A stretch of DNA of 64,000 nt from a virus, in the IMG/VR virus record IMGVR_UViG_3300043172_000501, positions 1 to 64,000 of that record; one strand, given 5' to 3'. Position 1 is the stretch's first letter; each line of letters begins with the position of its first letter. The translations under genes were made by a program, and so were the position numbers. Positions 1 to 64,000 of this stretch are shown piece after piece. The notes below the pieces were generated by a model that ran no database searches, was not told where the DNA came from, and was given only the letters and a program-made list of their open reading frames with translations.

Positions 1-2
1 GT

Positions 3-1220
3 GCTTTTAAGTATTTGCAGAACTTTGTTGAAGCTAGTGAAAAAATAAATGATTTGTCAGCATGGGAACAAAGAAACTCAGTTGTATCAGATCCTAATGA
101 TTTTGTAGCTGATAGTTCAACAAGTTTTCATGATGCAAATCAAGAATTTACCGTAAACGATGGTACACAAAGTCAAAAAATAATATGGGATGTAACAGAT
201 GGTAATGCACCCTTTTATGTGTTTCAAGTTATCAGTGCTACTGAAGGGGCTTTGACTTGTTGGTTTAACGTTTCAACAGGCGCTTTTACAAACGTCAATC
301 CTCTTTTTAATGTACAAGCAAATAGAACAGGGTCAACTTGGACAATAGACATTGATGTAACACCAACTGATAATGTTATGACTGTAAATATATTCCCTGC
401 TGATGCTTCAGGTAGTTCAAGTTTTACAGGTGGCGATGGTGTAATTGTAAGTTTTACAATGAACTCACTACAAGTACATGAGGGTGTACTTTCTAAAAAT
501 CTACCATACATTAAAACAACAGATACCCCTCAAACAGGTAAACAAATCTATGAGATAATTGAGCCAATACCTGTTGATGCAACTAAAATACACGGCTATG
601 TTGTACCAGTACCGCCGACAACCGGCTTGCCCGTTTCATTATCAATGATTGAATCAATGAACCATGTTGTTCAATCAGGCGCACTTGACACTGCACCGTG
701 GTCACATTTTCGTGATGTATGGGACGATGCAATTACTGAAATCTCACCTTTTACCGGTGAAGTTTATAGAGGTTTAGCAAAAGTAAATGGTCAAACTGCA
801 TATTTAAGTATGACACAAACAAATGTTGCTATTCCAGCAAGTAGCCCTGAGTATTGGACAATAGCTGTAAAAATAGCTCCAACAGCAACACATAAATACC
901 TCAAGTTTGAAATCAGTGGTTCATCTCCAATTGTTGTGAATATCGAAACAGGCGTAGTCACTTTGAATGCTAGTGGTCGTGAAGTTAATTACGATTTTGA
1001 GAATGAAATTGTAACAATCATCAACCCAAGTAGTGGTGGCAACCCAACTATGATCATCTATCTTGCTAGTGATGCAAGTGGTGATCATCTTGGATTAGGC
1101 ACAGGTGTCAATGATATGTTAATCGGCGGTGTGCAAGCTTCCACTGTTGCGAACCAGCCTTATGTAGAAACTACGACAGTAGCTATTACCGACGGTGCTG
1201 CTGTTATGGTTTGGGCTTAA
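3..1220 (+). CDS. Tail fibre/adhesin-like protein, 5' partial, two beta-rich modules
   Basis: The reading frame is open at the left edge; the first in-frame start-like codon (TTG at 15) has no ribosome binding site, so the gene very probably begins upstream. The visible 400 residues contain two diverged copies of a roughly 170-residue beta-rich, Ser/Thr/Gly/Asn-rich module. Equivalent landmarks recur: an N-ST/ET-G-F/V-T stretch, an A-D/S-DASG turn, and a closing PY-ET/KTTD segment. Such modules are common in phage fibres and carbohydrate-binding appendages. It lies directly before the baseplate gene at 1300, which supports a tail-surface role. No catalytic motif was recognised. The receptor-binding role is inferred from context. 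Confidence 0.6.
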   Translation, partial: AFKYLQNFVEASEKINDLSAWEQRNSVVSDPNDFVADSSTSFHDANQEFTVNDGTQSQKIIWDVTDGNAPFYVFQVISATEGALTCWFNVSTGAFTNVNPLFNVQANRTGSTWTIDIDVTPTDNVMTVNIFPADASGSSSFTGGDGVIVSFTMNSLQVHEGVLSKNLPYIKTTDTPQTGKQIYEIIEPIPVDATKIHGYVVPVPPTTGLPVSLSMIESMNHVVQSGALDTAPWSHFRDVWDDAITEISPFTGEVYRGLAKVNGQTAYLSMTQTNVAIPASSPEYWTIAVKIAPTATHKYLKFEISGSSPIVVNIETGVVTLNASGREVNYDFENEIVTIINPSSGGNPTMIIYLASDASGDHLGLGTGVNDMLIGGVQASTVANQPYVETTTVAITDGAAVMVWA

Positions 1221-1299
1221 AACAATTTAAAGATTTAAAAATGAGTATTACATTTCATCTTAGCGTTCGTTAGTTATTTAATAGTAAAAGGAAAACAGA

Positions 1300-3456
1300 A
1301 TGTCGACCACAATAAAACAGATGTTATCAAGCTTGACGATTGACCTAGCAACACTATCCGAATACACAGGTGGAAGATACGCAGTAATACAACGTGACCC
1401 ACAGCCCAACGAAACAGACATAGATAAAGATACGCACATTAAAATGATGCTCGTAGATCTTGAAGGCGCACAATCGTCCAGTTCTTCAGGATTTGGACAC
1501 GGGCCCTTTGGTCACTTCCCTTTCGGTCACGCTGCTGCAATGACCTTCGGCATTTTTGATTTTGATGTTTATGTAGACGGAGATCGTATTCTATCATGGA
1601 ACAAAACTACTGAAACAGCGACATGGTATCTCGGTTATACAGGGACAGTTACACCGTCATTACCAACTACGCCTTATGCTTTTTACATTGTAGACGCAAT
1701 ACCGCCGTCAGAATTTTCTAGCGAACAAATAGTAGAAGTACGAGCAGTTGTAACACCATCGGCCCCCGCATTAGATGTTACATATCAATTTGAAGTTGAA
1801 GATCTAACACCGCCGAATATAATTTCAGCTGATTCTATTGACTCTTTTACAATACGTATGACTTTTGATGATAACATGTCAGTAGAAGGGTTAAGCTCCG
1901 CATTAAACATTTCGTCCTATTCAATAGAGCGACTGAATATCGATCCAATGCCTGGTGTAAATTTAATAATAGAAAATATCACCGCCGTAGAAGGATCTTC
2001 TGATACACAGTTCGATATTGTAGTAGACTGGGAACAAACACCTGGTTGTCAATATAGTATCAGCGTTACACAAGATGTTACAGATTCATCAAGCAATCCG
2101 ATGATACCAGATGCATCGATATTATTTAACGGATTCAGCCCTATCATTCCAGCAGGTCGCCGATTTAGTCATTGGCGTCAGATGGTTCCTCTGAAAAATA
2201 GACTTGAAGACTCCACACAAGATGCAGAACGTTTTTCTAATTGTATTCAAGAAATATTAAATTTGATGTTACACGAAATTGACCGTTTTACCGATCAGTT
2301 TGACCCCGACTTATGTAGTGATGAACAAATAGATGTTATGCTTTTAGACATGGGCAATCCCTTTGACTGGGCAGAGTTAGAACTTACTGCTGCACAACGA
2401 AGAAAACTGTTAAGATTTTTACTAGATATTTATTTAAGCAAAGGAACAGCGACAGGGATAGAACAGACAGTTTTATTTTTATTAGGCGAAGTTATTCAGA
2501 TAGTAGATTATTTATCAGAAGGTTGGGTTTTAGGTGTTGACGCTTTAGGCGAAGGAGATATTGCACAACTGCCAACTCTAGCTGTAGCACCCTATGATTT
2601 CACAGCTGTGGCACAACCTTGGAGCATGGGGATATCAATAGATAACGAATCAGTACAGACGATAACATTTGCACCAGGAGACTTCCTTGACCCTTCAGTA
2701 GCGACAGCCGAAGAAGTCACCGCAGTAATCACAAGTACTCTTATTGGGGCGAATACCTATATTGTGAATGACGGAGAACCAGCGATAATTACCAATAACG
2801 ATGTTGGTCCATATTCAATCGCATACGGAACTAATATTATAATTTCCGCACCTACTACTTCGTCATCACCAACTTCCTATACTTTTAAAGCTGGAGACTT
2901 CACAAATGAGAATATCGTAACAGCCAATGAATTAGTGGCATTACTTACAAGAAAGTTTCCTAATGTAACTATTGAAGCAAACCAATATAAAGGTGTCGTA
3001 CTTCGCACATTTGAAACAGGAACAATCGCCCACATAAGCTTATCTGGAACCGCAACATTATCATTAGGCTTTCAAGCTACAGAAATAGCAGTAGGCAAAG
3101 AAGGGGAAAGATTTTATATTTATTCAGAAACAGCAGGCACCAACGCCTCAATAGAATGCACAACAGCTGACGCCGGCATCGCTGATGAAATATTTAAGAT
3201 ATGGATGAACCCTATAGAAGCAACAGGTTCAACGATTCTTGCGCCAGATGACAGTTACACAAAATATTCTTTTGATATTGTCACCAGTGAAGTGTTAGAC
3301 TTAGAAACAGAATCGCTTGTACGCCAAATAGCAGAATACATGAAACCAGCGCACACGCATTTGATAAACATTAGAACAGCACCAGATCTACAGTTGCCAG
3401 ACAACTGGGAAATAGGTGTAGGCAAGTTAGACGAAAGCACTAGTTTAGCTCAATAG
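1300..3456 (+). CDS. Phage tail protein I-like baseplate protein (718 aa)
   Basis: A 718-residue structural protein. The N-terminal 280 residues are beta-rich, with a His/Gly/Phe-rich loop around residues 65-90. The middle (about residues 290-420) begins FSHWRQMVP and contains helices with motifs such as DRFTDQFDP and an AAQRRKLLRFL segment followed by LSKGTATGIEQTVLFLLG. This is the pattern of the phage tail protein I (P2 gpI-like) domain found at the baseplate of contractile-tail phages. The C-terminus is again beta-rich. The ATG at 1300 has an AAGGAAAA site upstream. It is followed 9 bp later by the next structural gene. Baseplate assignment is from the gpI-like middle domain; the flanking domains are unassigned. 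Confidence 0.65.
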   Translation: MSTTIKQMLSSLTIDLATLSEYTGGRYAVIQRDPQPNETDIDKDTHIKMMLVDLEGAQSSSSSGFGHGPFGHFPFGHAAAMTFGIFDFDVYVDGDRILSWNKTTETATWYLGYTGTVTPSLPTTPYAFYIVDAIPPSEFSSEQIVEVRAVVTPSAPALDVTYQFEVEDLTPPNIISADSIDSFTIRMTFDDNMSVEGLSSALNISSYSIERLNIDPMPGVNLIIENITAVEGSSDTQFDIVVDWEQTPGCQYSISVTQDVTDSSSNPMIPDASILFNGFSPIIPAGRRFSHWRQMVPLKNRLEDSTQDAERFSNCIQEILNLMLHEIDRFTDQFDPDLCSDEQIDVMLLDMGNPFDWAELELTAAQRRKLLRFLLDIYLSKGTATGIEQTVLFLLGEVIQIVDYLSEGWVLGVDALGEGDIAQLPTLAVAPYDFTAVAQPWSMGISIDNESVQTITFAPGDFLDPSVATAEEVTAVITSTLIGANTYIVNDGEPAIITNNDVGPYSIAYGTNIIISAPTTSSSPTSYTFKAGDFTNENIVTANELVALLTRKFPNVTIEANQYKGVVLRTFETGTIAHISLSGTATLSLGFQATEIAVGKEGERFYIYSETAGTNASIECTTADAGIADEIFKIWMNPIEATGSTILAPDDSYTKYSFDIVTSEVLDLETESLVRQIAEYMKPAHTHLINIRTAPDLQLPDNWEIGVGKLDESTSLAQ

Positions 3457-3465
3457 GAGAAAAAA

Positions 3466-6213
3466 ATGGATTTACGTGATTGGTATTTTAAACAAATTGT
3501 TTCACAAGGTGAGATGGACCAAGCCTTTGAATGGGCTGAAGACGCAGATCATGAAATGATGACAGATGTTGACTTGATAGGAATCCATTCCGGCGGAGAC
3601 ACTTCAGAAAAAAGTCCAACACCTGATTTGTCAGTTAATGTTTCCAGCATAAAAGGACATGATAGTGAAGGCAAAAGATTATCGATTGAAACACCAAGCT
3701 CAAATATACCGTTAGACGTTGACGAGTATGGCACTTCAACAGAAGTAACAACCCCTGCAGAAGAAAGATACATAAGTCTATTTGTAAGATATAAACGTGA
3801 TCCACAATCACCAGCCGTAGACGGAAACGGGTTAACAGTCTACACCATACAACAAGAAGACGCAGAATATTTTGTTCGCCAAGGAGCATCATCAGGTTCC
3901 GCAACACCACCCGCTTTACTTTCAGACGCACTCTTACTTTGTGATATTAAAAGAGTTTTTGGACAAACCACAATACAAGACGCAAACATTGAATTAACAC
4001 GTCGTCAAGACTGGATGCGTTTAACCGGTACCAGCATATCTGAGTTAAACGGCGGAACTCCCAAAGAAGTTATTGAAGAACTTTTTAGTTACGTAGACGC
4101 ACATCACGGCGGAGGTTCACTCTTTACATTTGCACAAAACTGGGCAGATACAGGAGTACCAATAGGACCAAGCCCACCCATCGCAACAGTTAAAGAAGCT
4201 CTTAATGGAATAGTGTACGACTTGACACAATGGGGGACAGGACGTGTCGGTTCACTTTTAATAGGAACACAAAACACAACCGGCACTTACATAAACTGGA
4301 CAAACGAAACTGTAAACGGCGCACTATTAGGTCTAGCCGGTGTAATGAATGGACACATCGGAGGAAGCGCACCACAACACCCCGATACATCTATAACTGC
4401 TGCTATAAAAAATGGAAGTCCTACTACATTACCAAACGGATCAGTATCATCTCAAATGCAAGCCATGCTAGATGCTGCAAATGATCACTTCAACGGTGCA
4501 TCGTCTAACCTACAACACAGTGTAAGTAAAATAAAAACTGTTGCATCCGATACCTGGCGTCAAATTTATATTGACGATTGGGACAACGGCGCAACTGACT
4601 GGTCAAACTACACAGGACAGATAACATCCGAAACTGGCGGACAAGCTTACGTGATTGACGCAACATCAGGAAACTATCTGATAGTAAAAGACATAACAAC
4701 TCTAGGAGATTTCGATAGTGAACGTATTTCTCAAGGAGCTACTTATGTAGTAGGGGATTCCGCTCTGTCAAATCTAGGTCCAAGTTTGAGTATCGATAAT
4801 ACTTGGGACAGTTCATCACTAGAAGAAATGATGTGGAAACTGACAGCTTTGATTTTCAGGTCAGTCCAAAGCAACAACGGAGACGAAAGCAAAACTTACA
4901 GTAATATAATTGCTACAAACAAAGGAATGAACAGAATAAGCAGGGCCGTAACTCTAGGCGCCGTATCAGGCGGGTCAGGTCGTCCAACTGAAACAATAGA
5001 AGAAGCTTTAGATTATACCCGTGGAGCCATTCCAACAGGCACTGGCGCAGCCGATTGGGGCTTACCCTGGACAAAAACTGCGAATGTAGGTGCAGGTGTT
5101 GTTACTAGTTGGTGTAAAGGATATTCCTTTAATAACGGGATCGAAACAGTTATGGCTGTCTCAGCCTCAGCACAGTTAATAAACTTTTACTATTTACAAC
5201 CAGATGATTCTTACTCCACGTCACAACAATTAGTTGATGTAAACGGAGCTGATTTAACATCACCAGAAGTTCCTTTTCAGATTGCATCTAATTCAGAACA
5301 TGTTTATGTTTTAACTGACCTAGACGGCACAGGGACCAACTGCAGACTATATTGTTATAAACTAAGAACCGTAAGGCACGACAATGACGGAGCCAAACCA
5401 GAATGCATCTGGCAAACTGATTTCTTAAATCATGATCCAGATATTAGTGACAACTATCAACGCTCTGCAATGAAATGTGACGCTATTGACAATACTGTTT
5501 TTATAGTTTTCGGCGGACAAAACGCTACAACAGGAAAATCAGTGGTCGGAGTAAACGCAACAACAGGGGCAATAAAAGGAAGTGGCAGAGGAACAATGCC
5601 ATCAACTGCAACACTATTCCCAACAGGCGCTTTAGCAGTTGCTGAAGGACGAGCCTACTTCGGATACAACGGAGACTCCAAGCAAACTATCGCATCATGC
5701 TATGATAATGTTTCTGCAGGCGCTGGACCACTAACAACACGTTTAGTCTCAGCCACAGCTACAGATGTATTGCTAGACTTAGAAATATGCGGAACGTTTT
5801 TATTATGTGGTTTATCTGTTGCTACTGCTCCACAGCCTGTTTATAACTTCGTAACAGATAACGCTGGCCCCTCTTCAGTTCCCACCACTAATGTGATATT
5901 CAACGGGAATATATCCGCAAACTCATGCAGAGTACATTATGACGGGCAACTCATATGGTATCAGTACAATGATGACAGGTCAGGAAATGATACAACCATA
6001 GTGAGATCCGTCCATCCGTCAGAACTCATAGAAGGAGTCACCCTCTCAATAACCGCTACAGGGTACATCCGTCCCAAGTACTACATGGAAGATCCATCAG
6101 CAGGAGCAAATACTGATCCAATAGGAATGATAATGTGGGGTGGAGCTTTATGGTCATTTCAATACAGTTCTACAGTAACACCACTATACGGAGCCGGCGC
6201 TTTATTAAGATAA
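3466..6213 (+). CDS. Large fibre/baseplate-associated structural protein (915 aa)
   Basis: The 915-residue product starts MDLRDWYFKQIVSQGEMDQ, an opening that I associate with baseplate/fibre proteins next to gpI-like genes. Residues about 190-360 hold repeated helical segments each followed by a His-rich turn (YVDAHHGGGS, GHIGGSAPQHPDTS, HFNGASSN), a pattern seen in fibre shafts. The C-terminal 400 residues are beta-rich with recurring Gly/Asp/Asn turns and could form a propeller or head domain. An AGGAG site precedes the start. It is probably part of the host-contact apparatus; the exact location in the tail is inferred from neighbours. Confidence 0.55.
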   Translation: MDLRDWYFKQIVSQGEMDQAFEWAEDADHEMMTDVDLIGIHSGGDTSEKSPTPDLSVNVSSIKGHDSEGKRLSIETPSSNIPLDVDEYGTSTEVTTPAEERYISLFVRYKRDPQSPAVDGNGLTVYTIQQEDAEYFVRQGASSGSATPPALLSDALLLCDIKRVFGQTTIQDANIELTRRQDWMRLTGTSISELNGGTPKEVIEELFSYVDAHHGGGSLFTFAQNWADTGVPIGPSPPIATVKEALNGIVYDLTQWGTGRVGSLLIGTQNTTGTYINWTNETVNGALLGLAGVMNGHIGGSAPQHPDTSITAAIKNGSPTTLPNGSVSSQMQAMLDAANDHFNGASSNLQHSVSKIKTVASDTWRQIYIDDWDNGATDWSNYTGQITSETGGQAYVIDATSGNYLIVKDITTLGDFDSERISQGATYVVGDSALSNLGPSLSIDNTWDSSSLEEMMWKLTALIFRSVQSNNGDESKTYSNIIATNKGMNRISRAVTLGAVSGGSGRPTETIEEALDYTRGAIPTGTGAADWGLPWTKTANVGAGVVTSWCKGYSFNNGIETVMAVSASAQLINFYYLQPDDSYSTSQQLVDVNGADLTSPEVPFQIASNSEHVYVLTDLDGTGTNCRLYCYKLRTVRHDNDGAKPECIWQTDFLNHDPDISDNYQRSAMKCDAIDNTVFIVFGGQNATTGKSVVGVNATTGAIKGSGRGTMPSTATLFPTGALAVAEGRAYFGYNGDSKQTIASCYDNVSAGAGPLTTRLVSATATDVLLDLEICGTFLLCGLSVATAPQPVYNFVTDNAGPSSVPTTNVIFNGNISANSCRVHYDGQLIWYQYNDDRSGNDTTIVRSVHPSELIEGVTLSITATGYIRPKYYMEDPSAGANTDPIGMIMWGGALWSFQYSSTVTPLYGAGALLR

Positions 6214-6284
6214 ACATTTGCACTAATTCGACAAAAACCTAACAATAAATGTTAGTTTGCGATTTATATTTACAGGAGAGTACA

Positions 6285-6836
6285 ATGCCAACGCTGAGTT
6301 CAGAAACACTAACTATATTGAGCAAGATTGATGACATGGGGAAAGAGACAAGAGCTAAAGTTGACACTATCGGAAAAGAAAATAGAACTCAAATGCAATT
6401 AGTAAGCACAGAACTACGAGGGGAACTTTCAAAAGTAACAGGAGAGATAGCCAACGTAAGAGATCGCCTCGGAAAACTTGAAGGCGCAAACAGAGGTCAG
6501 AATATTGAGCTGCGAGATTTAAAAATAGAACAGCTCAGGCTAGAAGACCGCCAAGAAGAAATAACAAAAACCATTGATAATAAAATTAGAGATCATGAGT
6601 CCAGGACACCCGAACCTGTTGCAAAAGAACGCAACAGTTATATTCCTAAAAAAATACCATTCACAATGCCAAGATGGGTTGTCGCAATACTGACTTCATT
6701 AGGAATAGCTGTAGGTGGTTCTAGTATCGCTATTCTAAAATCTTGCAATAATGAAATAATTACGAATGTAGAACCTGAACAAAAAGAAGTTTCTCCAAAA
6801 TCTAAAAAAGAAATTGATATTGTGATAAAAAACTGA
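6285..6836 (+). CDS. Coiled-coil protein with one membrane segment
   Basis: The ATG at 6285 is preferred over an in-frame ATG at 6249 because CAGGAGAG lies just upstream; this gives 183 residues. Residues 10-105 form a long charged coiled coil (KIDDMGKETRAKVDTIGKEN and onwards). A hydrophobic segment of about 20 residues (VVAILTSLGIAVGGSSIAIL) lies near residue 135, followed by a short charged tail. It closes the late operon. Possible roles are a membrane-anchored lysis accessory or a virion membrane-contact protein; the sequence does not decide. Confidence 0.6.
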   Translation: MPTLSSETLTILSKIDDMGKETRAKVDTIGKENRTQMQLVSTELRGELSKVTGEIANVRDRLGKLEGANRGQNIELRDLKIEQLRLEDRQEEITKTIDNKIRDHESRTPEPVAKERNSYIPKKIPFTMPRWVVAILTSLGIAVGGSSIAILKSCNNEIITNVEPEQKEVSPKSKKEIDIVIKN

Positions 6837-7044
6837 ACAACTATCCTTAATAATCCCTATAAAACCTGTAACAGACTCCTAGCATGACAACAAATAGCAC
6901 CTGAAACTTCATACAGCAGACAATAACCACCCGACATCGCCGTTTTTAGCACATTTTGATATACTTATCACCCAGCAACAATAAACACCCCTGAGTCCCG
7001 TTTAAATGACAATAAAGCAGTCAAGACAGAAAGATCAATGATTA

Positions 7045-7083
7045 CAAGCGATTATAAGTGATAACTTTGTTACAATTCGCTTG
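7045..7083. repeat. Nested inverted repeat CAAGCG/CGCTTG with inner TAAC-TTT-GTTA
   Basis: CAAGCG at 7045-7050 is matched by CGCTTG at 7078-7083, and TAAC at 7062-7065 by GTTA at 7069-7072 around a TTT centre. The outer right arm overlaps a TTGACA hexamer (7081-7086), although no good -10 box lies 16-18 bp further on. It could be an operator or protein-binding site. Confidence 0.35.
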
Positions 7084-7215
7084 ACACTCCGTATTATATA
7101 ACATTCCACCTGTAATTTCCCCTTATGAGTAAAAAAGTTGAATTTAAAACACTAATAATTACATGGTGTTAGACCCTAAAACGGAATTATGTTGATTATT
7201 ATTATAAGTAAATAT

Positions 7216-7224
7216 TGATATAAT
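7216..7224 (+). promoter_or_regulatory. Extended -10 promoter TGATATAAT
   Basis: TGATATAAT is a perfect extended -10 element (TGnTATAAT), 65 bp upstream of the RadC-like gene. A TTGATT hexamer at 7192-7197 is 21 bp away, too far for a standard -35, which fits promoters that rely on the extended -10. It is the likely start of the early transcript. Confidence 0.5.
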
Positions 7225-7288
7225 AACATTTTACCATTATAATTAAGGTACAGAGAGACACACTCTCTAAATAACTAGGAGACACAAT

Positions 7289-7774
7289 ATGAAAAACTCA
7301 ACTATAAAAAATGAAACTTCAGAAAATTATAATAGTTATAAGCCAGAAAGCAAAAGTTCAACAATTGACAACGAAGAAAGAATTAGTTGCTCAAGAGATG
7401 GTAAAAACTTAATTAAATCGCACCTAACTTATGAACAGAAAGAACAGATGAAAAATCAAGAACTTTTCGGAGTTTTATTTTTAAATAATAAAAATAAGAT
7501 CATAGACTCAAGAGTTATTTTCATCGGAACAGTTAACGAAGCAGTGGTTTCTCCCCGTGATATTTTTAGACCAGCTCTTGAAGTTGGAGCAGTAAGAATT
7601 ATAGCATGGCACAACCATCCAAGTGGAGACACCACACCATCACAAGAAGATATCGCACTTGGAAAAAGACTTTTTGACTGCGGAGAAATGTTAGGAGTAC
7701 AACAACTTGATAATCTAATAATTAGTAGTGATTTTAAAAATTATGTTTCAATGAGAGACTTAGGATATATTTAA
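7289..7774 (+). CDS. RadC-like JAB1/MPN (JAMM) domain protein
   Basis: A 161-residue protein with the RadC signature: residues about 60-85 (LFGVLFLNNKNKIIDSRVIF) followed by the metal-binding segment WHNHPSGDTTPSQED, which supplies the His-x-His and downstream Ser/Asp of the JAMM motif. Cellular RadC is usually longer and has a helix-hairpin-helix region; here a 45-residue polar N-terminus replaces it. RadC-like proteins are common in mobile elements near DNA metabolism genes, but their activity is not established. It is the first gene of the early operon, with AGGAG before the ATG. Confidence 0.8.
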   Translation: MKNSTIKNETSENYNSYKPESKSSTIDNEERISCSRDGKNLIKSHLTYEQKEQMKNQELFGVLFLNNKNKIIDSRVIFIGTVNEAVVSPRDIFRPALEVGAVRIIAWHNHPSGDTTPSQEDIALGKRLFDCGEMLGVQQLDNLIISSDFKNYVSMRDLGYI

Positions 7775-7890
7775 TTTTAACCAGACTCAGAATCGTTGAG
7801 GCTAACTACTAAATCAGAAAAGTTTAGTGGAAAGCCTGAGCGATTTTGCTCAAATAGACCGCCCGGTGCGGTCAGAAAAGAGAAGTCAAA
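7775..7890 (+). ncRNA. Structured intergenic RNA A: 60-nt imperfect hairpin plus GC hairpin
   Basis: Nucleotides 7788-7848 fold into one long arm. CAG plus AATCGTT pairs with AGCGATT plus TTG (with G-U pairs), then one G/G mismatch, AGGCT/AGCCT, a 2x2 internal loop, and CTACTAAA/TTTAGTGG closed by a 9-nt loop. A second hairpin GACCGC-CCGGT-GCGGTC spans 7857-7873. No T-run follows, so this is not an intrinsic terminator. The size and near-continuous helix resemble RNase III processing sites that punctuate early phage messages; this is inference. Confidence 0.6.
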
Positions 7891-8571
7891 ATGACAACTA
7901 ACAACAACAAGAAAAACAACAAAAAAACAACTACTCCAAAAAGACCAACTACTGCAGAAATCAAAGAAAAAACAGAAGCAGAAGCAATTGCAAAAATCGT
8001 AGCAGATGCCAAAAAGAAAAAAGAAGGTAAAAGTTTTGACCTAGTAGTTAAACACGGAAACATCTCAGATGGAGCAGGCGGAGAAATCGCCATTTCTATT
8101 GAATTGTTTTCAATCAAGAAAGAAGTTTTGAAAGTCATCGCTGACAGAATGAAAAAGTGTGAACTGACTAATGTAGAAATTTACAACCCCGTAGACATTA
8201 AAAAGCCAGAACATCAACGTGAAGTAATAACTTTAACAACTGAACATATCGCAGATTATAATCATAATTTCAGATCCAAAAAAGACGGAACTATCTGGCT
8301 TAAAGAATTAAGAACAATCTTAAGAGAAGCAAGAGAAGACAAACAAGGCGGTTCCCAACGCCAAAGAATGAACCAGAAGTTAGATAGAGTTCTAAAATCA
8401 ATCGAAAGCGCAATTGCAGGATACAAAAAACTTTCTACCAAAGATACTGAAGACGAAACATTGAAAGAGTTAGTTTCAAGACTATCCGCAACAAAAGCAG
8501 TCATTCTATCTCTATGTGAAACAGAAACTGCAACATTAGTTGCCTCTACAGAAAAGACTGGAGAAAAGTAA
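7891..8571 (+). CDS. Hypothetical early protein, Lys/Thr-rich N-terminus (226 aa)
   Basis: Function not recognised. The first 50 residues are Lys/Asn/Thr/Glu-rich and probably disordered or helical. The central part (residues 50-125) looks like an alpha/beta domain, and residues 140-215 are helical (a KLDRVLKSIESAIAGYKKL segment). No membrane segment or metal-binding cluster is present. It sits between structured leader RNAs A and B, which suggests post-transcriptional control of its expression. Confidence 0.7.
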   Translation: MTTNNNKKNNKKTTTPKRPTTAEIKEKTEAEAIAKIVADAKKKKEGKSFDLVVKHGNISDGAGGEIAISIELFSIKKEVLKVIADRMKKCELTNVEIYNPVDIKKPEHQREVITLTTEHIADYNHNFRSKKDGTIWLKELRTILREAREDKQGGSQRQRMNQKLDRVLKSIESAIAGYKKLSTKDTEDETLKELVSRLSATKAVILSLCETETATLVASTEKTGEK

Positions 8572-8606
8572 AAAATAAAAAGTAAAAAAAGCAAAAACAA
8601 AAACGT

Positions 8607-8628
8607 GGGCGTCTTTCACGGGACGCCC
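8607..8628 (+). ncRNA. Intergenic hairpin B (GGGCGTC / GACGCCC)
   Basis: A 7-bp perfect GC-rich stem with an 8-nt loop (TTTCACGG) in the 77-bp gap between two early genes. An A-rich purine tract precedes it and no T-run follows. It belongs to a series of folded intergenic elements in this region. Confidence 0.5.
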
Positions 8629-8648
8629 CTAGTTGTAAGAGGGAAATA

Positions 8649-9347
8649 ATGACAGACGAAGACAAAAAACAAATGATTGAAGAGTCAAATGAAAAACAAG
8701 CAAGATTTCGTGAGCAATCAATCCAAGCTCAACAAACCAGAGCTAAAGCGTTAGCGACTGAAGAAATTGGCGGAATCGTAACTCCAGCAAACTCCATTGA
8801 AACAAAAACAATAAAAGTAGACATTGAAGGCGTTGAAACTGAAATAGAAGTTCACGACGCAGTTTTCGGTGAAGAGCATAAACGCTTTGTTGGGAAAGGC
8901 GGTCTGAACGAAGCAAAGATGTGGATCTACAATAACCGTTCAGAACACATCAAAGTTCACGCTGGCGACCATACCAGAAAAAAAGCAAGAGCTAGAATTT
9001 TCGCAGAGATTAAAAGAATCACTGACATTAAAGAAAAGTTCAAAGGCTATTTACCAGAAGTAATGTTAATGGATCTAGATCCAGCTCTTCGAGGACTAAG
9101 CGTAGTTTACTGCAATATCGACGCAGACGGGAAACTCAAAGAAGTACCAGAATTTAGCTACATGAAAAATGATGGAGTACAAGCCCTTGAAGTAGTAATA
9201 GAAATATTCGCAACACAGAAGAGAGATGCTGTAAAAGCAAGAGAAGTAAAAAAAGCTGAAGAACACAAGCAAGTTGAAGCTGATCATTTAGCACGAGTCA
9301 AAGCTACTAGACTAAAAGATCAAAAAGCAAAATTACAAAAGAAATAA
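8649..9347 (+). CDS. Hypothetical early protein (232 aa)
   Basis: Function not recognised. Residues 1-40 and 190-232 are highly charged helices (coiled-coil-like). The middle holds a mixed alpha/beta region including VKVDIEGVETEIEVHD-type strands and the segment LMDLDPALRGLSVVYCNIDA. A GAGGG site lies upstream of the ATG. It is preceded by hairpin B and followed by structured RNA C. Confidence 0.7.
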   Translation: MTDEDKKQMIEESNEKQARFREQSIQAQQTRAKALATEEIGGIVTPANSIETKTIKVDIEGVETEIEVHDAVFGEEHKRFVGKGGLNEAKMWIYNNRSEHIKVHAGDHTRKKARARIFAEIKRITDIKEKFKGYLPEVMLMDLDPALRGLSVVYCNIDADGKLKEVPEFSYMKNDGVQALEVVIEIFATQKRDAVKAREVKKAEEHKQVEADHLARVKATRLKDQKAKLQKK

Positions 9348-9454
9348 CAAACGGCGAAAGCCACCGTACTAGTCGAGTGCGGTACAGGATTATCAATAGT
9401 ATAGAACTCTTGATGCTCCTCTACTGAAATCGACAACAACACAAAAGGAATGAC
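9348..9454 (+). ncRNA. Structured intergenic RNA C: three hairpins
   Basis: Three successive stems are visible: GGC-GAAA-GCC (9353-9362, a GNRA tetraloop); ACCGTAC / GTGCGGT (9363-9369 with 9377-9383, loop TAGTCGA); and AGGA ... ATCAA ... AGT / ACT ... TTGAT ... TCCT (9386-9420). A single-stranded A/C-rich tract with the ribosome binding site (AAAGGAA) follows. No terminator T-run is present. Confidence 0.55.
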
Positions 9455-9691
9455 ATGGATAATAATAACGAAATAGTCAAAGAAGAAAGTGACACAGATT
9501 TCTGTCCTCATTGCAAAGCAGACTTCATATATACAGCAGATAATACAAGAGCAAAATTTTATTCATTCAATGAAGTTAATATGGAAAGAACACATATAGT
9601 AATTATCCATTTCTGTGCAGAATGTGAATCATGTTGGGTTCGCAAAACTGAACCATGCGAGAAGAAAGGAAACACCAGTGATATTAGTTGA
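9455..9691 (+). CDS. Small zinc-ribbon-like protein (78 aa)
   Basis: Contains two Cys pairs, FCPHC near residue 15 and FCAECESC near residue 55, spaced as in a small zinc ribbon. Highly acidic at the N-terminus and Lys-rich at the C-terminus. AAAGGAATGAC precedes the ATG. Its 3' end overlaps the next gene. Function unknown; a nucleic-acid or protein contact role is possible. Confidence 0.7.
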   Translation: MDNNNEIVKEESDTDFCPHCKADFIYTADNTRAKFYSFNEVNMERTHIVIIHFCAECESCWVRKTEPCEKKGNTSDIS

Positions 9692-9851
9692 ACAGTTTCA
9701 AGTAGCCGTCCACGTTCCTCCAGAGTTACAAGAACATAAAAGTGTAGACGAAATAATCGAGGCATTTGATTTTTATGATGACGATGATGCCCGTATAAAT
9801 TTTGAACTGAGCATGAGTGCTCATAACAAGAACAGAGGAGAAAATAAATAA
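9678..9851 (+). CDS. Small hypothetical protein, GTG start (57 aa)
   Basis: The upstream in-frame ATG at 9615 lies deep inside the preceding gene and would be out of frame with it. The GTG at 9678 has AAAGGA 8 bp upstream and gives a normal 14-bp overlap, so it is the better start. The 57-residue product has an Asp-rich segment (FYDDDDARINFEL). Its stop overlaps the next ATG (TAATG). Function unknown. Confidence 0.6.
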   Translation: MILVEQFQVAVHVPPELQEHKSVDEIIEAFDFYDDDDARINFELSMSAHNKNRGENK

Positions 9852-10789
9852 TGCAACCATTATCAAACACAAAAATCATCAGTGAAGACTTGACACAATC
9901 AAAAGGGCAACACATTGGAGACATTATCGGATGGACTCAAGAAGGCAAAAAGAACAGGCGTATCATAGAAGACGCGCTTGTTAAATTTGGACTATCTGAA
10001 GATGTTGATTTGCCCAAAGTAACTTCCGTATCAGCATATCGTAGAACAATTCCAAAAGCTGTTAAAGGCGGAAAGTTAGATGAGCGAAAATATGAAGCAG
10101 TTTTATTAGAAGACAATGAAACTAAAATTGTCCACGCAATAGTCAGGAAAGATATTGTAACCGGCACCAGTGGCACACTCTCTCTTAAAGATGCCGAGTT
10201 TGAAACTGAAACAAAATTCGCATTTGATAAAGAAGGCTACAAAGATGGTTTAGCTGCAGAACATCTTTTTAAGTTAGAGCATGACACTCATCCTATATCA
10301 GTTAAAGCCCAAGAAATTTATGACAGCATGTGTGTAGTCTACACAGTAGAAGACATCAGAGCAGGATTTCAAAGAGCGTTTAGAAAATGGGGAGGCTGTA
10401 GTCTTCTTAGCAAAGGTGGCTTCTGGTGGATACCACCAACCAAGTCAGACAAAGTTAGAGACTGGGTAGCTTTCATGCAAAGTATCGGTTCTGAAATTGT
10501 TATACTTCCACAATTTGAAACAGAAGAAACTATGGTGTCATTACAGAACAGCACACAGTCATCTCTTGAAGGACAGCTTGAAAAATTATTTTCACAACTA
10601 GAAACATTTAGTGGAAAAGATACAACAAGATTGTCCACACTAGAAAAAAGAGTTGAAGCTTTTGACGACCTTCGTGACAAAGCAGAACTGTATGAAAGAC
10701 TTCTTGGTCATAATCTTGACGAAATAAAAACCAAACTAGAAGGTGCAAGTGTAGCTCTAGTTCAATCAATCAAAGAAATGACTTCGTAG
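9851..10789 (+). CDS. DUF6744-like early protein with shared C-terminal module (312 aa)
   Basis: The N-terminal 230 residues contain the segment AGFQRAFRKWGG...GGFWWIPP, which I associate with the DUF6744 phage family that often sits beside MoxR/VWA genes. The last 65-75 residues form a predicted coil (GQLEKLFSQLETF ... AELYERLLGHNLDEIKTKLE). The same module ends the proteins encoded at 14866-16116 and 16116-16979. It starts on a TAATG overlap and is followed by structured RNA D and then the MoxR-like ATPase. The family assignment is from memory of the motif; biochemical role unknown. Confidence 0.6.
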   Translation: MQPLSNTKIISEDLTQSKGQHIGDIIGWTQEGKKNRRIIEDALVKFGLSEDVDLPKVTSVSAYRRTIPKAVKGGKLDERKYEAVLLEDNETKIVHAIVRKDIVTGTSGTLSLKDAEFETETKFAFDKEGYKDGLAAEHLFKLEHDTHPISVKAQEIYDSMCVVYTVEDIRAGFQRAFRKWGGCSLLSKGGFWWIPPTKSDKVRDWVAFMQSIGSEIVILPQFETEETMVSLQNSTQSSLEGQLEKLFSQLETFSGKDTTRLSTLEKRVEAFDDLRDKAELYERLLGHNLDEIKTKLEGASVALVQSIKEMTS

Positions 10790-10869
10790 CATTCGTGCGA
10801 GCGGGGTAGAAATACCCCACAGCTAGGGAGAGTCCCTGGTGCTTATCAATATCGATAAGTAGGCGCTGC
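10789..10869 (+). ncRNA. Structured intergenic RNA D: four-way-junction cloverleaf
   Basis: A closing stem (GCA + GTGC at 10789-10798 paired with GCGC + TGC at 10863-10869, with a TTC bulge) encloses three hairpins. These are GGGGTA-GAAA-TACCCC (10803-10818), GCTAGGGA-GAG-TCCCTGGT (10822-10840) and CTTATC-AATATC-GATAAG (10842-10859). The overall shape is a cloverleaf of about 81 nt, but without a T-loop or an anticodon-like arm, so it is not a tRNA. It begins at the stop codon of the preceding gene and ends about 34 nt before the MoxR-like ATPase start. Confidence 0.6.
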
Positions 10870-10902
10870 TTAAATTAGTAGTACAACGAGGAGAAAAAAC
10901 AA

Positions 10903-12108
10903 ATGGCGACTGAAGAGAAGAAAAATAATAAAAAAGTAAAAAACTTTCAAAACGCTCAACTAAGATTGTCGAAAATCGAAGAGCAATTAAATGACGCATT
11001 TCTAGAACGTAGCGAACTTATAAAAAATATGATGATCGCAATTGTTGCTGGAGAACATATTTTCGTAGGTGGACCTCCCGGAACAGGTAAAACATTATTA
11101 GCTCAAGTATTCGCAAACGCCTGTGCAGGCGGTTCATTCTATGAGTTCCTTATGAACAAGTTTGCAGTACCAGAACAGATCTTTGGACCTATAAAATTCA
11201 GCTCATTAAAAAAAGATGAATTTGAAAGAAATTTCGTTGGATACGCTCCTGAAGCGAGAGTGTGGTTTTTAGATGAAATTTGGAAAGCTAGTATCGCAAT
11301 TCTTAACACTCTATTAAAAGTGACTCAAGATCGTGAAATGAGAAATGGTTCCAAGATGGTCAAACTACCACTAGACATGGTTATCGCTGCGAGCAATGAA
11401 TACCCACAAGACGAAAGTTTAAACGCCCTATATGATAGGTTCTTAATTAGATTCTGGGTAGATTATCTCGCAGACGCCGACAACGTAAAGGAACTTTGGT
11501 CTAACGGAGGAGTGATTAAACCTGTTACCGCTAAACTAGAAGATGGCGACTTAGAACTACTCCGTGAACAACTTGGAAAAGTGCAATTCTCCAAAGGTAA
11601 CATTCAAACATTATCAGAAATTAAAAGCGCAGTTGAAGCTGAAAGTTTTGTTGCTTCAGACAGAACATGGATGAAATGTATGAAACTAGTTAGAGCTTCC
11701 GCAGTTGCCAGTGGACGATCTAAAATTATCGGATCTGATTTTAGTATCTTATCAAATGTACTTTGGAAAGAACACAAAGACCGTCCTAAATTACATGAGA
11801 TAGTTGGAAATGCCGCAGACCCTTACGGTAGCAGAGCTGAAGCTATCATTGACGGAATTAAATTAGCACTTGCCGAGACGCCTGACATTTCCACACTAAG
11901 AAACGGTACAATAAGCAAGATAGACTTTATCAACAAACTAGGACCAGTAAACGGAATGCTTGCATCACAAAGTACAGCCATCCAAGAGTTAGAAGACGAC
12001 GCACAAGACAATCCTGCAGTCCAAAGCGCATCAAAGAAATTAGAAGAAGCTTTCACAGCTGTTGATACCGCCATGAAAGAAGCTAGTAGATTCAGGGAGC
12101 GTCGATAA
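10903..12108 (+). CDS. MoxR/CobS-like AAA+ ATPase
   Basis: A 401-residue AAA+ ATPase. Walker A GGPPGTGKTLLA lies near residue 58, Walker B WFLDEIWKA near residue 120, and a sensor-1 type ASNEYPQ segment near 165. These match MoxR-family ATPases (relatives RavA, CobS), which act with VWA-domain partners as chaperone-like remodelers. The ATG has a GAGGAG site. The stop overlaps the start of the VWA gene (ATAATG), so the pair is translationally coupled. The C-terminal 100 residues are helical. The substrate is unknown. Confidence 0.85.
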   Translation: MATEEKKNNKKVKNFQNAQLRLSKIEEQLNDAFLERSELIKNMMIAIVAGEHIFVGGPPGTGKTLLAQVFANACAGGSFYEFLMNKFAVPEQIFGPIKFSSLKKDEFERNFVGYAPEARVWFLDEIWKASIAILNTLLKVTQDREMRNGSKMVKLPLDMVIAASNEYPQDESLNALYDRFLIRFWVDYLADADNVKELWSNGGVIKPVTAKLEDGDLELLREQLGKVQFSKGNIQTLSEIKSAVEAESFVASDRTWMKCMKLVRASAVASGRSKIIGSDFSILSNVLWKEHKDRPKLHEIVGNAADPYGSRAEAIIDGIKLALAETPDISTLRNGTISKIDFINKLGPVNGMLASQSTAIQELEDDAQDNPAVQSASKKLEEAFTAVDTAMKEASRFRERR

Positions 12109-13574
12109 TGTCAAAGAATCTAATTTATAAACCTAGTGCATTCCACAGGCATCAGTGGAAGTACTATAAAAAAGTCGAACCAGACGCAAGGACCGCAGAG
12201 CGTATTGGTGAAGACAGGTATGAAAAATTTCCTGATTTTTCCGAGGAAATATTCCACAGTATGTATGCAGATAAGCCGAACAGAGTAGAAGAACCAGCAC
12301 CAGGTACTGAAATATTCCAGAAGCTTGACCAGGAAATTAACAAGATACCAGAAGTTGCCGATCTCGCTAAACGATGCAAAGGCGATGAGAGATGGTCCGG
12401 CATAGCGACAACAGCAATCATTGATGAGTTAATGAAAAGTGTACCAGCTCCAGATGGTCAAGTGAAAGATCCTTCCAAAGATGAGCAAGTGATTCAGTAC
12501 CTGGAAAGATTATTAGATAATATGGCAGAAGGCGACAAAGACGCAGAACACATGAAAGAGACTTTAGAGAACGCCAAGAATAGTCGTGATGAAAAAATAG
12601 AAAACAATATAGATGCTGCGAACTCTATAGATGAATCAGATATTCGTAACGCTTTAAGAAAAGCTGCGAAAGGCGCAACAGACAATATCGAAGCTGAACA
12701 AAACATGATCGATTCTTTTTCTGCAGGTGAAGGCACAAGCTCTAATAGATTACAAAGAAAAGCAATCGCAAGAAAACTAAGAAAAGTAATCAGCGGAAAC
12801 AAACGAATGCAAAAAATAGCAGAACTTGCAGGAAGACTTCGCAGAGTTGCTTTAGAACAACAAAGACAAAAACCACGAAAAGGGACAGACGAAGTAACAG
12901 GCATAGAACTAGGGGACAATCTTAGCAGACTGATACCTTCAGAAGCTATCTTCATGGAAGATGATTTAGAAGTAATCTTCGCCAGGAAATACAATGAGAG
13001 AGCTTTACTGAATACAGAGCTAAACAAAAATCCACCCAAAGAACAAGGGCCGATTATCATGCTTTTGGATAGTAGTGGCTCAATGTCCTACAACAACGCA
13101 GACGCCTGGGCTGCTGCAGTATGCCTAGCATTTTTAGAAATTGCAAAAAAACAAAAGAGAGCTTTTTCAATAGTTCATTTTGGTGGTGACGTGAGAAGAA
13201 CTGATAAGTGGAAAGCCAAAGGAGAATGGGGAATTGATTCTATCTTAGAAGCTGTATCATTCTTCGCATGTGACGGCGGTACAAACTTCATGCAACCTAT
13301 AAACGAAGGCATCAGGTTCATTCGTGAAGAAGGTGACTTTAAAAAAGCAGATCTTATTATGGTAACTGACGGAGAAGCAAATGTCTCTCCCGGCTGGGAA
13401 ATAGACTACAACAAAGCAAAAGAAGATTTAGAGTTTAGTACTTATTCAATATTAGTAGGTAGCTCCGCTGAAGGAGCAAAGAAAACATGCGAGAAATTTT
13501 CAGACGAAGTTGTCTTCTTAGCAGACGCAATAAAAGAAGAGAAAAATATGTTTGAATTTTTCAAGAAAGTTTAA
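12108..13574 (+). CDS. VWA-domain protein, CobT-like partner of MoxR ATPase
   Basis: 488 residues. The N-terminal 300 are helical and highly charged. The C-terminal 180 form a von Willebrand A domain with a complete MIDAS: DSSGSMS (about residue 321), a Thr in CDGGTNF, and Asp in VTDGEA. The domain order (charged N-terminus, C-terminal VWA) matches CobT-like partners of MoxR/CobS ATPases. It is coupled to the ATPase gene by start/stop overlap. Together they probably remodel a protein or complex during early infection; the target is unknown. Confidence 0.85.
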   Translation: MSKNLIYKPSAFHRHQWKYYKKVEPDARTAERIGEDRYEKFPDFSEEIFHSMYADKPNRVEEPAPGTEIFQKLDQEINKIPEVADLAKRCKGDERWSGIATTAIIDELMKSVPAPDGQVKDPSKDEQVIQYLERLLDNMAEGDKDAEHMKETLENAKNSRDEKIENNIDAANSIDESDIRNALRKAAKGATDNIEAEQNMIDSFSAGEGTSSNRLQRKAIARKLRKVISGNKRMQKIAELAGRLRRVALEQQRQKPRKGTDEVTGIELGDNLSRLIPSEAIFMEDDLEVIFARKYNERALLNTELNKNPPKEQGPIIMLLDSSGSMSYNNADAWAAAVCLAFLEIAKKQKRAFSIVHFGGDVRRTDKWKAKGEWGIDSILEAVSFFACDGGTNFMQPINEGIRFIREEGDFKKADLIMVTDGEANVSPGWEIDYNKAKEDLEFSTYSILVGSSAEGAKKTCEKFSDEVVFLADAIKEEKNMFEFFKKV

Positions 13575-13583
13575 AGAGAAATC

Positions 13584-14081
13584 ATGCCAAGAACAAAACT
13601 AAAACCATGTCATTGTGGGAATGACGAATTAGTAGAACGCCCTTTCATAGACAGGGAAAAACCTAATATCATGGTTATCTGCTCACACTGCGACAGTCAC
13701 ATGACCATAACCAGTTGGATGAACAGAAGAGAAGTAACCAGCGAATCAAAAACAGAATCAGCTAAAGTTGATGTTATAGTGGATACAGTTTACAAACTGA
13801 CAAAAGATACCTGGAATAAAAGAGTCACATTAAAAGATAGTGTCGAACAGATGAGAAGCTACATCGCTGACTTTATAGGCGCAGGTAAATCTGGAATCCA
13901 CATAACAGAAAAACAATTTTTAAAAATGATCCTAAATCTAGGAGGCATAATGGTTCTTCTTTCAAAAGAATTAGTAGAACTCCAAAAGACAAATAAACCA
14001 GAAGACACAGACGAAACAGTTTATATAGCTATGCCCAAATCAGAATTCGGAGCCAGCGCAAAAAAAGAAGACTGGAACTAA
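13584..14081 (+). CDS. Zinc-ribbon protein, Lar-like N-terminus (165 aa)
   Basis: The first 50 residues carry KPCHCGN ... ICSHCDS ... SWMNRRE, the arrangement of Lar-type restriction-alleviation zinc ribbons (KPCPFCG ... C..C ... WNRR). The remaining 110 residues are helical and unlike classical Lar, which is much shorter. It lies just after the VWA gene with 9 bp between. An anti-restriction role would fit the methyltransferase and deazaguanine genes elsewhere in the window but is not shown by the sequence. Confidence 0.55.
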   Translation: MPRTKLKPCHCGNDELVERPFIDREKPNIMVICSHCDSHMTITSWMNRREVTSESKTESAKVDVIVDTVYKLTKDTWNKRVTLKDSVEQMRSYIADFIGAGKSGIHITEKQFLKMILNLGGIMVLLSKELVELQKTNKPEDTDETVYIAMPKSEFGASAKKEDWN

Positions 14082-14083
14082 TC

Positions 14084-14365
14084 ATGAAACAAAGAGAAAT
14101 CACAACAACAGCAAAAAAACAAGTAGCAAACCAGATCCTTGTCTTATGCGAAGACATTTTCCGTCAAGATGAAAATTTCATTAAAAGATTATCTAAGATA
14201 GAACAGAGTGAAGTTGCTAAAGAAACCTACATCCAGATAGCTCGCGTATTTAATTTTCTCGGATTTGACACACCAACAGAAGTATCCACTGGAGAAAAAT
14301 CATGGGACGAAACCTGTAAAACGATAAGAGCAAGAGAAAATAATAATAGTAAAGATAAAAAATAA
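14084..14365 (+). CDS. Small helical hypothetical protein (93 aa)
   Basis: A predicted all-helical basic/acidic protein with no cysteine cluster or membrane segment. It begins 3 bp after the preceding gene and is the last gene before the XRE-family regulator. Function not recognised. Confidence 0.65.
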   Translation: MKQREITTTAKKQVANQILVLCEDIFRQDENFIKRLSKIEQSEVAKETYIQIARVFNFLGFDTPTEVSTGEKSWDETCKTIRARENNNSKDKK

Positions 14366-14480
14366 AACTTGTCATTTAGGACTGGCTAGTATAGTTTTTC
14401 TTTTAATGCTACAGTAAATCTGATATAACTAAAGGTGACTGTACAACTCAATTATTATTTTAGAAATAAAGGGAATTAAC
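14366..14480 (+). promoter_or_regulatory. Promoter/operator region of the XRE regulator
   Basis: Two candidate promoters are seen: TTGTCA (14369-14374) with TATAGT (14390-14395, short 15-bp spacer), and an extended -10 TGATATAAC at 14421-14429. The inverted repeat TACAGT (14410-14415) / ACTGTA (14438-14443) brackets the second -10, as expected for a repressor operator. The adjacent helix-turn-helix gene is the obvious candidate to bind it. No hairpin terminator was seen. Confidence 0.45.
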
Positions 14481-14750
14481 ATGGAACGCAAAACAGTAAA
14501 ATCTTTTAATCACTTTCGGGCTAGAGTCGAGATAGAAGCACACAGAAACAACTGGACATTAGCTGAAGTAGGGCAACGTGTGAAGAGATCACCACAAGCT
14601 CTACAAGACATTTTAAAACGAGGAAATCCTACATTAGAGACATTGAAACAGTTTGCAGAAGCTCTTAATATCTCAGCAGAAGAAATGATGTCAGAAGTTG
14701 ACCCCTTAGAGTATGGGAAAATGATGATACCAAAATTAGTAAAAATATAA
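14481..14750 (+). CDS. XRE-family helix-turn-helix regulator (89 aa)
   Basis: Residues 10-70 contain the HTH_XRE pattern: a first helix (RVEIEAHRNNWTLAEVGQRV), recognition segment KRSPQALQDILKRGNPTLET and the closing LKQFAEALNISAEEMM. Length and domain are typical of small phage repressors/Cro-like proteins. It has its own upstream promoter region containing a TACAGT inverted repeat, suggesting autoregulation. It precedes the recombination/replication genes and probably times their expression. Confidence 0.8.
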   Translation: MERKTVKSFNHFRARVEIEAHRNNWTLAEVGQRVKRSPQALQDILKRGNPTLETLKQFAEALNISAEEMMSEVDPLEYGKMMIPKLVKI

Positions 14751-14759
14751 AAAGCAACC

Positions 14760-14841
14760 GCTCCTGCTGATGCAAGAGATGTTCACCGTGGCAAGGTTCT
14801 CCTCCCGGGTCATAGTGGGCGTTTCTTTCATCAGTACGAGC
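14760..14841 (+). ncRNA. Structured intergenic RNA E before the exonuclease gene
   Basis: A long-range stem closes the element: GCTC (14760-14763) with GAGC (14838-14841), then a 3x3 internal loop, then CTGATG (14767-14772) with CATCAG (14829-14834). Inside are smaller arms such as GAGA...ACC / GGT-TCTC and CCC/GGG. The 115-bp gap is otherwise gene-free and ends at a GAGGCAACGC leader to the YqaJ gene. No T-run. Confidence 0.6.
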
Positions 14842-14865
14842 ATTAGGTAAAGTTAGAGGCAACGC

Positions 14866-16116
14866 ATGAAATCAGAAGAAGAAATAAAGTTAGAATTTGA
14901 ATGGCTACAACGAAGGAAATTCGGAATAGGTTCAAGTACCTCTCCAGTTCTAGTTTTAGGCAAAGTGTTCACTTCGACACCGCTGTCAGTTTATATTGAT
15001 AAGAAAACACCAGCAGTACCAAACACTGAAGACAACCCAGAATTTAGGCGTGGTCATAAATACGAACCAGTCGCCATTGAGTTATATCAAGAGAAAAACC
15101 CACAAGTTAAAACTTTCATGCCGATAACACAGCAAGAACGTTATTATGACTATCAAGTTTTTCATCCAACACTGAAACACTTTTATGCAGACTTTGATGG
15201 TTTTGAAATTGATGAAAACGGAGACTTGTGGATATTAGAAGTTAAGAGTCCCAGACAGATGATTGTTGACAGAATAAAAGCAGAAGGTGTTAAAGATTAT
15301 TATCAAGTCCAATGTCACCACCTACTCGGTGTAGCTTCTGTGGCTCGTGACCTCCTACCAGCACCAATAAATAAATGCAAAGGCAAATTGAAAGGTGCAA
15401 AAATAATAATCTATGAATGTGAAAATATTGATATCCTAACACACGAAGTGGAATACGATCAAGAGATGATTGATTTAATTTTCGACAAAGGAACCGCATT
15501 CTGGACAGAAAATGTTGAAAAGAATAATCCGCCACAACTTCAGTCACAAGTTCCTTCTGCTGTCATCTCCAACAAAGGCGGAACTTATGAACACGTAAAA
15601 GGTAAAGCATGGGAAGAAGCTTCCGGGATGTTATTACTTGCTGCGGAAATGAAAAAACTTGCAGAAAAAAGACACGCAGCTGCAAAAAAACAATTATCTG
15701 AAGCAATGAAAGCTGCCAAGATGACTAAGGTTATTTTACCAAATGGAACCAAGCTAAACCTCGGGATACAAGCCGGTAGAAAATCTTTTGACAAAGAAGC
15801 TCTAAAAGCAGCACACCCAAATATTGATTTAGATCAATTTAATAAGTATGGAAAATCATTTGAAGCTTTCAGAGTTTACGGAAAGACATCCGTTCCTAGT
15901 GAAGAAACCCTAGACGGAGCGATCGGAACACTCAGCGACCAGCTAGAAGCTTTTCCTAAAAGGAATTTAGATTCTGAAATCGCCATGGAAGTTTTTGAAG
16001 AACTACAAAACAAAACAGAACTGTATCAACGATTGTTACAGAGCGAGCTTGAAAGATTAGACACAGCTCTTGATATTGCCGGAATTGCTGCAATAAAGAA
16101 AGCAACAAATAGCTAA
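14866..16116 (+). CDS. YqaJ-family viral recombinase/exonuclease
   Basis: 416 residues. Residues 10-190 show the YqaJ/lambda-exonuclease nuclease fold: an IGSS motif near residue 22, FRRGHKYEPVA (acidic residue after the helix start), a DFDGFEI segment, and the catalytic LEVKSP motif near residue 125 (E-x-K). This family degrades one strand of DNA ends to load a RecT-type annealase. The C-terminal 70 residues are a coil module ending AELYxRLL-like (TELYQRLLQSELERLDTAL) shared with two neighbours. It is coupled to the next gene by TAATG, and RecT follows one gene later, so they form a recombination module. Confidence 0.85.
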   Translation: MKSEEEIKLEFEWLQRRKFGIGSSTSPVLVLGKVFTSTPLSVYIDKKTPAVPNTEDNPEFRRGHKYEPVAIELYQEKNPQVKTFMPITQQERYYDYQVFHPTLKHFYADFDGFEIDENGDLWILEVKSPRQMIVDRIKAEGVKDYYQVQCHHLLGVASVARDLLPAPINKCKGKLKGAKIIIYECENIDILTHEVEYDQEMIDLIFDKGTAFWTENVEKNNPPQLQSQVPSAVISNKGGTYEHVKGKAWEEASGMLLLAAEMKKLAEKRHAAAKKQLSEAMKAAKMTKVILPNGTKLNLGIQAGRKSFDKEALKAAHPNIDLDQFNKYGKSFEAFRVYGKTSVPSEETLDGAIGTLSDQLEAFPKRNLDSEIAMEVFEELQNKTELYQRLLQSELERLDTALDIAGIAAIKKATNS

Positions 16117-16979
16117 TGTCGAAGAAGAAAATAAAAAACAAAAAACTTGATGCCGTTCCAAAAGATGAGATGCTGACTAGTTTTGATATGGCTCCAGTTT
16201 GTTCATCTGAGGTTAAACTAGACAGTATAGATGCTTGGCTTACAACACTGACAAAACCAAATGATAAATTTGATGATTACGTAAACCTTATGAGTTCTCA
16301 AGTTTACATTAACTCACCACCACCACGTGTTCACCCGATGCCTATTGTAATAAAGAAGTTAGACGGATTACCAATAGAAATAACTTTACAAGCATCAGAA
16401 ATTGAAAACTTTAGCCATATACGCAAACAAAACAAAGCGACTATTTATGACGCACGCACTCAATCCATAACTATTGATGGACCACTAGATGAAGAAGCTC
16501 TGAAGTATTCACCATTACTTGATATGCTTAAAAATTTCTTACCAACAACCCAAAAAGAAACACTTTATGCAGTCACTCTAAAATCCACAAACAGAGACAA
16601 AGACGGAACAGTCACTTCGTCCTTCTTCACTACTAACGGGAGACAAATAAAGACAGCGCATGAAACATTTATAAGGTTACTTCCTTCAAAAGAAGAAGCA
16701 GAAGAGATACGTAAAAATAATTACTGTGACGTAATCGAAATCAAACCACATAGTGATGACATTGACGGGCAACTAGCTAAACTGCAAGATCGAGTTGTCC
16801 AGTTTGAAACAAATATAAAAACAATGTCCAAAGAAGAGGCAACTGGTGAATACGCAAACATCAAGCCTGTAGCAGAATTGTATTCTAGGATGTTAAAAGA
16901 AGAGGTTGCAAAAATTGATTCTATTTTAGAATCAGCAGAAACAGAGTTGTGTAAACAACTCAGAAGAGAGTCGAAATGA
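16116..16979 (+). CDS. Unknown protein between exonuclease and RecT, shared C-terminal module (287 aa)
   Basis: The N-terminal 210 residues contain beta-rich segments (for example IVIKKLDGLPIEITLQ and YAVTLKSTNRDKDGTVTSSF) with no recognised catalytic motif. The final 65-70 residues (DGQLAKLQDRVVQFE ... AELYSRMLKEEVAKIDSIL) belong to the same C-terminal module found on the YqaJ exonuclease and on the DUF6744-like protein. It overlaps both neighbours by a few bases. A recombination accessory role is inferred from position. Confidence 0.65.
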   Translation: MSKKKIKNKKLDAVPKDEMLTSFDMAPVCSSEVKLDSIDAWLTTLTKPNDKFDDYVNLMSSQVYINSPPPRVHPMPIVIKKLDGLPIEITLQASEIENFSHIRKQNKATIYDARTQSITIDGPLDEEALKYSPLLDMLKNFLPTTQKETLYAVTLKSTNRDKDGTVTSSFFTTNGRQIKTAHETFIRLLPSKEEAEEIRKNNYCDVIEIKPHSDDIDGQLAKLQDRVVQFETNIKTMSKEEATGEYANIKPVAELYSRMLKEEVAKIDSILESAETELCKQLRRESK

Positions 16980-18031
16980 CAAATCAAAAACCAGAGTTAA
17001 GCAATTACGACCAAATTAAAAAATGGCTAGAAGCGATATCAATGCGAGAGATTTTCCAACAGTCTCTGCCCAAATCAGTTCCAGTTGATAATTGGATTAA
17101 CACAGCTCTAAGTACAATAAGAACCAGTGAAGAGATTCAAAACGCAGAACCATTGTCAACACTAGGGGCATTGATGACTATTGCCAGTCTCGGTTTACGA
17201 TTAGAAGGGCCATTAGGTCAAGCTTATCTCACAACTAGGAATGTTAAAAAGAAGAACAAACAATCAGGTCAATGGGAATGGTCACACAAAGAAACTCAAA
17301 TGCAAGTGGGTTATCGTGGTCTATTAGCCATCGCATGGCGTGACCCTGAAGTTCAAGACATCGAGGCCATTATTGTTCGCAAGAATGATGAGTTTGATTT
17401 TCAGAGAGGAAGTAATTCCTATTTAACACACAAGTGGGAGTTTGGAGTAGAACGAGGACCAATAGTAGCGGTGTATTCTGGTCTTCGTTTCAAAAACGGT
17501 TACTACTCTTTTGAGCCTTATGACATTGAAAGTATAATGGATCTTCGTTCCGACATTCTTAAACAGAACGGCATATCTATAGAACAACTCGAAAAAGGTG
17601 GAGTAGTTTACCATAAGAAGAAATGGGGAGACTCCGGCACCAGGCAAATGAGTGAAGATGAAGCAAGTAAAGTTCCATGGATTGGTCATCTAGATCCAAT
17701 GATTAAAAAAACAGTTATTAGACGTTCTGCAAACTATTGGAAACTTGGAAACGATTTCGAGACAGCAGCTAATCTTGTAGCTATAGACGAAGCAGGGCTA
17801 TCTCAAAATTTAGCAAGAGCTGCGAGTGATGTTATGCCTCAAGAAATCAATCCTAACAACCAAAATAAGCCAATGAATGTCAGATCAAGAAAGAAGAATA
17901 GCGACATCAAAGCAAGACTCGTAGCAGAAGCTGACGCTTCAAGAAGTGCAGCTGATTCAAAATCATCTAAAGAAGTTGATAAAAAAGAAACTAGCATGCC
18001 AGAAACTAAAAAGGCAAAATCAAATGAGTAG
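16976..18031 (+). CDS. recT: RecT-family single-strand annealing protein
   Basis: 351 residues with the RecT core: an N-terminal FQQSLPKSVPVDNWINTAL segment, STLGALMTIASLGLRLEGPLG (residues about 60-85; RecT proteins carry a similar A..GL.P..), and the central MQVGYRGLLAIAWRDPEVQ motif near residue 115. RecT anneals complementary single strands and works with a partner exonuclease, here the YqaJ-like gene two genes upstream. The C-terminal 60 residues are charged and Ser/Lys-rich. It overlaps the preceding and following genes. Confidence 0.9.
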   Translation: MTNQKPELSNYDQIKKWLEAISMREIFQQSLPKSVPVDNWINTALSTIRTSEEIQNAEPLSTLGALMTIASLGLRLEGPLGQAYLTTRNVKKKNKQSGQWEWSHKETQMQVGYRGLLAIAWRDPEVQDIEAIIVRKNDEFDFQRGSNSYLTHKWEFGVERGPIVAVYSGLRFKNGYYSFEPYDIESIMDLRSDILKQNGISIEQLEKGGVVYHKKKWGDSGTRQMSEDEASKVPWIGHLDPMIKKTVIRRSANYWKLGNDFETAANLVAIDEAGLSQNLARAASDVMPQEINPNNQNKPMNVRSRKKNSDIKARLVAEADASRSAADSKSSKEVDKKETSMPETKKAKSNE

Positions 18032-19271
18032 CGACAGGATAGGAAGTTTTCAATCTTACTCAAAAATAAGTCAAGCCATGCAAGACTCAGTTGAGTTCAG
18101 AAGCCTCACTAGGCACGAAAAACTAATCTGGTACCATATCCTATGCGCCAAGACAGTTTGCACAGGGATAGTCAACCAGGGCGTTTTTGATGTTGCTCTA
18201 TATAACGGTTACGTTGACGTTGATGAGCCAGATAAAATAAAAGAAGGAATGGAGTTTATAAAACACATATTTGAGAAGCTTGAACGCTATAACTGGATTA
18301 AATATGATAATGTAGCAAAACTTATTTTATTACCAAAACGACTAAAACATGACTTGCCACCTAATTATAATGTGATGATTTCTCGACTTAAAGCACTACG
18401 ACAGACTCCAAAAAGTCATCTAAGGGAACAGTGGATATTACATATGCATACGTATCTGTTAGAAGCTTACAGCAGTAATGATGCCAGGTATAGAGTTGTC
18501 GACATTCTGATAAACATGATAGAAGAGTCAGACTCTGAGTCCTCTGAAGCCCTTGTAAACACTAACGACGACACCCAGTCTGAAACCATTAAGGAAACGG
18601 TTCACACTGAAAAGATAAACGGTTTAAACAATATCCTTGAACAGTTACCCAAACGGTTCGGGGATAGCAGAGAGCAGAGAGCAGAGAGCAGAGAGCAGAA
18701 AGCAGAGAGCAGAGAGCAGAGAGAAAAGACGGAACTAGTGCAGAAGACTAAGAAGTCTTCCACACCTACACGTACCAAGAAAAAGAGGATTATTAAAACA
18801 AAAACACCACTTGAAGATGTATCCCCTCGATGGCTTGAGATGTGGGAAGCAATGATGACTGCGAAGTTTCACGTACCAGGTGACGGACTACAAACTATTT
18901 GGGAAAACGTAAGTGATCCGATTGAACTATGTTCTCGTTTATCAGGGCCAGGATACCCAAGTGTAGAGATAGCTTTGATTCATAGACTTGCTAATTGGAC
19001 GATAGATAATAAACAACGTTCTAAAAGGCATTTAGGGAGATTCTTGCTTAATAGATTTTCTGCAGAACAAGATAAACCAAAACGTCCAGGTCAAAATAAT
19101 CAAACACAACCCCAGTCACAAATAAGACATGGAGAATTAAAAGCAGATACTAAAAAAACAAAAGATTACAAGCCATCAAAAGAAGAAGTAGAACTTGGCA
19201 AGTTAGAATTAAAAGGTGAATTAAAACCACCACAGAAAAAAAGGTTACAGGAGATAAGAGATGGACGCTAG
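18024..19271 (+). CDS. Replisome organiser/helicase-loader-like protein (415 aa)
   Basis: The ATG at 18024 overlaps the recT stop (ATGAGTAG) and is preferred to an in-frame ATG at 17946 inside recT. Residues 10-130 look like a winged-helix domain (LTRHEKLIWYHIL ... GVFDVALYNGYVDV ... FEKLERYNWIKYD). Residues about 215-235 are encoded by a perfect 7-bp repeat giving REQRAES heptads. The C-terminal domain contains the segments SPRWLEMWEAMMTAKF and ALIHRLANWTI. It sits immediately before dnaB, the usual place of an origin-binding or helicase-loading protein. The function is inferred from architecture and context. Confidence 0.6.
   Translation: MSSDRIGSFQSYSKISQAMQDSVEFRSLTRHEKLIWYHILCAKTVCTGIVNQGVFDVALYNGYVDVDEPDKIKEGMEFIKHIFEKLERYNWIKYDNVAKLILLPKRLKHDLPPNYNVMISRLKALRQTPKSHLREQWILHMHTYLLEAYSSNDARYRVVDILINMIEESDSESSEALVNTNDDTQSETIKETVHTEKINGLNNILEQLPKRFGDSREQRAESREQKAESREQREKTELVQKTKKSSTPTRTKKKRIIKTKTPLEDVSPRWLEMWEAMMTAKFHVPGDGLQTIWENVSDPIELCSRLSGPGYPSVEIALIHRLANWTIDNKQRSKRHLGRFLLNRFSAEQDKPKRPGQNNQTQPQSQIRHGELKADTKKTKDYKPSKEEVELGKLELKGELKPPQKKRLQEIRDGR
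18667..18722 (+). repeat. Heptanucleotide tandem repeat GCAGAGA x8
   Basis: Eight head-to-tail copies of GCAGAGA, the fifth being GCAGAAA. The repeat lies inside the coding sequence at 18024-19271 and reads as REQRAES/REQKAES heptads. Because 7 is not a multiple of 3, loss or gain of one unit would shift the frame. Confidence 0.95.
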
Positions 19272-20700
19272 AATACCCCCTTACAATCTTGAAGCAGAAA
19301 ACGCTATTTTAGGAATTGTTCTTCTGGATAATAGGTCATTACTAGCGATAAAAGGAGAATCAGTTACAGCGGACACTTTCTATGTAGAAGCAAACCGCAG
19401 AATTTTCCAAGCGATGATTGACCTTGATTTAAAAGGTGAACCTATTGATCATTTGACCCTCAGTAATAAATTAGAAGAAAAAGGGGATTTGCAAAACGTT
19501 GGAGGAACCATAGGACTTGGCAAACTCACGAATAATGTAGCAACAGTTAAGAATGTCGCACATTACGCTACCATTGTTAAAAATGCTTCTGCTCGTAGAA
19601 ATATGATTTATACAGCTCAACAAGTTGTAGCTGAAGGATTCGCCAATGACCAAGATACACAAGAGTTTTTATCAAAGTCCAGAAGTGAAGTTACACAAGC
19701 TGCAAACTCACTGATAAATAAATCAGCAGGCCCCAAACTGATAGATGACGACCTCGTAGAAATTTATGAAGAAATAGCAGAGAAGAAAACGCCAGAAGGT
19801 TTAATTAAAACAGGGCTAGGAACTATTGATAATGTGACTGGGGGATTATGGCCTGGCTTGATGTATGTAATTGCAGGAAGACCCGGCATGGGGAAATCCG
19901 CTTTTATTCTTAATATAGGTAACAACGTCGCAATGAGAGGACAGAAAGTATTATACATTACCCTAGAAGATGTCCGAAAATTAGTTGTTTATAGAATGCT
20001 CGCTAGGTACGCAGACATTGATCTTGATAGACTAATGTTGAGGAATGTCAATTCACAAGAAGAGTACACCCGTATTCTTGAAGCCATGAATAAGATGGGG
20101 AATAAAAAACCTTTCTGGGTTGAAGATGCCTCAGCATTAACATCCGAGCAGATTGCCCAGATAGCTGCGAACCATAAAGAGATACACGGACTTGATTTAC
20201 TCATCATTGACCATTTAGGAGAAATCGGTGATAAAGGAGAATCTAAAACAGTAATAACAACAGATGCCGCAAGAAACTTTAGAGACATCGGAAAAGATCT
20301 ACATATACCAGTAATATTAGCCAGTCAGTTAAATAGACAAGTAGAACAGAGGAATGATAAAAGACCGATGTTATCTGACCTTCGCCAATCAGGAGAGATT
20401 GAAGCTTGTGCAAGAGCTGTGTGGTTATTATACCGTGACGGATATTATTTAGGAGAAGCAGGAAACGAACGCAGAGACATGGAAGTAATAATCGCAAAGA
20501 GTAATCATGGGCGGTTAGGAATGGTCAAACATTACGCAAGATTAAAAAATATGTACATCAGAGGATGGGATACACACACTGATGGCTTATGGCCTAATGA
20601 TGAAGATAAAAGTGAAGTGCCAGAATCGAGAAAAGCAAATAAGGGTGAATATTTTAACAGTGGCAAACAGTCACATTGGCAAGATAAAGATAACTACTAG
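19261..20700 (+). CDS. dnaB: Replicative DNA helicase DnaB
   Basis: 479 residues with the full DnaB layout. The N-terminal domain starts with RIPPYNLEAENAILGIVLLD. The C-terminal RecA-type ATPase has Walker A IAGRPGMGKSAF (about residue 207), Walker B LLIIDHLGEIG (about 319), ASQLNRQVEQR (motif H3) and DLRQSGEIEACARAVWLLYR (motif H4 / arginine-finger region). It unwinds the fork in the 5'-3' direction during phage replication. It overlaps the putative loader gene by 11 bp. No primase domain is attached. Confidence 0.93.
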   Translation: MDARIPPYNLEAENAILGIVLLDNRSLLAIKGESVTADTFYVEANRRIFQAMIDLDLKGEPIDHLTLSNKLEEKGDLQNVGGTIGLGKLTNNVATVKNVAHYATIVKNASARRNMIYTAQQVVAEGFANDQDTQEFLSKSRSEVTQAANSLINKSAGPKLIDDDLVEIYEEIAEKKTPEGLIKTGLGTIDNVTGGLWPGLMYVIAGRPGMGKSAFILNIGNNVAMRGQKVLYITLEDVRKLVVYRMLARYADIDLDRLMLRNVNSQEEYTRILEAMNKMGNKKPFWVEDASALTSEQIAQIAANHKEIHGLDLLIIDHLGEIGDKGESKTVITTDAARNFRDIGKDLHIPVILASQLNRQVEQRNDKRPMLSDLRQSGEIEACARAVWLLYRDGYYLGEAGNERRDMEVIIAKSNHGRLGMVKHYARLKNMYIRGWDTHTDGLWPNDEDKSEVPESRKANKGEYFNSGKQSHWQDKDNY

Positions 20701-20709
20701 GAGGTAGTA

Positions 20710-21801
20710 ATGAATCAACCAAACTTAGATAAAAAAACCGGCATCCAGACAGACGACGCAAACGTGATTGTATGTCAATGTGGCAGTGTATCTTTTGAAG
20801 TAAAAAAGAGAACAGCGACCGCAGTGTCTTTAACTTGTAGAAAGTGCGAAGCAGATATATCAGTGAAAGGATCTGTAGCTCAGGTTAGAATTAGAAGTAA
20901 TGATATCGCATACGCAATTACAGAAAAAGTAGTTCGTCCAGATCCTGATTATAAAAAAAGTAAAAAGACACCGACAGAAACGTCTAGCCCAGCGACACCT
21001 ACTCTCGCAGACCAAGGATACAGAACTTTAAGGTTTAAGATTAGCAAAGACCAAGATGAGATTGTCCAAAGAGCGATGGAAGTTATGCGTGTAATGCATT
21101 GTCAAGACGAACAGTTTAAAAGCAAACAGTGGCAAGGCTCTTCTTTAGAACTTATTTGTGCAGAATTTTTATCCGGTGCAGATTCTAGGGCATTATCGGT
21201 TGTAACCGCAATGGAAGAAGAAGTTGAAAAAGCTAAAGCTCAACAACTCATAAAAGACAAAACCGTTACACTGACTAAACGAAAAATTAGAAAAGTCAGA
21301 ACAGACACAAGAGAGAGAATGTATAAAGAGTTAGGGCTAGACGAAGAAGTCGAAGCCTATGAGCCACCTGAACTAACCAAAGACGAAAAGAAGTCAGATG
21401 AGTCCTATAAAAAGGCTAAAAAAGATCAAGAAGAAAAAGAAGACGAAGACATTCGCCTCATAGACGATGATCGCCTTTATGATTCTGTGGGTGGATGTTT
21501 AATCGAACACGGCGAAGGAATAAAAGAGCAAACAGGAAAACGTCCAGTTATGTTAATAGGAAGACCTAATGACAAAACACGTTTAGAGCAAAAATTTGAA
21601 AAACATGGCGGAACAATGTATTTACTAACAGGAGATGAGAGAACCAAAAGTAAAATCGGTGACACTCCGTTCATGTACGTATGGTTAGAAAAAGGGTTAG
21701 AAATGCCAGAAATAACAATCGCTTATGATGAATCATTCGTTGAAACACCATTAGGCGACCCACAATTAACAGTCGAGATAATAAGAGGTAAAGTAGCATG
21801 A
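20710..21801 (+). CDS. Hypothetical protein with N-terminal zinc ribbon (363 aa)
   Basis: Residues 20-55 contain VCQCGS ... LTCRKCEA, a small zinc-ribbon-like knuckle. A middle region (about 95-165) is helical with FKISKDQDEIVQRAMEVMRV, followed by a very charged Lys/Glu stretch (185-255). The C-terminal 110 residues are alpha/beta. A TAGGAGGTAGTA leader precedes the ATG. It follows dnaB directly and is coupled to the next gene. Replication-associated role inferred from position only. Confidence 0.65.
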   Translation: MNQPNLDKKTGIQTDDANVIVCQCGSVSFEVKKRTATAVSLTCRKCEADISVKGSVAQVRIRSNDIAYAITEKVVRPDPDYKKSKKTPTETSSPATPTLADQGYRTLRFKISKDQDEIVQRAMEVMRVMHCQDEQFKSKQWQGSSLELICAEFLSGADSRALSVVTAMEEEVEKAKAQQLIKDKTVTLTKRKIRKVRTDTRERMYKELGLDEEVEAYEPPELTKDEKKSDESYKKAKKDQEEKEDEDIRLIDDDRLYDSVGGCLIEHGEGIKEQTGKRPVMLIGRPNDKTRLEQKFEKHGGTMYLLTGDERTKSKIGDTPFMYVWLEKGLEMPEITIAYDESFVETPLGDPQLTVEIIRGKVA

Positions 21802-22202
21802 ATCAAAAAAACACAGAAACAGAAATCAAAGAAGTAGACCCAAACGCAAATAAAAAACCAAAGAGAGGTGGAATAGACTTCCTAAAAGTCATGCTCACTC
21901 AAGTAAAACCAGAACTTGATAAGTTAGAAAATTTAGGAGATGAAGCTATTTCAAAAGATGATTCAGCAAAAGTCGTTTCATACATCAGCACTATCGCCCA
22001 GATAAAGATGCAAGCAGTTGTTTCCGCATCACAAGCTGAAGCACAAGCCATGACAGCCTTAAGACGTATGATAGTCGAAGGGCAGATTGACACAAACAGA
22101 AAAGCTACAAGCTTTGAAAAACCTAATGCTAGTGAAGACGACGCAACAAAGATCAATGATAAACTTAAAGATCTAGCAGATAAAAGCAAAGCACCTCAAT
22201 AA
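21798..22202 (+). CDS. Helical hypothetical protein (134 aa)
   Basis: ATGA overlap with the previous gene. Predicted almost entirely helical with Ala/Lys/Asp-rich segments (QMQAVVSASQAEAQAMTAL-like), no Cys cluster and no membrane segment. It is the last gene of the replication block. Function not recognised. Confidence 0.65.
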   Translation: MNQKNTETEIKEVDPNANKKPKRGGIDFLKVMLTQVKPELDKLENLGDEAISKDDSAKVVSYISTIAQIKMQAVVSASQAEAQAMTALRRMIVEGQIDTNRKATSFEKPNASEDDATKINDKLKDLADKSKAPQ

Positions 22203-22237
22203 CGTCAGATTAAAAATAAGAAATTAAACTAAAAACA

Positions 22238-22250
22238 TGTTACAGTTCTA
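22238..22250 (+). promoter_or_regulatory. Shared 13-mer TGTTACAGTTCTA (copy 1)
   Basis: The identical 13-mer occurs at 37503-37515. Both copies lie in short gaps upstream of genes. The core TACAGT also forms the inverted repeat in front of the XRE regulator gene (14410 and 14438). It may be an operator for that regulator; this is inference. Confidence 0.35.
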
Positions 22251-22265
22251 CAACGGAGGCAATAG

Positions 22266-23000
22266 ATGGCTAAAAGAAATATCTTAGTGTTTTATTCTAA
22301 TACAAACACTCATGGAAAAAAAGACGCGACTGGTGCGTTTATACCAGAAGCAAAAGCATTTGTTAAGACACACAGTGTACCTGTAGATAATATATTTCCA
22401 ATGAATTTGAATAAAGTGCCAACGAAAGAGCGACGATTAAAAGTTATCAGAGCATTGAATAACTATAAAGGACCAAAGCTCAACGCAATAGCATTCTTCG
22501 GACATGGTTGGCCCAGTGGAATTCAGTTTGGATTTAGAAAACATCAAATATCACTATTAGTGACTAACTTTAAAAATATCTGCAAACCTAGTGTCAATAT
22601 TTTACTGTACGCCTGTTTAGCTGCAGAGAATAAAGTAAAAGATTCTAACATAAAAAACGTAGGACCAGGTACTGATGGCGGATTCGCAGATTTGCTTCGT
22701 GACGAGATGGTACGACAAGGGATGAATCGTGGATGGGTTGATGCTCACAAGACAGCCGGACACACTACTTGGAATCCATTCGTCGTAAGATTCTACTGCA
22801 AGAACGTAGATGATCCTAAAGTAGGGGCTGTAGGAGGCTCTTGGTTAGTACAACCACGCTCACAGTTTTGGAAACTTTGGATAATAGAACTGAGAAATAA
22901 AAAAAGAGGTATGAGGTATTTATTTCCATTCATGGAAGAGTTAGAGCTAAAAGCAAAACTCGCAGGGAAAAAAATAATACACTACGATTTCACCAAGTAA
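22266..23000 (+). CDS. Caspase-fold-like (clan CD type) cysteine peptidase candidate
   Basis: A 244-residue soluble protein. Strand-loop segment LNAIAFFGHGWPSG (His80, Gly81) is followed 36 residues later by VNILLYACLAAENK (Cys117). This His-Gly ... Ala-Cys pattern after hydrophobic strands is the catalytic signature of clan CD peptidases (caspases, metacaspases, CHAT, gingipain-like). A further conserved-looking segment GTDGGFADLLRDEM ... AGHTTWNP lies at residues about 138-175. It precedes the transglycosylase gene, so it could take part in lysis or be an effector acting on host proteins. No signal peptide. Proteolytic activity is inferred from motif geometry only. Confidence 0.55.
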   Translation: MAKRNILVFYSNTNTHGKKDATGAFIPEAKAFVKTHSVPVDNIFPMNLNKVPTKERRLKVIRALNNYKGPKLNAIAFFGHGWPSGIQFGFRKHQISLLVTNFKNICKPSVNILLYACLAAENKVKDSNIKNVGPGTDGGFADLLRDEMVRQGMNRGWVDAHKTAGHTTWNPFVVRFYCKNVDDPKVGAVGGSWLVQPRSQFWKLWIIELRNKKRGMRYLFPFMEELELKAKLAGKKIIHYDFTK

Positions 23001-23017
23001 TTTTTAAAAGGATAACT

Positions 23018-23827
23018 ATGATAAAAAGACCACTACTAATATTAGCTTGTTGTGTATTAGCAACAGTTGCAACTTACATTATAAAATCATGCTCTGGCAC
23101 TCCGGTCGAAGCAAAAGAATTTAAAAACGTTGAAGTTCCCGTTGTTGACAAGTTTGAGTTACAATCGAATCCACATGGTATTGATTTTGAATCAATATGC
23201 AAAGATGTAATGAGTCACAGGCTATCAGAAGCTGACATTCCGGAGGCAGAAATCTCCCGTGAAGAAATGATTAGTGACATAACGACCATTTGGGAAATCT
23301 TTTTCAAAGATAACGGAACAGGCCCAGGTGACATTCGTAGAAAGTATTTTGAACAGAACGCCGGCTTCCTCGCTGATGCAATTCTAATGTATCAAAACGA
23401 ACCAACAGACATCGGTGGGAAATTACCTATCCATTATAGTACACACTATTTATTAGCCACGGCTATCACATTAGAAAGTTCAGTAGATAAAGAAGTTAGC
23501 GAAGGTGACTTAGGGGAAATAGGAATGCTACAAGTTCACGGCAAAGCTCTTGCCGGCTATGACCCAGAAGTAGTAAAGAGAAACACACGTCTAGGCATTC
23601 TACTCGGAGTAAGATGGTTAGCAGCACATGTTCCTAAATGCTATCCAGAAGGTTACGATGAATGGAATAGTCACATGTGGCTAGGTCCGATGTCTTTATA
23701 TGCTGCAGGAGACAAAGGTTATAGAAAAGACGGCAAATGCAAAAAAATAGACGCTGCAAGAAAAAGAGTTGATCTCTTTAGAATGTACAGACCTCGTGCA
23801 TTATACCTACAAGAAAGTGAAGAGTAA
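23018..23827 (+). CDS. Lytic transglycosylase-like endolysin with N-terminal signal-anchor
   Basis: 269 residues. The N-terminus has a 19-residue hydrophobic stretch (LLILACCVLATVATYIIKS) that could be a signal-anchor or a lipoprotein-type signal ending before SCSG. The C-terminal domain shows the SLT pattern: a catalytic Glu in ITLESSVDK, then GEIGMLQVHG about 20 residues later, then a GVRWLAAHVP and SLYAAGDKGY segment. This enzyme would cleave peptidoglycan in the periplasm. It is followed within 3 kb by holin-like and spanin-like genes. A role in tail-mediated entry is a less likely alternative. Confidence 0.7.
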   Translation: MIKRPLLILACCVLATVATYIIKSCSGTPVEAKEFKNVEVPVVDKFELQSNPHGIDFESICKDVMSHRLSEADIPEAEISREEMISDITTIWEIFFKDNGTGPGDIRRKYFEQNAGFLADAILMYQNEPTDIGGKLPIHYSTHYLLATAITLESSVDKEVSEGDLGEIGMLQVHGKALAGYDPEVVKRNTRLGILLGVRWLAAHVPKCYPEGYDEWNSHMWLGPMSLYAAGDKGYRKDGKCKKIDAARKRVDLFRMYRPRALYLQESEE

Positions 23828-24156
23828 TGGATTTACTTGAAACAGTTTGTGGCTTATTAAAATACGCAGATCCTGAACTTGATACTTACGGGAGACTAAT
23901 AAAGTATAAGGACCAGATTGAACGTAATGTTATGATCGGCCCCAAAGCAAGAGGTTACATCAATAACTTAGTCCAGATAAAAAATGATAATGTAGAATGT
24001 AGATTATTAAAAGAGAACGGGATATGCATTTTTAGAAAAAAGAAATGTGACTATCTACAAACTGAAGAAAATAAAATAAAGCGATTTAATCAATGCTCTG
24101 ATTATCAAGAAGTAAAAGGTCGCACAACCAGACCGTTAGGTCCAACTGGAGGATAA
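23827..24156 (+). CDS. Small Cys-containing hypothetical protein (109 aa)
   Basis: TAATG overlap with the transglycosylase gene. Central segment CRLLKENGICIFRKKKCDYL and a later NQCSDY give four cysteines that could bind a metal or form a disulfide. Otherwise helical. Function not recognised. Confidence 0.6.
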   Translation: MDLLETVCGLLKYADPELDTYGRLIKYKDQIERNVMIGPKARGYINNLVQIKNDNVECRLLKENGICIFRKKKCDYLQTEENKIKRFNQCSDYQEVKGRTTRPLGPTGG

Positions 24157-24519
24157 ATGACAATGGAACACAGGCATGAAAAAGCAAAAGCAATGATTAT
24201 GCGTAGGGCCAGTAAGATGAATGAGAGAACCACAGGAGCTGGCACCTCTAAAGAGTTATCTGTAGACTTAGAAGTCACAGTGGCTGAACTGCATCGCAAC
24301 AAACGATGGAGACGCCAATTACGCAAGAAGCTTGAAAAGACCGGGATAAAAGTAGAAGCTATAAATATTCTAGTTAATCCAGAAGACGGACATCATGTGG
24401 TAGTGGTTATTTCTCCAAAGGTAGATGAGTTTCAAAAAAGAAAACCAGTCACCAGAGGCAGTAAAGAAATAAACGGACCCAAAAAAGCCCGTACGATCAA
24501 AACCGTTCTGAGGACATAG
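24157..24519 (+). CDS. Small basic hypothetical protein (120 aa)
   Basis: Starts directly after the previous stop, with GGAGG 5 bp upstream of the ATG. Rich in Arg/Lys with a helical N-terminal half and a short beta hairpin (HHVVVVISPKVDE). No metal-binding motif. Function not recognised. Confidence 0.6.
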   Translation: MTMEHRHEKAKAMIMRRASKMNERTTGAGTSKELSVDLEVTVAELHRNKRWRRQLRKKLEKTGIKVEAINILVNPEDGHHVVVVISPKVDEFQKRKPVTRGSKEINGPKKARTIKTVLRT

Positions 24520-24523
24520 TCCT

Positions 24524-24925
24524 ATGAAAGGTTATGAACGTATATTAGGCAGTATAGATTGTCCGTACAATTTCAATCTAAAGTTGAAAGGCGGGGAAAC
24601 TTATGAAGGCAAACCGCCATACCCAAAGTTAAAGGTAATAAATTCTGAACAAACATTTGTCAGAGAAATAAAATGGCAACGGATATTAGTCAGAGCGTCA
24701 AACCATGAGTCAGAACATACTGAAGATGTCCAGATAATGAGATTAGTTGCGATACTTGAAGATAACACAGAGATGGAATTGAGTAGAGTGGCAGTGCAAG
24801 CAGAAATGCTAGAAAATAAAACTGCTGATTTATCCAAATGCGAATCTTGTGGAAAAAATATTCCTGTTGGGGCAGCAACGTTATATGAAGGGAAAGCTTA
24901 TCACACTGGGCGATGTATCAGATGA
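24524..24925 (+). CDS. Hypothetical protein with C-terminal zinc-ribbon knuckle (133 aa)
   Basis: Beta-rich N-terminal 100 residues, then a short C-terminal LIM/ribbon-like segment CESCGKNIPVGAATLYEGK ... HTGRC (residues about 106-132). Its stop overlaps the next start. Function unknown. Confidence 0.6.
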   Translation: MKGYERILGSIDCPYNFNLKLKGGETYEGKPPYPKLKVINSEQTFVREIKWQRILVRASNHESEHTEDVQIMRLVAILEDNTEMELSRVAVQAEMLENKTADLSKCESCGKNIPVGAATLYEGKAYHTGRCIR

Positions 24926-25044
24926 TACCACTAGGAGTCTCAGTTTTAATTCTAATCTGCATACTCATAATACGAATGTCAGTTAGAGTTCTGCCAGAAG
25001 AAAAAGAAAAAGATTATTATTTTGATAAAAATATAAAGAGGTAA
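24922..25044 (+). CDS. 40-residue single-pass membrane protein
   Basis: ATGATA start overlaps the preceding TGA. Residues 3-19 (PLGVSVLILICILIIRM) form a membrane segment, followed by a charged tail. A small membrane protein in a lysis-type neighbourhood could modulate holin or spanin function; this is inference. Confidence 0.5.
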   Translation: MIPLGVSVLILICILIIRMSVRVLPEEKEKDYYFDKNIKR

Positions 25045-25046
25045 AG

Positions 25047-25523
25047 ATGTCATTAAAAGCAGATATGATTAAGGCGATTCAAGAGGTCGCCGACGCAAAT
25101 CCAGATCCAAACTATAAAGTAGGATTCGGAACACCAGGTGGATATGTTAAAACTTCACTAGGAGAAACAGAGGCCACAGGTCAGGCTTGGAAAGAGCCAG
25201 GAACATGGCCCATCGCTATAGAAGGAATAGCTGGAGCCACAGAAAAGGCATCAGCACCAAAATTAGCAGAAGTTGATGATAACTATATTTTAAATATTGA
25301 AGCTAATGTTATTTTAGTACAACAATCAGGAACACCTCCCGCAATAGTCATAACAGCTCCTACAGCATCAGAAGGTTTAATTGGGGAATACATCATCAAA
25401 GGCAAATCAAATCTAAACGCAACCGTATTCGGAACCATAGACGGGTCAGTTAAATCAATACCACTAACACCATGGCTTTGCGTGAGATTATTTTGTACAG
25501 GAAGTGAGTGGTTACAATGTTAA
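25047..25523 (+). CDS. Hypothetical, beta-rich protein (158 aa)
   Basis: The leader AGAGGTAAAG precedes the ATG. The protein is acidic with a helical N-terminus and a beta-rich remainder (NYILNIEANVILVQQSG ... IVITAPTASEGLIGEYI). The composition resembles small virion decoration or capsule-like beta proteins, but no family is recognised. Confidence 0.55.
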   Translation: MSLKADMIKAIQEVADANPDPNYKVGFGTPGGYVKTSLGETEATGQAWKEPGTWPIAIEGIAGATEKASAPKLAEVDDNYILNIEANVILVQQSGTPPAIVITAPTASEGLIGEYIIKGKSNLNATVFGTIDGSVKSIPLTPWLCVRLFCTGSEWLQC

Positions 25524-26128
25524 GGCAAAGAGTAGAAGTATTTCGTTCAAAAGAATTTATGGCTTTCTGTCATCGTGAGATGAATGACGCCTTATGTTGT
25601 GCGTGTCAAGAACAGTACTGGGAAGAGCTGCATCACTTCGGTGGGCAAGGGGCAATGAGCAGAAAACCGTCTGACTTAGAAGTGGCAAGGATGTGCAAGA
25701 AGTGCCACATGAAAAACGACTTCAAAAGATTATCACTAATTAAACAAAACAAACTTGATTTATTATTAACTTTTCAAGATGACGCAATGGAATTACACGA
25801 AGCCTGGTTTCGCCACCTAGAAGGTAATTCAAAAATGCCAACAAGATGCAGAGGTTGCGAACACTGTAAAAATAACTGCTGCAAAGCAAAACTCAAACAT
25901 GAAGAGCCAGATGCTGATTGTGCACTAGATGATATGTGGGAATTGATAGGACAGACTGAAACTGCAAAGATGCCAGAAGCATTAGTGCAATGGTCGAATA
26001 AACGCAGTGCTAATGTTATTAAGATTCTAGCAGAACCAATGCAAGAGATTCTTGAGTCAGACTCTCTTGAGAGTATAAAATTTATCGCAAACCAAGCCTT
26101 GAAAGCTTCAGGGCTAGACAACGAGTAA
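25517..26128 (+). CDS. HNH-like nuclease candidate with two cysteine-rich segments
   Basis: The ATG at 25517 overlaps the preceding stop; a GTG at 25508 is an alternative. Residues about 28-65 read CCACQEQYWEELHHFGG ... MCKKCHMKND, a C-x2-C ... HH ... C-x2-CH arrangement typical of HNH/DUF968-type recombination nucleases. A second cysteine cluster, CRGCEHCKNNCCKAK, lies near residue 110. The C-terminus is helical. A role in recombination or packaging is possible; activity unproven. Confidence 0.55.
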   Translation: MLRQRVEVFRSKEFMAFCHREMNDALCCACQEQYWEELHHFGGQGAMSRKPSDLEVARMCKKCHMKNDFKRLSLIKQNKLDLLLTFQDDAMELHEAWFRHLEGNSKMPTRCRGCEHCKNNCCKAKLKHEEPDADCALDDMWELIGQTETAKMPEALVQWSNKRSANVIKILAEPMQEILESDSLESIKFIANQALKASGLDNE

Positions 26129-26141
26129 AGAGGAGATAACT

Positions 26142-26468
26142 ATGACAGAAGAAGAAAAAGTTAAAAAAATACACAAAGTTAAACAATTTGAAAAACACGT
26201 TTTCAATAGCAAGAAATCGGTTCTCGTTTTTATTGTAGAGATAATGCTATTCGTTCTAGCGTTGATGGCTCTACGCTGGCAACCAGAACTAGGCTGGCCC
26301 TTAGCAGCATTCATGGTTTCAGTTGTATTCGCAATGGGATTTATTCTATTGACTTACATAGGGAAACAGTCCTTGCTTGACGCATGGACGAGGGGGATAG
26401 CACTAGGCGGGAAAGCTCCAGGTATCATGAAAACAATTTCAGACAAATTAGGCATCGGAGACGAGTAA
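26142..26468 (+). CDS. Holin-like membrane protein, two membrane segments
   Basis: 108 residues with two hydrophobic segments (VLVFIVEIMLFVLALMAL and LAAFMVSVVFAMGFILLTYI), a charged N-terminus and a short charged C-terminus. Size, topology and position (between the transglycosylase and spanin-like genes) fit a class II holin. No sequence-specific holin motif exists, so this rests on topology and context. Confidence 0.55.
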   Translation: MTEEEKVKKIHKVKQFEKHVFNSKKSVLVFIVEIMLFVLALMALRWQPELGWPLAAFMVSVVFAMGFILLTYIGKQSLLDAWTRGIALGGKAPGIMKTISDKLGIGDE

Positions 26469-26469
26469 T

Positions 26470-26898
26470 ATGATTACGATATTTACTCTTTTAGCAAAGA
26501 TAAAAAATAAAATAAGTTCAGGAGATTTCTGGATACAAGTCGCAACCATTATTGTAATAGGACTGTTTCTATTAGCAATAGTGGGATTAACATTAAGAGG
26601 ATGTCAAGGAGATTCTGAAGATGATCGTTTTGAGCAAATTCAATCCCTACATAAAGAGCATCTTAAGATGGTCAATAATCAGATAGTAGAAATAGAAAGA
26701 CGACAGGCTATCCGTGATAAACAGTTTGACTTATTAAGAGATGCCTATTTAAAGCTGGATGAAGAAATTCACCAGTCAGTTGAAGAACGAGAGGAGACGT
26801 ACCATGAATTGGAAAACGCTTTATCTATTGATGATGTTGACCGCATTCTCAAATCAGGCATATCCGGCAGATCTGGAAGGCCCAATAAACGCCAATGA
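26470..26898 (+). CDS. i-spanin-like protein (membrane anchor plus coiled coil)
   Basis: 142 residues with an N-terminal membrane segment (VATIIVIGLFLLAIVGLTL, about residues 23-41) and a long coiled coil (EHLKMVNNQIVEIERRQAIRD onwards) facing the periplasm, the architecture of Rz-type inner-membrane spanins. Its 3' end overlaps the next gene in another frame by 95 bp, echoing the Rz/Rz1 layout. Function inferred from topology and context. Confidence 0.6.
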   Translation: MITIFTLLAKIKNKISSGDFWIQVATIIVIGLFLLAIVGLTLRGCQGDSEDDRFEQIQSLHKEHLKMVNNQIVEIERRQAIRDKQFDLLRDAYLKLDEEIHQSVEEREETYHELENALSIDDVDRILKSGISGRSGRPNKRQ

Positions 26899-27346
26899 AA
26901 TAAGACCAGAACTGCGAGAGATACCAGAAGGAATAGTATTAAGAAGTAAAACGCCGAGAGGGTATCAAGTAGTGTTTAAACCTAAAGAAGAGTATAAATG
27001 TTTTACTACTTTAGAATGGAACAGCATGGGCTTTGTAATCACTGATTACAGATGGTTTTTTAATTACTCTTTAAAGTTAGAAGCCAAATTAGAAGTTAGA
27101 CAGAAACAGATCACTAATAGGCAAGAACAGATTGTAGATTTCAAAAAACAAATAACTTTACTGACAGACAGTCAAAAGTTTCTACAGCAAATGTTAAACG
27201 CAGAACATAAAATGTTAGTGCAAGAAAAAGAAAAACAAGCAAAAAATAACCGCAGAACAAAATTCACAAACGGACTACACTGGGGAGTACACGGACTACA
27301 ACTCGTAATCAATAGCGTATTGACAATCATCCTAGCAACAAAGTGA
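26804..27346 (+). CDS. Exported coiled-coil protein, possible spanin partner
   Basis: The ATG at 26804 follows GAGGAGACGTACC and yields 180 residues beginning with a signal peptide (MNWKTLYLLMMLTAFSNQAYPA), probably cleaved after AYPA. A coiled coil follows (KLEVRQKQITNRQEQIVDFK region), and a C-terminal hydrophobic segment (GLQLVINSVLTIILATK) could return to a membrane. It is not a lipoprotein like Rz1, so the spanin partnership is a hypothesis based on the overlap with the coiled-coil gene and the lysis neighbourhood. Confidence 0.5.
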   Translation: MNWKTLYLLMMLTAFSNQAYPADLEGPINANEIRPELREIPEGIVLRSKTPRGYQVVFKPKEEYKCFTTLEWNSMGFVITDYRWFFNYSLKLEAKLEVRQKQITNRQEQIVDFKKQITLLTDSQKFLQQMLNAEHKMLVQEKEKQAKNNRRTKFTNGLHWGVHGLQLVINSVLTIILATK

Positions 27347-27354
27347 GAAACGAC

Positions 27355-27801
27355 ATGAACCAAGTATGTAGAGAGATAGACAGCGTCCTAAGCCAAGAAA
27401 GTATTAAAACTATCACAAATAAAATAGGGGTAGGTACCAGCGAGATATTCTTGAAAATAGGATGGCATAAAAGCAAAGCAGTATTTATTGATATAACACT
27501 AGCAGACGGAGCAACAAAAAAGCACGACAGTAATGAAACACTAAAAGAAGGTGAAGTTTTTTCAAGCCAGGTGAAATTCGCAAGGGCATCAATAGAAGTT
27601 ATTTGTCGGCAAGCATCACTACTTCTACAAAACAACGTTAGCACTTTAGAACAGATAGCAACAGTGTGGGCAGGAACCTCCATATATCACGGTGGAATGA
27701 GTCCTCAACTTGAATGTGTATGTTCTAGTCCCTTAGACGCTGCATCAAGAATGATAAAAAATAGTCTTACAGAATGGGAAGAAAGATTTAAAATTGGATG
27801 A
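27355..27801 (+). CDS. Hypothetical protein (148 aa)
   Basis: The ATG at 27355 is favoured; a GTG at 27343 overlapping the previous stop is an alternative and neither has a strong ribosome binding site. The product is alpha/beta with a beta hairpin near residue 35 (SEIFLKIGWHKSKAVFIDITL) and a Cys-containing C-terminus. Function not recognised. Confidence 0.55.
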   Translation: MNQVCREIDSVLSQESIKTITNKIGVGTSEIFLKIGWHKSKAVFIDITLADGATKKHDSNETLKEGEVFSSQVKFARASIEVICRQASLLLQNNVSTLEQIATVWAGTSIYHGGMSPQLECVCSSPLDAASRMIKNSLTEWEERFKIG

Positions 27802-28015
27802 GGATAAAATTGAAGAAGTAATTGATGAATGTTTAACAACATTAGAAGAACACCCCGAAAGGTTTACGAAATTTGAAATAGATTTTTTAGAAAGTGTTGA
27901 AGATAAAAACGAGACAGGACACTTGACAGAAGTGGCAGTCGGAAGAGGCGTAAGTCAACTTGATAAGTTATTAGAAATTCACCAGGAGAGAGTTACTGAA
28001 TGGAATACGAAATAG
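27794..28015 (+). CDS. Small acidic protein, TTG start (73 aa)
   Basis: No ATG exists in the frame; TTG at 27794 is the only plausible start and lies within the end of the previous gene. Very acidic helical protein (DEDKIEEVIDECLTTLEEHP). It overlaps the next gene by 16 bp. Function unknown. Confidence 0.5.
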   Translation: MDEDKIEEVIDECLTTLEEHPERFTKFEIDFLESVEDKNETGHLTEVAVGRGVSQLDKLLEIHQERVTEWNTK

Positions 28016-28470
28016 AACCAGAACAGATAGTGCCAGCTTTATCAAACACAGTGGCAGGATTACCGACTGATGCAATTCTCGTATGTGAAGGCGTAAGAAT
28101 AGCCAAGAGAGTAAAAGGTAAAACAATAGACGTGGCTTGTGATCATCCAGTACACGGATGCCATCCAAAAAATAAAGATATGTACGATAAATTAAATGAA
28201 AAATATTTTAAAATACTCGCACCTTATTTAGTAACAGATGAAAAGAAATGCCCTAAATGTAAAGGCGAGAAGTGGCTGTTCATCCAGTCAGATGAAGCTC
28301 GAAAATTGATAACAATGGTCAAAGCGTTCAATATGTTTAAAGGGGTTATAATTAAATCGCAACAAAAGTTGAACATAGACGAAGTACGTGGTACAGTTAC
28401 ACCGTTCCTGAATGGAACCTCTGCCAGTTCTCCTGGGGGCGCCCAGGAGGACACTTTAAAAGCAGAATAA
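28000..28470 (+). CDS. Zinc-ribbon-containing hypothetical protein (156 aa)
   Basis: Contains CDHPVHGCHP (residues about 47-56) and KKCPKCKGEKWLF (about 82-94), a four-Cys/His arrangement likely to bind zinc. The C-terminal coding region carries two tandem RNA hairpins (28404-28418 and 28428-28451). The ATG has GAGAG upstream. It lies just upstream of the deazaguanine operon. Function unknown. Confidence 0.6.
   Translation: MEYEIEPEQIVPALSNTVAGLPTDAILVCEGVRIAKRVKGKTIDVACDHPVHGCHPKNKDMYDKLNEKYFKILAPYLVTDEKKCPKCKGEKWLFIQSDEARKLITMVKAFNMFKGVIIKSQQKLNIDEVRGTVTPFLNGTSASSPGGAQEDTLKAE
28404..28451 (+). promoter_or_regulatory. Tandem strong hairpins before the deazaguanine operon
   Basis: GTTCC-TGAAT-GGAAC (28404-28418) is followed by a 10-bp stem TTCTCCTGGG / CCCAGGAGGA (28428-28437 with 28442-28451) closed by GGCG. 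They lie inside the end of the coding sequence and have no T-run. The GC-rich stem stands out from the AT-rich surroundings and could stabilise or process the downstream message. Confidence 0.45.
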
Positions 28471-28516
28471 TTCCATCAGGTAGAAAACAAACAGGTAAAG
28501 ACAGAGGGAGTAATCA

Positions 28517-28825
28517 ATGGAACAAAATCAAACAAAAATTGAAGTGTATTGTAATGTCGAGAATAAAATCGTAGGACACATCGACACGAGCCAGATGTCT
28601 GGGAAACAAGTTTTAGACAGAAATACAATTATGATGAGCTTCACGCCAATCAGTGAAGCCTACCAACTATCAGCCATAAAAGATAATGAGTATCTTAAGT
28701 GTGGTAACTGTTACGGCACTATGGCGTTACGAGGGAAAGTTAGAACCGACGAAAGTAAAGAGAGTTTTGAGACATCTGGAATAGCTATCATTATTGGCAG
28801 AACAAAATTAGAGGTACCAAGATGA
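28517..28825 (+). CDS. Hypothetical protein, first gene of the deazaguanine block (102 aa)
   Basis: A GAGGGAG site precedes the ATG. Residues 55-65 include YLKCGNCYG, a single CxxC knuckle. The C-terminus is beta-rich (SGIAIIIGRTKLEVP). Its stop overlaps the QueD start (ATGA), so it is translated together with the biosynthesis genes. Role unknown. Confidence 0.6.
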   Translation: MEQNQTKIEVYCNVENKIVGHIDTSQMSGKQVLDRNTIMMSFTPISEAYQLSAIKDNEYLKCGNCYGTMALRGKVRTDESKESFETSGIAIIIGRTKLEVPR

Positions 28826-29310
28826 TAAGCATAAAAAAAGAATTTAAATTTGAAGCTGCTCACCGTCTACCATTACACGGAGGAGCATGTGCTAATATCC
28901 ACGGACATAGTTATAAATTAGTAGTCGAAGTATCAGGAGAACCAGAAAAAGTAGGCCCAGCAACTGATATGGTTACAGACTTCGGAACACTAACCAACGT
29001 TGTGCATGATATAATAAACGAAGGGATGATTCAAGGCAGACAAACCGTACCACTTGACCACTCCATAATGCTATGGAAAGATGATCCTTTGCTGGAAGTT
29101 TTAAAAACAGCGATAGAAAAAAAAGATATACCAGGGCAAAGATTAGCTATATTCACAAATCAACCAACAGCAGAGTATATGGCAGAAATGTTAGCTAACT
29201 TCATTCAGTCAGGACTAGAAGAGGCAACACCTCAAGATATTAAAGTGACAAGAGTTGAAGTATGGGAAACGGCTAAATCATACGCCATCTGGGAATCAGA
29301 TTATGAGTAA
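28822..29310 (+). CDS. queD: 6-carboxytetrahydropterin synthase QueD
   Basis: 162 residues of the T-fold PTPS/QueD family. Zinc ligands are visible at His14 (EAAHRL), His27 and His29 (NIHGHSY), and the catalytic Cys23 (GACAN) is four residues before the HGH pair. VTDFGTL and PLDHSIML supply the Asp and the DH pair; PTAEYMAEML and the Glu in VTRVEVWET complete the pterin pocket. It converts dihydroneopterin triphosphate to 6-carboxytetrahydropterin. It overlaps queE by an ATGAGTAA junction. The length is somewhat greater than bacterial QueD (about 120 residues) because of an insert near residue 90. Confidence 0.9.
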   Translation: MISIKKEFKFEAAHRLPLHGGACANIHGHSYKLVVEVSGEPEKVGPATDMVTDFGTLTNVVHDIINEGMIQGRQTVPLDHSIMLWKDDPLLEVLKTAIEKKDIPGQRLAIFTNQPTAEYMAEMLANFIQSGLEEATPQDIKVTRVEVWETAKSYAIWESDYE

Positions 29311-29986
29311 CTATAAATTAACAGAGATGTTTTATTCTTTGCAAGGTGAAGGTCATAACATCGGACATGCTGCACTCTTTATTCGTTTTTCTGGCTGTAC
29401 ACTAAACTGTACGTTCTGTGATACTGATTTTACACAAAAGTTTGAACTATCATTAGAAGAAATAAAAGCTGAAATAAAAGCGATGCAATTGCCGAATGAA
29501 ACTTTGGTTATTCTGACAGGTGGCGAACCCCTATTACAAGTAGACATGCCATTAGTTAGAATGATTGAAAATTTAGGTTTACTACCATGTATAGAAACAA
29601 GCGGAGATGAAAAGGCCGTGGCTAAAGCGACATCAAAAGGTATCGAAGTAGAAACAGTATTACACACTTTACATGATGTAACTATTTCACCAAAAAATTC
29701 CTATGTTAGTAATTTCGTATTAGCACTATCATCTGCTATTAAAATACTGGTCCCGTTTCCCGGTGATATTACTGAAGATGACGTCCGGCACTATGCTGAA
29801 GAACTTGGAGAAGACAGAAACGGTTCATTTCCCGAGTTTATTCTTCAACCTATCACCACAAAAGATCTAAAAATTGACCCAAGAGCAAGTGCACTTGCAA
29901 TGAGATTTCAGCACAAATGGGTTAGTCAAACCAATAAAGACTGGCGTGTAATTCCACAGTGCCACGTCCCAATGCAACTGAGGTAA
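29303..29986 (+). CDS. queE: 7-carboxy-7-deazaguanine synthase QueE (radical SAM)
   Basis: The ATG at 29303 overlaps the queD stop and gives the canonical N-terminus [20 protein letters not shown]. The radical SAM cluster motif is CTLNCTFC (Cys32, Cys36, Cys39) followed by DTDF. GGEPLLQ binds SAM. C-terminal FILQP and CHVPMQLR match QueE ends. It rearranges 6-carboxytetrahydropterin into 7-carboxy-7-deazaguanine (CDG), the common precursor of deazaguanine bases. Confidence 0.92.
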
Positions 29987-29988
29987 TT

Positions 29989-30561
29989 ATGTCTATCGAT
30001 GAGAAAACAGCACTGCAGTCCGTCAAAAATATATTAGAATATTTAGGAGAGAATGTTGACCGTGAAGGCCTAGTCGATACTCCCCAAAGAGTCCTACGCT
30101 CCTGGGAAAAACTTTATGGCGGATACAAAATAAAACCAGAAGATGTTGCCAAAGCAACTTTTAAAGGTGACGGCTATGATCAAATGATAGTACTAAAACA
30201 TATCGAGTTCTACAGTACTTGCGAACACCACATGATACCGTTCACTGGAAAGATTTCGATAGGATATCTTCCTAATAAAGCTGGAAAAGTCTTAGGGATA
30301 TCCAAACTTGCGAGAATAGTAGAAATCTACGCTCGTAGATTACAAATACAAGAACGGATGACAGAACAAATAGCAGGAGCTGTTGAAAAACTAATAAAAG
30401 CAAATGGCGTGGGCGTTATTGTTGAAGCACAACACATGTGCATGACAGCCAGGGGAGTTGAAAAACAAAACTCAGTAATGGTCACTTCCTCAATGCGTGG
30501 GTCTTTTCGTGAGTCACAGACTAAAGCAGAGTTCTTATCAATTATCAAGGAGCGAGATTAA
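29989..30561 (+). CDS. folE: GTP cyclohydrolase I (FolE)
   Basis: The ATG at 29989 with TGAGG upstream is preferred to an in-frame ATG at 29959 inside queE; it gives 190 residues. The active-site segment [12 protein letters not shown] (Cys and His zinc ligands), the [13 protein letters not shown] motif and QHMCMTARG with the third ligand are all intact. It makes dihydroneopterin triphosphate from GTP, feeding QueD. The order queD-queE-folE is a compact deazaguanine precursor cassette. Confidence 0.93.
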
Positions 30562-30953
30562 TGTTTAATTTAGAAGTTATAGCAACATGTCGAGTTCAAG
30601 GAATACACTGCTGGGCATCACAACCCGGGGACGCACCTCGCAATTATCTTTCTTATCCGCATCGTCATGAGTTTCACATTGAAGTCAGAGTAAAAGTATC
30701 ACATGAAGATCGTGATATTGAAATACTACAACTAAAACAAGATGTAATCTCATCAATAGCAGAAGACTATCCAGTCGCAAATGAGAAAGCAGTTCCAATA
30801 CCAGCTCACATGGCAAGAGTAACTGACTTTAAAGACTCAAGCTGTGAAATGATTGCCAGTAAACTAATAGAGACGCTAGGCACTTTTCATTATGATGTTA
30901 AATCGGTAAAAGTTTTAGAAGACGGAGAGAATGGGGCAGTGCTATCAGTATGA
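30561..30953 (+). CDS. Second T-fold (QueD/PTPS-like) protein, function uncertain
   Basis: 130 residues. The segment SYPHRHEFHIEVRVKV resembles the strand carrying the HGH zinc ligands in QueD, and SSCEMIASKLIETLG resembles the PTAEN-type helix. However the catalytic Cys and the LDH pair are not visible, so it is unlikely to be a second QueD. It is coupled to folE (TAATG) and to the radical SAM gene (ATGA). It could bind a pterin or deazaguanine as a scaffold or carry out a later step; inferred. Confidence 0.5.
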   Translation: MFNLEVIATCRVQGIHCWASQPGDAPRNYLSYPHRHEFHIEVRVKVSHEDRDIEILQLKQDVISSIAEDYPVANEKAVPIPAHMARVTDFKDSSCEMIASKLIETLGTFHYDVKSVKVLEDGENGAVLSV

Positions 30954-31825
30954 AAATACCTCAAATCTACCAAGTAGAAGTCACCAACGCCTGTAACGCA
31001 AAATGCGAAAGATGCCCAAGAATACGAGCTGTAAAGAATCGTGGAGGCATCCAAAATCTAAACATAGAAAATTTAAAAGATTGGATTGTAGACGGAGTCT
31101 TTGATAATACATCTTTTGTCGAATTACAGATGTCAGGAGAACCATTACTCTATAAAAACATCGGAGAAGTAATAAGACTACTAAAAAACAAAGCTGGAGT
31201 TAAAGTTGGATTCTCTACAAACGGACAATTCTTAAAAGAAAAAGCTATTGATTTGATAGGACTATCATGGCTAACAGTCAGCGTTGATGCTACCACGTCA
31301 GAAGAACAAGCAAGATTGCGCCCAGGAACAAACCTCGCAAAAATAGTAGAAGGTATCCAAGAAGTTGTCAGACTTAAAAAAATGGGATACGGCCCAGAGC
31401 ATCTAAATATTTTTACAGTGGCAGGTACAGATGAAACCCACCAACAAGTAAAAAACCGTGAAATAAAAATACGCCGAATGTTCCAGCACGGAATTGATTC
31501 TATAACCAGCATCAAAGATACATATGATAATGACAAAGCCAAGAAAGGCTGTGATGACATGTGTACAACTCCTTGGGAATCAGTTTCTATTCAAGCCGAC
31601 GGAACAGTTGTGAGCTGCTGTTACGTTTGGGATAGAAATGAGCCTAATGTTTATGGGAATTTAAATGATAATTCACTTAAAAAGATTTGGGCCAATGAAA
31701 AGGTCAAAACCTTAAGAGAGTCAATAAGGGATAAAAAATATATTGGTAGATGTCAGTGTTGCTACACAAGATCACCTCACCAACTACATGTAGAGATGTT
31801 ATCAAAATTACAAAAGGGGAAGTAA
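30950..31825 (+). CDS. Radical SAM/SPASM-type enzyme in modification island
   Basis: 291 residues. Cluster motif CNAKCERC (Cys15, Cys19, Cys22), GEPLLY and FSTNGQ segments for SAM binding, and a C-terminal SPASM-like region: MCTTPWESVSIQADGTVVSC and a closing CQCCYTR. This layout is shared by enzymes modifying peptides, cofactors or nucleosides. In this operon it may modify the deazaguanine base or its side chain. No target can be read from sequence. Confidence 0.75.
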   Translation: MKIPQIYQVEVTNACNAKCERCPRIRAVKNRGGIQNLNIENLKDWIVDGVFDNTSFVELQMSGEPLLYKNIGEVIRLLKNKAGVKVGFSTNGQFLKEKAIDLIGLSWLTVSVDATTSEEQARLRPGTNLAKIVEGIQEVVRLKKMGYGPEHLNIFTVAGTDETHQQVKNREIKIRRMFQHGIDSITSIKDTYDNDKAKKGCDDMCTTPWESVSIQADGTVVSCCYVWDRNEPNVYGNLNDNSLKKIWANEKVKTLRESIRDKKYIGRCQCCYTRSPHQLHVEMLSKLQKGK

Positions 31826-32416
31826 ATGAAAATTATCAGTTTTACCGGAAACGGTTCGACAGGCAAAACGACCTGTATGACAAGGGCAATATCACATCTA
31901 AAAGAAAATAAAATTAGAGTTGGATACGTCTTTGATATAGTACGTGGAACACTGATGGATAAATCTTTACTAGATAGTCCAACAGGACGACTCTACGCTT
32001 TATGGAGACATCTAGAGCAAGAATATAATCACAGGCTCAGAAGTGACGTCGACGTGCTTTTACTAGATAGAAGTGCAGTCGATTGGTATTGTTATTATCA
32101 GATGGAGTTAGCATCAATTAACAAGTACTACCGAGAGTTTCCAAATCCGATAAGGCAAATGACATTAGACATTGCAGATTCGTATCATTCATTCATATGG
32201 TTCAACACTGAAGGATTTGATTACGTGAGAGATGGCTTTCGACCCAACAGTAAAAAACTTAGAAATACAGTTGATGATCATTACAAACATATACATCAGA
32301 CATTATTACAGAGAGGTAAAACGCCTATTCATAGCATCCAAGGTGATTCTGTGAAAGATAGGATAGAGCAAACTTTACAGTACATGGACAATGTAATTGA
32401 AGAGATAAGAAAATGA
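31826..32416 (+). CDS. P-loop nucleotide/nucleoside kinase-like protein
   Basis: 196 residues with Walker A FTGNGSTGKTT (residues 6-16), a LLLDRSAVDWY segment (about residues 74-84) like the DR-S motif of deoxynucleoside/thymidylate kinases and NadR-type proteins, and FRPNSKKLR as a candidate lid. It lies between the radical SAM gene and the glycosyltransferase, so it may phosphorylate a modified base, a nucleotide or a sugar for transfer. Substrate unknown. Confidence 0.65.
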   Translation: MKIISFTGNGSTGKTTCMTRAISHLKENKIRVGYVFDIVRGTLMDKSLLDSPTGRLYALWRHLEQEYNHRLRSDVDVLLLDRSAVDWYCYYQMELASINKYYREFPNPIRQMTLDIADSYHSFIWFNTEGFDYVRDGFRPNSKKLRNTVDDHYKHIHQTLLQRGKTPIHSIQGDSVKDRIEQTLQYMDNVIEEIRK

Positions 32417-33477
32417 TTCATCTATTTCCTATTGAGCCGATAGAAGAACGTTATAGTCAAGACTGGTACAGATGGTTCCCTCGCAAGCTTGAAGAACACG
32501 GACTATCTGTTACGATATACGACGGAGACAGAATAAAAGATTTTTCAAATACAGAAGCATTAAAGACAGGAGAGTTTTTAGACGCCTTTGATACTCATCA
32601 CTACAAGGCTACACAACTCTCAATATTCATGCGACAACTCCAAGCCGGAAGGATAAAAGACAATGATACAGTTTTAATGTTAGATGGCTGGAATCCATCA
32701 GTCACAGCACTTGCCTACGCTAGGGCTGTAAGTGGAATAAACTTTAAAATAGTTTTAGCTCTACATGCAGGAACATGGGACATTCACGATCATCTATCAA
32801 GATGTGGAATGAGAAACTGGGCACAATATAATGAACTAGGTTGGCTACTCGCTTGTGACTCAGTAATAGTTGCCACAGAATTTCATCGTGATTTAATAAT
32901 GGATACAGTTGAACTCGTAGCAAGAACCTGGAGCCAGCAAAAAACAGTAAGAAATAAGATCCATGTGACAGGATTCCCATTAGAATTGGGAGAATTAAAC
33001 GGCTATCAAGTCCCATGGGATAAAAAAAAGAATCAGGTTGTTTTTCCGCATAGAATAGCACCAGAAAAAGCACCAGAAATATTTGAAGAAGTAAAAGCAA
33101 TATATGAAAAGATGTATCCAGAGGACAAACTTAAATGGGTAAGAACTCAAGATGTATTAAAATCACTGACAGGACCAGTTAAACCACAGTTCTATAAAAC
33201 ATTAGCCGAGAGCAAAGTTGCGTTCTCTTCTGCTTTACAAGAAACATGGGGGATTGCCCAACTAGAAGCATGGTATCTCACGGCATCTCCAGTGGTACCT
33301 GATAGACTATCCTATAGAGAACTGTACCCAGCTGATACTAAATATGATGACTTAGAAACAGCAGCTAATATGATACATGAAATAACATACGGAAAAAGTC
33401 CTATCCCATTTGAACCAACCACAGACCCACGAAACGTATGGCCTGATATAATTAAAATATTAAAAGGTGATGCATGA
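32413..33477 (+). CDS. GT-B glycosyltransferase-like protein
   Basis: 354 residues. The C-terminal half contains VVFPHRIAPEKAPEIFEEV (nucleotide-sugar domain start) and ALQETWGIAQLEAWYLTASP, the E-x7-E type motif of GT4-like GT-B glycosyltransferases. The N-terminal half has DTVLMLDGWNPS and LALHAGTWDIHDH segments. It overlaps both the kinase and the DpdA-like genes (ATGA junctions). A sugar-transfer step onto the modified DNA base is the simplest reading of its position; a surface-modification role cannot be excluded. Confidence 0.7.
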   Translation: MIHLFPIEPIEERYSQDWYRWFPRKLEEHGLSVTIYDGDRIKDFSNTEALKTGEFLDAFDTHHYKATQLSIFMRQLQAGRIKDNDTVLMLDGWNPSVTALAYARAVSGINFKIVLALHAGTWDIHDHLSRCGMRNWAQYNELGWLLACDSVIVATEFHRDLIMDTVELVARTWSQQKTVRNKIHVTGFPLELGELNGYQVPWDKKKNQVVFPHRIAPEKAPEIFEEVKAIYEKMYPEDKLKWVRTQDVLKSLTGPVKPQFYKTLAESKVAFSSALQETWGIAQLEAWYLTASPVVPDRLSYRELYPADTKYDDLETAANMIHEITYGKSPIPFEPTTDPRNVWPDIIKILKGDA

Positions 33478-34487
33478 AAATTTATTTTGCTGGAGTAGAA
33501 GACCTTGACGACAAGACGAGAGCAGTCAACGATGCTAAAGCAAAAAATGTTTTCGTATCGTATTACAACTTGACAGAATCATCAAACGCTGCTGCGCAAA
33601 AACAACTTTTATATGTCCATAAAAAATTAGGCATCAGGTCAATCATTGATTGTGGAGCGTTTACGTTTATGCACCTACATAAGAAAGTACAATCAGGCTC
33701 CGCCATCGCTGGAGATTCTTCTGAGGCTAAAAAGATTGCTGGGCAAGGAAGTAAAGTACTACAACTAGAAGCATATCTAAGAAACTACATTTCATGGCTT
33801 GAAAAAAACTGGTCACTGATTACATATTTTATTGAGTTAGATATGCAAAGAATGATCGGGATAGAGCAAGTAAGAGAATGGCGAAAAATATTCCAGAAAC
33901 GTGGATTAGGAAGAAAAATGTGGTTAGTGCACCACAGTGGAGACTCCTGGGAAGATTTCGTTCGTATAATTGATGAAAGCAAAGTTGAAAATGGCGGGTC
34001 AGGCATGTGCGCGATTGAAGGAAAGAATATGAGCAAACCAGAAGGTTTCGATTATTATCGATTTGCCAAATACGCTTATGACAACAGAGTAGCAATTCAC
34101 GCCTTCGCATCGACTAGAGCAGACTTCCTTTCGCAAATACCTGTTACGTCGTCAGACTCCACATCTTGGTTACAAGGAACACAATATGGAACAACGGTTG
34201 TGTTCGACCCTATACGTGGCGGAGTTATCAGCGGTTCGTATAATACAGCTAAGTCAGTTAGAGGGAAAAATAAGATTTCTATAATTTCAAACGCCTGGAC
34301 AAAGTTGATGGCACTTGATGTAACAAATGATGAGAGACTGACCGCAGTTGAAGGCAATTTAGTTGAAGCAATAAAAGCGTTCGTCAAGATGGAAGATCAT
34401 CTAACACAAATGTGGGAAGAAAAAGGTTTTTTCTGGCATGAAGTAGAACGTCAGAACGCAGAAAAGATAAGGAAGCTGTATGGCTAA
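33474..34487 (+). CDS. dpdA: DpdA-like DNA deazaguanine transglycosylase
   Basis: 337 residues with features of the tRNA-guanine transglycosylase (TGT) superfamily branch used on DNA. IIDCGAFTF (Asp59) matches the base-pocket Asp-x-Gly-x-Phe of TGT. Further segments are YFIELDMQR, a HHSGDSWEDF segment, HAFASTRADFL, and SSDSTSW around Asp228, a position expected for the nucleophilic Asp. Its place behind folE/queD/queE supports base exchange of guanine for a 7-deazaguanine in phage DNA. The family assignment is by motif and context; the inserted base is unknown. Confidence 0.75.
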   Translation: MKIYFAGVEDLDDKTRAVNDAKAKNVFVSYYNLTESSNAAAQKQLLYVHKKLGIRSIIDCGAFTFMHLHKKVQSGSAIAGDSSEAKKIAGQGSKVLQLEAYLRNYISWLEKNWSLITYFIELDMQRMIGIEQVREWRKIFQKRGLGRKMWLVHHSGDSWEDFVRIIDESKVENGGSGMCAIEGKNMSKPEGFDYYRFAKYAYDNRVAIHAFASTRADFLSQIPVTSSDSTSWLQGTQYGTTVVFDPIRGGVISGSYNTAKSVRGKNKISIISNAWTKLMALDVTNDERLTAVEGNLVEAIKAFVKMEDHLTQMWEEKGFFWHEVERQNAEKIRKLYG

Positions 34488-35301
34488 AACACAAAAAAGA
34501 AAACAAGTTAGAAAGACGAAAAAAGTCGGTACTAAAGCTAAAAGAACTAAAGGCTTCGGCATGAAGCACAGAGGCGACCGCATCACTATTAAAACAGATG
34601 AACTTTCTGAAAATCCTTGGAACCCTAATGAACAAGATGATGATATGAAAAAGAGAACTGGAGCATCACTTCATAAGTTCGGCATCGTATCTGAAGTTCT
34701 AGTGCGAGAGATAGGCCCCGACAATAAAGAGAAAGAAGGACTAGCCGAAGAAAAAGGCTACCAAGTTATTGATGGTGAACACAGATGGAGAGAATGTGTA
34801 AAGTCTAAGATCCCCAGGATAGAAGTTAGAAACTTAGGAGTTATTTCTGACTACGAAGCCATGAAGATGACACCAACAATGAATGACTTAAGTGGAGATC
34901 CAGAGCCGATAGCTTTAGCCGAGTTGATGGCTGAACTAGATAAAGATGGCAAACGAGAAGACATGGAAGATGTTTTCCCTTACTCCGCAAAAGAAATCGA
35001 CGGAATGATCAAGTTGACTGACATCGACAAGTACTTCTTGAGCCCTTCCAGTAAACGTCTAAATGAAAAGACCAGATCACAAGACGGCGTCCCATTCAAA
35101 GCAGGAAACAGAAAAGCCAAATTACCAATTCCATTAGGCAGTCAATTTATTAAATTGTATGAAAACATTGCCGGTGAAGTTATGACCATGGACCCCGTGG
35201 CAGTAATAGATAGAATGGCACAACTATTATTAGGCGCCATGAAACAGGCGACAGCTGATGAAGCCCTTGAGTTGATTGAGGAGAATGAAGATGGCAACTA
35301 A
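34480..35301 (+). CDS. ParB-like N-domain protein 1
   Basis: 273 residues. After a very basic N-terminal tail (about 35 residues), a ParB/Srx-like domain is visible: ENPWNPNEQ, KFGIVSEVLVREIG and VIDGEHRWREC (the GEHR nucleotide-binding box). The C-terminal 130 residues are helical. Its start lies inside the dpdA-like gene, so expression is coupled. Phage ParB-fold proteins can be nucleases, ATP/CTP-dependent switches or kinases. A link with DNA modification is inferred from coupling. Confidence 0.75.
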   Translation: MAKTQKRKQVRKTKKVGTKAKRTKGFGMKHRGDRITIKTDELSENPWNPNEQDDDMKKRTGASLHKFGIVSEVLVREIGPDNKEKEGLAEEKGYQVIDGEHRWRECVKSKIPRIEVRNLGVISDYEAMKMTPTMNDLSGDPEPIALAELMAELDKDGKREDMEDVFPYSAKEIDGMIKLTDIDKYFLSPSSKRLNEKTRSQDGVPFKAGNRKAKLPIPLGSQFIKLYENIAGEVMTMDPVAVIDRMAQLLLGAMKQATADEALELIEENEDGN

Positions 35302-36022
35302 ATTAAAAGAAGGATGGTTCGGAGCTAAATCGAGAGGCAAAAGAACATCCGCACCAATTCATGAGCTGAAGCCAAATCCTTGGAACCCTAATAAACAATC
35401 AGCTATGGTGGCATCACGTATGGGCGTGTCCATGAGTAAATTCGGAATAATCAAAGAACTTTTAGTACGACAGATCGGACCCAATAATAAAGAAGGTTTC
35501 GGGAAAGCAAAGATAGCTGCTTACCAAATTGTTGACGGTGAACATAGATGGAAAGAAATCCAGAGCGCAGGACTATCAACAGTCGAAATAAGGGATTTAG
35601 GCATTATGGCAGATTACGAAGCTAAAGAATTAACAGTAGTAATGAATGAGCTTAGTGGAGATCCTAATCCGATAAAACTGTCCTCGCTAATATCTGAACT
35701 AGAAAAAGCAGGACTACGTGAAGACTTTGAAGAGATTGCCCCTTATACCACTGAAGAAGTCGACACCTTACTAAAAATTCAAGATATAGAAGATTCTGAA
35801 CTTTTCGGAGGAGAAGATAAAAAATCAAAAAAAGATAATAAAAAAGATGAAGCTTATACTTTTCAAATCGGACCACACAGGGGAATACTTCCACAAGATG
35901 TTGCCGAGAAATTTGAAACAGTAATGACAAAAGTTGCTGAAAAGCTTGCCACTACTGACACTGTGGTGATTGTATCAGCAATTAGTAAGATACTTGAGAC
36001 TATGCAATCCGTTAAAAGATAA
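35291..36022 (+). CDS. ParB-like N-domain protein 2 (tandem paralogue)
   Basis: The ATG at 35291 follows GAGGAG at 7 bp; upstream in-frame TTG/ATG codons are less well placed. The 243-residue product repeats the layout of the previous protein: KPNPWNPNK, KFGIIKELLVRQIG, IVDGEHRWKE, then MNELSGDPNPIKL. The Lys-rich stretch near residue 175 (KKSKKDNKKDE) separates a C-terminal helical part. Two diverged adjacent copies suggest a heteromer or division of labour. Confidence 0.75.
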   Translation: MATKLKEGWFGAKSRGKRTSAPIHELKPNPWNPNKQSAMVASRMGVSMSKFGIIKELLVRQIGPNNKEGFGKAKIAAYQIVDGEHRWKEIQSAGLSTVEIRDLGIMADYEAKELTVVMNELSGDPNPIKLSSLISELEKAGLREDFEEIAPYTTEEVDTLLKIQDIEDSELFGGEDKKSKKDNKKDEAYTFQIGPHRGILPQDVAEKFETVMTKVAEKLATTDTVVIVSAISKILETMQSVKR

Positions 36023-36046
36023 CAAAATACTATCTCTCTACTCACA

Positions 36047-36055
36047 CCTGTCCAG
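36047..36055 (+). promoter_or_regulatory. CCTGTCCAG upstream element (copy 1)
   Basis: The 9-mer lies exactly 11 bp upstream of the -35 box of the promoter at 36067. An identical 9-mer has the same 11-bp offset from the promoter at 48630. It is a candidate activator or repressor site. Confidence 0.4.
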
Positions 36056-36066
36056 CATCTTATTTC

Positions 36067-36095
36067 TTGAAATGAACCATATATACCTTTATAAT
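36067..36095 (+). promoter_or_regulatory. Sigma70-type promoter TTGAAA-N17-TATAAT
   Basis: TTGAAA (36067-36072), 17-bp spacer and a consensus TATAAT (36090-36095), 50 bp before the metalloprotease-like gene. The -10 and its flanks (CCTTTATAATAAAGG) are identical to those at 48648-48662, defining a promoter pair. Confidence 0.75.
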
Positions 36096-36144
36096 AAAGG
36101 GACAGATAAGACACACTATCACTAGGGCTTAGAGGTTTGAATCT

Positions 36145-36876
36145 ATGACAAAGAAACAGTATTTAATAAATGAAGAAACTTTCCAAGAGTGGGAAATAAA
36201 CACAAGAAAACTCCGCACACTAATTAGTTGCATGTTAGTTGCAATTCCACAATTAAGAATAAAATTCAAAGATGAAGTTAAAATCTGGAAGATAACGCCT
36301 AGAATAAACAGGAAATCACACACCACGTTTCGCAATACAATTTATTATTCTAGTAGACAACGTGCCATAGAAAATCAAGATTTATTCTTTAAGGTTTTAT
36401 GTCATGAGTTCATACATCTACTGCAAAGAAAAGCGTTTGGGGGTTTCTTCCATTTCATTCGCTACACAGATCCTCAAGTAACATCAATGATAGTACCAGC
36501 TATATTTGGAACAGCGATGATAGTAGGAGGAGACACAGTAACTGGGTTACTATTTTACGGCTTAACATTATTTCTTATAGCGCCATGGCAATCCCAGTCA
36601 AGAGCAGAGATGGAGTGCGAAGCTTATACTATGAATCTAGCTATTGAACAGTGGAAGTATGGAGAAATAAGACAAAAGAAGAAAGACGAAGTAATTAAGA
36701 GTCTAACGAGCCCACTGTATTACTTTATGATATGGAATAAATCCACTGCAGAAAAATTAGTAGATAAAATGGTAGAATCAGTTCAAGACTGTCAAAAAAA
36801 TAAACCTGATTGTTTTAAAATATCAAAAGCTTTTAATATCGTATTCAATATTATAGAAGAAGAAAAAAATAAGTGA
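36145..36876 (+). CDS. Membrane-associated HExxH metalloprotease-like protein
   Basis: 243 residues. VLCHEFIHLLQ (about residues 84-94) is an HExxH zinc motif, and SRAEMECEAY some 65 residues later could supply the third glutamate ligand of a gluzincin-type site. Between them lies a hydrophobic stretch (SMIVPAIFGTAMIVGGDTV and VTGLLFYGLTLFLIAPW) that may cross or contact the membrane. It has its own strong promoter. Target and topology are unknown. Confidence 0.65.
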   Translation: MTKKQYLINEETFQEWEINTRKLRTLISCMLVAIPQLRIKFKDEVKIWKITPRINRKSHTTFRNTIYYSSRQRAIENQDLFFKVLCHEFIHLLQRKAFGGFFHFIRYTDPQVTSMIVPAIFGTAMIVGGDTVTGLLFYGLTLFLIAPWQSQSRAEMECEAYTMNLAIEQWKYGEIRQKKKDEVIKSLTSPLYYFMIWNKSTAEKLVDKMVESVQDCQKNKPDCFKISKAFNIVFNIIEEEKNK

Positions 36877-36877
36877 A

Positions 36878-36893
36878 CAGCCAATGAAGGCTG
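36878..36893 (+). promoter_or_regulatory. Small hairpin CAGCC-AATGAA-GGCTG before ssb
   Basis: A 5-bp perfect stem just after the stop of the metalloprotease-like gene and 40 bp before the SSB start. No T-run. Possibly a processing or stability element. Confidence 0.35.
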
Positions 36894-36933
36894 ACAACTA
36901 TATCTAGCCCAGAACTAGAAGAAGGAGATGCTA

Positions 36934-37452
36934 ATGTCATCTGAAGCGAAAGTAATCTTAATAGGAAACTTAGGAAAAGATCCTGAAATGAAAACAACAC
37001 AAAATGGAACTGCAAAATGCAATTTCAGTGTGGCAACAAGTCGCAAATGGAAATCTAAAGACGGAACACCACAAGAAAAAACCCTATGGCACAGAGTTAT
37101 CGTCTGGGGAAAACAGGCAGAAAATTGTGCGAAATATTTATCCAAAGGTAGCAAGGTCTATATTGATGGTGAGATGGACCAACTGAACTGGGAAGACAAG
37201 AAAACAGGCGAACAAAAGTCGATGCAAGAAATAATCGGACATCGTGTCGTTTTTCTCTCAACAAAAAGAGAGAGCCAAGGGCAAAACCAGAACAACAACC
37301 AGCAGAATAACCAACAGAATAACCAACAGAACAACCAGAAGCATAGCAAGAATCTCCCGCAAAATAATTCTGGCAACCAAGGCACCTACCAAGGAAACGA
37401 CGACCGAGGAGGCGGACAAGACTTTGGTAACGATGATGATATTCCGTTTTAA
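36934..37452 (+). CDS. ssb: Single-stranded DNA-binding protein SSB
   Basis: The ATG at 36934 is 6 bp after AAGGAG; an ATG at 36928 is too close to the site. The 172-residue protein has the OB-fold core (VILIGNLGKDPEMKTT, KCNFSVATSRKW, LWHRVIVWGKQAENC, SKGSKVYIDGEM), a long Asn/Gln-rich linker (about residues 115-140) and the acidic interaction tip ending DDDIPF. It coats single strands and recruits partners through the tip. It supports the RecT/DnaB machinery. Confidence 0.93.
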   Translation: MSSEAKVILIGNLGKDPEMKTTQNGTAKCNFSVATSRKWKSKDGTPQEKTLWHRVIVWGKQAENCAKYLSKGSKVYIDGEMDQLNWEDKKTGEQKSMQEIIGHRVVFLSTKRESQGQNQNNNQQNNQQNNQQNNQKHSKNLPQNNSGNQGTYQGNDDRGGGQDFGNDDDIPF

Positions 37453-37502
37453 CCAGTAAACCTTTATTGATAAAACTTTTTAGTGACATAGACAGCCCGA
37501 AG

Positions 37503-37515
37503 TGTTACAGTTCTA
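37503..37515 (+). promoter_or_regulatory. Shared 13-mer TGTTACAGTTCTA (copy 2)
   Basis: Identical to 22238-22250. GTGACA lies 17 bp upstream of the embedded TACAGT, so TACAGT could also act as a weak -10 here. Confidence 0.35.
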
Positions 37516-37555
37516 AGATTAAAACGCACAAACAATCTAGCTATTTAGAGGAAAC

Positions 37556-37780
37556 ATGACCAATAGAATAATCAAAGTTAAAAGTGACCCTGCTCGCTTC
37601 AGAAGGACTAAGGTTTTCGTACACGAAATCATAAGCATATCAAAAGATGTGTCTACTTGTGCTGACGTAATAAGAAAATTCCCTAAATTAACAACCAGTG
37701 ATCTACGAGCTGCCTATGCCTACTATTTCTTCAATAAAGAAGAAGTAGACCAAAATATAAAAAAAGAAAGTGTAAAATAA
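37556..37780 (+). CDS. DUF433-like small protein (74 aa)
   Basis: The pattern HEIISISKDVSTCADVIRKFPKLTTSDLRAAYAYYFFNKEE resembles DUF433 helix-turn-helix proteins (I..I..G.s...I...fP.Lt..di.aAl.y), often antitoxins or small regulators. AGAGGAAAC precedes the ATG. No adjacent toxin gene is recognised. Confidence 0.5.
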   Translation: MTNRIIKVKSDPARFRRTKVFVHEIISISKDVSTCADVIRKFPKLTTSDLRAAYAYYFFNKEEVDQNIKKESVK

Positions 37781-37783
37781 GCT

Positions 37784-38449
37784 ATGGACAAAACGTTCAA
37801 GTTAACAAACCCACTGCCAGAAGCTCAAGGCAAAGCTGAAAATGATCACTGGCCCACGCCACCACTTCTTGCAAAACAAGCATTATCTTTTGCAATAAAT
37901 CTTTTACCAAATCCCAGTGTGCCTATTTCCATATTAGAACCAGGTGCTGGCGACCGGGCTCCATTTCTAACTGCCGCAACTGATAGTTCAAGTTTACTAT
38001 TCACAGCGAGAGGAATAGAATATCGAGACGTTGAAGTTCCTGAACATTTAAACGGTAAAACTATTTGGCATAAGAACTGTGATTATTTAAAGTGGAGTAT
38101 TGATAATCAAAAACGCCCAGATCTAATAATCACAAATCCGCCGTTTAGCCTGGCACAAGAGTTCATTGAGCATTCTATTGATATGGTTAAGCCAGATGGA
38201 ATAGTCGTAATGTTATTACAAACAGGATTCGAAGGCTCAGTTAAGAGGCGAGAGTTTTGGGGACAGAACAAACCCTTTAAAAGATTACTAGTAAGACCTC
38301 GCCCTTCATTTGGTGGCGGTTCTGATAGTAGAGAATACGGAATATATTTCTGGGCAGGAAGAACGCTTGACACTTTCCTACATCAAACTGGTAGAAACCA
38401 TTGTGATATGGATTTCATTGATAACGATGGACCATGGAGTAAATTATGA
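37784..38449 (+). CDS. Adenine-specific DNA methyltransferase (NPPF type)
   Basis: 221 residues. Motif X-like DHWPTPPLLAKQAL, motif I ILEPGAGDRAPF and catalytic motif IV IITNPPFSLAQEF identify a class I N6-adenine methyltransferase of the phage Dam-like group. It may protect phage DNA or mark replicated DNA. It is coupled to a zinc-ribbon gene downstream (ATGA). No cognate endonuclease gene is adjacent, so it is probably an orphan enzyme. Confidence 0.82.
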   Translation: MDKTFKLTNPLPEAQGKAENDHWPTPPLLAKQALSFAINLLPNPSVPISILEPGAGDRAPFLTAATDSSSLLFTARGIEYRDVEVPEHLNGKTIWHKNCDYLKWSIDNQKRPDLIITNPPFSLAQEFIEHSIDMVKPDGIVVMLLQTGFEGSVKRREFWGQNKPFKRLLVRPRPSFGGGSDSREYGIYFWAGRTLDTFLHQTGRNHCDMDFIDNDGPWSKL

Positions 38450-38667
38450 CAAACCCAATATGTGTAAAATGTAGAAGACATATGGATTGCATCGAGAATA
38501 GTGCAATCGTAAGATGGAGAAAAGTCTGGAGTAAAAGAGTTGATTTGTATAAATGTTCTGAGTGTAAAGCTCAAATTGCCATACTTCCTATAAAAGGGAC
38601 AGGATTTGAAGATAGGGCAACACCACCAGCATCAGCAAATAAAGTAGTAGAAATGATAGAAGGCTGA
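38446..38667 (+). CDS. Small zinc-ribbon protein (73 aa)
   Basis: ICVKCRRHMDCI near the N-terminus and YKCSECKAQIAI about 25 residues later give two CxxC knuckles of a zinc ribbon. ATGA overlap with the methyltransferase. Function unknown. Confidence 0.65.
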   Translation: MTNPICVKCRRHMDCIENSAIVRWRKVWSKRVDLYKCSECKAQIAILPIKGTGFEDRATPPASANKVVEMIEG

Positions 38668-38689
38668 ACACGCACAGTCAGGAGAATAC

Positions 38690-39214
38690 ATGGGGAAACG
38701 CAAAAACATCAAAGACCGACTGTTATCAAAAATAAAAATTGATAAGAAGACAGACTGCTGGATTTGGCAAGGAGCCCAAAAAGGCAGAGGTTACGGGGCA
38801 GTACATTACAATAAAAAACTCAGGCGAGCACATAGGGTTTCTTTTGAAGTATTCGTTGGGGAAATAAAAAAAGGGAAAATACTATTACACAGTTGTAACA
38901 ACCCTCTTTGCATTAACCCTAAACACTTGAGTCCAGGAACTCATCAAGAAAACACTAAGCAAATGATTGAAGAAGGTAGAGCTAATCCACCTAAAGGCGA
39001 GAAACATTACGCTGCAAAATTAAATAAGAAAGATGTAGCAGAAATAAAAAGTCTAATCGAAGAAACGAACCTCAGCAACGCAAAAATAGCAGAACGGTTC
39101 AATGTTGATCGGAGAAGTATTTGGGGAATACGATTAGGAAAAACTTGGAAACATATAAAATATATTCCAAAAAAAGGTCAATTAAATCTTTTCAAAATGG
39201 CAGGAGTAAACTGA
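38690..39214 (+). CDS. HNH homing-type endonuclease with C-terminal DNA-binding helix
   Basis: 174 residues. CWIWQGAQKGRGYGAV opens the HNH domain, then RAHRVSFEVFVGEIKKGKIL, LHSCNNPLCINPKHL (the His/Asn/His core) and GTHQENTKQM. The C-terminus (LSNAKIAERFNVDRRSIWGI) is a helix-turn-helix-like DNA-binding repeat. This is the standard form of free-standing phage HNH homing endonucleases, here between accessory genes. Confidence 0.88.
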   Translation: MGKRKNIKDRLLSKIKIDKKTDCWIWQGAQKGRGYGAVHYNKKLRRAHRVSFEVFVGEIKKGKILLHSCNNPLCINPKHLSPGTHQENTKQMIEEGRANPPKGEKHYAAKLNKKDVAEIKSLIEETNLSNAKIAERFNVDRRSIWGIRLGKTWKHIKYIPKKGQLNLFKMAGVN

Positions 39215-39411
39215 TGTCACTATCACTAGGACAAGCTAAATGCACAAAAGAATTTCCAAGCGGATTAGCAATAAGTGTAACTACTGAAGAACATGGGGTA
39301 TTATCGATCCCTAATTCAGGAGTACATGACGATTCAGACGTTTGGAAATTAAGACAAGAAGGCGATTTGATTATCAAAGATTGGTTCGCAGAAAAAAAGG
39401 GGTTCCTATGA
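39214..39411 (+). CDS. Small hypothetical protein (65 aa)
   Basis: The ATG at 39214 overlaps the stop of the HNH gene (TGATG). The product is short and acidic with no motif. Coupled to the next gene. Function unknown. Confidence 0.55.
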   Translation: MSLSLGQAKCTKEFPSGLAISVTTEEHGVLSIPNSGVHDDSDVWKLRQEGDLIIKDWFAEKKGFL

Positions 39412-39806
39412 AACAAGAGGAAAAAAACCAATTAACGTTAGATGCTGCAAATGAGATGTCTAACAAGATGAAACCAGCAACAGCACCTGATGCCAGGTAT
39501 CATAGTATTCATGAAATGGCACAACATATGATTGAAGGAGATTATCCCAAGGTAACAAGGGCGATAATGAAAGGCTTGATGTGTCAAGTTCAAACAATAT
39601 CAGAAGCAGAAGGTAACAACTTAGATATCATCACTAACGAAAACGTCATAAATTATGACAAGTCGATTAACATACCCGAGTTTAATACACTTGAAGAAGA
39701 GTTAGCTGATAACATTATCCGCACGATGAACTACGCACAGAGCAAACACTTAAGATTGCCAGAAGTTCTTCTCGCTAAAATAGAATACAAACAAAAAAAC
39801 ATCTAA
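39408..39806 (+). CDS. Helical hypothetical protein (132 aa)
   Basis: The ATG at 39408 (ATGA overlap) is preferred to an in-frame ATG at 39342. Predicted helical, with His-rich segment RYHSIHEMAQHMIEG. Function not recognised. Confidence 0.6.
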   Translation: MKQEEKNQLTLDAANEMSNKMKPATAPDARYHSIHEMAQHMIEGDYPKVTRAIMKGLMCQVQTISEAEGNNLDIITNENVINYDKSINIPEFNTLEEELADNIIRTMNYAQSKHLRLPEVLLAKIEYKQKNI

Positions 39807-39813
39807 CAAAATA

Positions 39814-40083
39814 ATGGGGATCATTGTGAGAAAGTACAAAGTAGAATTTGAAATGGTTGTTGACCCTAAAGCATCAGATAAAGATGTCAAAGAGTTCATA
39901 CATTACAGAATAGGAAGTCGTTTCCAGATGCATATGGATAACACTCTAGTAGGAAAAGAAATAGAACCGTACCCAGGGACAGTAAAGATAACACCAGTAC
40001 CAGATTACGCAGAACATAGAAATGGACCAGGTAAAGTAGGACCAGGTAGAGTTATTATTGAAAAGAAGGCAAATCATGGATGA
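39814..40083 (+). CDS. Small hypothetical protein (89 aa)
   Basis: A beta-alpha-beta product (KYKVEFEMVVDPKASDKDV ...) with a Gly/Pro-rich C-terminus. A GTG at 39826 is an alternative start. Overlaps the next gene by 8 bp. Function unknown. Confidence 0.55.
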   Translation: MGIIVRKYKVEFEMVVDPKASDKDVKEFIHYRIGSRFQMHMDNTLVGKEIEPYPGTVKITPVPDYAEHRNGPGKVGPGRVIIEKKANHG

Positions 40084-40411
40084 TATTTATAAAGTATGGG
40101 TTCAAGTTCAACGAATAAATGATGATAAAAAGATTTATGAGAATACAAGAATGCCGGACGAAGCAGGGGAGTTCACTAACATAGAAGAAGCAGAAGATTT
40201 TGCTGATTCAGTCCTTCAAGCATCTACCGTATTACACGCTGTTAAATCTAGAACAGAAGAGAGAATAATTGGCAAAATTGAAAAAGTAGGAGATGTAGTT
40301 CATACTTTTTTAAAAAAACATGTAGATAACGGAACACTGAGATCATTTGTAGAAGGCAAATGTGAAAAAGAAAAATGCACATGTGCAAACAAAGAAACAA
40401 CACCAGCGTAA
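40076..40411 (+). CDS. Hypothetical protein with C-terminal Cys pair (111 aa)
   Basis: The ATG at 40076 (8-bp overlap) is preferred over one at 40058. The body is alpha/beta and the C-terminus reads CEKEKCTCANKE. Function unknown. Confidence 0.55.
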   Translation: MDDIYKVWVQVQRINDDKKIYENTRMPDEAGEFTNIEEAEDFADSVLQASTVLHAVKSRTEERIIGKIEKVGDVVHTFLKKHVDNGTLRSFVEGKCEKEKCTCANKETTPA

Positions 40412-40980
40412 TTGAAGGGATATTAAACACCTTCAAAGGTGCCAAGGTGATCAGTGTGACTATAGATAAAAAAAGAATAGAAAAAGGCATGAAACCAGAG
40501 TCACTAGCTAAAGCTATCAATAAAACAGGAGACAATTGTTACGTGACAGATAGCGGAAACATTCAAATGCTTGAGAAGGTCACTTGCCCCTACTGCGACA
40601 AGCCATCAAAAATGGCAAAAGGGGACGAAGTATACCCAGACCGTAAAGATTTGAGCGACCTGTGGTTCTGGTTATGCAAACCGTGTGAAGCATGGGTAGG
40701 TTGTCACAAACAGCGTGGCAGGAAAGCCCTTGGTAGGCTCGCTAACAAAGAGCTTAGAGAAGCCAAAAGAAGAGCCCACTTAGCATTTGATCCATTATGG
40801 GAAAAGAAAATCAAGAAGACTAGATGTTCTAAAAGTGTCGCAAGAAAAGCTGGATACAAATGGCTCGCTGGCGCATTACAAATTGACGTTAAAAAATGTC
40901 ACATAGGCGAGTTCAATATCAAACAGTGCGAAGCAGTAGTAAAAATATGCTGGAAGATTAGGAGTAGATGGAATGATTGA
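40375..40980 (+). CDS. DUF3268-like zinc-finger protein (201 aa)
   Basis: Residues about 65-115 carry VTCPYCDKPSKM ... WLCKPCEAWVGCHK, and the C-terminal half reads AHLAFDPLWEKK ... YKWLAGALQI ... CHIGEFNIKQCEAVV. This ribbon plus DPLW/CHIG layout is what I know from the DUF3268 phage family. Function of the family is not established. It overlaps both neighbours. Confidence 0.65.
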   Translation: MHMCKQRNNTSVIEGILNTFKGAKVISVTIDKKRIEKGMKPESLAKAINKTGDNCYVTDSGNIQMLEKVTCPYCDKPSKMAKGDEVYPDRKDLSDLWFWLCKPCEAWVGCHKQRGRKALGRLANKELREAKRRAHLAFDPLWEKKIKKTRCSKSVARKAGYKWLAGALQIDVKKCHIGEFNIKQCEAVVKICWKIRSRWND

Positions 40981-41119
40981 ATTTATTGTAGCTCTGCCAT
41001 TTGCAATATGGCTAATACTTTACATTATCGGAATATACCTCTTCGTTAAAGCAGATGGTCCAATGACAACAGCAGTCAAAAAAGATATTGAGAAAGCAAA
41101 AGCAAAAAATGAGGAATAG
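40973..41119 (+). CDS. 48-residue single-pass membrane protein
   Basis: The ATG at 40973 follows GGAGTAGATGG and overlaps the previous stop. Residues 2-25 (IEFIVALPFAIWLILYIIGI) form a membrane segment; the tail is Lys/Glu-rich. Function unknown. Confidence 0.6.
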   Translation: MIEFIVALPFAIWLILYIIGIYLFVKADGPMTTAVKKDIEKAKAKNEE

Positions 41120-41516
41120 AATACTCCAGCAGAAGGCAGAGTTCATTGAATTAGCAATGTATGATTCTCTTACTGGGCAAGTCTGTAAGGTCCGAGCTTT
41201 AGGGATATTGATGTCAGAGTTCTGGGCAATAACTGAATCACCAAATAGAAAAGACAAAGGCAAATTTGGTTTAACCCATATACCGACAGGGTTAGAAGTG
41301 GCGAAGTCGACCACTCGTGATATTTTAGAACTATTCTGGAGAAGTTTACCTGATAAAGTAATAAATAACATCAACACAAAATGCCCTAAAGAAGTCAGAG
41401 ACTCAGAACTTAAAAAGTATTTAGACCAAATAGGGTTACTAAAAGCTAGAGATGAAGATGAAGGTCACGTTAAAGCAAGCGAAGAGTGGTACAGGAAAAA
41501 TATAGTTAACGAATAA
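41109..41516 (+). CDS. Hypothetical protein (135 aa)
   Basis: The ATG at 41109 overlaps the end of the small membrane protein gene; an upstream in-frame ATG at 41088 is less likely. A Cys-poor alpha/beta product with segment FWAITESPNRKDKGKFGLTH. Function not recognised. Confidence 0.55.
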   Translation: MRNRILQQKAEFIELAMYDSLTGQVCKVRALGILMSEFWAITESPNRKDKGKFGLTHIPTGLEVAKSTTRDILELFWRSLPDKVINNINTKCPKEVRDSELKKYLDQIGLLKARDEDEGHVKASEEWYRKNIVNE

Positions 41517-41537
41517 ACACAAAAAAAAGGCAGACCA

Positions 41538-41783
41538 ATGAAATCAAAAGATTACATGAAAGTCCTAGAGAGTTTAGGATTTGAAACAACAGTGGCAATC
41601 ACTATTTGGCAAGTGGGCGATGTCCTCGGACAAGCTGAGAATGTCGGCATAAATTGTTCTAAAGAAGAAGCTGAAGAAATACTTAGAGAGATGTCCAGGA
41701 CATTTGACGCAACAATAGGAATGAACTGGGATGTTATAGATTCATTGCTCGATAATCTTGACAATGAGAGACGTAAACAATGA
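41538..41783 (+). CDS. Small acidic hypothetical protein (81 aa)
   Basis: Helical acidic protein (CSKEEAEEILREMSRTFDATI). AAAAGGC upstream. ATGA overlap with the next gene. Function unknown. Confidence 0.55.
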   Translation: MKSKDYMKVLESLGFETTVAITIWQVGDVLGQAENVGINCSKEEAEEILREMSRTFDATIGMNWDVIDSLLDNLDNERRKQ

Positions 41784-42028
41784 AGTACGCATTCAACTCG
41801 ACAGACAGGAAAGTCCTTGCTTTTAGTGATACCTATGAGCGTAAATGGTTTTGTGAGAAATTCACAGAGTTTGAACCGGTAAATAAATTCGATTTAGATT
41901 GTTATCATGGCTTCAAGCCAAAAGAATTAGAAGCATTGCCTCTTTACAGTAGTGAAGTATCAATAAAAGTTAACGAGTTGATGGCAGAAATTAAACTAAT
42001 AACAGGCAAAGAGGTTATATTAAGATGA
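41780..42028 (+). CDS. Small hypothetical protein (82 aa)
   Basis: Product with aromatic-rich N-terminal half (KWFCEKFTEFEPVNKFDLDC) and helical C-terminus. ATGA coupling on both sides. Function unknown. Confidence 0.5.
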   Translation: MKYAFNSTDRKVLAFSDTYERKWFCEKFTEFEPVNKFDLDCYHGFKPKELEALPLYSSEVSIKVNELMAEIKLITGKEVILR

Positions 42029-42204
42029 AAGAGCTACTTTGGAGAATTGAATATGCCATTCGTGCCATCTGGACAATACGTTCATGGGGATGGAATTCTA
42101 TACCACGAGGATGGGAGATGGCAAACGCTCTAACATGGAAAGAGATCCGAGAAGGAGGAGATAATCCGAAAGATGCCCTACGAGAAGAGCTATCAGTATG
42201 GTAA
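42025..42204 (+). CDS. Trp-rich small protein (59 aa)
   Basis: Starts by ATGA overlap with the preceding gene. Seven Trp residues, including AIWTIRSWGWNSIPRGWEMA, an amphipathic or membrane-active pattern. Function unknown. Confidence 0.55.
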   Translation: MKELLWRIEYAIRAIWTIRSWGWNSIPRGWEMANALTWKEIREGGDNPKDALREELSVW

Positions 42205-42245
42205 CCTTTAAACAACATAAAAAGACTACAAGATGGAGACAGTAA

Positions 42246-42476
42246 ATGAATGAACCACAAAAAGAACAATCAAAAGTTTCGACAGGTAGTGCTTATTTCG
42301 TAAGTTATCAACGAGCAATTGACTATTACGAAACACAAGGCATAGAGATTAAAGAAGTCAGGTTAAAAATTGCTGCAGGAGAAATACATATCGGAGCTCC
42401 TAAATTAGAACCTGGGCAAGAGTCAGTATTAGACCTCAAAGGCCGTTATCTAATCCAGGATAGTAATGATTTCTAA
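42246..42476 (+). CDS. Small hypothetical protein (76 aa)
   Basis: Short alpha/beta protein (AYFVSYQRAIDYYETQGIEI). GGAGACAGTAA leader. Overlaps the next gene by 11 bp. Function unknown. Confidence 0.5.
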   Translation: MNEPQKEQSKVSTGSAYFVSYQRAIDYYETQGIEIKEVRLKIAAGEIHIGAPKLEPGQESVLDLKGRYLIQDSNDF

Positions 42477-42747
42477 ATATACCAGGGAAGAATGTGTTCA
42501 TTGCGGAGAGCCAGGACCAGATTACGATGAGGAATTATGTCTTATGTGCTGGGAAAAATATACAGGGGAACAATTCTGCAGAACCGTCCTTAACTTCCAA
42601 CCAATGGAAGAGTTCTGGGTTTGGGATAAAAGAATCAAAGAAGAAGAAGCAGAAAATTTGCGGATTAAAGCCTTCAATCAAAATCAATTGCTCTTGCCAT
42701 ATATCAGAGGTAAAGGGTTAGAATTGTTAATAAATAAACATTTGTAG
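42466..42747 (+). CDS. Small zinc-knuckle protein (93 aa)
   Basis: CVHCGEPGPDYDEELCLMC (residues about 8-26) is a compact treble-clef or knuckle pattern. The rest is helical. Function unknown. Confidence 0.6.
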   Translation: MISKYTREECVHCGEPGPDYDEELCLMCWEKYTGEQFCRTVLNFQPMEEFWVWDKRIKEEEAENLRIKAFNQNQLLLPYIRGKGLELLINKHL

Positions 42748-42799
42748 TCAGGTCTGACTGCAATCATATATCTGGCTGAGAAAGCGAAAGGATGTTACT

Positions 42800-42826
42800 A
42801 TGAATAGTAAAATTAGAACACCATGA
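42800..42826 (+). CDS. Possible 8-codon leader ORF
   Basis: ATG AAT AGT AAA ATT AGA ACA CCA TGA, with its stop overlapping the start of the next gene (CCATGAG) and AAAGG about 9 bp upstream. It could couple translation, but an overlapping 3-codon ATG at 42792 makes this uncertain. Confidence 0.25.
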   Translation: MNSKIRTP

Positions 42827-43050
42827 GTTGGGGCGAGAGAAGCTGTATCCGGCTACACGACAAGGATAGAACGTGCAAAGTAGAAATGGGAAGATGCAAC
42901 GTTAATTGCCCTCTTTATATCTGGGATAAAAAAACCACACCAGATAGTTCTAAGTGGGCGCCAGAAGATAAAGTAAAAAACTTAAGAGCATTAAATGCTC
43001 CAACAACAAACCAGAAGAAACGCGCAAGAAGAAAGAGGAAGTCAAAATGA
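42823..43050 (+). CDS. Small Cys-containing basic protein (75 aa)
   Basis: CIRLHDKDRTCKVEMGRCNV followed by NCPLYIW gives four cysteines; the C-terminus is strongly basic (KKRARRKRKSK), suggesting nucleic-acid contact. ATGA coupling to the next gene. Function unknown. Confidence 0.55.
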   Translation: MSWGERSCIRLHDKDRTCKVEMGRCNVNCPLYIWDKKTTPDSSKWAPEDKVKNLRALNAPTTNQKKRARRKRKSK

Positions 43051-43439
43051 GCGATAAGACAATAAAAGAAACAACACTTTTAAAAGACTTAGAAGCCATG
43101 GGAGCAGAATCATTAAATCCTGAAAGCTACGGCGAATTAATAACGATAATAGAAGAGCTAAAGCAGGCTCGTCATCTTGACTTGAAAGTATATTTCAATG
43201 AATCAGAATACTTTATTGCTACCAGCGTTGAAGAAGCAACAGGTCTTTGTATTATATCATTCGGAAGTGATTATCACACTGAAGACAATTGCCCATTTAA
43301 AGCACTTCCTCCGGAACATAAAATGGGAATAATGGTTAAAGACGGAAAAGTTTCAGATGGCGGTACCAATACTGAAAAGACCTGTGCCGAATGGATTAAG
43401 TTCCATGGACCAGGTTACTTAGCATCAGTGGAGTTCTAG
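43047..43439 (+). CDS. Hypothetical protein (130 aa)
   Basis: Alpha/beta protein with FNESEYFIATSVEEATGLCI and EDNCPFKALPPEHKMG. No recognised domain. Its stop overlaps the GTG start of the next gene. Function unknown. Confidence 0.55.
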   Translation: MSDKTIKETTLLKDLEAMGAESLNPESYGELITIIEELKQARHLDLKVYFNESEYFIATSVEEATGLCIISFGSDYHTEDNCPFKALPPEHKMGIMVKDGKVSDGGTNTEKTCAEWIKFHGPGYLASVEF

Positions 43440-43858
43440 TGGAGCAACTAGAAAACATAGGACGAGGTAACGACTTTCCCCAAGAACTAATAGATCTCGG
43501 GAGAGATTTCATAGAAGACGGCAAATGGTCAGAATATTTTCAAAAGAGAAACGATTCAGCAATGTTTGATTATTACAACGACAGATACCACACAAAAAAA
43601 GCAGAATACAAAGAGAGAAGCCAAATGAGAACATTAACAAAAGAAGATTTTATCGCCGTTGACGAAGGACCTTGTTATGAAGACACTGAAATCTTTGTGA
43701 ATGAAATAACAGACCACGGGGAATGGCAAATAAAATCTGATTTTTCGGGCAATCTTTTTTATTCAATCAAGCAAGATGACTTTATCAGTGAGAAACCATT
43801 AGGAATACAAATCCTAAAACTAAAAGCTATACCTAAGCTAGGAGGAACTAAAAAATGA
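43439..43858 (+). CDS. Acidic hypothetical protein, GTG start (139 aa)
   Basis: The GTG at 43439 overlaps the preceding TAG and has GTGGAG upstream. Contains repeated acidic/aromatic segments (FDYYNDRYHTKKAEYKERS). Function not recognised. Confidence 0.55.
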   Translation: MEQLENIGRGNDFPQELIDLGRDFIEDGKWSEYFQKRNDSAMFDYYNDRYHTKKAEYKERSQMRTLTKEDFIAVDEGPCYEDTEIFVNEITDHGEWQIKSDFSGNLFYSIKQDDFISEKPLGIQILKLKAIPKLGGTKK

Positions 43859-44355
43859 AATCATTTATAAAATATTTATCAGAACTATCATGGGTAGGTT
43901 GGCTCAACATGATTTTAATTCAGTGGTTCTTTATACGAATAGCTTATCATATTGATGAAGAAGGTGGCAGAAAGTATGATTTCTTTATCATAGGGCTAGT
44001 AATTCCACTGACAGGCTGGTGGTCAGACTACATTAAACTAAGACTTCCTTGGGGAGAAGAGTCAAGATCAAAATCAGAAGCAATAAATCTAGTAATAAAA
44101 GAACGAGAACATCAAATAGAAAAAGGGTGGTCACGTGTTCATGACGAACAGCACCATTTTGGGGAACTTTCTGTTAGGTCTGCGGAATTGGCAGTTGAAT
44201 TCACAGACGAAAGAGTTAGCAGTAATTATCACAGTTCTGACGCATGGGGACTAGTAGCTAAACACAAAGATAACAGGGTTAAATCGCTGACAATAGCTGC
44301 AGCACTTTTAATTGCAGAGCTTGAAAGAGAATTGTCACGTGAGGATTCTAAATGA
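43855..44355 (+). CDS. Membrane-anchored NTP-pyrophosphohydrolase-like protein
   Basis: 166 residues. Two hydrophobic segments in the first 65 residues (VGWLNMILIQWFFIRIAY and FFIIGLVIPLTGWW). The C-terminal half reads KEREHQIEKGWSRVHDEQHHFGEL, the signature of a phage family related to MazG-type dNTP pyrophosphohydrolases (ER..QI.KGW...HD..H..GEL). Fusion of this domain to a membrane anchor is unusual. Activity is inferred. Confidence 0.55.
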   Translation: MKSFIKYLSELSWVGWLNMILIQWFFIRIAYHIDEEGGRKYDFFIIGLVIPLTGWWSDYIKLRLPWGEESRSKSEAINLVIKEREHQIEKGWSRVHDEQHHFGELSVRSAELAVEFTDERVSSNYHSSDAWGLVAKHKDNRVKSLTIAAALLIAELERELSREDSK

Positions 44356-44651
44356 TTACTTTATTACTGTCGATATTAACAGGAGTACTCGGTTACATTT
44401 CATCGGAGATAATAAAAAAGAAATTTCCCTGGGGGAATAAGTCGAAAGACATTAAGTATAAAGATGGGGATGTACTAATAGTCCAAGATAAAGACGACAA
44501 CCCCTATGTGTATTCAGGGTTTGCAAAAAAAGGTGTACTCTATACATTTTTTGACAATGAAAAGAAAGTAGTATTTAGTCGTGCCGAAGGGTTACAATAT
44601 GTAACAATTCTCCGCAATACAGGCTATAATGTTTTTGAGGAACACAAATGA
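44352..44651 (+). CDS. Small single-pass membrane protein (99 aa)
   Basis: N-terminal membrane segment (ITLLLSILTGVLGYISSEII) followed by KKKFPWGNKSK, similar to the PWGEESRSK after the anchor of the preceding protein. Beta-rich remainder. ATGA coupling on both sides. Function unknown. Confidence 0.55.
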   Translation: MITLLLSILTGVLGYISSEIIKKKFPWGNKSKDIKYKDGDVLIVQDKDDNPYVYSGFAKKGVLYTFFDNEKKVVFSRAEGLQYVTILRNTGYNVFEEHK

Positions 44652-44767
44652 TAAGATTTAAGTTTGTAGCAATAGACCACAGGTTTAAGATAATTGACAG
44701 ATTTAGATTAGCGATGCTTGATTATCAAATGCGTAAAGTTACCCAGTACATAATTGAAACGTACTAG
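44648..44767 (+). CDS. 39-residue small protein
   Basis: ATGATA overlap with the preceding gene. Basic and aromatic (FKFVAIDHRFKIIDRFRL). Function unknown. Confidence 0.4.
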   Translation: MIRFKFVAIDHRFKIIDRFRLAMLDYQMRKVTQYIIETY

Positions 44768-44777
44768 AAAGGTCAAA

Positions 44778-44984
44778 ATGAATCATAAGGTTAGAGCTAA
44801 TCGTAAGCGGAAAAAGAAGCTAGGTGTAATGATAGATTCAAGGCAACTAGAAAAAACGATGCGCGATAATAACTTAATGATGACACTGAGCTTCGTAGCA
44901 AAGATGACAGGATTACCGAGAGAACTAGTATTTAGAATATATAAGCTTGGAAAAGAGATGGGTTTAATAGAAAGGTCACAATGA
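44778..44984 (+). CDS. Small basic protein, possible winged helix (68 aa)
   Basis: The ATG at 44778 after AAAGGTCAAA is chosen. A basic N-terminus (KVRANRKRKKK) is followed by a helical SFVAKMTGLPRELVFRIYKL segment resembling a helix-turn-helix. Possibly DNA-binding. Confidence 0.5.
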   Translation: MNHKVRANRKRKKKLGVMIDSRQLEKTMRDNNLMMTLSFVAKMTGLPRELVFRIYKLGKEMGLIERSQ

Positions 44985-45280
44985 GCGTTTTACACTTAAC
45001 ACTTAAAAAGAAGTGGTTTGATATGATTCTATCAGGCATCAAGTTTGAAGAGTACCGGGAGATAAAACCTTACTGGACAAAAAGACTCGAAGGAAAGAAG
45101 TTTGGATTTATCAAGTTCACCAACGGATACGGAGACAAACGCCCAGCTTTCTATATTAAATACAATGGGTACAAAAAGACCAGAGGATTGCCAGAGTGGG
45201 GAGCAGAACCAGGAAAGATTTATTACGTTATTTGTTTTGGAAGAATATTAAGAACAGAAAACATTACGGAGGTTAAATGA
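44981..45280 (+). CDS. ASCH-domain (PUA-like) protein
   Basis: 99 residues. VLHLTLKKKWFDMILSG, FEEYREIKPYWTKRL and FTNGYGDKRPAF match ASCH domains, which bind RNA or nucleotides and in some cases hydrolyse modified cytidines. It is the main recognisable domain in this run of small genes. Coupled on both sides by ATGA. Confidence 0.75.
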   Translation: MSVLHLTLKKKWFDMILSGIKFEEYREIKPYWTKRLEGKKFGFIKFTNGYGDKRPAFYIKYNGYKKTRGLPEWGAEPGKIYYVICFGRILRTENITEVK

Positions 45281-45621
45281 CTAAAGAAGAATACGAAAAC
45301 CAATTAAAACAAAACGCTAAACAGCATGTATTAGCAGACCAGAAAGCTTTAAGGGATTATTTAAATTCTATTCATACTGTCTACGCACCAGGAACTATCC
45401 TTCAGGATACTAACATGGAAGTTTTCGGGAGAGTAATTAAGCATCAATACTCCATCGGTTTCTTTAGTCGAAGCCCAGTTATCATTTACAGATGTAGACA
45501 GTTAACCAAAAATCTAAAAAATCGGGTTAACTATGAAGAAGTGCATATCAGTACTGATGACCTTAAATTGATTGAAGAAGACGAGAGTACCAAAGAGGCA
45601 ACAAATGAAAACAGAATTTGA
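45277..45621 (+). CDS. Hypothetical protein (114 aa)
   Basis: Helical N-terminus, then beta-rich GTILQDTNMEVFGRVIKHQ, possibly a small SH3-like barrel. Overlaps the next gene by 17 bp. Function unknown. Confidence 0.5.
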   Translation: MTKEEYENQLKQNAKQHVLADQKALRDYLNSIHTVYAPGTILQDTNMEVFGRVIKHQYSIGFFSRSPVIIYRCRQLTKNLKNRVNYEEVHISTDDLKLIEEDESTKEATNENRI

Positions 45622-45805
45622 CAGAATAACCGATACAGGGTTCGCAATGACTTTTCAGGGTTGCAGATATGTAATCCCTTTTAATGGTCAAGTTTTTACA
45701 AAAGACGGAGAAGTAACAGATAGAAGAACGCTTTCAACATTAAAAGAAGAGATAAAAAAGCAGGCTGAGTTAATCCTTGCTATAACTAATAATATCACAG
45801 AATAA
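45605..45805 (+). CDS. Small hypothetical protein (66 aa)
   Basis: The ATG at 45605 follows AGAGGCAACAA and is favoured over an in-frame ATG at 45572. Short beta hairpin region (FAMTFQGCRYVIPFNGQVF) then a helix. Function unknown. Confidence 0.5.
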   Translation: MKTEFDRITDTGFAMTFQGCRYVIPFNGQVFTKDGEVTDRRTLSTLKEEIKKQAELILAITNNITE

Positions 45806-45818
45806 AAAAGGGGACAAA

Positions 45819-46199
45819 ATGACCGATGTAACAACCAAAACAAAAGAAACGAGAGAAGAAGTGAATCAAGTTTTCTATCTTCGCGAAGAGGCTAAACGTT
45901 TATCTCATCTAATTGCTGAACAATCCGAAACCATAAAAGATTTAAAGAGTGAGAAGTTCAAACGTTTTAATAATGAAGAATGCTGGATGTATCAAGATGA
46001 CGAGGATGATAAATTAGAAGAACTTGTTTGCCCAGTAGTAATTAGTGCCACTGATTTGATTGCACTAATCAACAAAGGTAAAGAAGTTGATAAAAAGTTA
46101 GAGAACCACAAACATATGACCGTAGGATTATGGACTACAGACAAGCCAGATATGATTCCTGCTGACATTAAAGAGAAATACTTTTGGGAAATTAAATAA
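45819..46199 (+). CDS. Acidic coiled-coil-like hypothetical protein (126 aa)
   Basis: Charged helical N-terminal half (REEVNQVFYLREEAKRLSH) and an acidic segment (YQDDEDDKLEEL). No motif recognised. Confidence 0.55.
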   Translation: MTDVTTKTKETREEVNQVFYLREEAKRLSHLIAEQSETIKDLKSEKFKRFNNEECWMYQDDEDDKLEELVCPVVISATDLIALINKGKEVDKKLENHKHMTVGLWTTDKPDMIPADIKEKYFWEIK

Positions 46200-46220
46200 T
46201 CAGGAAAGACCAGGTAAAGT

Positions 46221-46535
46221 ATGGAAATTGATGAAGAAGAAGACAATATTGTCCGCCCCAAATTTGGCAAAATAGCTTTAGAGATAACTAAACGTCCAGT
46301 AGGGGCATGTCATCATTCAAGAATTACCGTAAACCCCGAACTAAGAAAAATTGAATGTTCTGAATGTTCTGAAATATTAGACCCTATCCATGTTATTTTA
46401 GAATACGCCAAGAAAGAACGCAGGTTCCAATTTAGAAGAGACGTAATGAGTAATCTTGAAAAGAGTATAAAAGCACTTAAAGAAGAAGAAAAAAAAGTTA
46501 AATCAAGACTAAGATACCAGAAGAACAAGAGGTAA
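46221..46535 (+). CDS. Small Cys/His knuckle protein with C-terminal coil (104 aa)
   Basis: ACHHSRITV ... KIECSECSEILDP gives a C-H-H ... C-x2-C type zinc site; the C-terminus is a basic coil (SIKALKEEEKKVKSRLRY). The leader is CAGGTAAAGT before ATG, a recurring start cassette here. Function unknown. Confidence 0.6.
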   Translation: MEIDEEEDNIVRPKFGKIALEITKRPVGACHHSRITVNPELRKIECSECSEILDPIHVILEYAKKERRFQFRRDVMSNLEKSIKALKEEEKKVKSRLRYQKNKR

Positions 46536-46538
46536 AGT

Positions 46539-46796
46539 ATGAGATTAGAATCAGAATTTGAAATCGGTGACGTGGTTAAAGCAAATCATCCGTTCCTTAA
46601 TGCCGATGAATACATGGTAACAGCCTTTCAGTACTCACATGAAAAGTGGGGTTTCCTAGGAACCAGCGCTAATACCTTCTATTACTCACTTTATCCTATC
46701 AGCGGAGATGGCGGAAGTGGAGGGACAGTGGAGAGTAATCTAAAATTCATTAGAAAAGGCACAGAAGAAGAACAAAGCTGGGTAAGTAGACTATAA
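46539..46796 (+). CDS. Small hypothetical protein (85 aa)
   Basis: Beta-rich (FEIGDVVKANHPFLNADEYM), likely a small SH3-like barrel. AGAGGTAAAGT precedes the ATG. Function unknown. Confidence 0.5.
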   Translation: MRLESEFEIGDVVKANHPFLNADEYMVTAFQYSHEKWGFLGTSANTFYYSLYPISGDGGSGGTVESNLKFIRKGTEEEQSWVSRL

Positions 46797-46817
46797 CCAG
46801 AACAGACGAGGTAAAGA

Positions 46818-47120
46818 ATGACAAAGGTAAAGATAGAAATAGATGTCGAGTTTGAAATAGGAGAAACAGCCTTTTTCGCAAATGAGAATAATATAACAAT
46901 GGAAGAAGAAGTTATAGAAAAAGTCATAACGGACATTTGGGTTAAAAAGGATATAGGACTAGACTCAATCGAAGTAACATATTTCTTTGAACCATGTGAA
47001 AGTGCTTACGGAAATACTACACAGTCACATGCCTACAGGACGAGGGAATTAGCACAACAATCACTTGATGATGGAAGCGCATGGGGACAAGGAGCAGACG
47101 AGGTAACTGATGGCAACTAA
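46818..47120 (+). CDS. Hypothetical protein (100 aa)
   Basis: Beta-rich acidic protein (VKIEIDVEFEIGETAFFANE). It ends EVTDGN, the same tail as the next gene, because both gene ends lie in a duplicated junction (47100-47120). Function unknown. Confidence 0.5.
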   Translation: MTKVKIEIDVEFEIGETAFFANENNITMEEEVIEKVITDIWVKKDIGLDSIEVTYFFEPCESAYGNTTQSHAYRTRELAQQSLDDGSAWGQGADEVTDGN

Positions 47121-47532
47121 AGAAATAAAAGAAAAATGGGCATATAGTGACGACGGGGAATTATTCAGCAATCAGTGTGACTCAAAAGAAGAAGCGATAG
47201 AAGAGTTAAAAGCTGAAGATTACGAACATGGTTATGTGGCGAGAGTTGTAGGAATAAGTCGTGAAGACCTAATTGATAATTCATTGGACATCAATTCACT
47301 ATTTGAAAACATGCAAGAACAGCTTTACGATATTGCAGGAGAAGCTGCCGAGTGTTTCGATTATTCCCCGTGTTGGAACAGAGAAAAAAGAACAGAAGCA
47401 GAAAACAAGCTACAAGCAGACCTGACAAAACTAATCTATGAATTTATGAAAGAACAAGAAATAGAACTAAACTGTTACAGGGTTGCAGACGTTGAACCAG
47501 TAGACATGGGTGAGGTAACTGATGGTAACTAA
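47110..47532 (+). CDS. Acidic hypothetical protein (140 aa)
   Basis: Acidic, mostly helical protein with DYSPCWNREKRTEAENKLQA. Begins and ends in copies of the GAGGTAACTGATGG(C/T)AACTAA junction. Function unknown. Confidence 0.5.
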   Translation: MATKEIKEKWAYSDDGELFSNQCDSKEEAIEELKAEDYEHGYVARVVGISREDLIDNSLDINSLFENMQEQLYDIAGEAAECFDYSPCWNREKRTEAENKLQADLTKLIYEFMKEQEIELNCYRVADVEPVDMGEVTDGN

Positions 47533-48235
47533 AAAGAAATCAGTATCAAAAAAGAAGCCCAAGAAACGTGGCGCACCATCCAGACCAACAGGAAGAGCCC
47601 CAGCAAATAAGACAATTGCTCCTGCTACTGATAAGATATTCAAAGAGAAAGTTGCTAAAGAAAAGAAGAAGGAAGAAAATCGCAAGGCGAAAGGTTTAGG
47701 TCCTACAAAAGAGATCCCGGGCATGATCTCAATAGAGAAGTACAATGCGATGTATCAAGCATATACTGAACGGCAATCCATAAGCCATGTAGCGAAAGTG
47801 TGCTCAGTCAACGCGACTACAGCAAAGAAGTATGTTGAGAAAGGCGACCCCAAGAGAAACCTGCGACCGTTGAAAGACCGATACTCATCAGTGATAGTGA
47901 ATGCTCAACAAAAACAAGACTATACACTCGCAACATTAAGAGGAGAAGTTCTTGCAGCATCCCGTGTATTCCTCCACAGGGTCGCCATGAGAATCAAAAC
48001 ACTTGACCCTGATGACTTGAGCCCCGACGCAATCGGGAAGCATTTAAAGGACATTCAGGTGACAGCAGAGAGATGCTTAGGAGTATCTGATGCTACGATA
48101 ACCGTCAAACAAGAGAGTAGATATGCTGATTGGTCAGAGGAAGAATTACTTAATTTCTTTAAAACCGGCGTTACACCTGAACATGACAGGTCAGTGGCTC
48201 CTATCTCATCGGCTCAGATGTCATCGAAGGAGTAG
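47522..48235 (+). CDS. Helix-turn-helix protein, possible small terminase or regulator
   Basis: 237 residues. A basic, disordered N-terminus (about 60 residues) precedes MYQAYTERQSISHVAKVCSVNATTAKKYVEKGDP, a resolvase-like helix-turn-helix. The C-terminal half is helical (VFLHRVAMRIKTLDPDDLSP). Small terminase subunits share this layout, but the large terminase gene is 9 kb away, so a regulatory role is equally possible. Confidence 0.5.
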   Translation: MVTKKKSVSKKKPKKRGAPSRPTGRAPANKTIAPATDKIFKEKVAKEKKKEENRKAKGLGPTKEIPGMISIEKYNAMYQAYTERQSISHVAKVCSVNATTAKKYVEKGDPKRNLRPLKDRYSSVIVNAQQKQDYTLATLRGEVLAASRVFLHRVAMRIKTLDPDDLSPDAIGKHLKDIQVTAERCLGVSDATITVKQESRYADWSEEELLNFFKTGVTPEHDRSVAPISSAQMSSKE

Positions 48236-48237
48236 AT

Positions 48238-48525
48238 ATGATTAAGATATATTGCGATGTAGAAAAAGGAAAAGGATTATCAATACTCAAGAAGCTTGAA
48301 GAAGCCAGTGCAGTAAAAACAACTAATGGTTACATGCCGACGAGCCTTACAGTGGCTTCATACATGACAAGTATTTGCTTTGAAGATAGGGCAGACGGTT
48401 TTGGTTCTAGAATGGGCTGGGCAGATCATGACAGTAAATATTTTAAACAGAATAAATATACGAAGGTTACACCAGAAGAGCTGGCTACCATTGCATCAAT
48501 TGCTTGTCCGGTCACTAAAACCTAA
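48238..48525 (+). CDS. Small hypothetical protein (95 aa)
   Basis: Alpha/beta protein (MIKIYCDVEKGKGLSILKKL) with ADGFGSRMGWADHD. No motif recognised. Last gene before the 48526-48830 regulatory region. Confidence 0.5.
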   Translation: MIKIYCDVEKGKGLSILKKLEEASAVKTTNGYMPTSLTVASYMTSICFEDRADGFGSRMGWADHDSKYFKQNKYTKVTPEELATIASIACPVTKT

Positions 48526-48588
48526 CCGTTACCTAAACCGTTTACTTTTTAAAGGGTAATAAAAAAACAAACCGTTACCCTAACCGTT
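48524..48588 (+). repeat. Four direct AACCGTT repeats in two 12-bp-spaced pairs
   Basis: AACCGTT begins at 48524, 48536, 48570 and 48582. Each pair has a 12-bp period and the pairs are 46 bp apart. An AT-rich stretch lies between them. The arrangement looks like iterons or a cooperative regulator site upstream of the promoter at 48630. Confidence 0.6.
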
Positions 48589-48609
48589 AAAACTAATTCC
48601 CTAATCAGT

Positions 48610-48618
48610 CCTGTCCAG
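48610..48618 (+). promoter_or_regulatory. CCTGTCCAG upstream element (copy 2)
   Basis: Identical to 36047-36055 and again exactly 11 bp before the -35 box. Confidence 0.4.
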
Positions 48619-48629
48619 AAACAAATTAC

Positions 48630-48658
48630 TTGAATTAAACCCTACTAGCCTTTATAAT
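48630..48658 (+). promoter_or_regulatory. Sigma70-type promoter TTGAAT-N17-TATAAT
   Basis: TTGAAT (48630-48635), 17-bp spacer, TATAAT (48653-48658). The predicted transcript would start near 48665 and carry the leader ORF and the tRNA-like minihelix. Confidence 0.7.
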
Positions 48659-48712
48659 AAAGGTAGAGATTAGATACAGATTAGAACAGACCATTAACCA
48701 AAGGAGTACATT

Positions 48713-48733
48713 ATGTACAGATTGACCACCTAA
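48713..48733 (+). CDS. Six-codon leader ORF
   Basis: ATG TAC AGA TTG ACC ACC TAA with AAGGAG 6 bp upstream of the ATG. The last base of the stop codon is the first base of the tRNA-like acceptor stem at 48733. A translated leader here would control exposure of that fold. No other evidence for translation. Confidence 0.4.
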   Translation: MYRLTT

Positions 48734-48776
48734 AGCGGTTTGGTAACTAGTGAGGGTTCAATTCCTTCACCGCTTA
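48733..48776 (+). ncRNA. tRNA-like minihelix: acceptor stem plus T arm, no anticodon arm
   Basis: AAGCGGT (48733-48739) pairs perfectly with ACCGCTT (48769-48775), a 7-bp acceptor stem. It is contiguous with a 5-bp T stem GAGGG/CCTTC (48752-48756 with 48764-48768, one G-U) and a canonical 7-nt T loop TTCAATT. The 12-nt linker (TTGGTAACTAGT) resembles a D loop without a stem. A discriminator-like A follows. There is no room for an anticodon arm and no encoded CCA. The geometry matches the minimal substrate of RNase P. Confidence 0.7.
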
Positions 48777-48830
48777 TTGAGCAGATAATTAAACAGTTCA
48801 CCCGCCCGTGGGGAGAGTTAAGAAAGGCTA

Positions 48831-49205
48831 ATGATTATGGGGAGTAAGAAAATAGAGAAAACGAAATATTATCCATTCGATAACGAGAAGCACTTAGTCG
48901 ACTGTCGTTATATGGAAGTCAAAACTAATTCCGACGCACTAATGAAGACTATGGCTAAGTGGCATCCTCTTGCAAAAGACAGAGGCTATGGCTCATGTGG
49001 CTGTTGCAAACGATGGAAAAGGCCGATGATTAGCCAGTTAATTCGGTGTAACAAGTGCCCCATTGTGATAATTGAAAACGGTATCAGATCAACATGCCAC
49101 GACAGTGTACACCCATATCAAATATGGATTAGAATAGTAGAAAAAGAGAACGAATGCGAAGACAAGATATTTAACCTAGCTCTAACCGCCTGGGAGAAAT
49201 TATAA
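48831..49205 (+). CDS. Cys-rich zinc-binding-like protein (124 aa)
   Basis: YGSCGCCKRWKRP ... IRCNKCPIVI ... STCHDSVH gives at least six Cys/His candidates for zinc. AAGAAAGG precedes the start; an ATG at 48837 is an alternative. First gene after the leader/minihelix region. Function unknown. Confidence 0.6.
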   Translation: MIMGSKKIEKTKYYPFDNEKHLVDCRYMEVKTNSDALMKTMAKWHPLAKDRGYGSCGCCKRWKRPMISQLIRCNKCPIVIIENGIRSTCHDSVHPYQIWIRIVEKENECEDKIFNLALTAWEKL

Positions 49206-49360
49206 TGAGATCTGAAAAAAAACCAGTACCAAAAAGAACAAGGTTCCTAAGCTTGAAGATTCCAGACCGCAACCAGCCTGAGTTCTATGATGAGATGGTT
49301 AAACTATTTCTCGTTGTCGAGTTTACGATATTTGTCATAACGCTCATTTCACATTTATAA
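49205..49360 (+). CDS. 51-residue tail-anchored membrane protein
   Basis: The ATG overlaps the preceding stop (TAATG). C-terminal hydrophobic segment LFLVVEFTIFVITLISHL. Function unknown. Confidence 0.5.
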   Translation: MRSEKKPVPKRTRFLSLKIPDRNQPEFYDEMVKLFLVVEFTIFVITLISHL

Positions 49361-49369
49361 GGAAACACC

Positions 49370-49798
49370 ATGAGTATAGATAAAGAAGTACTAGCATCAA
49401 TTAAAAAAGACGGCTTTCATGTTAAGTGTGACAAAGAGAACAACACGCCAGAAGACCAGGCAGAAGGAAGAATAATTGCAGAAGTGATAATGCCTCTAAA
49501 ACCTAATGATAATTACGTCAAAGAGTTCTGGATACGATGGAAACATGATAACGACCCTGAGTATCTAGGACCAACAGCAGAGAATATTGAAAAAGCTTTT
49601 GAGATGTTCTGCCATTATGTAATACCTGCCAGTACCCATGGGATAATGGTCGCTTTGTCACGAGCGCCTCAAGAAGGACCACTTCTTACAATGGCAAAGA
49701 GGGCTATCAAAAAGATAATTTCTAAAAGACCTCTCGGGGCTGTTATCGGTGGCTCTGAATACGCGAGAGATCTAATCAAAAGATTTATAGGAGAATAA
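49370..49798 (+). CDS. Hypothetical protein (142 aa)
   Basis: AAGGAAACACC precedes the ATG. Alpha/beta product (GRIIAEVIMPLKPNDNYVKE ...) with a basic C-terminus. No motif recognised. Confidence 0.55.
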   Translation: MSIDKEVLASIKKDGFHVKCDKENNTPEDQAEGRIIAEVIMPLKPNDNYVKEFWIRWKHDNDPEYLGPTAENIEKAFEMFCHYVIPASTHGIMVALSRAPQEGPLLTMAKRAIKKIISKRPLGAVIGGSEYARDLIKRFIGE

Positions 49799-49800
49799 TC

Positions 49801-49956
49801 ATGGAACTATTTATCGGGTTAGTAGTGGGCTTATTCTGTGGCAGCATTCTCGTCAACATGTCGTGGAAGGCTACAATAAAATTCAACGCCGAGACTAACT
49901 GCGATTTATTAGTCGACGGGGAAAAATATAAAGTTAAGCTCAAGGAGAAGTACTGA
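49801..49956 (+). CDS. 51-residue membrane-anchored small protein
   Basis: N-terminal hydrophobic segment ELFIGLVVGLFCGSILVNM, then a short beta-rich tail. GGAG before the ATG. Function unknown. Confidence 0.55.
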   Translation: MELFIGLVVGLFCGSILVNMSWKATIKFNAETNCDLLVDGEKYKVKLKEKY

Positions 49957-49958
49957 TT

Positions 49959-50174
49959 ATGACTAAAAGAAACTTTGACATAAAAAAGATTCAGAAGAAA
50001 TCAGTCAAGACTGTCTGGAACCTAATGATAAGACAAATACAATATCAGCACAAAGGGATCTATATATATTACAGAGGTCATCTATTGCGTACAACAAAAA
50101 GAAGATCCCTTAGGATAATCTGTGAAGAAGAAAACTTAGTAACAGTAAAACAAATACTGGAGGCAATCAGATGA
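49959..50174 (+). CDS. Small basic protein (71 aa)
   Basis: Basic product (IKKIQKKSVKTVWNLMIRQI) of unknown function. Ends ATGA-coupled to the lipoprotein gene. Confidence 0.5.
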   Translation: MTKRNFDIKKIQKKSVKTVWNLMIRQIQYQHKGIYIYYRGHLLRTTKRRSLRIICEEENLVTVKQILEAIR

Positions 50175-51082
50175 AATACATTACACTCATCCTAATCATT
50201 TTAACTCTTGGCTGCTCTGGAGAGATGAGCCGAAGATATGTAGAGGTATCATATGGAACAGAACAGAGCGGAGACACAGGCACGAGCACTGGAGAAAATG
50301 AGATTAGAAGAGAGTGCGAAATCAATGGGCAGTGCGATACAAGAGGGCTTAGTTCCGATGGAGGACATAGTGGCCTGGATACTTCTACAGACACAGTCGC
50401 TGGTTCCAGTGACACAGGAACATCGTCAGAAATTGACAGCGGAACTTCAGGAATGGATAATGGCGGAAGCGACTCAGGCTGTTATGACGAAACTGGAGAA
50501 CTTCCATGTGGATATGATGACACCGGAGAAGATACCAGTATCATGGACAGTGAAACCGGAACAGAATCCGACACCGAAGCCGATACTGATTGGCAACATA
50601 CCGACACAGCAACCGAACATGTCGACACCGAAGCCAATGACACGGACACAAACCATGACACCGAGAATGATACGGAAAGCGAAACAGAAACAGGAAGCGA
50701 AGTCGCCGATGGAACTGACAGTGGATGGGGAACTGATTGGGACAGTGACACTTCCATGGGAGAAGACACAGAAGTAATAACTTTACTATGGGATGCTGAT
50801 GCTCATCTTCTTGTCACATGGACAGAAGGCTTAAACGCTTGCGCTCTCGTTGGCTGGCGATTACCCACTATTGAAGAGGCTCAATCTATTCTGATGTCAC
50901 CAACAGGTAATGGTTGCTGGTGGGATGAATCAATCTTTGGAGATTTGTGTTATGAAATCTGGACACGAAATCCTGCAATCCCTCCACCTTATAATCAGCA
51001 GACAGTAAACTTTGTCTCAGGTGAGAGTCGATACCATCCATACACAAAACAAAAATACGCACTCTGTGTGCTTTCAGTCTGA
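50171..51082 (+). CDS. Lipoprotein with Asp/Thr/Ser-rich linker and DUF1566-like domain, overprinted
   Basis: 303 residues. MKYITLILIILTLGCSG is a signal peptide ending in a lipobox-like LGC. Residues about 30-205 are a Ser/Thr/Asp/Glu/Gly-rich linker. The C-terminal 95 residues read GWRLPTIEEAQSIL ... GCWWDESIF ... YALCVLSV, as in DUF1566/Lcl-C domains with a C-type-lectin-like fold. GGAGG precedes the ATG. Most of the linker is read from the same DNA as another gene (50253-50777) in the next frame. The product is probably exported to the host surface; role unknown. Confidence 0.7.
   Translation: MKYITLILIILTLGCSGEMSRRYVEVSYGTEQSGDTGTSTGENEIRRECEINGQCDTRGLSSDGGHSGLDTSTDTVAGSSDTGTSSEIDSGTSGMDNGGSDSGCYDETGELPCGYDDTGEDTSIMDSETGTESDTEADTDWQHTDTATEHVDTEANDTDTNHDTENDTESETETGSEVADGTDSGWGTDWDSDTSMGEDTEVITLLWDADAHLLVTWTEGLNACALVGWRLPTIEEAQSILMSPTGNGCWWDESIFGDLCYEIWTRNPAIPPPYNQQTVNFVSGESRYHPYTKQKYALCVLSV
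50253..50777 (+). CDS. Overlapping gene in +1 frame, paralogue of the 51319 protein N-terminus
   Basis: 174 residues, ATG with AGAGG 7 bp upstream. Residues about 12-85 align with the start of the protein at 51319: EKMRLEESAKSMGSAIQEGL against ERLKLEESSKSVAGAITQGL, then LVPMEDIVA against LVTLEEVVA, and TAELQEWIMAEATQ against TRRLTAWTVEQATH. Because a separately encoded homologue exists, this frame is likely to be genuine and ancestral, while the lipoprotein linker is the overprinted one. The C-terminal half is Pro/Thr/Gln-rich and resembles nothing. Confidence 0.6.
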   Translation: MEQNRAETQARALEKMRLEESAKSMGSAIQEGLVPMEDIVAWILLQTQSLVPVTQEHRQKLTAELQEWIMAEATQAVMTKLENFHVDMMTPEKIPVSWTVKPEQNPTPKPILIGNIPTQQPNMSTPKPMTRTQTMTPRMIRKAKQKQEAKSPMELTVDGELIGTVTLPWEKTQK

Positions 51083-51094
51083 GGAATAATCAAA

Positions 51095-51313
51095 ATGAAA
51101 CGACAAGATATTTTAAAGAATATATGTTTCTGGGATATGCGAAACCCCGAATGTGCACAATTACACGGTTCTCAATTGCCCGATTCTAAATCTGAAGAAG
51201 AAGGTTGTCAATGTGGAAATTGTGCCGATGGCAAGACTAAACTCGCCCTCGCAATGCTAGATATGTCAGAAATGGTCTGCCGCACAAACTGTTTACTAAG
51301 AATGAGAGAATAG
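51095..51313 (+). CDS. Small Cys-rich protein (72 aa)
   Basis: CFWDMRNPECAQLHG ... GCQCGNCADG ... CRTNC gives seven cysteines, suggesting zinc or disulfides. TGAGGAATAATC leader. Function unknown. Confidence 0.6.
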   Translation: MKRQDILKNICFWDMRNPECAQLHGSQLPDSKSEEEGCQCGNCADGKTKLALAMLDMSEMVCRTNCLLRMRE

Positions 51314-51318
51314 ATACA

Positions 51319-51864
51319 ATGAGCGATACGCCAAACAAATGGGGACAACAATCAAAAGAGATTGAACGTCTAAAATTAGAAGAGAGTTCTAAGTCCGTGG
51401 CTGGAGCTATCACACAAGGGCTCGTCACATTAGAAGAGGTCGTGGCTCGTGTAGCAGAACTAGTATTAAAACCGATAGCTCATGAGGAAACATTATCAAT
51501 AATTACTAGAAGACTGACAGCGTGGACAGTGGAGCAGGCTACTCATAAATTATTAGAATCAGAAGTCTGGCCCCCACCAACCGATAGAGAAACTGATTAC
51601 GCAGCGCATGTCGAAGAGTTAGGTAACAGTGTGAGATCTAGCCTTGGTATAGATCCATCTTTATTAGGGCAATCATCAAACAGAGAAGAGTTTGAACCAG
51701 GAGAGCTAGTGTATTACCATCCGATAGCTGGTGAAAAAGAATATAAGAAACGCCCAGGAGTCATAATTAACTCAAGAGGTTCAGATATGTCTTATCGAGT
51801 AAGATTTAGAAATGAAAAAGAAAAAATAACCAATGACCTATTTTTGTCAAAGAGGTCATCATGA
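51319..51864 (+). CDS. Two-part protein: LEESSKSV module plus SH3/KOW-like C-terminus (181 aa)
   Basis: The N-terminal helical half is a paralogue of the product at 50253. The C-terminal half (FEPGELVYYHPIAGEKEYKK ... PGVIINSRGSDMSYRVRF) resembles a small beta-barrel and recurs in the next protein. ATGA coupling to that gene. Function unknown. Confidence 0.6.
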   Translation: MSDTPNKWGQQSKEIERLKLEESSKSVAGAITQGLVTLEEVVARVAELVLKPIAHEETLSIITRRLTAWTVEQATHKLLESEVWPPPTDRETDYAAHVEELGNSVRSSLGIDPSLLGQSSNREEFEPGELVYYHPIAGEKEYKKRPGVIINSRGSDMSYRVRFRNEKEKITNDLFLSKRSS

Positions 51865-52523
51865 CAAGAGCAAAAGAACAAGCTAAGATGATTCAACAGA
51901 TAGAGCGAGAAGCCAGGCGAGAGGTAGAATACAAGAAAGGAGATCCTGTTCTCTATATGCCTGAACACGCAAGAGCTATGTACCTTGATGAAGATTGCAA
52001 GAAAGGGATTGTGTCTAGTGTTAATAAGAAGTGGGTATTCGTAAAATATGATTGTGCAGATTGCACGATGGTAACAGGCGACGAACCCTATACTGCACAG
52101 GCGACTGACAGAGCCGACTTAAGACTGATTAGAGATAAGACCTTAGCAGAACGATTAAAAGACCAACAGACTACCATATTGAAGCAGACAGTGGACATGA
52201 TGGAAGAAGGCATGTTCCTTGACGGGGAAGTGGTTTACTACAGAATAGAAAAAAGCTTTAGCAACAAACCATCTAACACCAACATGAGGGGTGTCATCAA
52301 CGGCAGTGGGCAAGGCGACTACTATCAAGTGCTGATGGATAGAGATAACAAGAACAGAACAGTCCATAAGAGTTATCTTAGCAGAAAGAATGAGACACCA
52401 GAAGAGATTGAAGCACAGAAGAGACGGAACAGTGAAGCGCTACACGTCAGAATGCGACAACGGGTGATAGATCATCCGTATTCAAAATTCATAAAGAAGA
52501 GAGAAAGTAAACCAATGTTTTAA
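51861..52523 (+). CDS. Two-barrel hypothetical protein (220 aa)
   Basis: A charged N-terminal helix (residues 1-25) followed by an SH3/KOW-like segment (YKKGDPVLYMPEHARAMYLD ... KKGIVSSVNKKWVFVKYD). A second barrel-like segment (LDGEVVYYRIEKSF ... RGVINGSGQGDYYQVLMD) is similar to the C-terminus of the preceding protein. Possibly binds nucleic acid or protein. Function unknown. Confidence 0.55.
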   Translation: MTRAKEQAKMIQQIEREARREVEYKKGDPVLYMPEHARAMYLDEDCKKGIVSSVNKKWVFVKYDCADCTMVTGDEPYTAQATDRADLRLIRDKTLAERLKDQQTTILKQTVDMMEEGMFLDGEVVYYRIEKSFSNKPSNTNMRGVINGSGQGDYYQVLMDRDNKNRTVHKSYLSRKNETPEEIEAQKRRNSEALHVRMRQRVIDHPYSKFIKKRESKPMF

Positions 52524-52536
52524 GAAAGGAAATGAT

Positions 52537-53046
52537 ATGAACAAGACAGCACCAAACCTAGACGGCGTAACACCATCAGCAATTATTGCAGGCCAAGCTA
52601 TTCAACAAATGTTAGCTGACAGCTCAGGCGGATGTACACCAGGTGAGATATTAAAGATGGCTGACACACCAGAACAAGAAATCAGATTAGGCTTTTTGGT
52701 TAGTGATGAGAACAAACCAGAAGGTTGGAAAAGAAAATTGTGCTTGCCTGATGGGGCACTCTTTGAAGATAAGAAAGGCAGGCGAGTTATTGTGTCCGTT
52801 ATGACATACAGTGATTGTCGACTATGGATACATGCGAGCATCAGCCATACCAAATCCAATAAACTACCACACTACAACGAGATAGCGATGCTGAAGAAGT
52901 ATTGGATAGGAGAAGATTACAAGGCTATCATGGTATTTCCTGAAAAGAAGTATCATGTCAATATCAATCAGAATGTCTTACATTTATTCTCATGCCTTAT
53001 GGAGAATCCACTACCAGAATTTTCCATGGGAACAGGTAGTATTTAA
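52537..53046 (+). CDS. Hypothetical protein (169 aa)
   Basis: Mixed alpha/beta product, N-terminal helix region AIIAGQAIQQMLADSSGG, no recognised motif. AAAGGAAATGAT precedes the ATG. It is the last gene before the first small-RNA unit. Confidence 0.55.
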   Translation: MNKTAPNLDGVTPSAIIAGQAIQQMLADSSGGCTPGEILKMADTPEQEIRLGFLVSDENKPEGWKRKLCLPDGALFEDKKGRRVIVSVMTYSDCRLWIHASISHTKSNKLPHYNEIAMLKKYWIGEDYKAIMVFPEKKYHVNINQNVLHLFSCLMENPLPEFSMGTGSI

Positions 53047-53059
53047 TTTTAAAAAGAAC

Positions 53060-53088
53060 TTGATTAGTAAAGTGGTACCATGTATAGT
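53060..53088 (+). promoter_or_regulatory. Promoter TTGATT-N17-TATAGT of small RNA 1
   Basis: TTGATT at 53060-53065, 17-bp spacer, TATAGT at 53083-53088. The predicted start (about 53095) is only some 70 nt before a strong intrinsic terminator. Confidence 0.65.
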
Positions 53089-53094
53089 AAAGCC

Positions 53095-53163
53095 TGCTTT
53101 CCTAACCGTCGCTTATGGTACTGAACCCCCCACCGATAATAAGCGATGGTTAGGTTTTTTTTT
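53095..53163 (+). ncRNA. Candidate small RNA 1 (about 69 nt)
   Basis: The predicted transcript consists almost entirely of a long hairpin: CCTAACCGTCGCTTAT (53101-53116) with ATAAGCGATGGTTAGG (53139-53154), 15 Watson-Crick pairs and one G-T pair, and a 22-nt loop with a C-rich run (AACCCCCCACC). A 9-T tract follows. No ORF is present. Its own promoter and terminator suggest a discrete RNA or an attenuator for the gene at 53186. Confidence 0.55.
53101..53163 (+). terminator. Intrinsic terminator of small RNA 1
   Basis: 16-bp stem followed by TTTTTTTTT at 53155-53163. One of only two classical T-run terminators seen in the window. Confidence 0.85.
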
Positions 53164-53185
53164 GAATAACAAAAGGACACACGCA

Positions 53186-53785
53186 ATGAGCAGTAGAAAA
53201 CACAAATCAACAAGAGACAAACGACGAGCCAAGAGTATCGCTAAGACAACAGCAGAGCGAAAGAACATGGCTAATCTATCACTAGACCAACGCCGAATAA
53301 TGGAGGTGAGAAATCAGAAGAGATCTTTAGCCAAGGAGATATTTGAGATAATCCAGGCGAGAGTCTTGAAGAAAGTATCAGCAGAACTTTACAGTGGATT
53401 AGTCGAATACGGGATGCTTGTGCCAGTAAGCCAAGATGCTGCAGAAACAATTAAGTCCATGGTAATGAAAACTATGAAACCATTGAACGACATCCCCGTG
53501 AAAGAACAGACGCCAACAATAATTAGTGAAGCAAGCTCTATACTACAAGAACTCCACACAGGTTTTATCGATGCTGGCTTATTGAAATTTGAACCGCCGA
53601 ACCTTATGCAGAGAGCACCTGACGCAAGAAAATATATGAATGGAGACATTGAAGCTGTGGACAAAGTGAACGATATGGACCACACTCTAATCACTCAATA
53701 TGTTAAAGAACAGATGAAACGAATGAAGAAGTCGGTACCAGGAATGCAAAAACTCTTAGTAGAACTGAAAGAAGAAGCTGCATGA
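53186..53785 (+). CDS. Basic helical hypothetical protein (199 aa)
   Basis: The ATG at 53186 with AAAAGGACACACGCA is chosen; an in-frame ATG at 52955 would run across the promoter and terminator. Very basic N-terminus (SSRKHKSTRDKRRAKS) then long helices. Transcription must read through or escape the terminator directly upstream. Function unknown. Confidence 0.6.
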   Translation: MSSRKHKSTRDKRRAKSIAKTTAERKNMANLSLDQRRIMEVRNQKRSLAKEIFEIIQARVLKKVSAELYSGLVEYGMLVPVSQDAAETIKSMVMKTMKPLNDIPVKEQTPTIISEASSILQELHTGFIDAGLLKFEPPNLMQRAPDARKYMNGDIEAVDKVNDMDHTLITQYVKEQMKRMKKSVPGMQKLLVELKEEAA

Positions 53786-54063
53786 AAAAGATGAAATGGA
53801 AAAGAGTTATTGTCCCCTTTGATTTCAACAGCGATTACGTAACAAAAGATGGCGACTCTACTTTTCAGATATTACGGAACAGAAAGACTAGTCGAGTCCA
53901 ACTATTCATATGGCGAGAGCACAGGGAAGAAGTATCGGAGAAACATAATTACTTGCCATCAGTGAAGTTCGCTAAAGCCTTTGCTGAGACTAGGCGAGAG
54001 AAATTAGAAAAAGTATCATGGCGAGGTAACGCCAGATTAGTCGACAACGAAAACATATGGTAA
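53782..54063 (+). CDS. Small basic hypothetical protein (93 aa)
   Basis: ATGA coupling. Beta-rich N-terminal half (KRVIVPFDFNSDYVTKDGDS) and a basic helical tail. Function unknown. Confidence 0.5.
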   Translation: MKKMKWKRVIVPFDFNSDYVTKDGDSTFQILRNRKTSRVQLFIWREHREEVSEKHNYLPSVKFAKAFAETRREKLEKVSWRGNARLVDNENIW

Positions 54064-54073
54064 GGAGAAACCA

Positions 54074-54346
54074 ATGAAAAAAGAAATCAAATTAGGGTTC
54101 AAAGTAAAAGATGAGATTACAGGATTCGAAGGGATTGTAATCGGAATAACTGACTGGATGTACAGTTGTAAAAGAATAGGAGTACGTGCCACTCTTTTAG
54201 TAGAAGGCAAACCTATAGAGGACCAGTGGTTTGATGTACAACAGATGATAATAACAGAAGAGACTAAGCCATTGATAAGTGAAGATAGTGACGCGACAAA
54301 ACCAGGCGGAAATAAAAACGGGCCAGGGAGATTAAATCATGGATAA
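54074..54346 (+). CDS. Small beta-barrel-like protein (90 aa)
   Basis: KLGFKVKDEITGFEGIVIGI and QWFDVQQMII fit a small SH3-like barrel common among phage accessory proteins. TAAGGAGAAACC precedes the ATG. Overlaps the next gene by 8 bp. Function unknown. Confidence 0.55.
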   Translation: MKKEIKLGFKVKDEITGFEGIVIGITDWMYSCKRIGVRATLLVEGKPIEDQWFDVQQMIITEETKPLISEDSDATKPGGNKNGPGRLNHG

Positions 54347-54707
54347 ACAAAAACAAAAGCCCATACGAGTGATGGGTATCTATCCAGAAATGAAATTAGT
54401 ACCAAAGAAGAAAGATAGTAATCTAATTGCTGTTGATGTTCAGATGGAAGGCAGATGTCTTATCACGAGTCCAGAAATCGAAGGACTAGGCGAAACTCCT
54501 GCAGAACAGTACTGTGAAGCAATGAATACTATCGCCCTTGCACTGGTTAACTTATCCGTGTTCAGCGGTAAGACTCTACTCAACACTGCTGCCGAATTAA
54601 CATCAAGACTGAGTCATATTGATACTTACGCCCAACAAGCTGAGACAGCACCAGAACCAGAAAATAAACCAACAGGACCAAGATTAGTTGCAGATGATAA
54701 AAGTTAA
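54339..54707 (+). CDS. Hypothetical protein (122 aa)
   Basis: Basic N-terminus, a helix-rich middle (GETPAEQYCEAMNTIALALV) and a Pro-rich acidic tail. No motif recognised. Overlaps the next gene. Confidence 0.5.
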   Translation: MDKQKQKPIRVMGIYPEMKLVPKKKDSNLIAVDVQMEGRCLITSPEIEGLGETPAEQYCEAMNTIALALVNLSVFSGKTLLNTAAELTSRLSHIDTYAQQAETAPEPENKPTGPRLVADDKS

Positions 54708-54996
54708 ACTGATAGAGCGTGAGAGCAACTACAGCAACAATACATATTTCATACTGATAGTACCATGTTTCATCTGTGGAGCTGACGCTGAAGGACGAGT
54801 GGCAGCATCAAAGAGTGTTGAAGAGTTTAGTAAGAACGCTGCTTTAAAATGGAAAGACCAGATCGAGAAAGGGCAAGCAACATTGAAATGCCCAGAGTGT
54901 CATAGGCAACAGCTCAAAGATAATGAAACTAACGCCGACAGACGACGAGCAGAAGTCCTATCTCAAAACAAAATAGTGACAAACCGTACCGGATGA
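54694..54996 (+). CDS. Small zinc-ribbon protein (100 aa)
   Basis: The ATG at 54694 overlaps the previous gene. PCFICGADAEG and LKCPECHRQQL give two CxxC knuckles about 40 residues apart. Function unknown. Confidence 0.6.
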   Translation: MIKVKLIERESNYSNNTYFILIVPCFICGADAEGRVAASKSVEEFSKNAALKWKDQIEKGQATLKCPECHRQQLKDNETNADRRRAEVLSQNKIVTNRTG

Positions 54997-55003
54997 GTAT
55001 AAT
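54976..55003 (+). promoter_or_regulatory. Promoter GTGACA-N16-TATAAT of small RNA 2
   Basis: GTGACA (54976-54981) and TATAAT (54998-55003), overlapping the 3' end of the preceding gene. Predicted start near 55010. Confidence 0.5.
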
Positions 55004-55009
55004 AAATCT

Positions 55010-55084
55010 TTAAGACTTCAATGCGTGTAGTCTTTTGTGCCTGATTCTTTAGTGTTTCCCCATGCTAAAGAATCAGGTTTTTTT
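55010..55084 (+). ncRNA. Candidate small RNA 2 (about 75 nt)
   Basis: Two stem-loops: AAGACT-TCAATGCGTGT-AGTCTT (55012-55034) and the terminator hairpin CCTGATTCTTTAG / CTAAAGAATCAGG (55040-55077). The loop of the second is C-rich (TGTTTCCCCATG). No ORF. Same promoter-hairpin-terminator layout as small RNA 1. Confidence 0.5.
55040..55084 (+). terminator. Intrinsic terminator of small RNA 2
   Basis: 13-bp perfect stem (55040-55052 with 55065-55077), 12-nt loop, seven T at 55078-55084. Confidence 0.9.
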
Positions 55085-55095
55085 CGGAGAATATT

Positions 55096-55416
55096 ATGGC
55101 TAAGTTCCACAAATATAAACATTCTGAAACCCAACGAGGATATCTATTCCATTGCCCAGGCTGTAAAGATAGTTTCGGACACTTTGTATTAACAACAGGC
55201 AAAGGTCCTATCTGGGAAGTATCTAAAGTAGTAGACGACAAACCGACCGTTATGCCCAGTATAAGAGTGCGAAGCAGAAACGCTGAAGGTGAAACAATAT
55301 GCCATTCATTTATAAAAGATGGTAAGATTCAATTCTTAAATGATTGCACACATGAGCTTGCAGGGCAGACAGTAGAACTGCCTGACTTCAAAGGTAACGA
55401 TGGCGAAGTTTCATAA
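55096..55416 (+). CDS. DUF6527-like protein, copy 1
   Basis: 106 residues. YLFHCPGCKDSFGHFV, DKPTVMPSI, ICHSFIKDGKIQFLNDCTH and LAGQTVELPDF match a phage family often labelled DUF6527. The Cys/His pattern suggests metal binding. TCGGAG upstream. A second copy follows immediately with a 17-bp overlap. Confidence 0.7.
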   Translation: MAKFHKYKHSETQRGYLFHCPGCKDSFGHFVLTTGKGPIWEVSKVVDDKPTVMPSIRVRSRNAEGETICHSFIKDGKIQFLNDCTHELAGQTVELPDFKGNDGEVS

Positions 55417-55702
55417 GTATACAGACATCTACAAAGACGAACACCATATGTTTCATTGCCCAGGCTGTCAGAGCGCTCATTCAATCAGAACAAGTGGAAC
55501 AGTACACCCACTGTGGAAAGTAACCGGCACTAAAGAAGACAAACCGACTGTTACGCCATCTATACATTGTAAATCAGAATCGAGAAAAGGAACCCAGTAT
55601 ATCTGTCATTCATTTGTAAGAGAAGGTAAGATCCAGTTTCTGAATGATTGTACACATGAACTCGCAGGGCAGACAGTAGAACTGCCTGACTTTGATGAAT
55701 AA
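55400..55702 (+). CDS. DUF6527-like protein, copy 2
   Basis: 100-residue tandem paralogue of the preceding protein, with MFHCPGCQSAHSI, DKPTVTPSIHC, ICHSFVREGKIQFLNDCTH and LAGQTVELPDF. The very similar C-terminal segments indicate a recent duplication compared with the diverged middle. Function unknown. Confidence 0.7.
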   Translation: MAKFHKYTDIYKDEHHMFHCPGCQSAHSIRTSGTVHPLWKVTGTKEDKPTVTPSIHCKSESRKGTQYICHSFVREGKIQFLNDCTHELAGQTVELPDFDE

Positions 55703-55744
55703 CAAATGGCCTAATAATAGGCCCAACAACATAAGGAGAGAAGT

Positions 55745-56092
55745 ATGAAATTTCTAACAATTCTTTTGTTAGTATTAGTCTCTTTCTTGCTATTATCATT
55801 AACGGTAGTAGCACATGAAAGTGACAGCGCTAATGAAGGGAAAATTTCACAGGTGAGTCCAGATATTAACAGTATCCAGACTGCCGAACAGTACAAACAG
55901 ATTGTTGTACAGATTGCACCCGCAGCTGATGTCCCGCATAATCGTTTTATTATATGTGAGCAGGGCCAGCAAGCCGATAACCTTGATTTAAGACCATTAG
56001 GCAAACATGAATCACACTATACGGAACCGGTTGACTGGTCTGTGCTTCCGTGGAAAGGTTTAAGAGGAATTAGTTCGACTTACCACATTTGA
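55745..56092 (+). CDS. Exported hypothetical protein (115 aa)
   Basis: MKFLTILLLVLVSFLLLSLTVVAH is a signal peptide or anchor, probably cleaved after VVA. The mature part is about 90 residues with one Cys and a DWSVLPWKGL segment. AAGGAGAGAAGT precedes the ATG. Possibly a periplasmic accessory factor. Confidence 0.6.
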   Translation: MKFLTILLLVLVSFLLLSLTVVAHESDSANEGKISQVSPDINSIQTAEQYKQIVVQIAPAADVPHNRFIICEQGQQADNLDLRPLGKHESHYTEPVDWSVLPWKGLRGISSTYHI

Positions 56093-56205
56093 CTTGTGCA
56101 ACAACTCAAGGCGAGAGTAGCAGAATCTTAGTTCCATACTAACCACTAGTATCAAGACAAAACAAACTACCTGAAATAATTATCGTAAATAGATTAACTG
56201 ATAAG

Positions 56206-56235
56206 TTGACAAGCGTACACTTTTACCTGTATCTT
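56206..56235 (+). promoter_or_regulatory. Promoter TTGACA-N18-TATCTT before the packaging genes
   Basis: TTGACA at 56206-56211 and TATCTT at 56230-56235, 65 bp upstream of the RuvC-like gene. The promoter core lies between the two arms of an inverted repeat (next entry). Confidence 0.5.
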
Positions 56236-56279
56236 AATTCCCGAACTTGATCTATAAACCTGTACATGTTAAAGTGTAC
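56215..56279. repeat. Inverted repeat GTACACTTT / AAAGTGTAC spanning the late promoter
   Basis: Perfect 9-bp arms at 56215-56223 and 56271-56279; the left arm is inside the promoter spacer. Direct repeats ACCTGTA at 56225 and 56258 accompany it. A protein bound at both arms could loop or block the promoter of the packaging operon. Confidence 0.5.
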
Positions 56280-56300
56280 TTATAACTTGAAGGAACCAAC

Positions 56301-56768
56301 ATGGGGAATGCAGTGTTAGGAATAGACCCAGGGGCAACATCAGGATGGGCAATCGTAAGTATATCAGCCAATCCTAAATTGCTCCGACATGGAATATTTA
56401 AGTTTAAAGATGACGCAAGTACAGTCAGGGAATTAACACTGGCACTCGATGGCCTAGAAGATACGGTTATCAAAACGTTCATTGAAAACCAGTTCGTCTC
56501 TAAGAACATTCAGTCCACAATGAAGATTTGTAAGAAAGCTGGACGATGGGAAGAAGCTTCTATCTACCACGGGATTGATGTTGAGTATATTTACCCCGCT
56601 ACCTGGCAGAGTAAAGAACTGAATGGACACAAAAGAGCGACACTGAAGAAAGCGAGTATAGCGAAGTGCAAAGGGATATGGAACGTAAACCTCAAGGAAG
56701 ATACAGCCGACGCCTCATTGATAGGTCGATATGCTGCCTTGCGCCAGTTCTTTATACCCGGGCAATAG
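56301..56768 (+). CDS. RuvC-like Holliday junction resolvase
   Basis: 155 residues of the RNase H-like fold. VLGIDPGATSGWAIV gives catalytic Asp9, TFIENQFVSKN the Glu, and DTADASLIGRYA the C-terminal acidic residues. Such enzymes resolve branched replicated DNA before packaging. The ATG has AAGGAACCAAC upstream. It opens the packaging/head operon. Confidence 0.82.
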   Translation: MGNAVLGIDPGATSGWAIVSISANPKLLRHGIFKFKDDASTVRELTLALDGLEDTVIKTFIENQFVSKNIQSTMKICKKAGRWEEASIYHGIDVEYIYPATWQSKELNGHKRATLKKASIAKCKGIWNVNLKEDTADASLIGRYAALRQFFIPGQ

Positions 56769-56769
56769 T

Positions 56770-57225
56770 ATGGGCAGAGGGGTTCAATACTTTGGTCTTA
56801 CACTTCAGAAAATTTGTAGGTTAGCATTATGTCAAAAGAGCGAAACAGATCACAGCGAAAGAATAATAGAACGAGACGATGTGATCGATGTGTTAGAAAT
56901 AGAAGAGGCACAAGCCAGCAGATTTATAAGAGAGATGACACGCCGAGGTCTGATGGTATGTATCTACAAACCAAAACGCAGAGAAGGTCAAGGTCAGAAA
57001 AGCAAATACAAATTAACCAGGAAGTGGCAACGAATTGCCTACATCCTAGACAAAAACGGAATTTTACCCGGCACATGCCAAGCAGAATGTTGCGAAGAAA
57101 GAGCCGAACCAGTAAGATTCAGATTAAAATTCTTTTGCAAATACCATCTAATGAATATCGGATGCGCTTTTTGCCCGAGAGAACGAACAGACAAATGCGC
57201 CAGATGCGCTGAGAGGAAGAATTAG
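56770..57225 (+). CDS. Winged-helix plus zinc-ribbon protein (151 aa)
   Basis: The ATG at 56770 lies 1 bp after the RuvC-like stop; an in-frame ATG at 56731 inside that gene is an alternative. A wHTH-like segment (DVIDVLEIEEAQASRFIREM) is followed by a C-terminal Cys-rich half (CQAECCEERAE ... CKYHLMNIGCAFC ... CARC). Could regulate the late operon or act as a small terminase; not decided. Confidence 0.55.
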   Translation: MGRGVQYFGLTLQKICRLALCQKSETDHSERIIERDDVIDVLEIEEAQASRFIREMTRRGLMVCIYKPKRREGQGQKSKYKLTRKWQRIAYILDKNGILPGTCQAECCEERAEPVRFRLKFFCKYHLMNIGCAFCPRERTDKCARCAERKN

Positions 57226-57235
57226 GAGGGACAAA

Positions 57236-57478
57236 ATGAAAGTAGATTGCCCAATTTGTAACAGTGAGATGACCGTAAGAGATACCAGCGATTCGCTGAA
57301 TAAAACAGTCTATCTAACAGCCAAATGTAATTGTTCAAAAACAATTGAAGCGGTAGGCAGAACTGCGCCAGAAGCTCTAAGTGATCTTATGAGACAAGCT
57401 CAGACGTCTAACTCCAGTCCTCTTAAAATGACCTATACGGGGCGTATTCAAAACGCCCACTACTCTTACCCGGGATAA
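57236..57478 (+). CDS. Small zinc-ribbon protein (80 aa)
   Basis: DCPICNSEM and KCNCSKTI give a small ribbon in the first 40 residues. GGAGGGAC precedes the ATG. An RNA hairpin GGGCGT-ATTCAAA-ACGCCC lies in its last codons. Function unknown. Confidence 0.6.
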   Translation: MKVDCPICNSEMTVRDTSDSLNKTVYLTAKCNCSKTIEAVGRTAPEALSDLMRQAQTSNSSPLKMTYTGRIQNAHYSYPG

Positions 57479-57488
57479 AAAGAAAACG

Positions 57489-59108
57489 ATGGCTACCACT
57501 AAAGAGATTGAAAAACTCGGTAAAGATAGAGTCCACACAAGATGGCATGCCACTAAAAAACATTTGATGACCCCCGACGACCTAGTAGGTCCTGACCAGG
57601 TAGAACCAGAAAAAAGAAAACGTGAACTACAGTTTAGAATGCAAGCTCTGCAAGAATTGCAACTAAGAAAAGCCCGGAGAAGTTTCCCAGCGTTTATGGA
57701 ATATTGTTTCGTCGACCCAGGGACAGGTAAAGCATTCGGGCAACAATGGTTCCATGATGAATGGTCAGACGCGATGGATACTGAAAATCGTTTGATTATT
57801 TGCGCCCCTCGTGACCATGGCAAAACCTCACAAATAATTGGACGAGTAATTTATGAATTAGGAAGAGATCCTAACTTGAGAATAAAGATTGCCTGTGCGT
57901 CTGATGGTAGAGCAAAAGAGAGACTGTTTGAGGTAAGTCAAAATATCCTATACAACGCAAGGGTAAAAGAAGTCTTTCCTCACATGGAGCCAGACCCCGA
58001 CGCTCAGTGGAATGTTCATAAGGTCCACGTTAGAAGAGATGCAAAACATCGTGACGCTTCAATCGAAGCTCTAGGAATTACTTCGACAGCAACCGGTGGT
58101 AGATGTGACCTACTGATAGCAGACGATGTAGTAGACAGAAGAAATGCTTTATCATTTCCTGCCCTACGAGAACAAATTAAAATGGCATGGTTAGCTGACT
58201 GGACAAACCTACTTGAGCCAGATTCTAAAGTTTGGGCAATCTGTACACTATGGCATAAAGATGATTTGAACCACATGTTGATGGACAACCCAGCCTACAC
58301 TACTCTGTTCTACGCCATCCCACCAGATTTCGGGAGCATGTGGACTGACAAATGGCCCGAGCATGAATTAAGAATGAGGCATAGGGAAATTGGTACCGTC
58401 GAGTTCAACAGGGGATTTCGTAATCAAGCAGTTGATACTGAGTCCCAGATGGTTCAAGAGTCATGGCTACATTACAAAGATTTGAATACCGACCCTGAGT
58501 TTAATGAACGGTTACCATTTATGGAATTTTTCACGAGCTATGATACAGCAGGCAGTCCGACCGGTTCAGCAAGTCAAGATTATTCATCAGCCTGTATCAT
58601 CGCAGTGGATATTGAACGCAAGAAAATATATGTGGTAGATGCTTGGCACCAAAGACTGACAATTAAAAAAATGGCATCGATAGTGAAGAAAGAAGCTGCA
58701 AAGTATTTTCCATTCAGGATACTGATTGAAAAGATTGGACAATCATCACTAGATGAATGGGTATTGAATGATTATCCAGAACTAACAGGCACAGTCGAAG
58801 TAACAAAACCGAGGGTCAATAAAGCCATACGACTATTAGCAGTTACGCCCTTGTTAGAAATGGGCAATGTTATATTTGATAAACATCTGGACCCTAATAA
58901 TTCACAATGGGAACCAGGCAGAGGATCTTTGATTCTTGAGCTAATGGACTTCCCTTTTTCAAAGCATGATGATATGGTTGATGCATTCTCGCAAGCATTA
59001 GATGGAGCCCGGAGATACTTTCTTGACGCTTGGGCATCTAAAGGCGAAAATGAAGTTGATATTTCTGTTGGTTTAGCAGAAGCAGATGACAGTCCATATT
59101 TATTTTAG
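57489..59108 (+). CDS. terL: Large terminase subunit
   Basis: 539 residues. ATPase: CAPRDHGKTSQ as Walker A (about residue 105), CDLLIADDVVD as Walker B (about 207), and an AICTLWHKDDL coupling segment. Nuclease: FFTSYDTAGS (about 350) and DYSSACIIAVDIE, with a final HDDMVDAFSQAL (about 492). It translocates DNA into proheads and cuts the concatemer. No small-terminase gene is directly upstream. Confidence 0.92.
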   Translation: MATTKEIEKLGKDRVHTRWHATKKHLMTPDDLVGPDQVEPEKRKRELQFRMQALQELQLRKARRSFPAFMEYCFVDPGTGKAFGQQWFHDEWSDAMDTENRLIICAPRDHGKTSQIIGRVIYELGRDPNLRIKIACASDGRAKERLFEVSQNILYNARVKEVFPHMEPDPDAQWNVHKVHVRRDAKHRDASIEALGITSTATGGRCDLLIADDVVDRRNALSFPALREQIKMAWLADWTNLLEPDSKVWAICTLWHKDDLNHMLMDNPAYTTLFYAIPPDFGSMWTDKWPEHELRMRHREIGTVEFNRGFRNQAVDTESQMVQESWLHYKDLNTDPEFNERLPFMEFFTSYDTAGSPTGSASQDYSSACIIAVDIERKKIYVVDAWHQRLTIKKMASIVKKEAAKYFPFRILIEKIGQSSLDEWVLNDYPELTGTVEVTKPRVNKAIRLLAVTPLLEMGNVIFDKHLDPNNSQWEPGRGSLILELMDFPFSKHDDMVDAFSQALDGARRYFLDAWASKGENEVDISVGLAEADDSPYLF

Positions 59109-59115
59109 GAGAAAC

Positions 59116-59535
59116 ATGGAAGTTTATATCGCACTACAAGAGAACAATATCTACGCTTATGACAAAGAATGGATTAAAGTATTTCCTTTATTTCTACCTG
59201 TCCATTTATTCGGTGGAACCGAAATGATAATCGTCGATAAAGAATGCGAAGTAGTTGACAGCGGAATACTCGTTCGAATGCACAGTCCTTACTATCCACC
59301 AATGACTTGCCTTGTCACAACCAACACTTTAGCATCATTAGAAAAAAGAAAATCAACCGTAGAAAAAATAACCAGGGATAAATCTCAAGTGTGTACGCAC
59401 TCGATAGACGGGGCAGAACATAGGCGAAACACATGCCCATCCTGCTTTCAGTTTCTCTGGACTAAAAAAGCAAAACAGGCAAACATCAAACATGAATGTC
59501 TACAGGTAAAAGGAAAACCACTATGGATGAAATAA
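59116..59535 (+). CDS. Hypothetical protein with C-terminal Cys-rich segment (139 aa)
   Basis: The ATG at 59116 after TTAGGAG is chosen over an in-frame ATG at 59086. Beta-rich N-terminal 90 residues, then CTHSIDGAEHRRNTCPSC, a likely zinc site. Between terminase and portal. Function unknown. Confidence 0.6.
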   Translation: MEVYIALQENNIYAYDKEWIKVFPLFLPVHLFGGTEMIIVDKECEVVDSGILVRMHSPYYPPMTCLVTTNTLASLEKRKSTVEKITRDKSQVCTHSIDGAEHRRNTCPSCFQFLWTKKAKQANIKHECLQVKGKPLWMK

Positions 59536-59939
59536 AATCAAATGCACCACGCTTAAGACTGAAGGCAGATATTGACTTTACTAAAGCTAATCCTCTCTGC
59601 ATGAAATGTAGAGGGACTGGAATGTCAGGGCATAAAAAAATCGACAACCCAGAAAGTCCAAGCGAGAAGGTAGATATACCAATTATCTGTACTTGCTTGA
59701 CTAGATCAGGTGGCGTTAAAGAAGATGCTATGGATAGAATTATGAAAGAAGTTGATGAGCAACTTGACACAGGAATGTTTGCTGGACAACTAGCCAAAGA
59801 TATTCAGAACCTACCAGCCGACGCAAGAGTTAAAGCAATCAACTCATTGAATGAACAATTAAAAGATACAAAAAAAGAACCAAGAGTTTTAAAAGCAATA
59901 CAAGAAACTTTAGATATCTTGAAAAAGGAGAGTAACTAA
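59523..59939 (+). CDS. Hypothetical protein, zinc knuckle plus helical tail (138 aa)
   Basis: The ATG at 59523 has AAAAGGAAAA upstream; an ATG at 59496 lacks a site. CMKCRGTGMSG ... ICTCLTRSG is a DnaJ-type or ribbon-like knuckle; the rest is helical. TAATG coupling to the next gene. Function unknown. Confidence 0.55.
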   Translation: MDEIKSNAPRLRLKADIDFTKANPLCMKCRGTGMSGHKKIDNPESPSEKVDIPIICTCLTRSGGVKEDAMDRIMKEVDEQLDTGMFAGQLAKDIQNLPADARVKAINSLNEQLKDTKKEPRVLKAIQETLDILKKESN

Positions 59940-60253
59940 TGTCATCATTTCCAGAAAATAAAATTGTCGAATTACCACAAGAAGTATTAGGTACAGTAGA
60001 CACAGGCATAGTCCCTATTGACTTAAACCAAATGTCAGATAAAGGCTTTGAATATTTCAAAGGAACCGGCGCCGCATTTACCGCTACACTTCAAGGATCA
60101 GTTGCCGGCAAAGTTTGGACAGAGATCGATGATCTTACTTCTACAGCTCAAGGAGCAATTCCCGCACAATACAATTACGCCCGTGTTAATATCACAGTGG
60201 CTGATCTTCTAGGAACTGACACTACATTATATGTTTGTGGCAAGGTTCTATAA
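59939..60253 (+). CDS. Small beta-rich virion-associated candidate (104 aa)
   Basis: Soluble beta-rich product (GAAFTATLQGSVAGKVWTEI) resembling small virion or decoration proteins, immediately before the portal gene and overlapping it by 1 bp. Assignment by context. Confidence 0.5.
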   Translation: MSSFPENKIVELPQEVLGTVDTGIVPIDLNQMSDKGFEYFKGTGAAFTATLQGSVAGKVWTEIDDLTSTAQGAIPAQYNYARVNITVADLLGTDTTLYVCGKVL

Positions 60254-62346
60254 TGCCCGCTAAAAAAAAGGCTACCAAAGAGGTAGAAATAAAGTTTGGT
60301 AAAGAGTCTATTCCCGACCAGGTTAATAAAGAATTACCCGTGGCAACAAGTGTAATGAAACTCATGGCAAAAGGACGAGCCCTAGCCGGTGACGAGGTTG
60401 AAGAATCCCAAGCCCTGGGTAGCCTAGCTCAAGCGAATGAGCAATGGGGAAAGCTCGGAGCAGTCGTTCCACCCTATGACCCTGAGTCATTATTGAATTA
60501 CATTGAACTTACTCCACACCTTCAGCCTTGCATTGAATCTATGTCACAAAATATTGACGGCTACGGATACCAACCAGTATTAGTTGAACCATGGATGGAC
60601 AATATAGAAACGACCGACGCAGAGAAAGCTATTGCAGAAGCTCTATTCATTGAAGATTGGGTATCATCAGAAGAAGAAGCTCTCACTGCAGAAACTGAAG
60701 TCGAAGAATTAAAATCAGAAATTGCCCAGTTAAAGAAGGCTAAGAAGCCACGGAAGTTATCTCAAGCTGTTGCAAGATTAAAAGAATTAGAAGATCAACT
60801 TGCTGAACCTAAGCCAGAACCACCTAGTCCTGTATCGCCAGAAGACTTAGAGGAGGACATGGACGATGAAGAGGAAAACGAGATTGATGCGGAATACAGG
60901 CAACGTGTGGCAGAAGAGCAAGAAAAACTTACGACACAAATCAAGCGAGAGAGATTCATGTTCGATGCCTGGTTTAAAAACTGTTGTTCAGAATCATCAT
61001 TCACTAAGCTGCGAAAAAATATGCGAGAAGACTACGAAGCACATGGATGGGGATGCATCGAGTTCAGACGTGACGGCTACGGAAGATTGAAAAGACTTAG
61101 TTATGTTCCAGCATACACAGTCCGTCCAATGCAATCAGAAGGCGAAGTGGTCGAAGTAGCAGAAGATGACGCCATCACACCACTATCAGAAAACAGAGAA
61201 GTAATAGTCAAACGACGCTTCAGGATTTTCGTTCAGATAGTTGGCAGTAAAAAAGTTTATTACAAATCACCTGGCGACCCTCGTGTCATCTCACGCACTA
61301 CCGGCAAATCTTATGACTCAGTGCAATCTCTAACACGATCTAAAGAGTCTAATAAGAACCCAGGAGAAGGTAAGAAGGCTGTACCAGCTAATGAATTACT
61401 CTGGATAGCACAACACGATCCAAAGACACCCTGTCCACCACCAAGATGGATTGGAAATCTCTTGGCAGTGCTAGGCGTTAGAGAAGCCGACGAAACTAAT
61501 TATTTCTATCTTGCAGATAACGCTATTCCTTCAGGGATTTTATTTGTCCATGGCGGAACAGTTCCCAAGGCTACTAAAGAACGATTAGAAAAAAGAATCA
61601 AGCATGAGATAGGCGGAGCTGAGAACTCAGGAAAGATACTGATAGTAGAAGCTAAACCGGGCGGGACATCTAATCCAAACGAAAAGACCATGCAACCGTC
61701 CTTAACTTTTCAATCATTGAGAGACACTGGAAACAGTGATGCACTCTTCACTGAATACGATAAAAGAAGTGCAGACCGTATAGGGGCATCATTCAGATTA
61801 CCACCAATGCTTAGAGGTTACACCCCGTCATCAATGAACAGAGCTACAGCCCTTGCGTCTCTTGGGTTTGCCGAGCAACAAGTATTTGAACCAGAACGAC
61901 AAGACTTTGATTGGCTTATGAATAAATATGTACTGCCAGAAATCAATATAAAACTTTGGAAATTTCAGTCCAATTCACCACCAACACGCTCCGCAGAAGA
62001 CATCGGAAAACTTGTTCAAGCAACAGCTCCTCAAGGCGGTTTAATACCAGCTGAAATAAGAGAACTACTTGCAGATGTTCTAAACAGACCACTCAAAACT
62101 ATCAATGAGCCGTGGACACAACAACCAATGCCATTGACATTATCTGGCGGAGGCGGGGCTGTCCCAGGGGCTGGTGGAGACGCAGACATAAATGAGAGGC
62201 TTCTAGCTATTGAAAATACAATTGCCCAAGTGGTCACTGAAGAACTAAGACAAGCTGGGCTTGACCTAGAAGTAACAACAGGATTTGTAGACTCAGGAGA
62301 TGCCGATTTCGGTAGTGACGGTGATGACAATGAAGAAAAAAGTTGA
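60253..62346 (+). CDS. Portal protein
   Basis: 697 residues. An in-frame ATG at 60235 is upstream, but 60253 overlaps the previous stop. An N-terminal extension, a highly charged helical insert (about residues 140-235, with Glu/Lys-rich coil), then the portal core with WGCIEFRRDGYGRLKRLSYV, RWIGNLLAVLGV, YFYLADNAIPSGIL and SFRLPPMLRGYTPSSMNRAT. These are the landmarks of Caudoviricetes portal proteins. It forms the dodecameric DNA gate and terminase dock. The long acidic/basic insert is larger than usual. Confidence 0.88.
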   Translation: MPAKKKATKEVEIKFGKESIPDQVNKELPVATSVMKLMAKGRALAGDEVEESQALGSLAQANEQWGKLGAVVPPYDPESLLNYIELTPHLQPCIESMSQNIDGYGYQPVLVEPWMDNIETTDAEKAIAEALFIEDWVSSEEEALTAETEVEELKSEIAQLKKAKKPRKLSQAVARLKELEDQLAEPKPEPPSPVSPEDLEEDMDDEEENEIDAEYRQRVAEEQEKLTTQIKRERFMFDAWFKNCCSESSFTKLRKNMREDYEAHGWGCIEFRRDGYGRLKRLSYVPAYTVRPMQSEGEVVEVAEDDAITPLSENREVIVKRRFRIFVQIVGSKKVYYKSPGDPRVISRTTGKSYDSVQSLTRSKESNKNPGEGKKAVPANELLWIAQHDPKTPCPPPRWIGNLLAVLGVREADETNYFYLADNAIPSGILFVHGGTVPKATKERLEKRIKHEIGGAENSGKILIVEAKPGGTSNPNEKTMQPSLTFQSLRDTGNSDALFTEYDKRSADRIGASFRLPPMLRGYTPSSMNRATALASLGFAEQQVFEPERQDFDWLMNKYVLPEINIKLWKFQSNSPPTRSAEDIGKLVQATAPQGGLIPAEIRELLADVLNRPLKTINEPWTQQPMPLTLSGGGGAVPGAGGDADINERLLAIENTIAQVVTEELRQAGLDLEVTTGFVDSGDADFGSDGDDNEEKS

Positions 62347-62536
62347 ACAACCTAGACCACAATTAGGACAAACATGGATACTAAAGAGAGACGAGTGGAG
62401 TCCATTTGAAGAAGTCGTGGTTGATAAAGTTGGATTATTCGGAGATGTATTCGCCAAGAATAAAAACGGAACACAAGTATGCATGACACAAAACAATTTC
62501 ACCAACGAGTATCGTCCGAAAGGAAAAGATGACTGA
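62330..62536 (+). CDS. Small hypothetical protein (68 aa)
   Basis: The ATG at 62330 overlaps the end of the portal gene in another frame. Beta-rich (LFGDVFAKNKNGTQVCM). Overlaps the next gene by 8 bp. Function unknown. Confidence 0.5.
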   Translation: MKKKVEQPRPQLGQTWILKRDEWSPFEEVVVDKVGLFGDVFAKNKNGTQVCMTQNNFTNEYRPKGKDD

Positions 62537-62918
62537 TAAATGGTATGAAGGACCGTGGAAAGTAATACCCGAAACATCTATGACACAGAGGGCAAGACTT
62601 AAACCCGGCGAGATAATGAAACATAAATCAGGGACAGTCCTACTCAATTGTCCAGCGTGTAACTCATTACAATTCGCCAAAGCCTCAGTCATTAGTTCTG
62701 ACATCTTGCCATCATTAGACAGGGCGATTCAATGTGGATCTGGCTTTTGTAAACGATGTGGTGTATGGTTCAGAATAATAGATGGTAAAACTATTGAACA
62801 AGAAAAGCAAAACCCTAAAACTATACCACTACCAAAGATATTAGTTGACGCAGGCGTTACAAAACAAAAGAGTCTAGCTGAAGAGATACGCAAAATAAGA
62901 AAACAACGAGGAGAATAA
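62529..62918 (+). CDS. Zinc-ribbon hypothetical protein (129 aa)
   Basis: LNCPACNSLQFA ... CGSGFCKRCGVWF gives four or more cysteines of a zinc ribbon; the C-terminus is basic and helical (LAEEIRKIRKQRGE). Between portal and head-morphogenesis genes. Function unknown. Confidence 0.6.
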   Translation: MTDKWYEGPWKVIPETSMTQRARLKPGEIMKHKSGTVLLNCPACNSLQFAKASVISSDILPSLDRAIQCGSGFCKRCGVWFRIIDGKTIEQEKQNPKTIPLPKILVDAGVTKQKSLAEEIRKIRKQRGE

Positions 62919-62919
62919 A

Positions 62920-64000
62920 TTGCTGCTACCATGTTCCGCTAAAGAAGATGGTTATGCTTCACTATTTCCACATGTAGATTTTGGAAATGATTTAGCATTA
63001 GCCTTATATCGAGTAGGGATAAGAGCCAGTCACTCACCCGTGGCAGTCTCAGGATACGGAATGATTATTGTTAACTCTCGTGAGTGTAAGATGCTCACAT
63101 CCTACTCAATAAATGGCGCACGAATAGAAGCAATCAAAACATCAGGAGGCAAACCGTTCGTTTTAACACGGGCGATTGCAAGAGGAAAAGTGACACTACA
63201 TGAGAGATTAGAAAGTGTACACTTCGTCTCATTATCAGTCCTTAATAAATTAGATGAGGTAAAACTGATTGCACCAAACGGCGTATTACTCGAAAAAGCA
63301 AAAGATATTTTTGATAAAAAAGACATCAGGACAATCTCAAATACACTCGCCGGCAGACTACGTGGAGTAGATAAGAAGTTCATAAAACCTCACATGGACA
63401 AACTACTTAAACAACTAGTTGACGAGCCCTGGGAGAATCTGAATAAAAAAGATAGAGCCAAGGTATTTAAAAAACTAAATACACGAATGAAAGCCCTTGC
63501 TACTGAAAAGCTTTTGCCTATGTGGGAAAAAGAATTAAAAACCACAGTAGAAGTCGTCGGCAATAAAACTAAAAAACAAGTAACAGATAAGTTTTTCCCA
63601 CGCATAGGCACATCTTTTGACAGGGACGAAAAGAAAGCTCTTCAACAAATCGGTACACAACAAGGATGGTTTTTACGAGGCGCACAAGGTGAAGTATCCC
63701 AACGCATCACTAACAAAGGGCGCAAGATAGTTGAAGATGGACTATCAATGGGACTAGGTAGAAAAGAAATCGGCAAAAGATTAAAAGATAATTTGCCAAC
63801 TATGTGGGATAAATATGGAGACAACTACGCCAATGTAGTCGCATCTAACGCTGTGGTACGTGCTAGGTCGTTCTCTCAGCTTTCTACCTATCAAGATGCC
63901 GGCATTGAACTGATGGAAGTTATCGCCATCCTAGACGAGCGAACAAGTGATGTTTGCAGATACATGGATGGTCAAGTAATCAGCGTGAATGAGAGTATGA
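62920..64000 (+). CDS. SPP1 gp7/Mu F-like head morphogenesis protein, 3' partial, TTG start
   Basis: The open frame runs off the right edge. TTG at 62920 with CGAGGAG 7 bp upstream gives the start LLPCSAKEDGYASLF; no good ATG occurs before residue 50. The visible 360 residues end with ASNAVVRARSFSQLSTYQDA and VIAILDERTSDVCRYMDGQV, the conserved C-terminal signature of phage Mu gpF/SPP1 gp7 minor head proteins (DERTxxxCxxxdG). It lies after the portal gene, as expected. Presumably enters the head with the DNA. Confidence 0.8.
   Translation, partial: MLLPCSAKEDGYASLFPHVDFGNDLALALYRVGIRASHSPVAVSGYGMIIVNSRECKMLTSYSINGARIEAIKTSGGKPFVLTRAIARGKVTLHERLESVHFVSLSVLNKLDEVKLIAPNGVLLEKAKDIFDKKDIRTISNTLAGRLRGVDKKFIKPHMDKLLKQLVDEPWENLNKKDRAKVFKKLNTRMKALATEKLLPMWEKELKTTVEVVGNKTKKQVTDKFFPRIGTSFDRDEKKALQQIGTQQGWFLRGAQGEVSQRITNKGRKIVEDGLSMGLGRKEIGKRLKDNLPTMWDKYGDNYANVVASNAVVRARSFSQLSTYQDAGIELMEVIAILDERTSDVCRYMDGQVISVNESM

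Follow-up and report, generated by a model that had tools for sequence, protein, structure and literature searches.

A C-terminal helical module common to a DUF6744 protein, a YqaJ exonuclease and a neighbouring protein in a phage MoxR-VWA region

Introduction

MoxR-VWA machines are widespread, yet we know of no client described for them in phages and plasmids. In the MoxR-vWA ternary conflict systems, effector-associated domains (EADs) are small, mostly helical, non-enzymatic domains at a terminus of a core component, and further copies occur on enzymes encoded by other genes nearby, often within one operon (Kaur et al. 2020, PMC7159879). EAD copies of one genome are more alike, and a coupling by homotypic contact has been proposed, as a prediction (PMC7159879). 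MoxR AAA+ proteins are described as chaperone-like, with a part in the maturation of dedicated complexes (PMC3893208).

Here we examine a phage locus where a MoxR gene, a VWA gene and a DUF6744 gene precede recombination genes. The window, i.e. the whole 64-kb stretch of DNA analysed, is the first part of a 96,656-base virus record. An earlier note on it had proposed that three early proteins with unrelated N-terminal domains carry one C-terminal module, supposed to be a docking signal for, e.g., the MoxR/VWA complex, SSB or a replication hub. We call this module the tail, and its three carriers A, B and C.

Results

Gene layout of the tail-carrying region

The features concerned are the following:

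9851..10789, + strand: protein A, 312 aa, DUF6744 family (PF20529; Pfam E 3.4e-10, above the curated cut-off)
10562..10786, + strand: tail of A, residues 238-312 (tail alignments, tail HMM, AlphaFold2 model)
10903..12108, + strand: MoxR AAA+ ATPase, RavA/bpMoxR-like (bpMoxR PF20030 E 3.7e-51; NCBIfam RavA model E 1.3e-61, under the equivalog cut-off)
12108..13574, + strand: VWA protein, ViaA-like (VWA_2 E 1e-7; NCBIfam ViaA model E 1.6e-19, under the cut-off)
14866..16116, + strand: protein B, YqaJ/RecE-like exonuclease with an apparently added C-terminal tail (PF09588 E 1.2e-13)
15907..16113, + strand: tail of B, residues 348-416 (record search, tail alignments, HMM, leave-family-out profiles)
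16116..16979, + strand: protein C, 287 aa, no family in Pfam, PHROGs or NCBIfam
16758..16976, + strand: tail of C, residues 215-287 (DUF6744 and YqaJ tail profile matches at E 2.4e-8)
16976..18031, + strand: RecT-family annealing protein, tail-less, given as context (PF03837 E 1.2e-29)

The genes are collinear, DUF6744 lying 4.1 kb and VWA 1.3 kb upstream of YqaJ, and the start codon of C overlaps the stop codon of B. A belongs to DUF6744, with 39.8 bits for a cut-off of 27 over residues 35-297, and B to the YqaJ exonucleases, with 52 bits for a cut-off of 22; PF09588 was matched by all eight members of the phage YqaJ family. The match of phrog_434 to B spans residues 12-339 only. The phage MoxR and VWA proteins matched the NCBIfam RavA and ViaA models best, and the MIDAS DxSxS motif of the VWA protein reads as intact (LLDSSGSMS). 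The pair differs from RavA-ViaA in its scores, 209 of 681 bits for RavA and 70.5 of 500 for ViaA, which lie far below the equivalog cut-offs, and in being accompanied by DUF6744.

The three tails are homologous

Pairwise local scores of the tails were 102 (A-B), 72 (A-C) and 79 (B-C); in 1000 shuffles of the 80-residue ends, the highest were 59, 47 and 50, respectively. The module which the earlier note had placed on the products starting at 9851, 14866 and 16116 is thus borne out, with open reading frames at these positions and scores beyond all shuffles. With B as query, a whole-record search retrieved the end of A at E 1.1e-6. An HMM of the three tails found no further carrier at E<0.01 among the record's 1431 stop-to-stop ORFs.

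We then took profiles built from the tails of one family to a set of 4043 ORFs with the relatives included. The profile of DUF6744 tails alone recovered all 8 YqaJ tails at E 5.7e-10 to 1.1e-5, and the C tails at E 0.0017 and 0.005, above every unrelated ORF; the only other match in the range of the C tails was a cyanobacterial plasmid DUF6744, which at E 0.005 equalled the weaker of the two C tails. Conversely, the profile of YqaJ tails alone ranked all DUF6744 and C tails at the top (E <1.3e-6), the next unrelated ORF being at E 0.7. Profile-profile comparison by hhalign gave scores of 70.8 for DUF6744-YqaJ, 55.9 for YqaJ-C and 36.6 for DUF6744-C, while 122 control comparisons, which drew on segments from seven further proteins or protein parts of these phages, peaked at 20.9.

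With leave-family-out recovery and profile-profile scores far above the helical controls, the last 69-75 residues of A, B and C are homologous and of common descent. A generic coiled coil, the similarity that the earlier note had named as fatal to its proposal, is rejected by the same values (70.8 versus 20.9) and by the profile recovery. Upstream of the tails, phmmer and Pfam showed no relation between the three proteins, in agreement with the note; the marginal local score of B versus C in these parts (55, shuffle maximum 52) was unsupported by any profile search. Against phages and plasmids, tblastn with the tails gave chance matches only. Sequence matches of the tail profile in the PDB were short stretches, read as chance, and no solved structure resembles DUF6744.

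Distribution of the tail in related phages

Searching IMG/VR with alignment queries provided loci from about eight further contigs. Single-protein searches of viral contigs with A, C, the VWA protein or the DUF6744 of a Moorella phage returned no relatives, and the same search with B returned only a distant, tail-less YqaJ (L003). Genome-contig searches gave no match, so that no host was identified.

Gene order is kept in the relatives: DUF6744, MoxR, VWA, small genes including an HTH protein, YqaJ, an annealing protein, a homologue of the 17946 protein and DnaB. Five relatives have loci that span both genes (L012/L023, L017, L019, L022 and L025). All of them bear the tail on DUF6744 and on YqaJ, and the tail HMM matched no other protein there except in L017, where the one C homologue (L017:7842-8558), starting directly after YqaJ as in the window, also carries it. 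Shorter loci were consistent: YqaJ was tailed in the three reaching this gene only (L018, L020 and L021, the YqaJ of L020 being identical to that of L019), as was DUF6744 in L026, which reaches DUF6744 only. A 35.7-kb relative has the tail on DUF6744, YqaJ and C, and whole-record searches of two relatives of 94.8 and 99.6 kb found no carrier beyond DUF6744 and YqaJ.

DUF6744 is the probable source of the tail

YqaJ proteins of other phages share the nuclease core of B (PF09588, phrog_434) and end without a tail near B residue 343: none of 60 tblastn matches runs past this point, and five annotated YqaJ of other phages are about 291-338 residues long. Tailed YqaJ was seen only together with DUF6744-MoxR-VWA. 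By contrast, the helical C-terminal segment belongs to the DUF6744 family, of which A and its relatives are members: in a family-wide alignment that includes plasmids of Bacillota, Actinomycetota and Cyanobacteriota, it lies in register with the tail. What sets this phage lineage apart is that here alone the segment is also found on other proteins. Since DUF6744 ends in the corresponding segment and YqaJ of other phages stop short of it, the tail would be the native C-terminal module of DUF6744, and its presence on YqaJ and C an addition, as judged from distribution.

Plasmid DUF6744 ends resembled the YqaJ tail weakly (hhalign 23.7; controls up to 20.9) and the phage DUF6744 tail moderately (31.3), so that the bridge runs via the phage DUF6744 proteins. 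A tree of tails grouped them mostly by carrier protein, with support too weak to root it or to date transfers. None of the plasmids examined had a second tail copy, hence any coupling by the tail would be confined to these phages.

DUF6744 accompanies MoxR-VWA

We found DUF6744 beside MoxR and VWA genes, adjacent or within a few small genes, in nine of ten plasmid loci (9/9 of those annotated). These nine come from Bacillota, Actinomycetota and Cyanobacteriota, and their gene order differs between groups. In the exception, an unannotated Subdoligranulum plasmid, no MoxR or VWA was present within 12 kb of DUF6744. The Moorella phage MTATph1 likewise has DUF6744 beside MoxR and VWA, and halovirus HVTV-1 encodes DUF6744 plus an AAA-VWA pair elsewhere in the genome, non-adjacent. 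We propose from these neighbourhoods that DUF6744 is a third, core component of the MoxR-VWA machine. The research literature searched contained no mention of DUF6744.

The tail being presumably native to DUF6744, and DUF6744 being genetically tied to MoxR-VWA in plasmids, in the Moorella phage and in these phages, the most economical reading makes the tail a part of how the MoxR-VWA machine works. Among the partners named by the earlier note, the MoxR/VWA complex is accordingly favoured through the gene linkage of DUF6744, while nothing pointed to SSB or a replication hub.

The strongest alternative, in our view a rather unlikely one, has the three proteins dock through their tails on a different common hub of phage DNA metabolism (DnaB helicase, the 17946 protein, SSB or a host factor), independently of MoxR-VWA. 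DnaB, the homologue of the 17946 protein, the HTH protein and the 20710 protein are indeed common to the same phages, in conserved order next to YqaJ, and conserved surface charges of the tail suggest a specific partner. However, the native bearer DUF6744 tracks MoxR-VWA in plasmids and in the Moorella phage despite otherwise different neighbours. RecT in particular is an unlikely partner, and is excluded as an obligatory one: L022 has ERF in place of RecT and has kept the tail.

The tail compared with EADs

The presumed affiliation of the tail to MoxR-VWA invites comparison with EADs. Similarly to these, one copy lies at the C-terminus of DUF6744, encoded beside MoxR and VWA and a core component as far as its neighbourhood suggests; a further copy lies at the C-terminus of an enzyme, YqaJ, in collinear genes; and the tail is small (69-75 residues) and helical in the AlphaFold2 model of A. 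This model (mean pLDDT 74) has helices at 225-255, 261-285 and 290-311 in the tail region, where pLDDT is about 70-80; the model of C (mean pLDDT 42) was too poor to interpret. On the other hand, the core component here is DUF6744 and not VMAP, iSTAND or other core proteins described, the enzyme is a phage recombination exonuclease, and the locus is a phage recombination region rather than a bacterial conflict locus.

The pairing of DUF6744 and YqaJ tails by their own genome was the best of 720 permutations, and 1/24 with four independent lineages, 1/24 being the best possible p for this number. Such own-genome likeness is as expected if the tails meet a common partner or each other, in a small sample. 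Our best reading is that the tail would work like an EAD. We do not class it as one, since no EAD-named family was among the Pfam matches of 17 tails and homotypic binding is a prediction for EADs as it is for the tail.

Conserved positions of the tail include a heptad-like row of hydrophobic residues, together with non-heptad charges around F(D/E)(D/E)LRx(R/K)(A/T)(E/D)LY. This spacing and the purely helical prediction would suit an oligomerisation bundle by which each protein multimerises with itself, without cross-talk among the three. We hold this for improbable: convergent coiled coils would not reach 70.8 across families where controls reach 20.9, and a partner in common is favoured both by the non-heptad residues that the tails share and by the matching within genomes.

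Its C-terminal position, as well as the chaperone-like role described for MoxR AAA+ proteins (PMC3893208), would also fit a recognition tag, by which the MoxR-VWA engine or a host protease unfolds or removes DUF6744, YqaJ and C with no stable complex formed. Yet in DUF6744 of three relatives the tail is internal, with further residues after it, and a conserved, structured module of about 70 residues is long for a tag; such a role thus seems more doubtful still.

The tail is under selection

Identity of the tail between phages was close to that of the core, 0.46 versus 0.51 in YqaJ and 0.42 versus 0.43 in DUF6744, and dN/dS in close pairs was about 0.08 for the YqaJ tail and about 0.03 for the DUF6744 tail. 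By its near-core identity and low dN/dS, the tail is under purifying selection and hence functional on both proteins. A passive relic of recombination between neighbouring genes, functionless on YqaJ or C, as the proximity of the genes and the start of C on the stop codon of B might suggest, is therefore rejected, such conservation persisting among phages with YqaJ proteins at 37-45% identity to that of the window.

Discussion

A common tail, selected on otherwise unrelated proteins, points to a shared interaction, and to this extent the docking signal of the earlier note stands; a third protein as the dock does not follow, tail-tail pairing being at least as plausible. On balance, we think it probable that the tail acts as an EAD-like adaptor by which the exonuclease and C are coupled to the phage MoxR-VWA-DUF6744 machine. 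The tail would be the C-terminal helical module of DUF6744, itself the presumed third component of a RavA/ViaA-like AAA+ machine, and would have been appended in this lineage to YqaJ and, in two phages, to the neighbouring C. It would thereby place the exonuclease and C in one complex with DUF6744 and MoxR-VWA, where the AAA+ engine may act on the nuclease in phage recombination, by loading, activating, remodelling or removing it.

As to the mode of contact within this presumed coupling, direct pairing of tail with tail is a tentative choice, slightly favoured over a model, a little more doubtful, in which all tails use one socket on MoxR or VWA.

The tail common to DUF6744 and the exonuclease offers a concrete, testable client for the MoxR-VWA machine and a first hint of a role for the DUF6744-MoxR-VWA cassette in recombination or replication. 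A farther-reaching possibility, put forward with reserve, is that MoxR-VWA-DUF6744 is a dedicated remodeller of the phage recombination apparatus, with the tail an undescribed coupling domain that plugs in the RecE-like exonuclease and C; the DUF6744-MoxR-VWA cassette of many large plasmids would then also be a machine of DNA metabolism. Our observations suggest that the coupling logic of bacterial conflict systems may also be used by phages for their own DNA metabolism.

Variation among related and other phages

In one sub-lineage of the related phage loci, the DUF6744 proteins have a long N-terminal addition, which reaches about 200 residues at most, and the tail, the helical C-terminal module, is followed by a K/E/A-rich extension:

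L019, 1442-3070, DUF6744 protein
L012, 1650-3347, DUF6744 protein
L025, 2704-4356, DUF6744 protein

Thus, the tail need not lie at the extreme C-terminus. In Aphanizomenon phage CL131, DUF6744 itself is replaced by an LPD29-domain protein (L010, 758-1600) whose gene precedes MoxR-VWA; phage MoxR-VWA cassettes may therefore accept different proteins in their third slot. One relative, L022, encodes an ERF annealing protein (PF04404; 11080-11880) at the place where the window has RecT.

Upstream of YqaJ, three relatives (L017, 5429-6601; L019, 7057-8256; L012, 7733-8959) encode a protein of about 400 aa, of which we saw no counterpart in the window. Its CxxC motifs and terminal Cys cluster recall Cas4/AddB-like nucleases; two of the three proteins were searched against Pfam, with no matches.

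Additional genes of the window

7289-7774, RadC-like protein, JAB domain (E = 1.8e-35)
22266-23000, 244-aa protein with segments FFGHG and LLYACLAA
28822-30561, PTPS (QueD-like), radical SAM and GTP cyclohydrolase I genes, consecutive

In the 244-aa protein, the two segments recall the His-Cys dyad of caspase/CHAT-like proteases; this likeness is unproven, since Pfam, NCBIfam and PADLOC searches gave no match. Together, the three genes at 28822-30561 suggest preQ0/7-deazaguanine synthesis by the phage. A similar set is found in halovirus HVTV-1, which also carries DUF6744 and an AAA-VWA pair. In the window phage, the product is possibly used in DNA modification.
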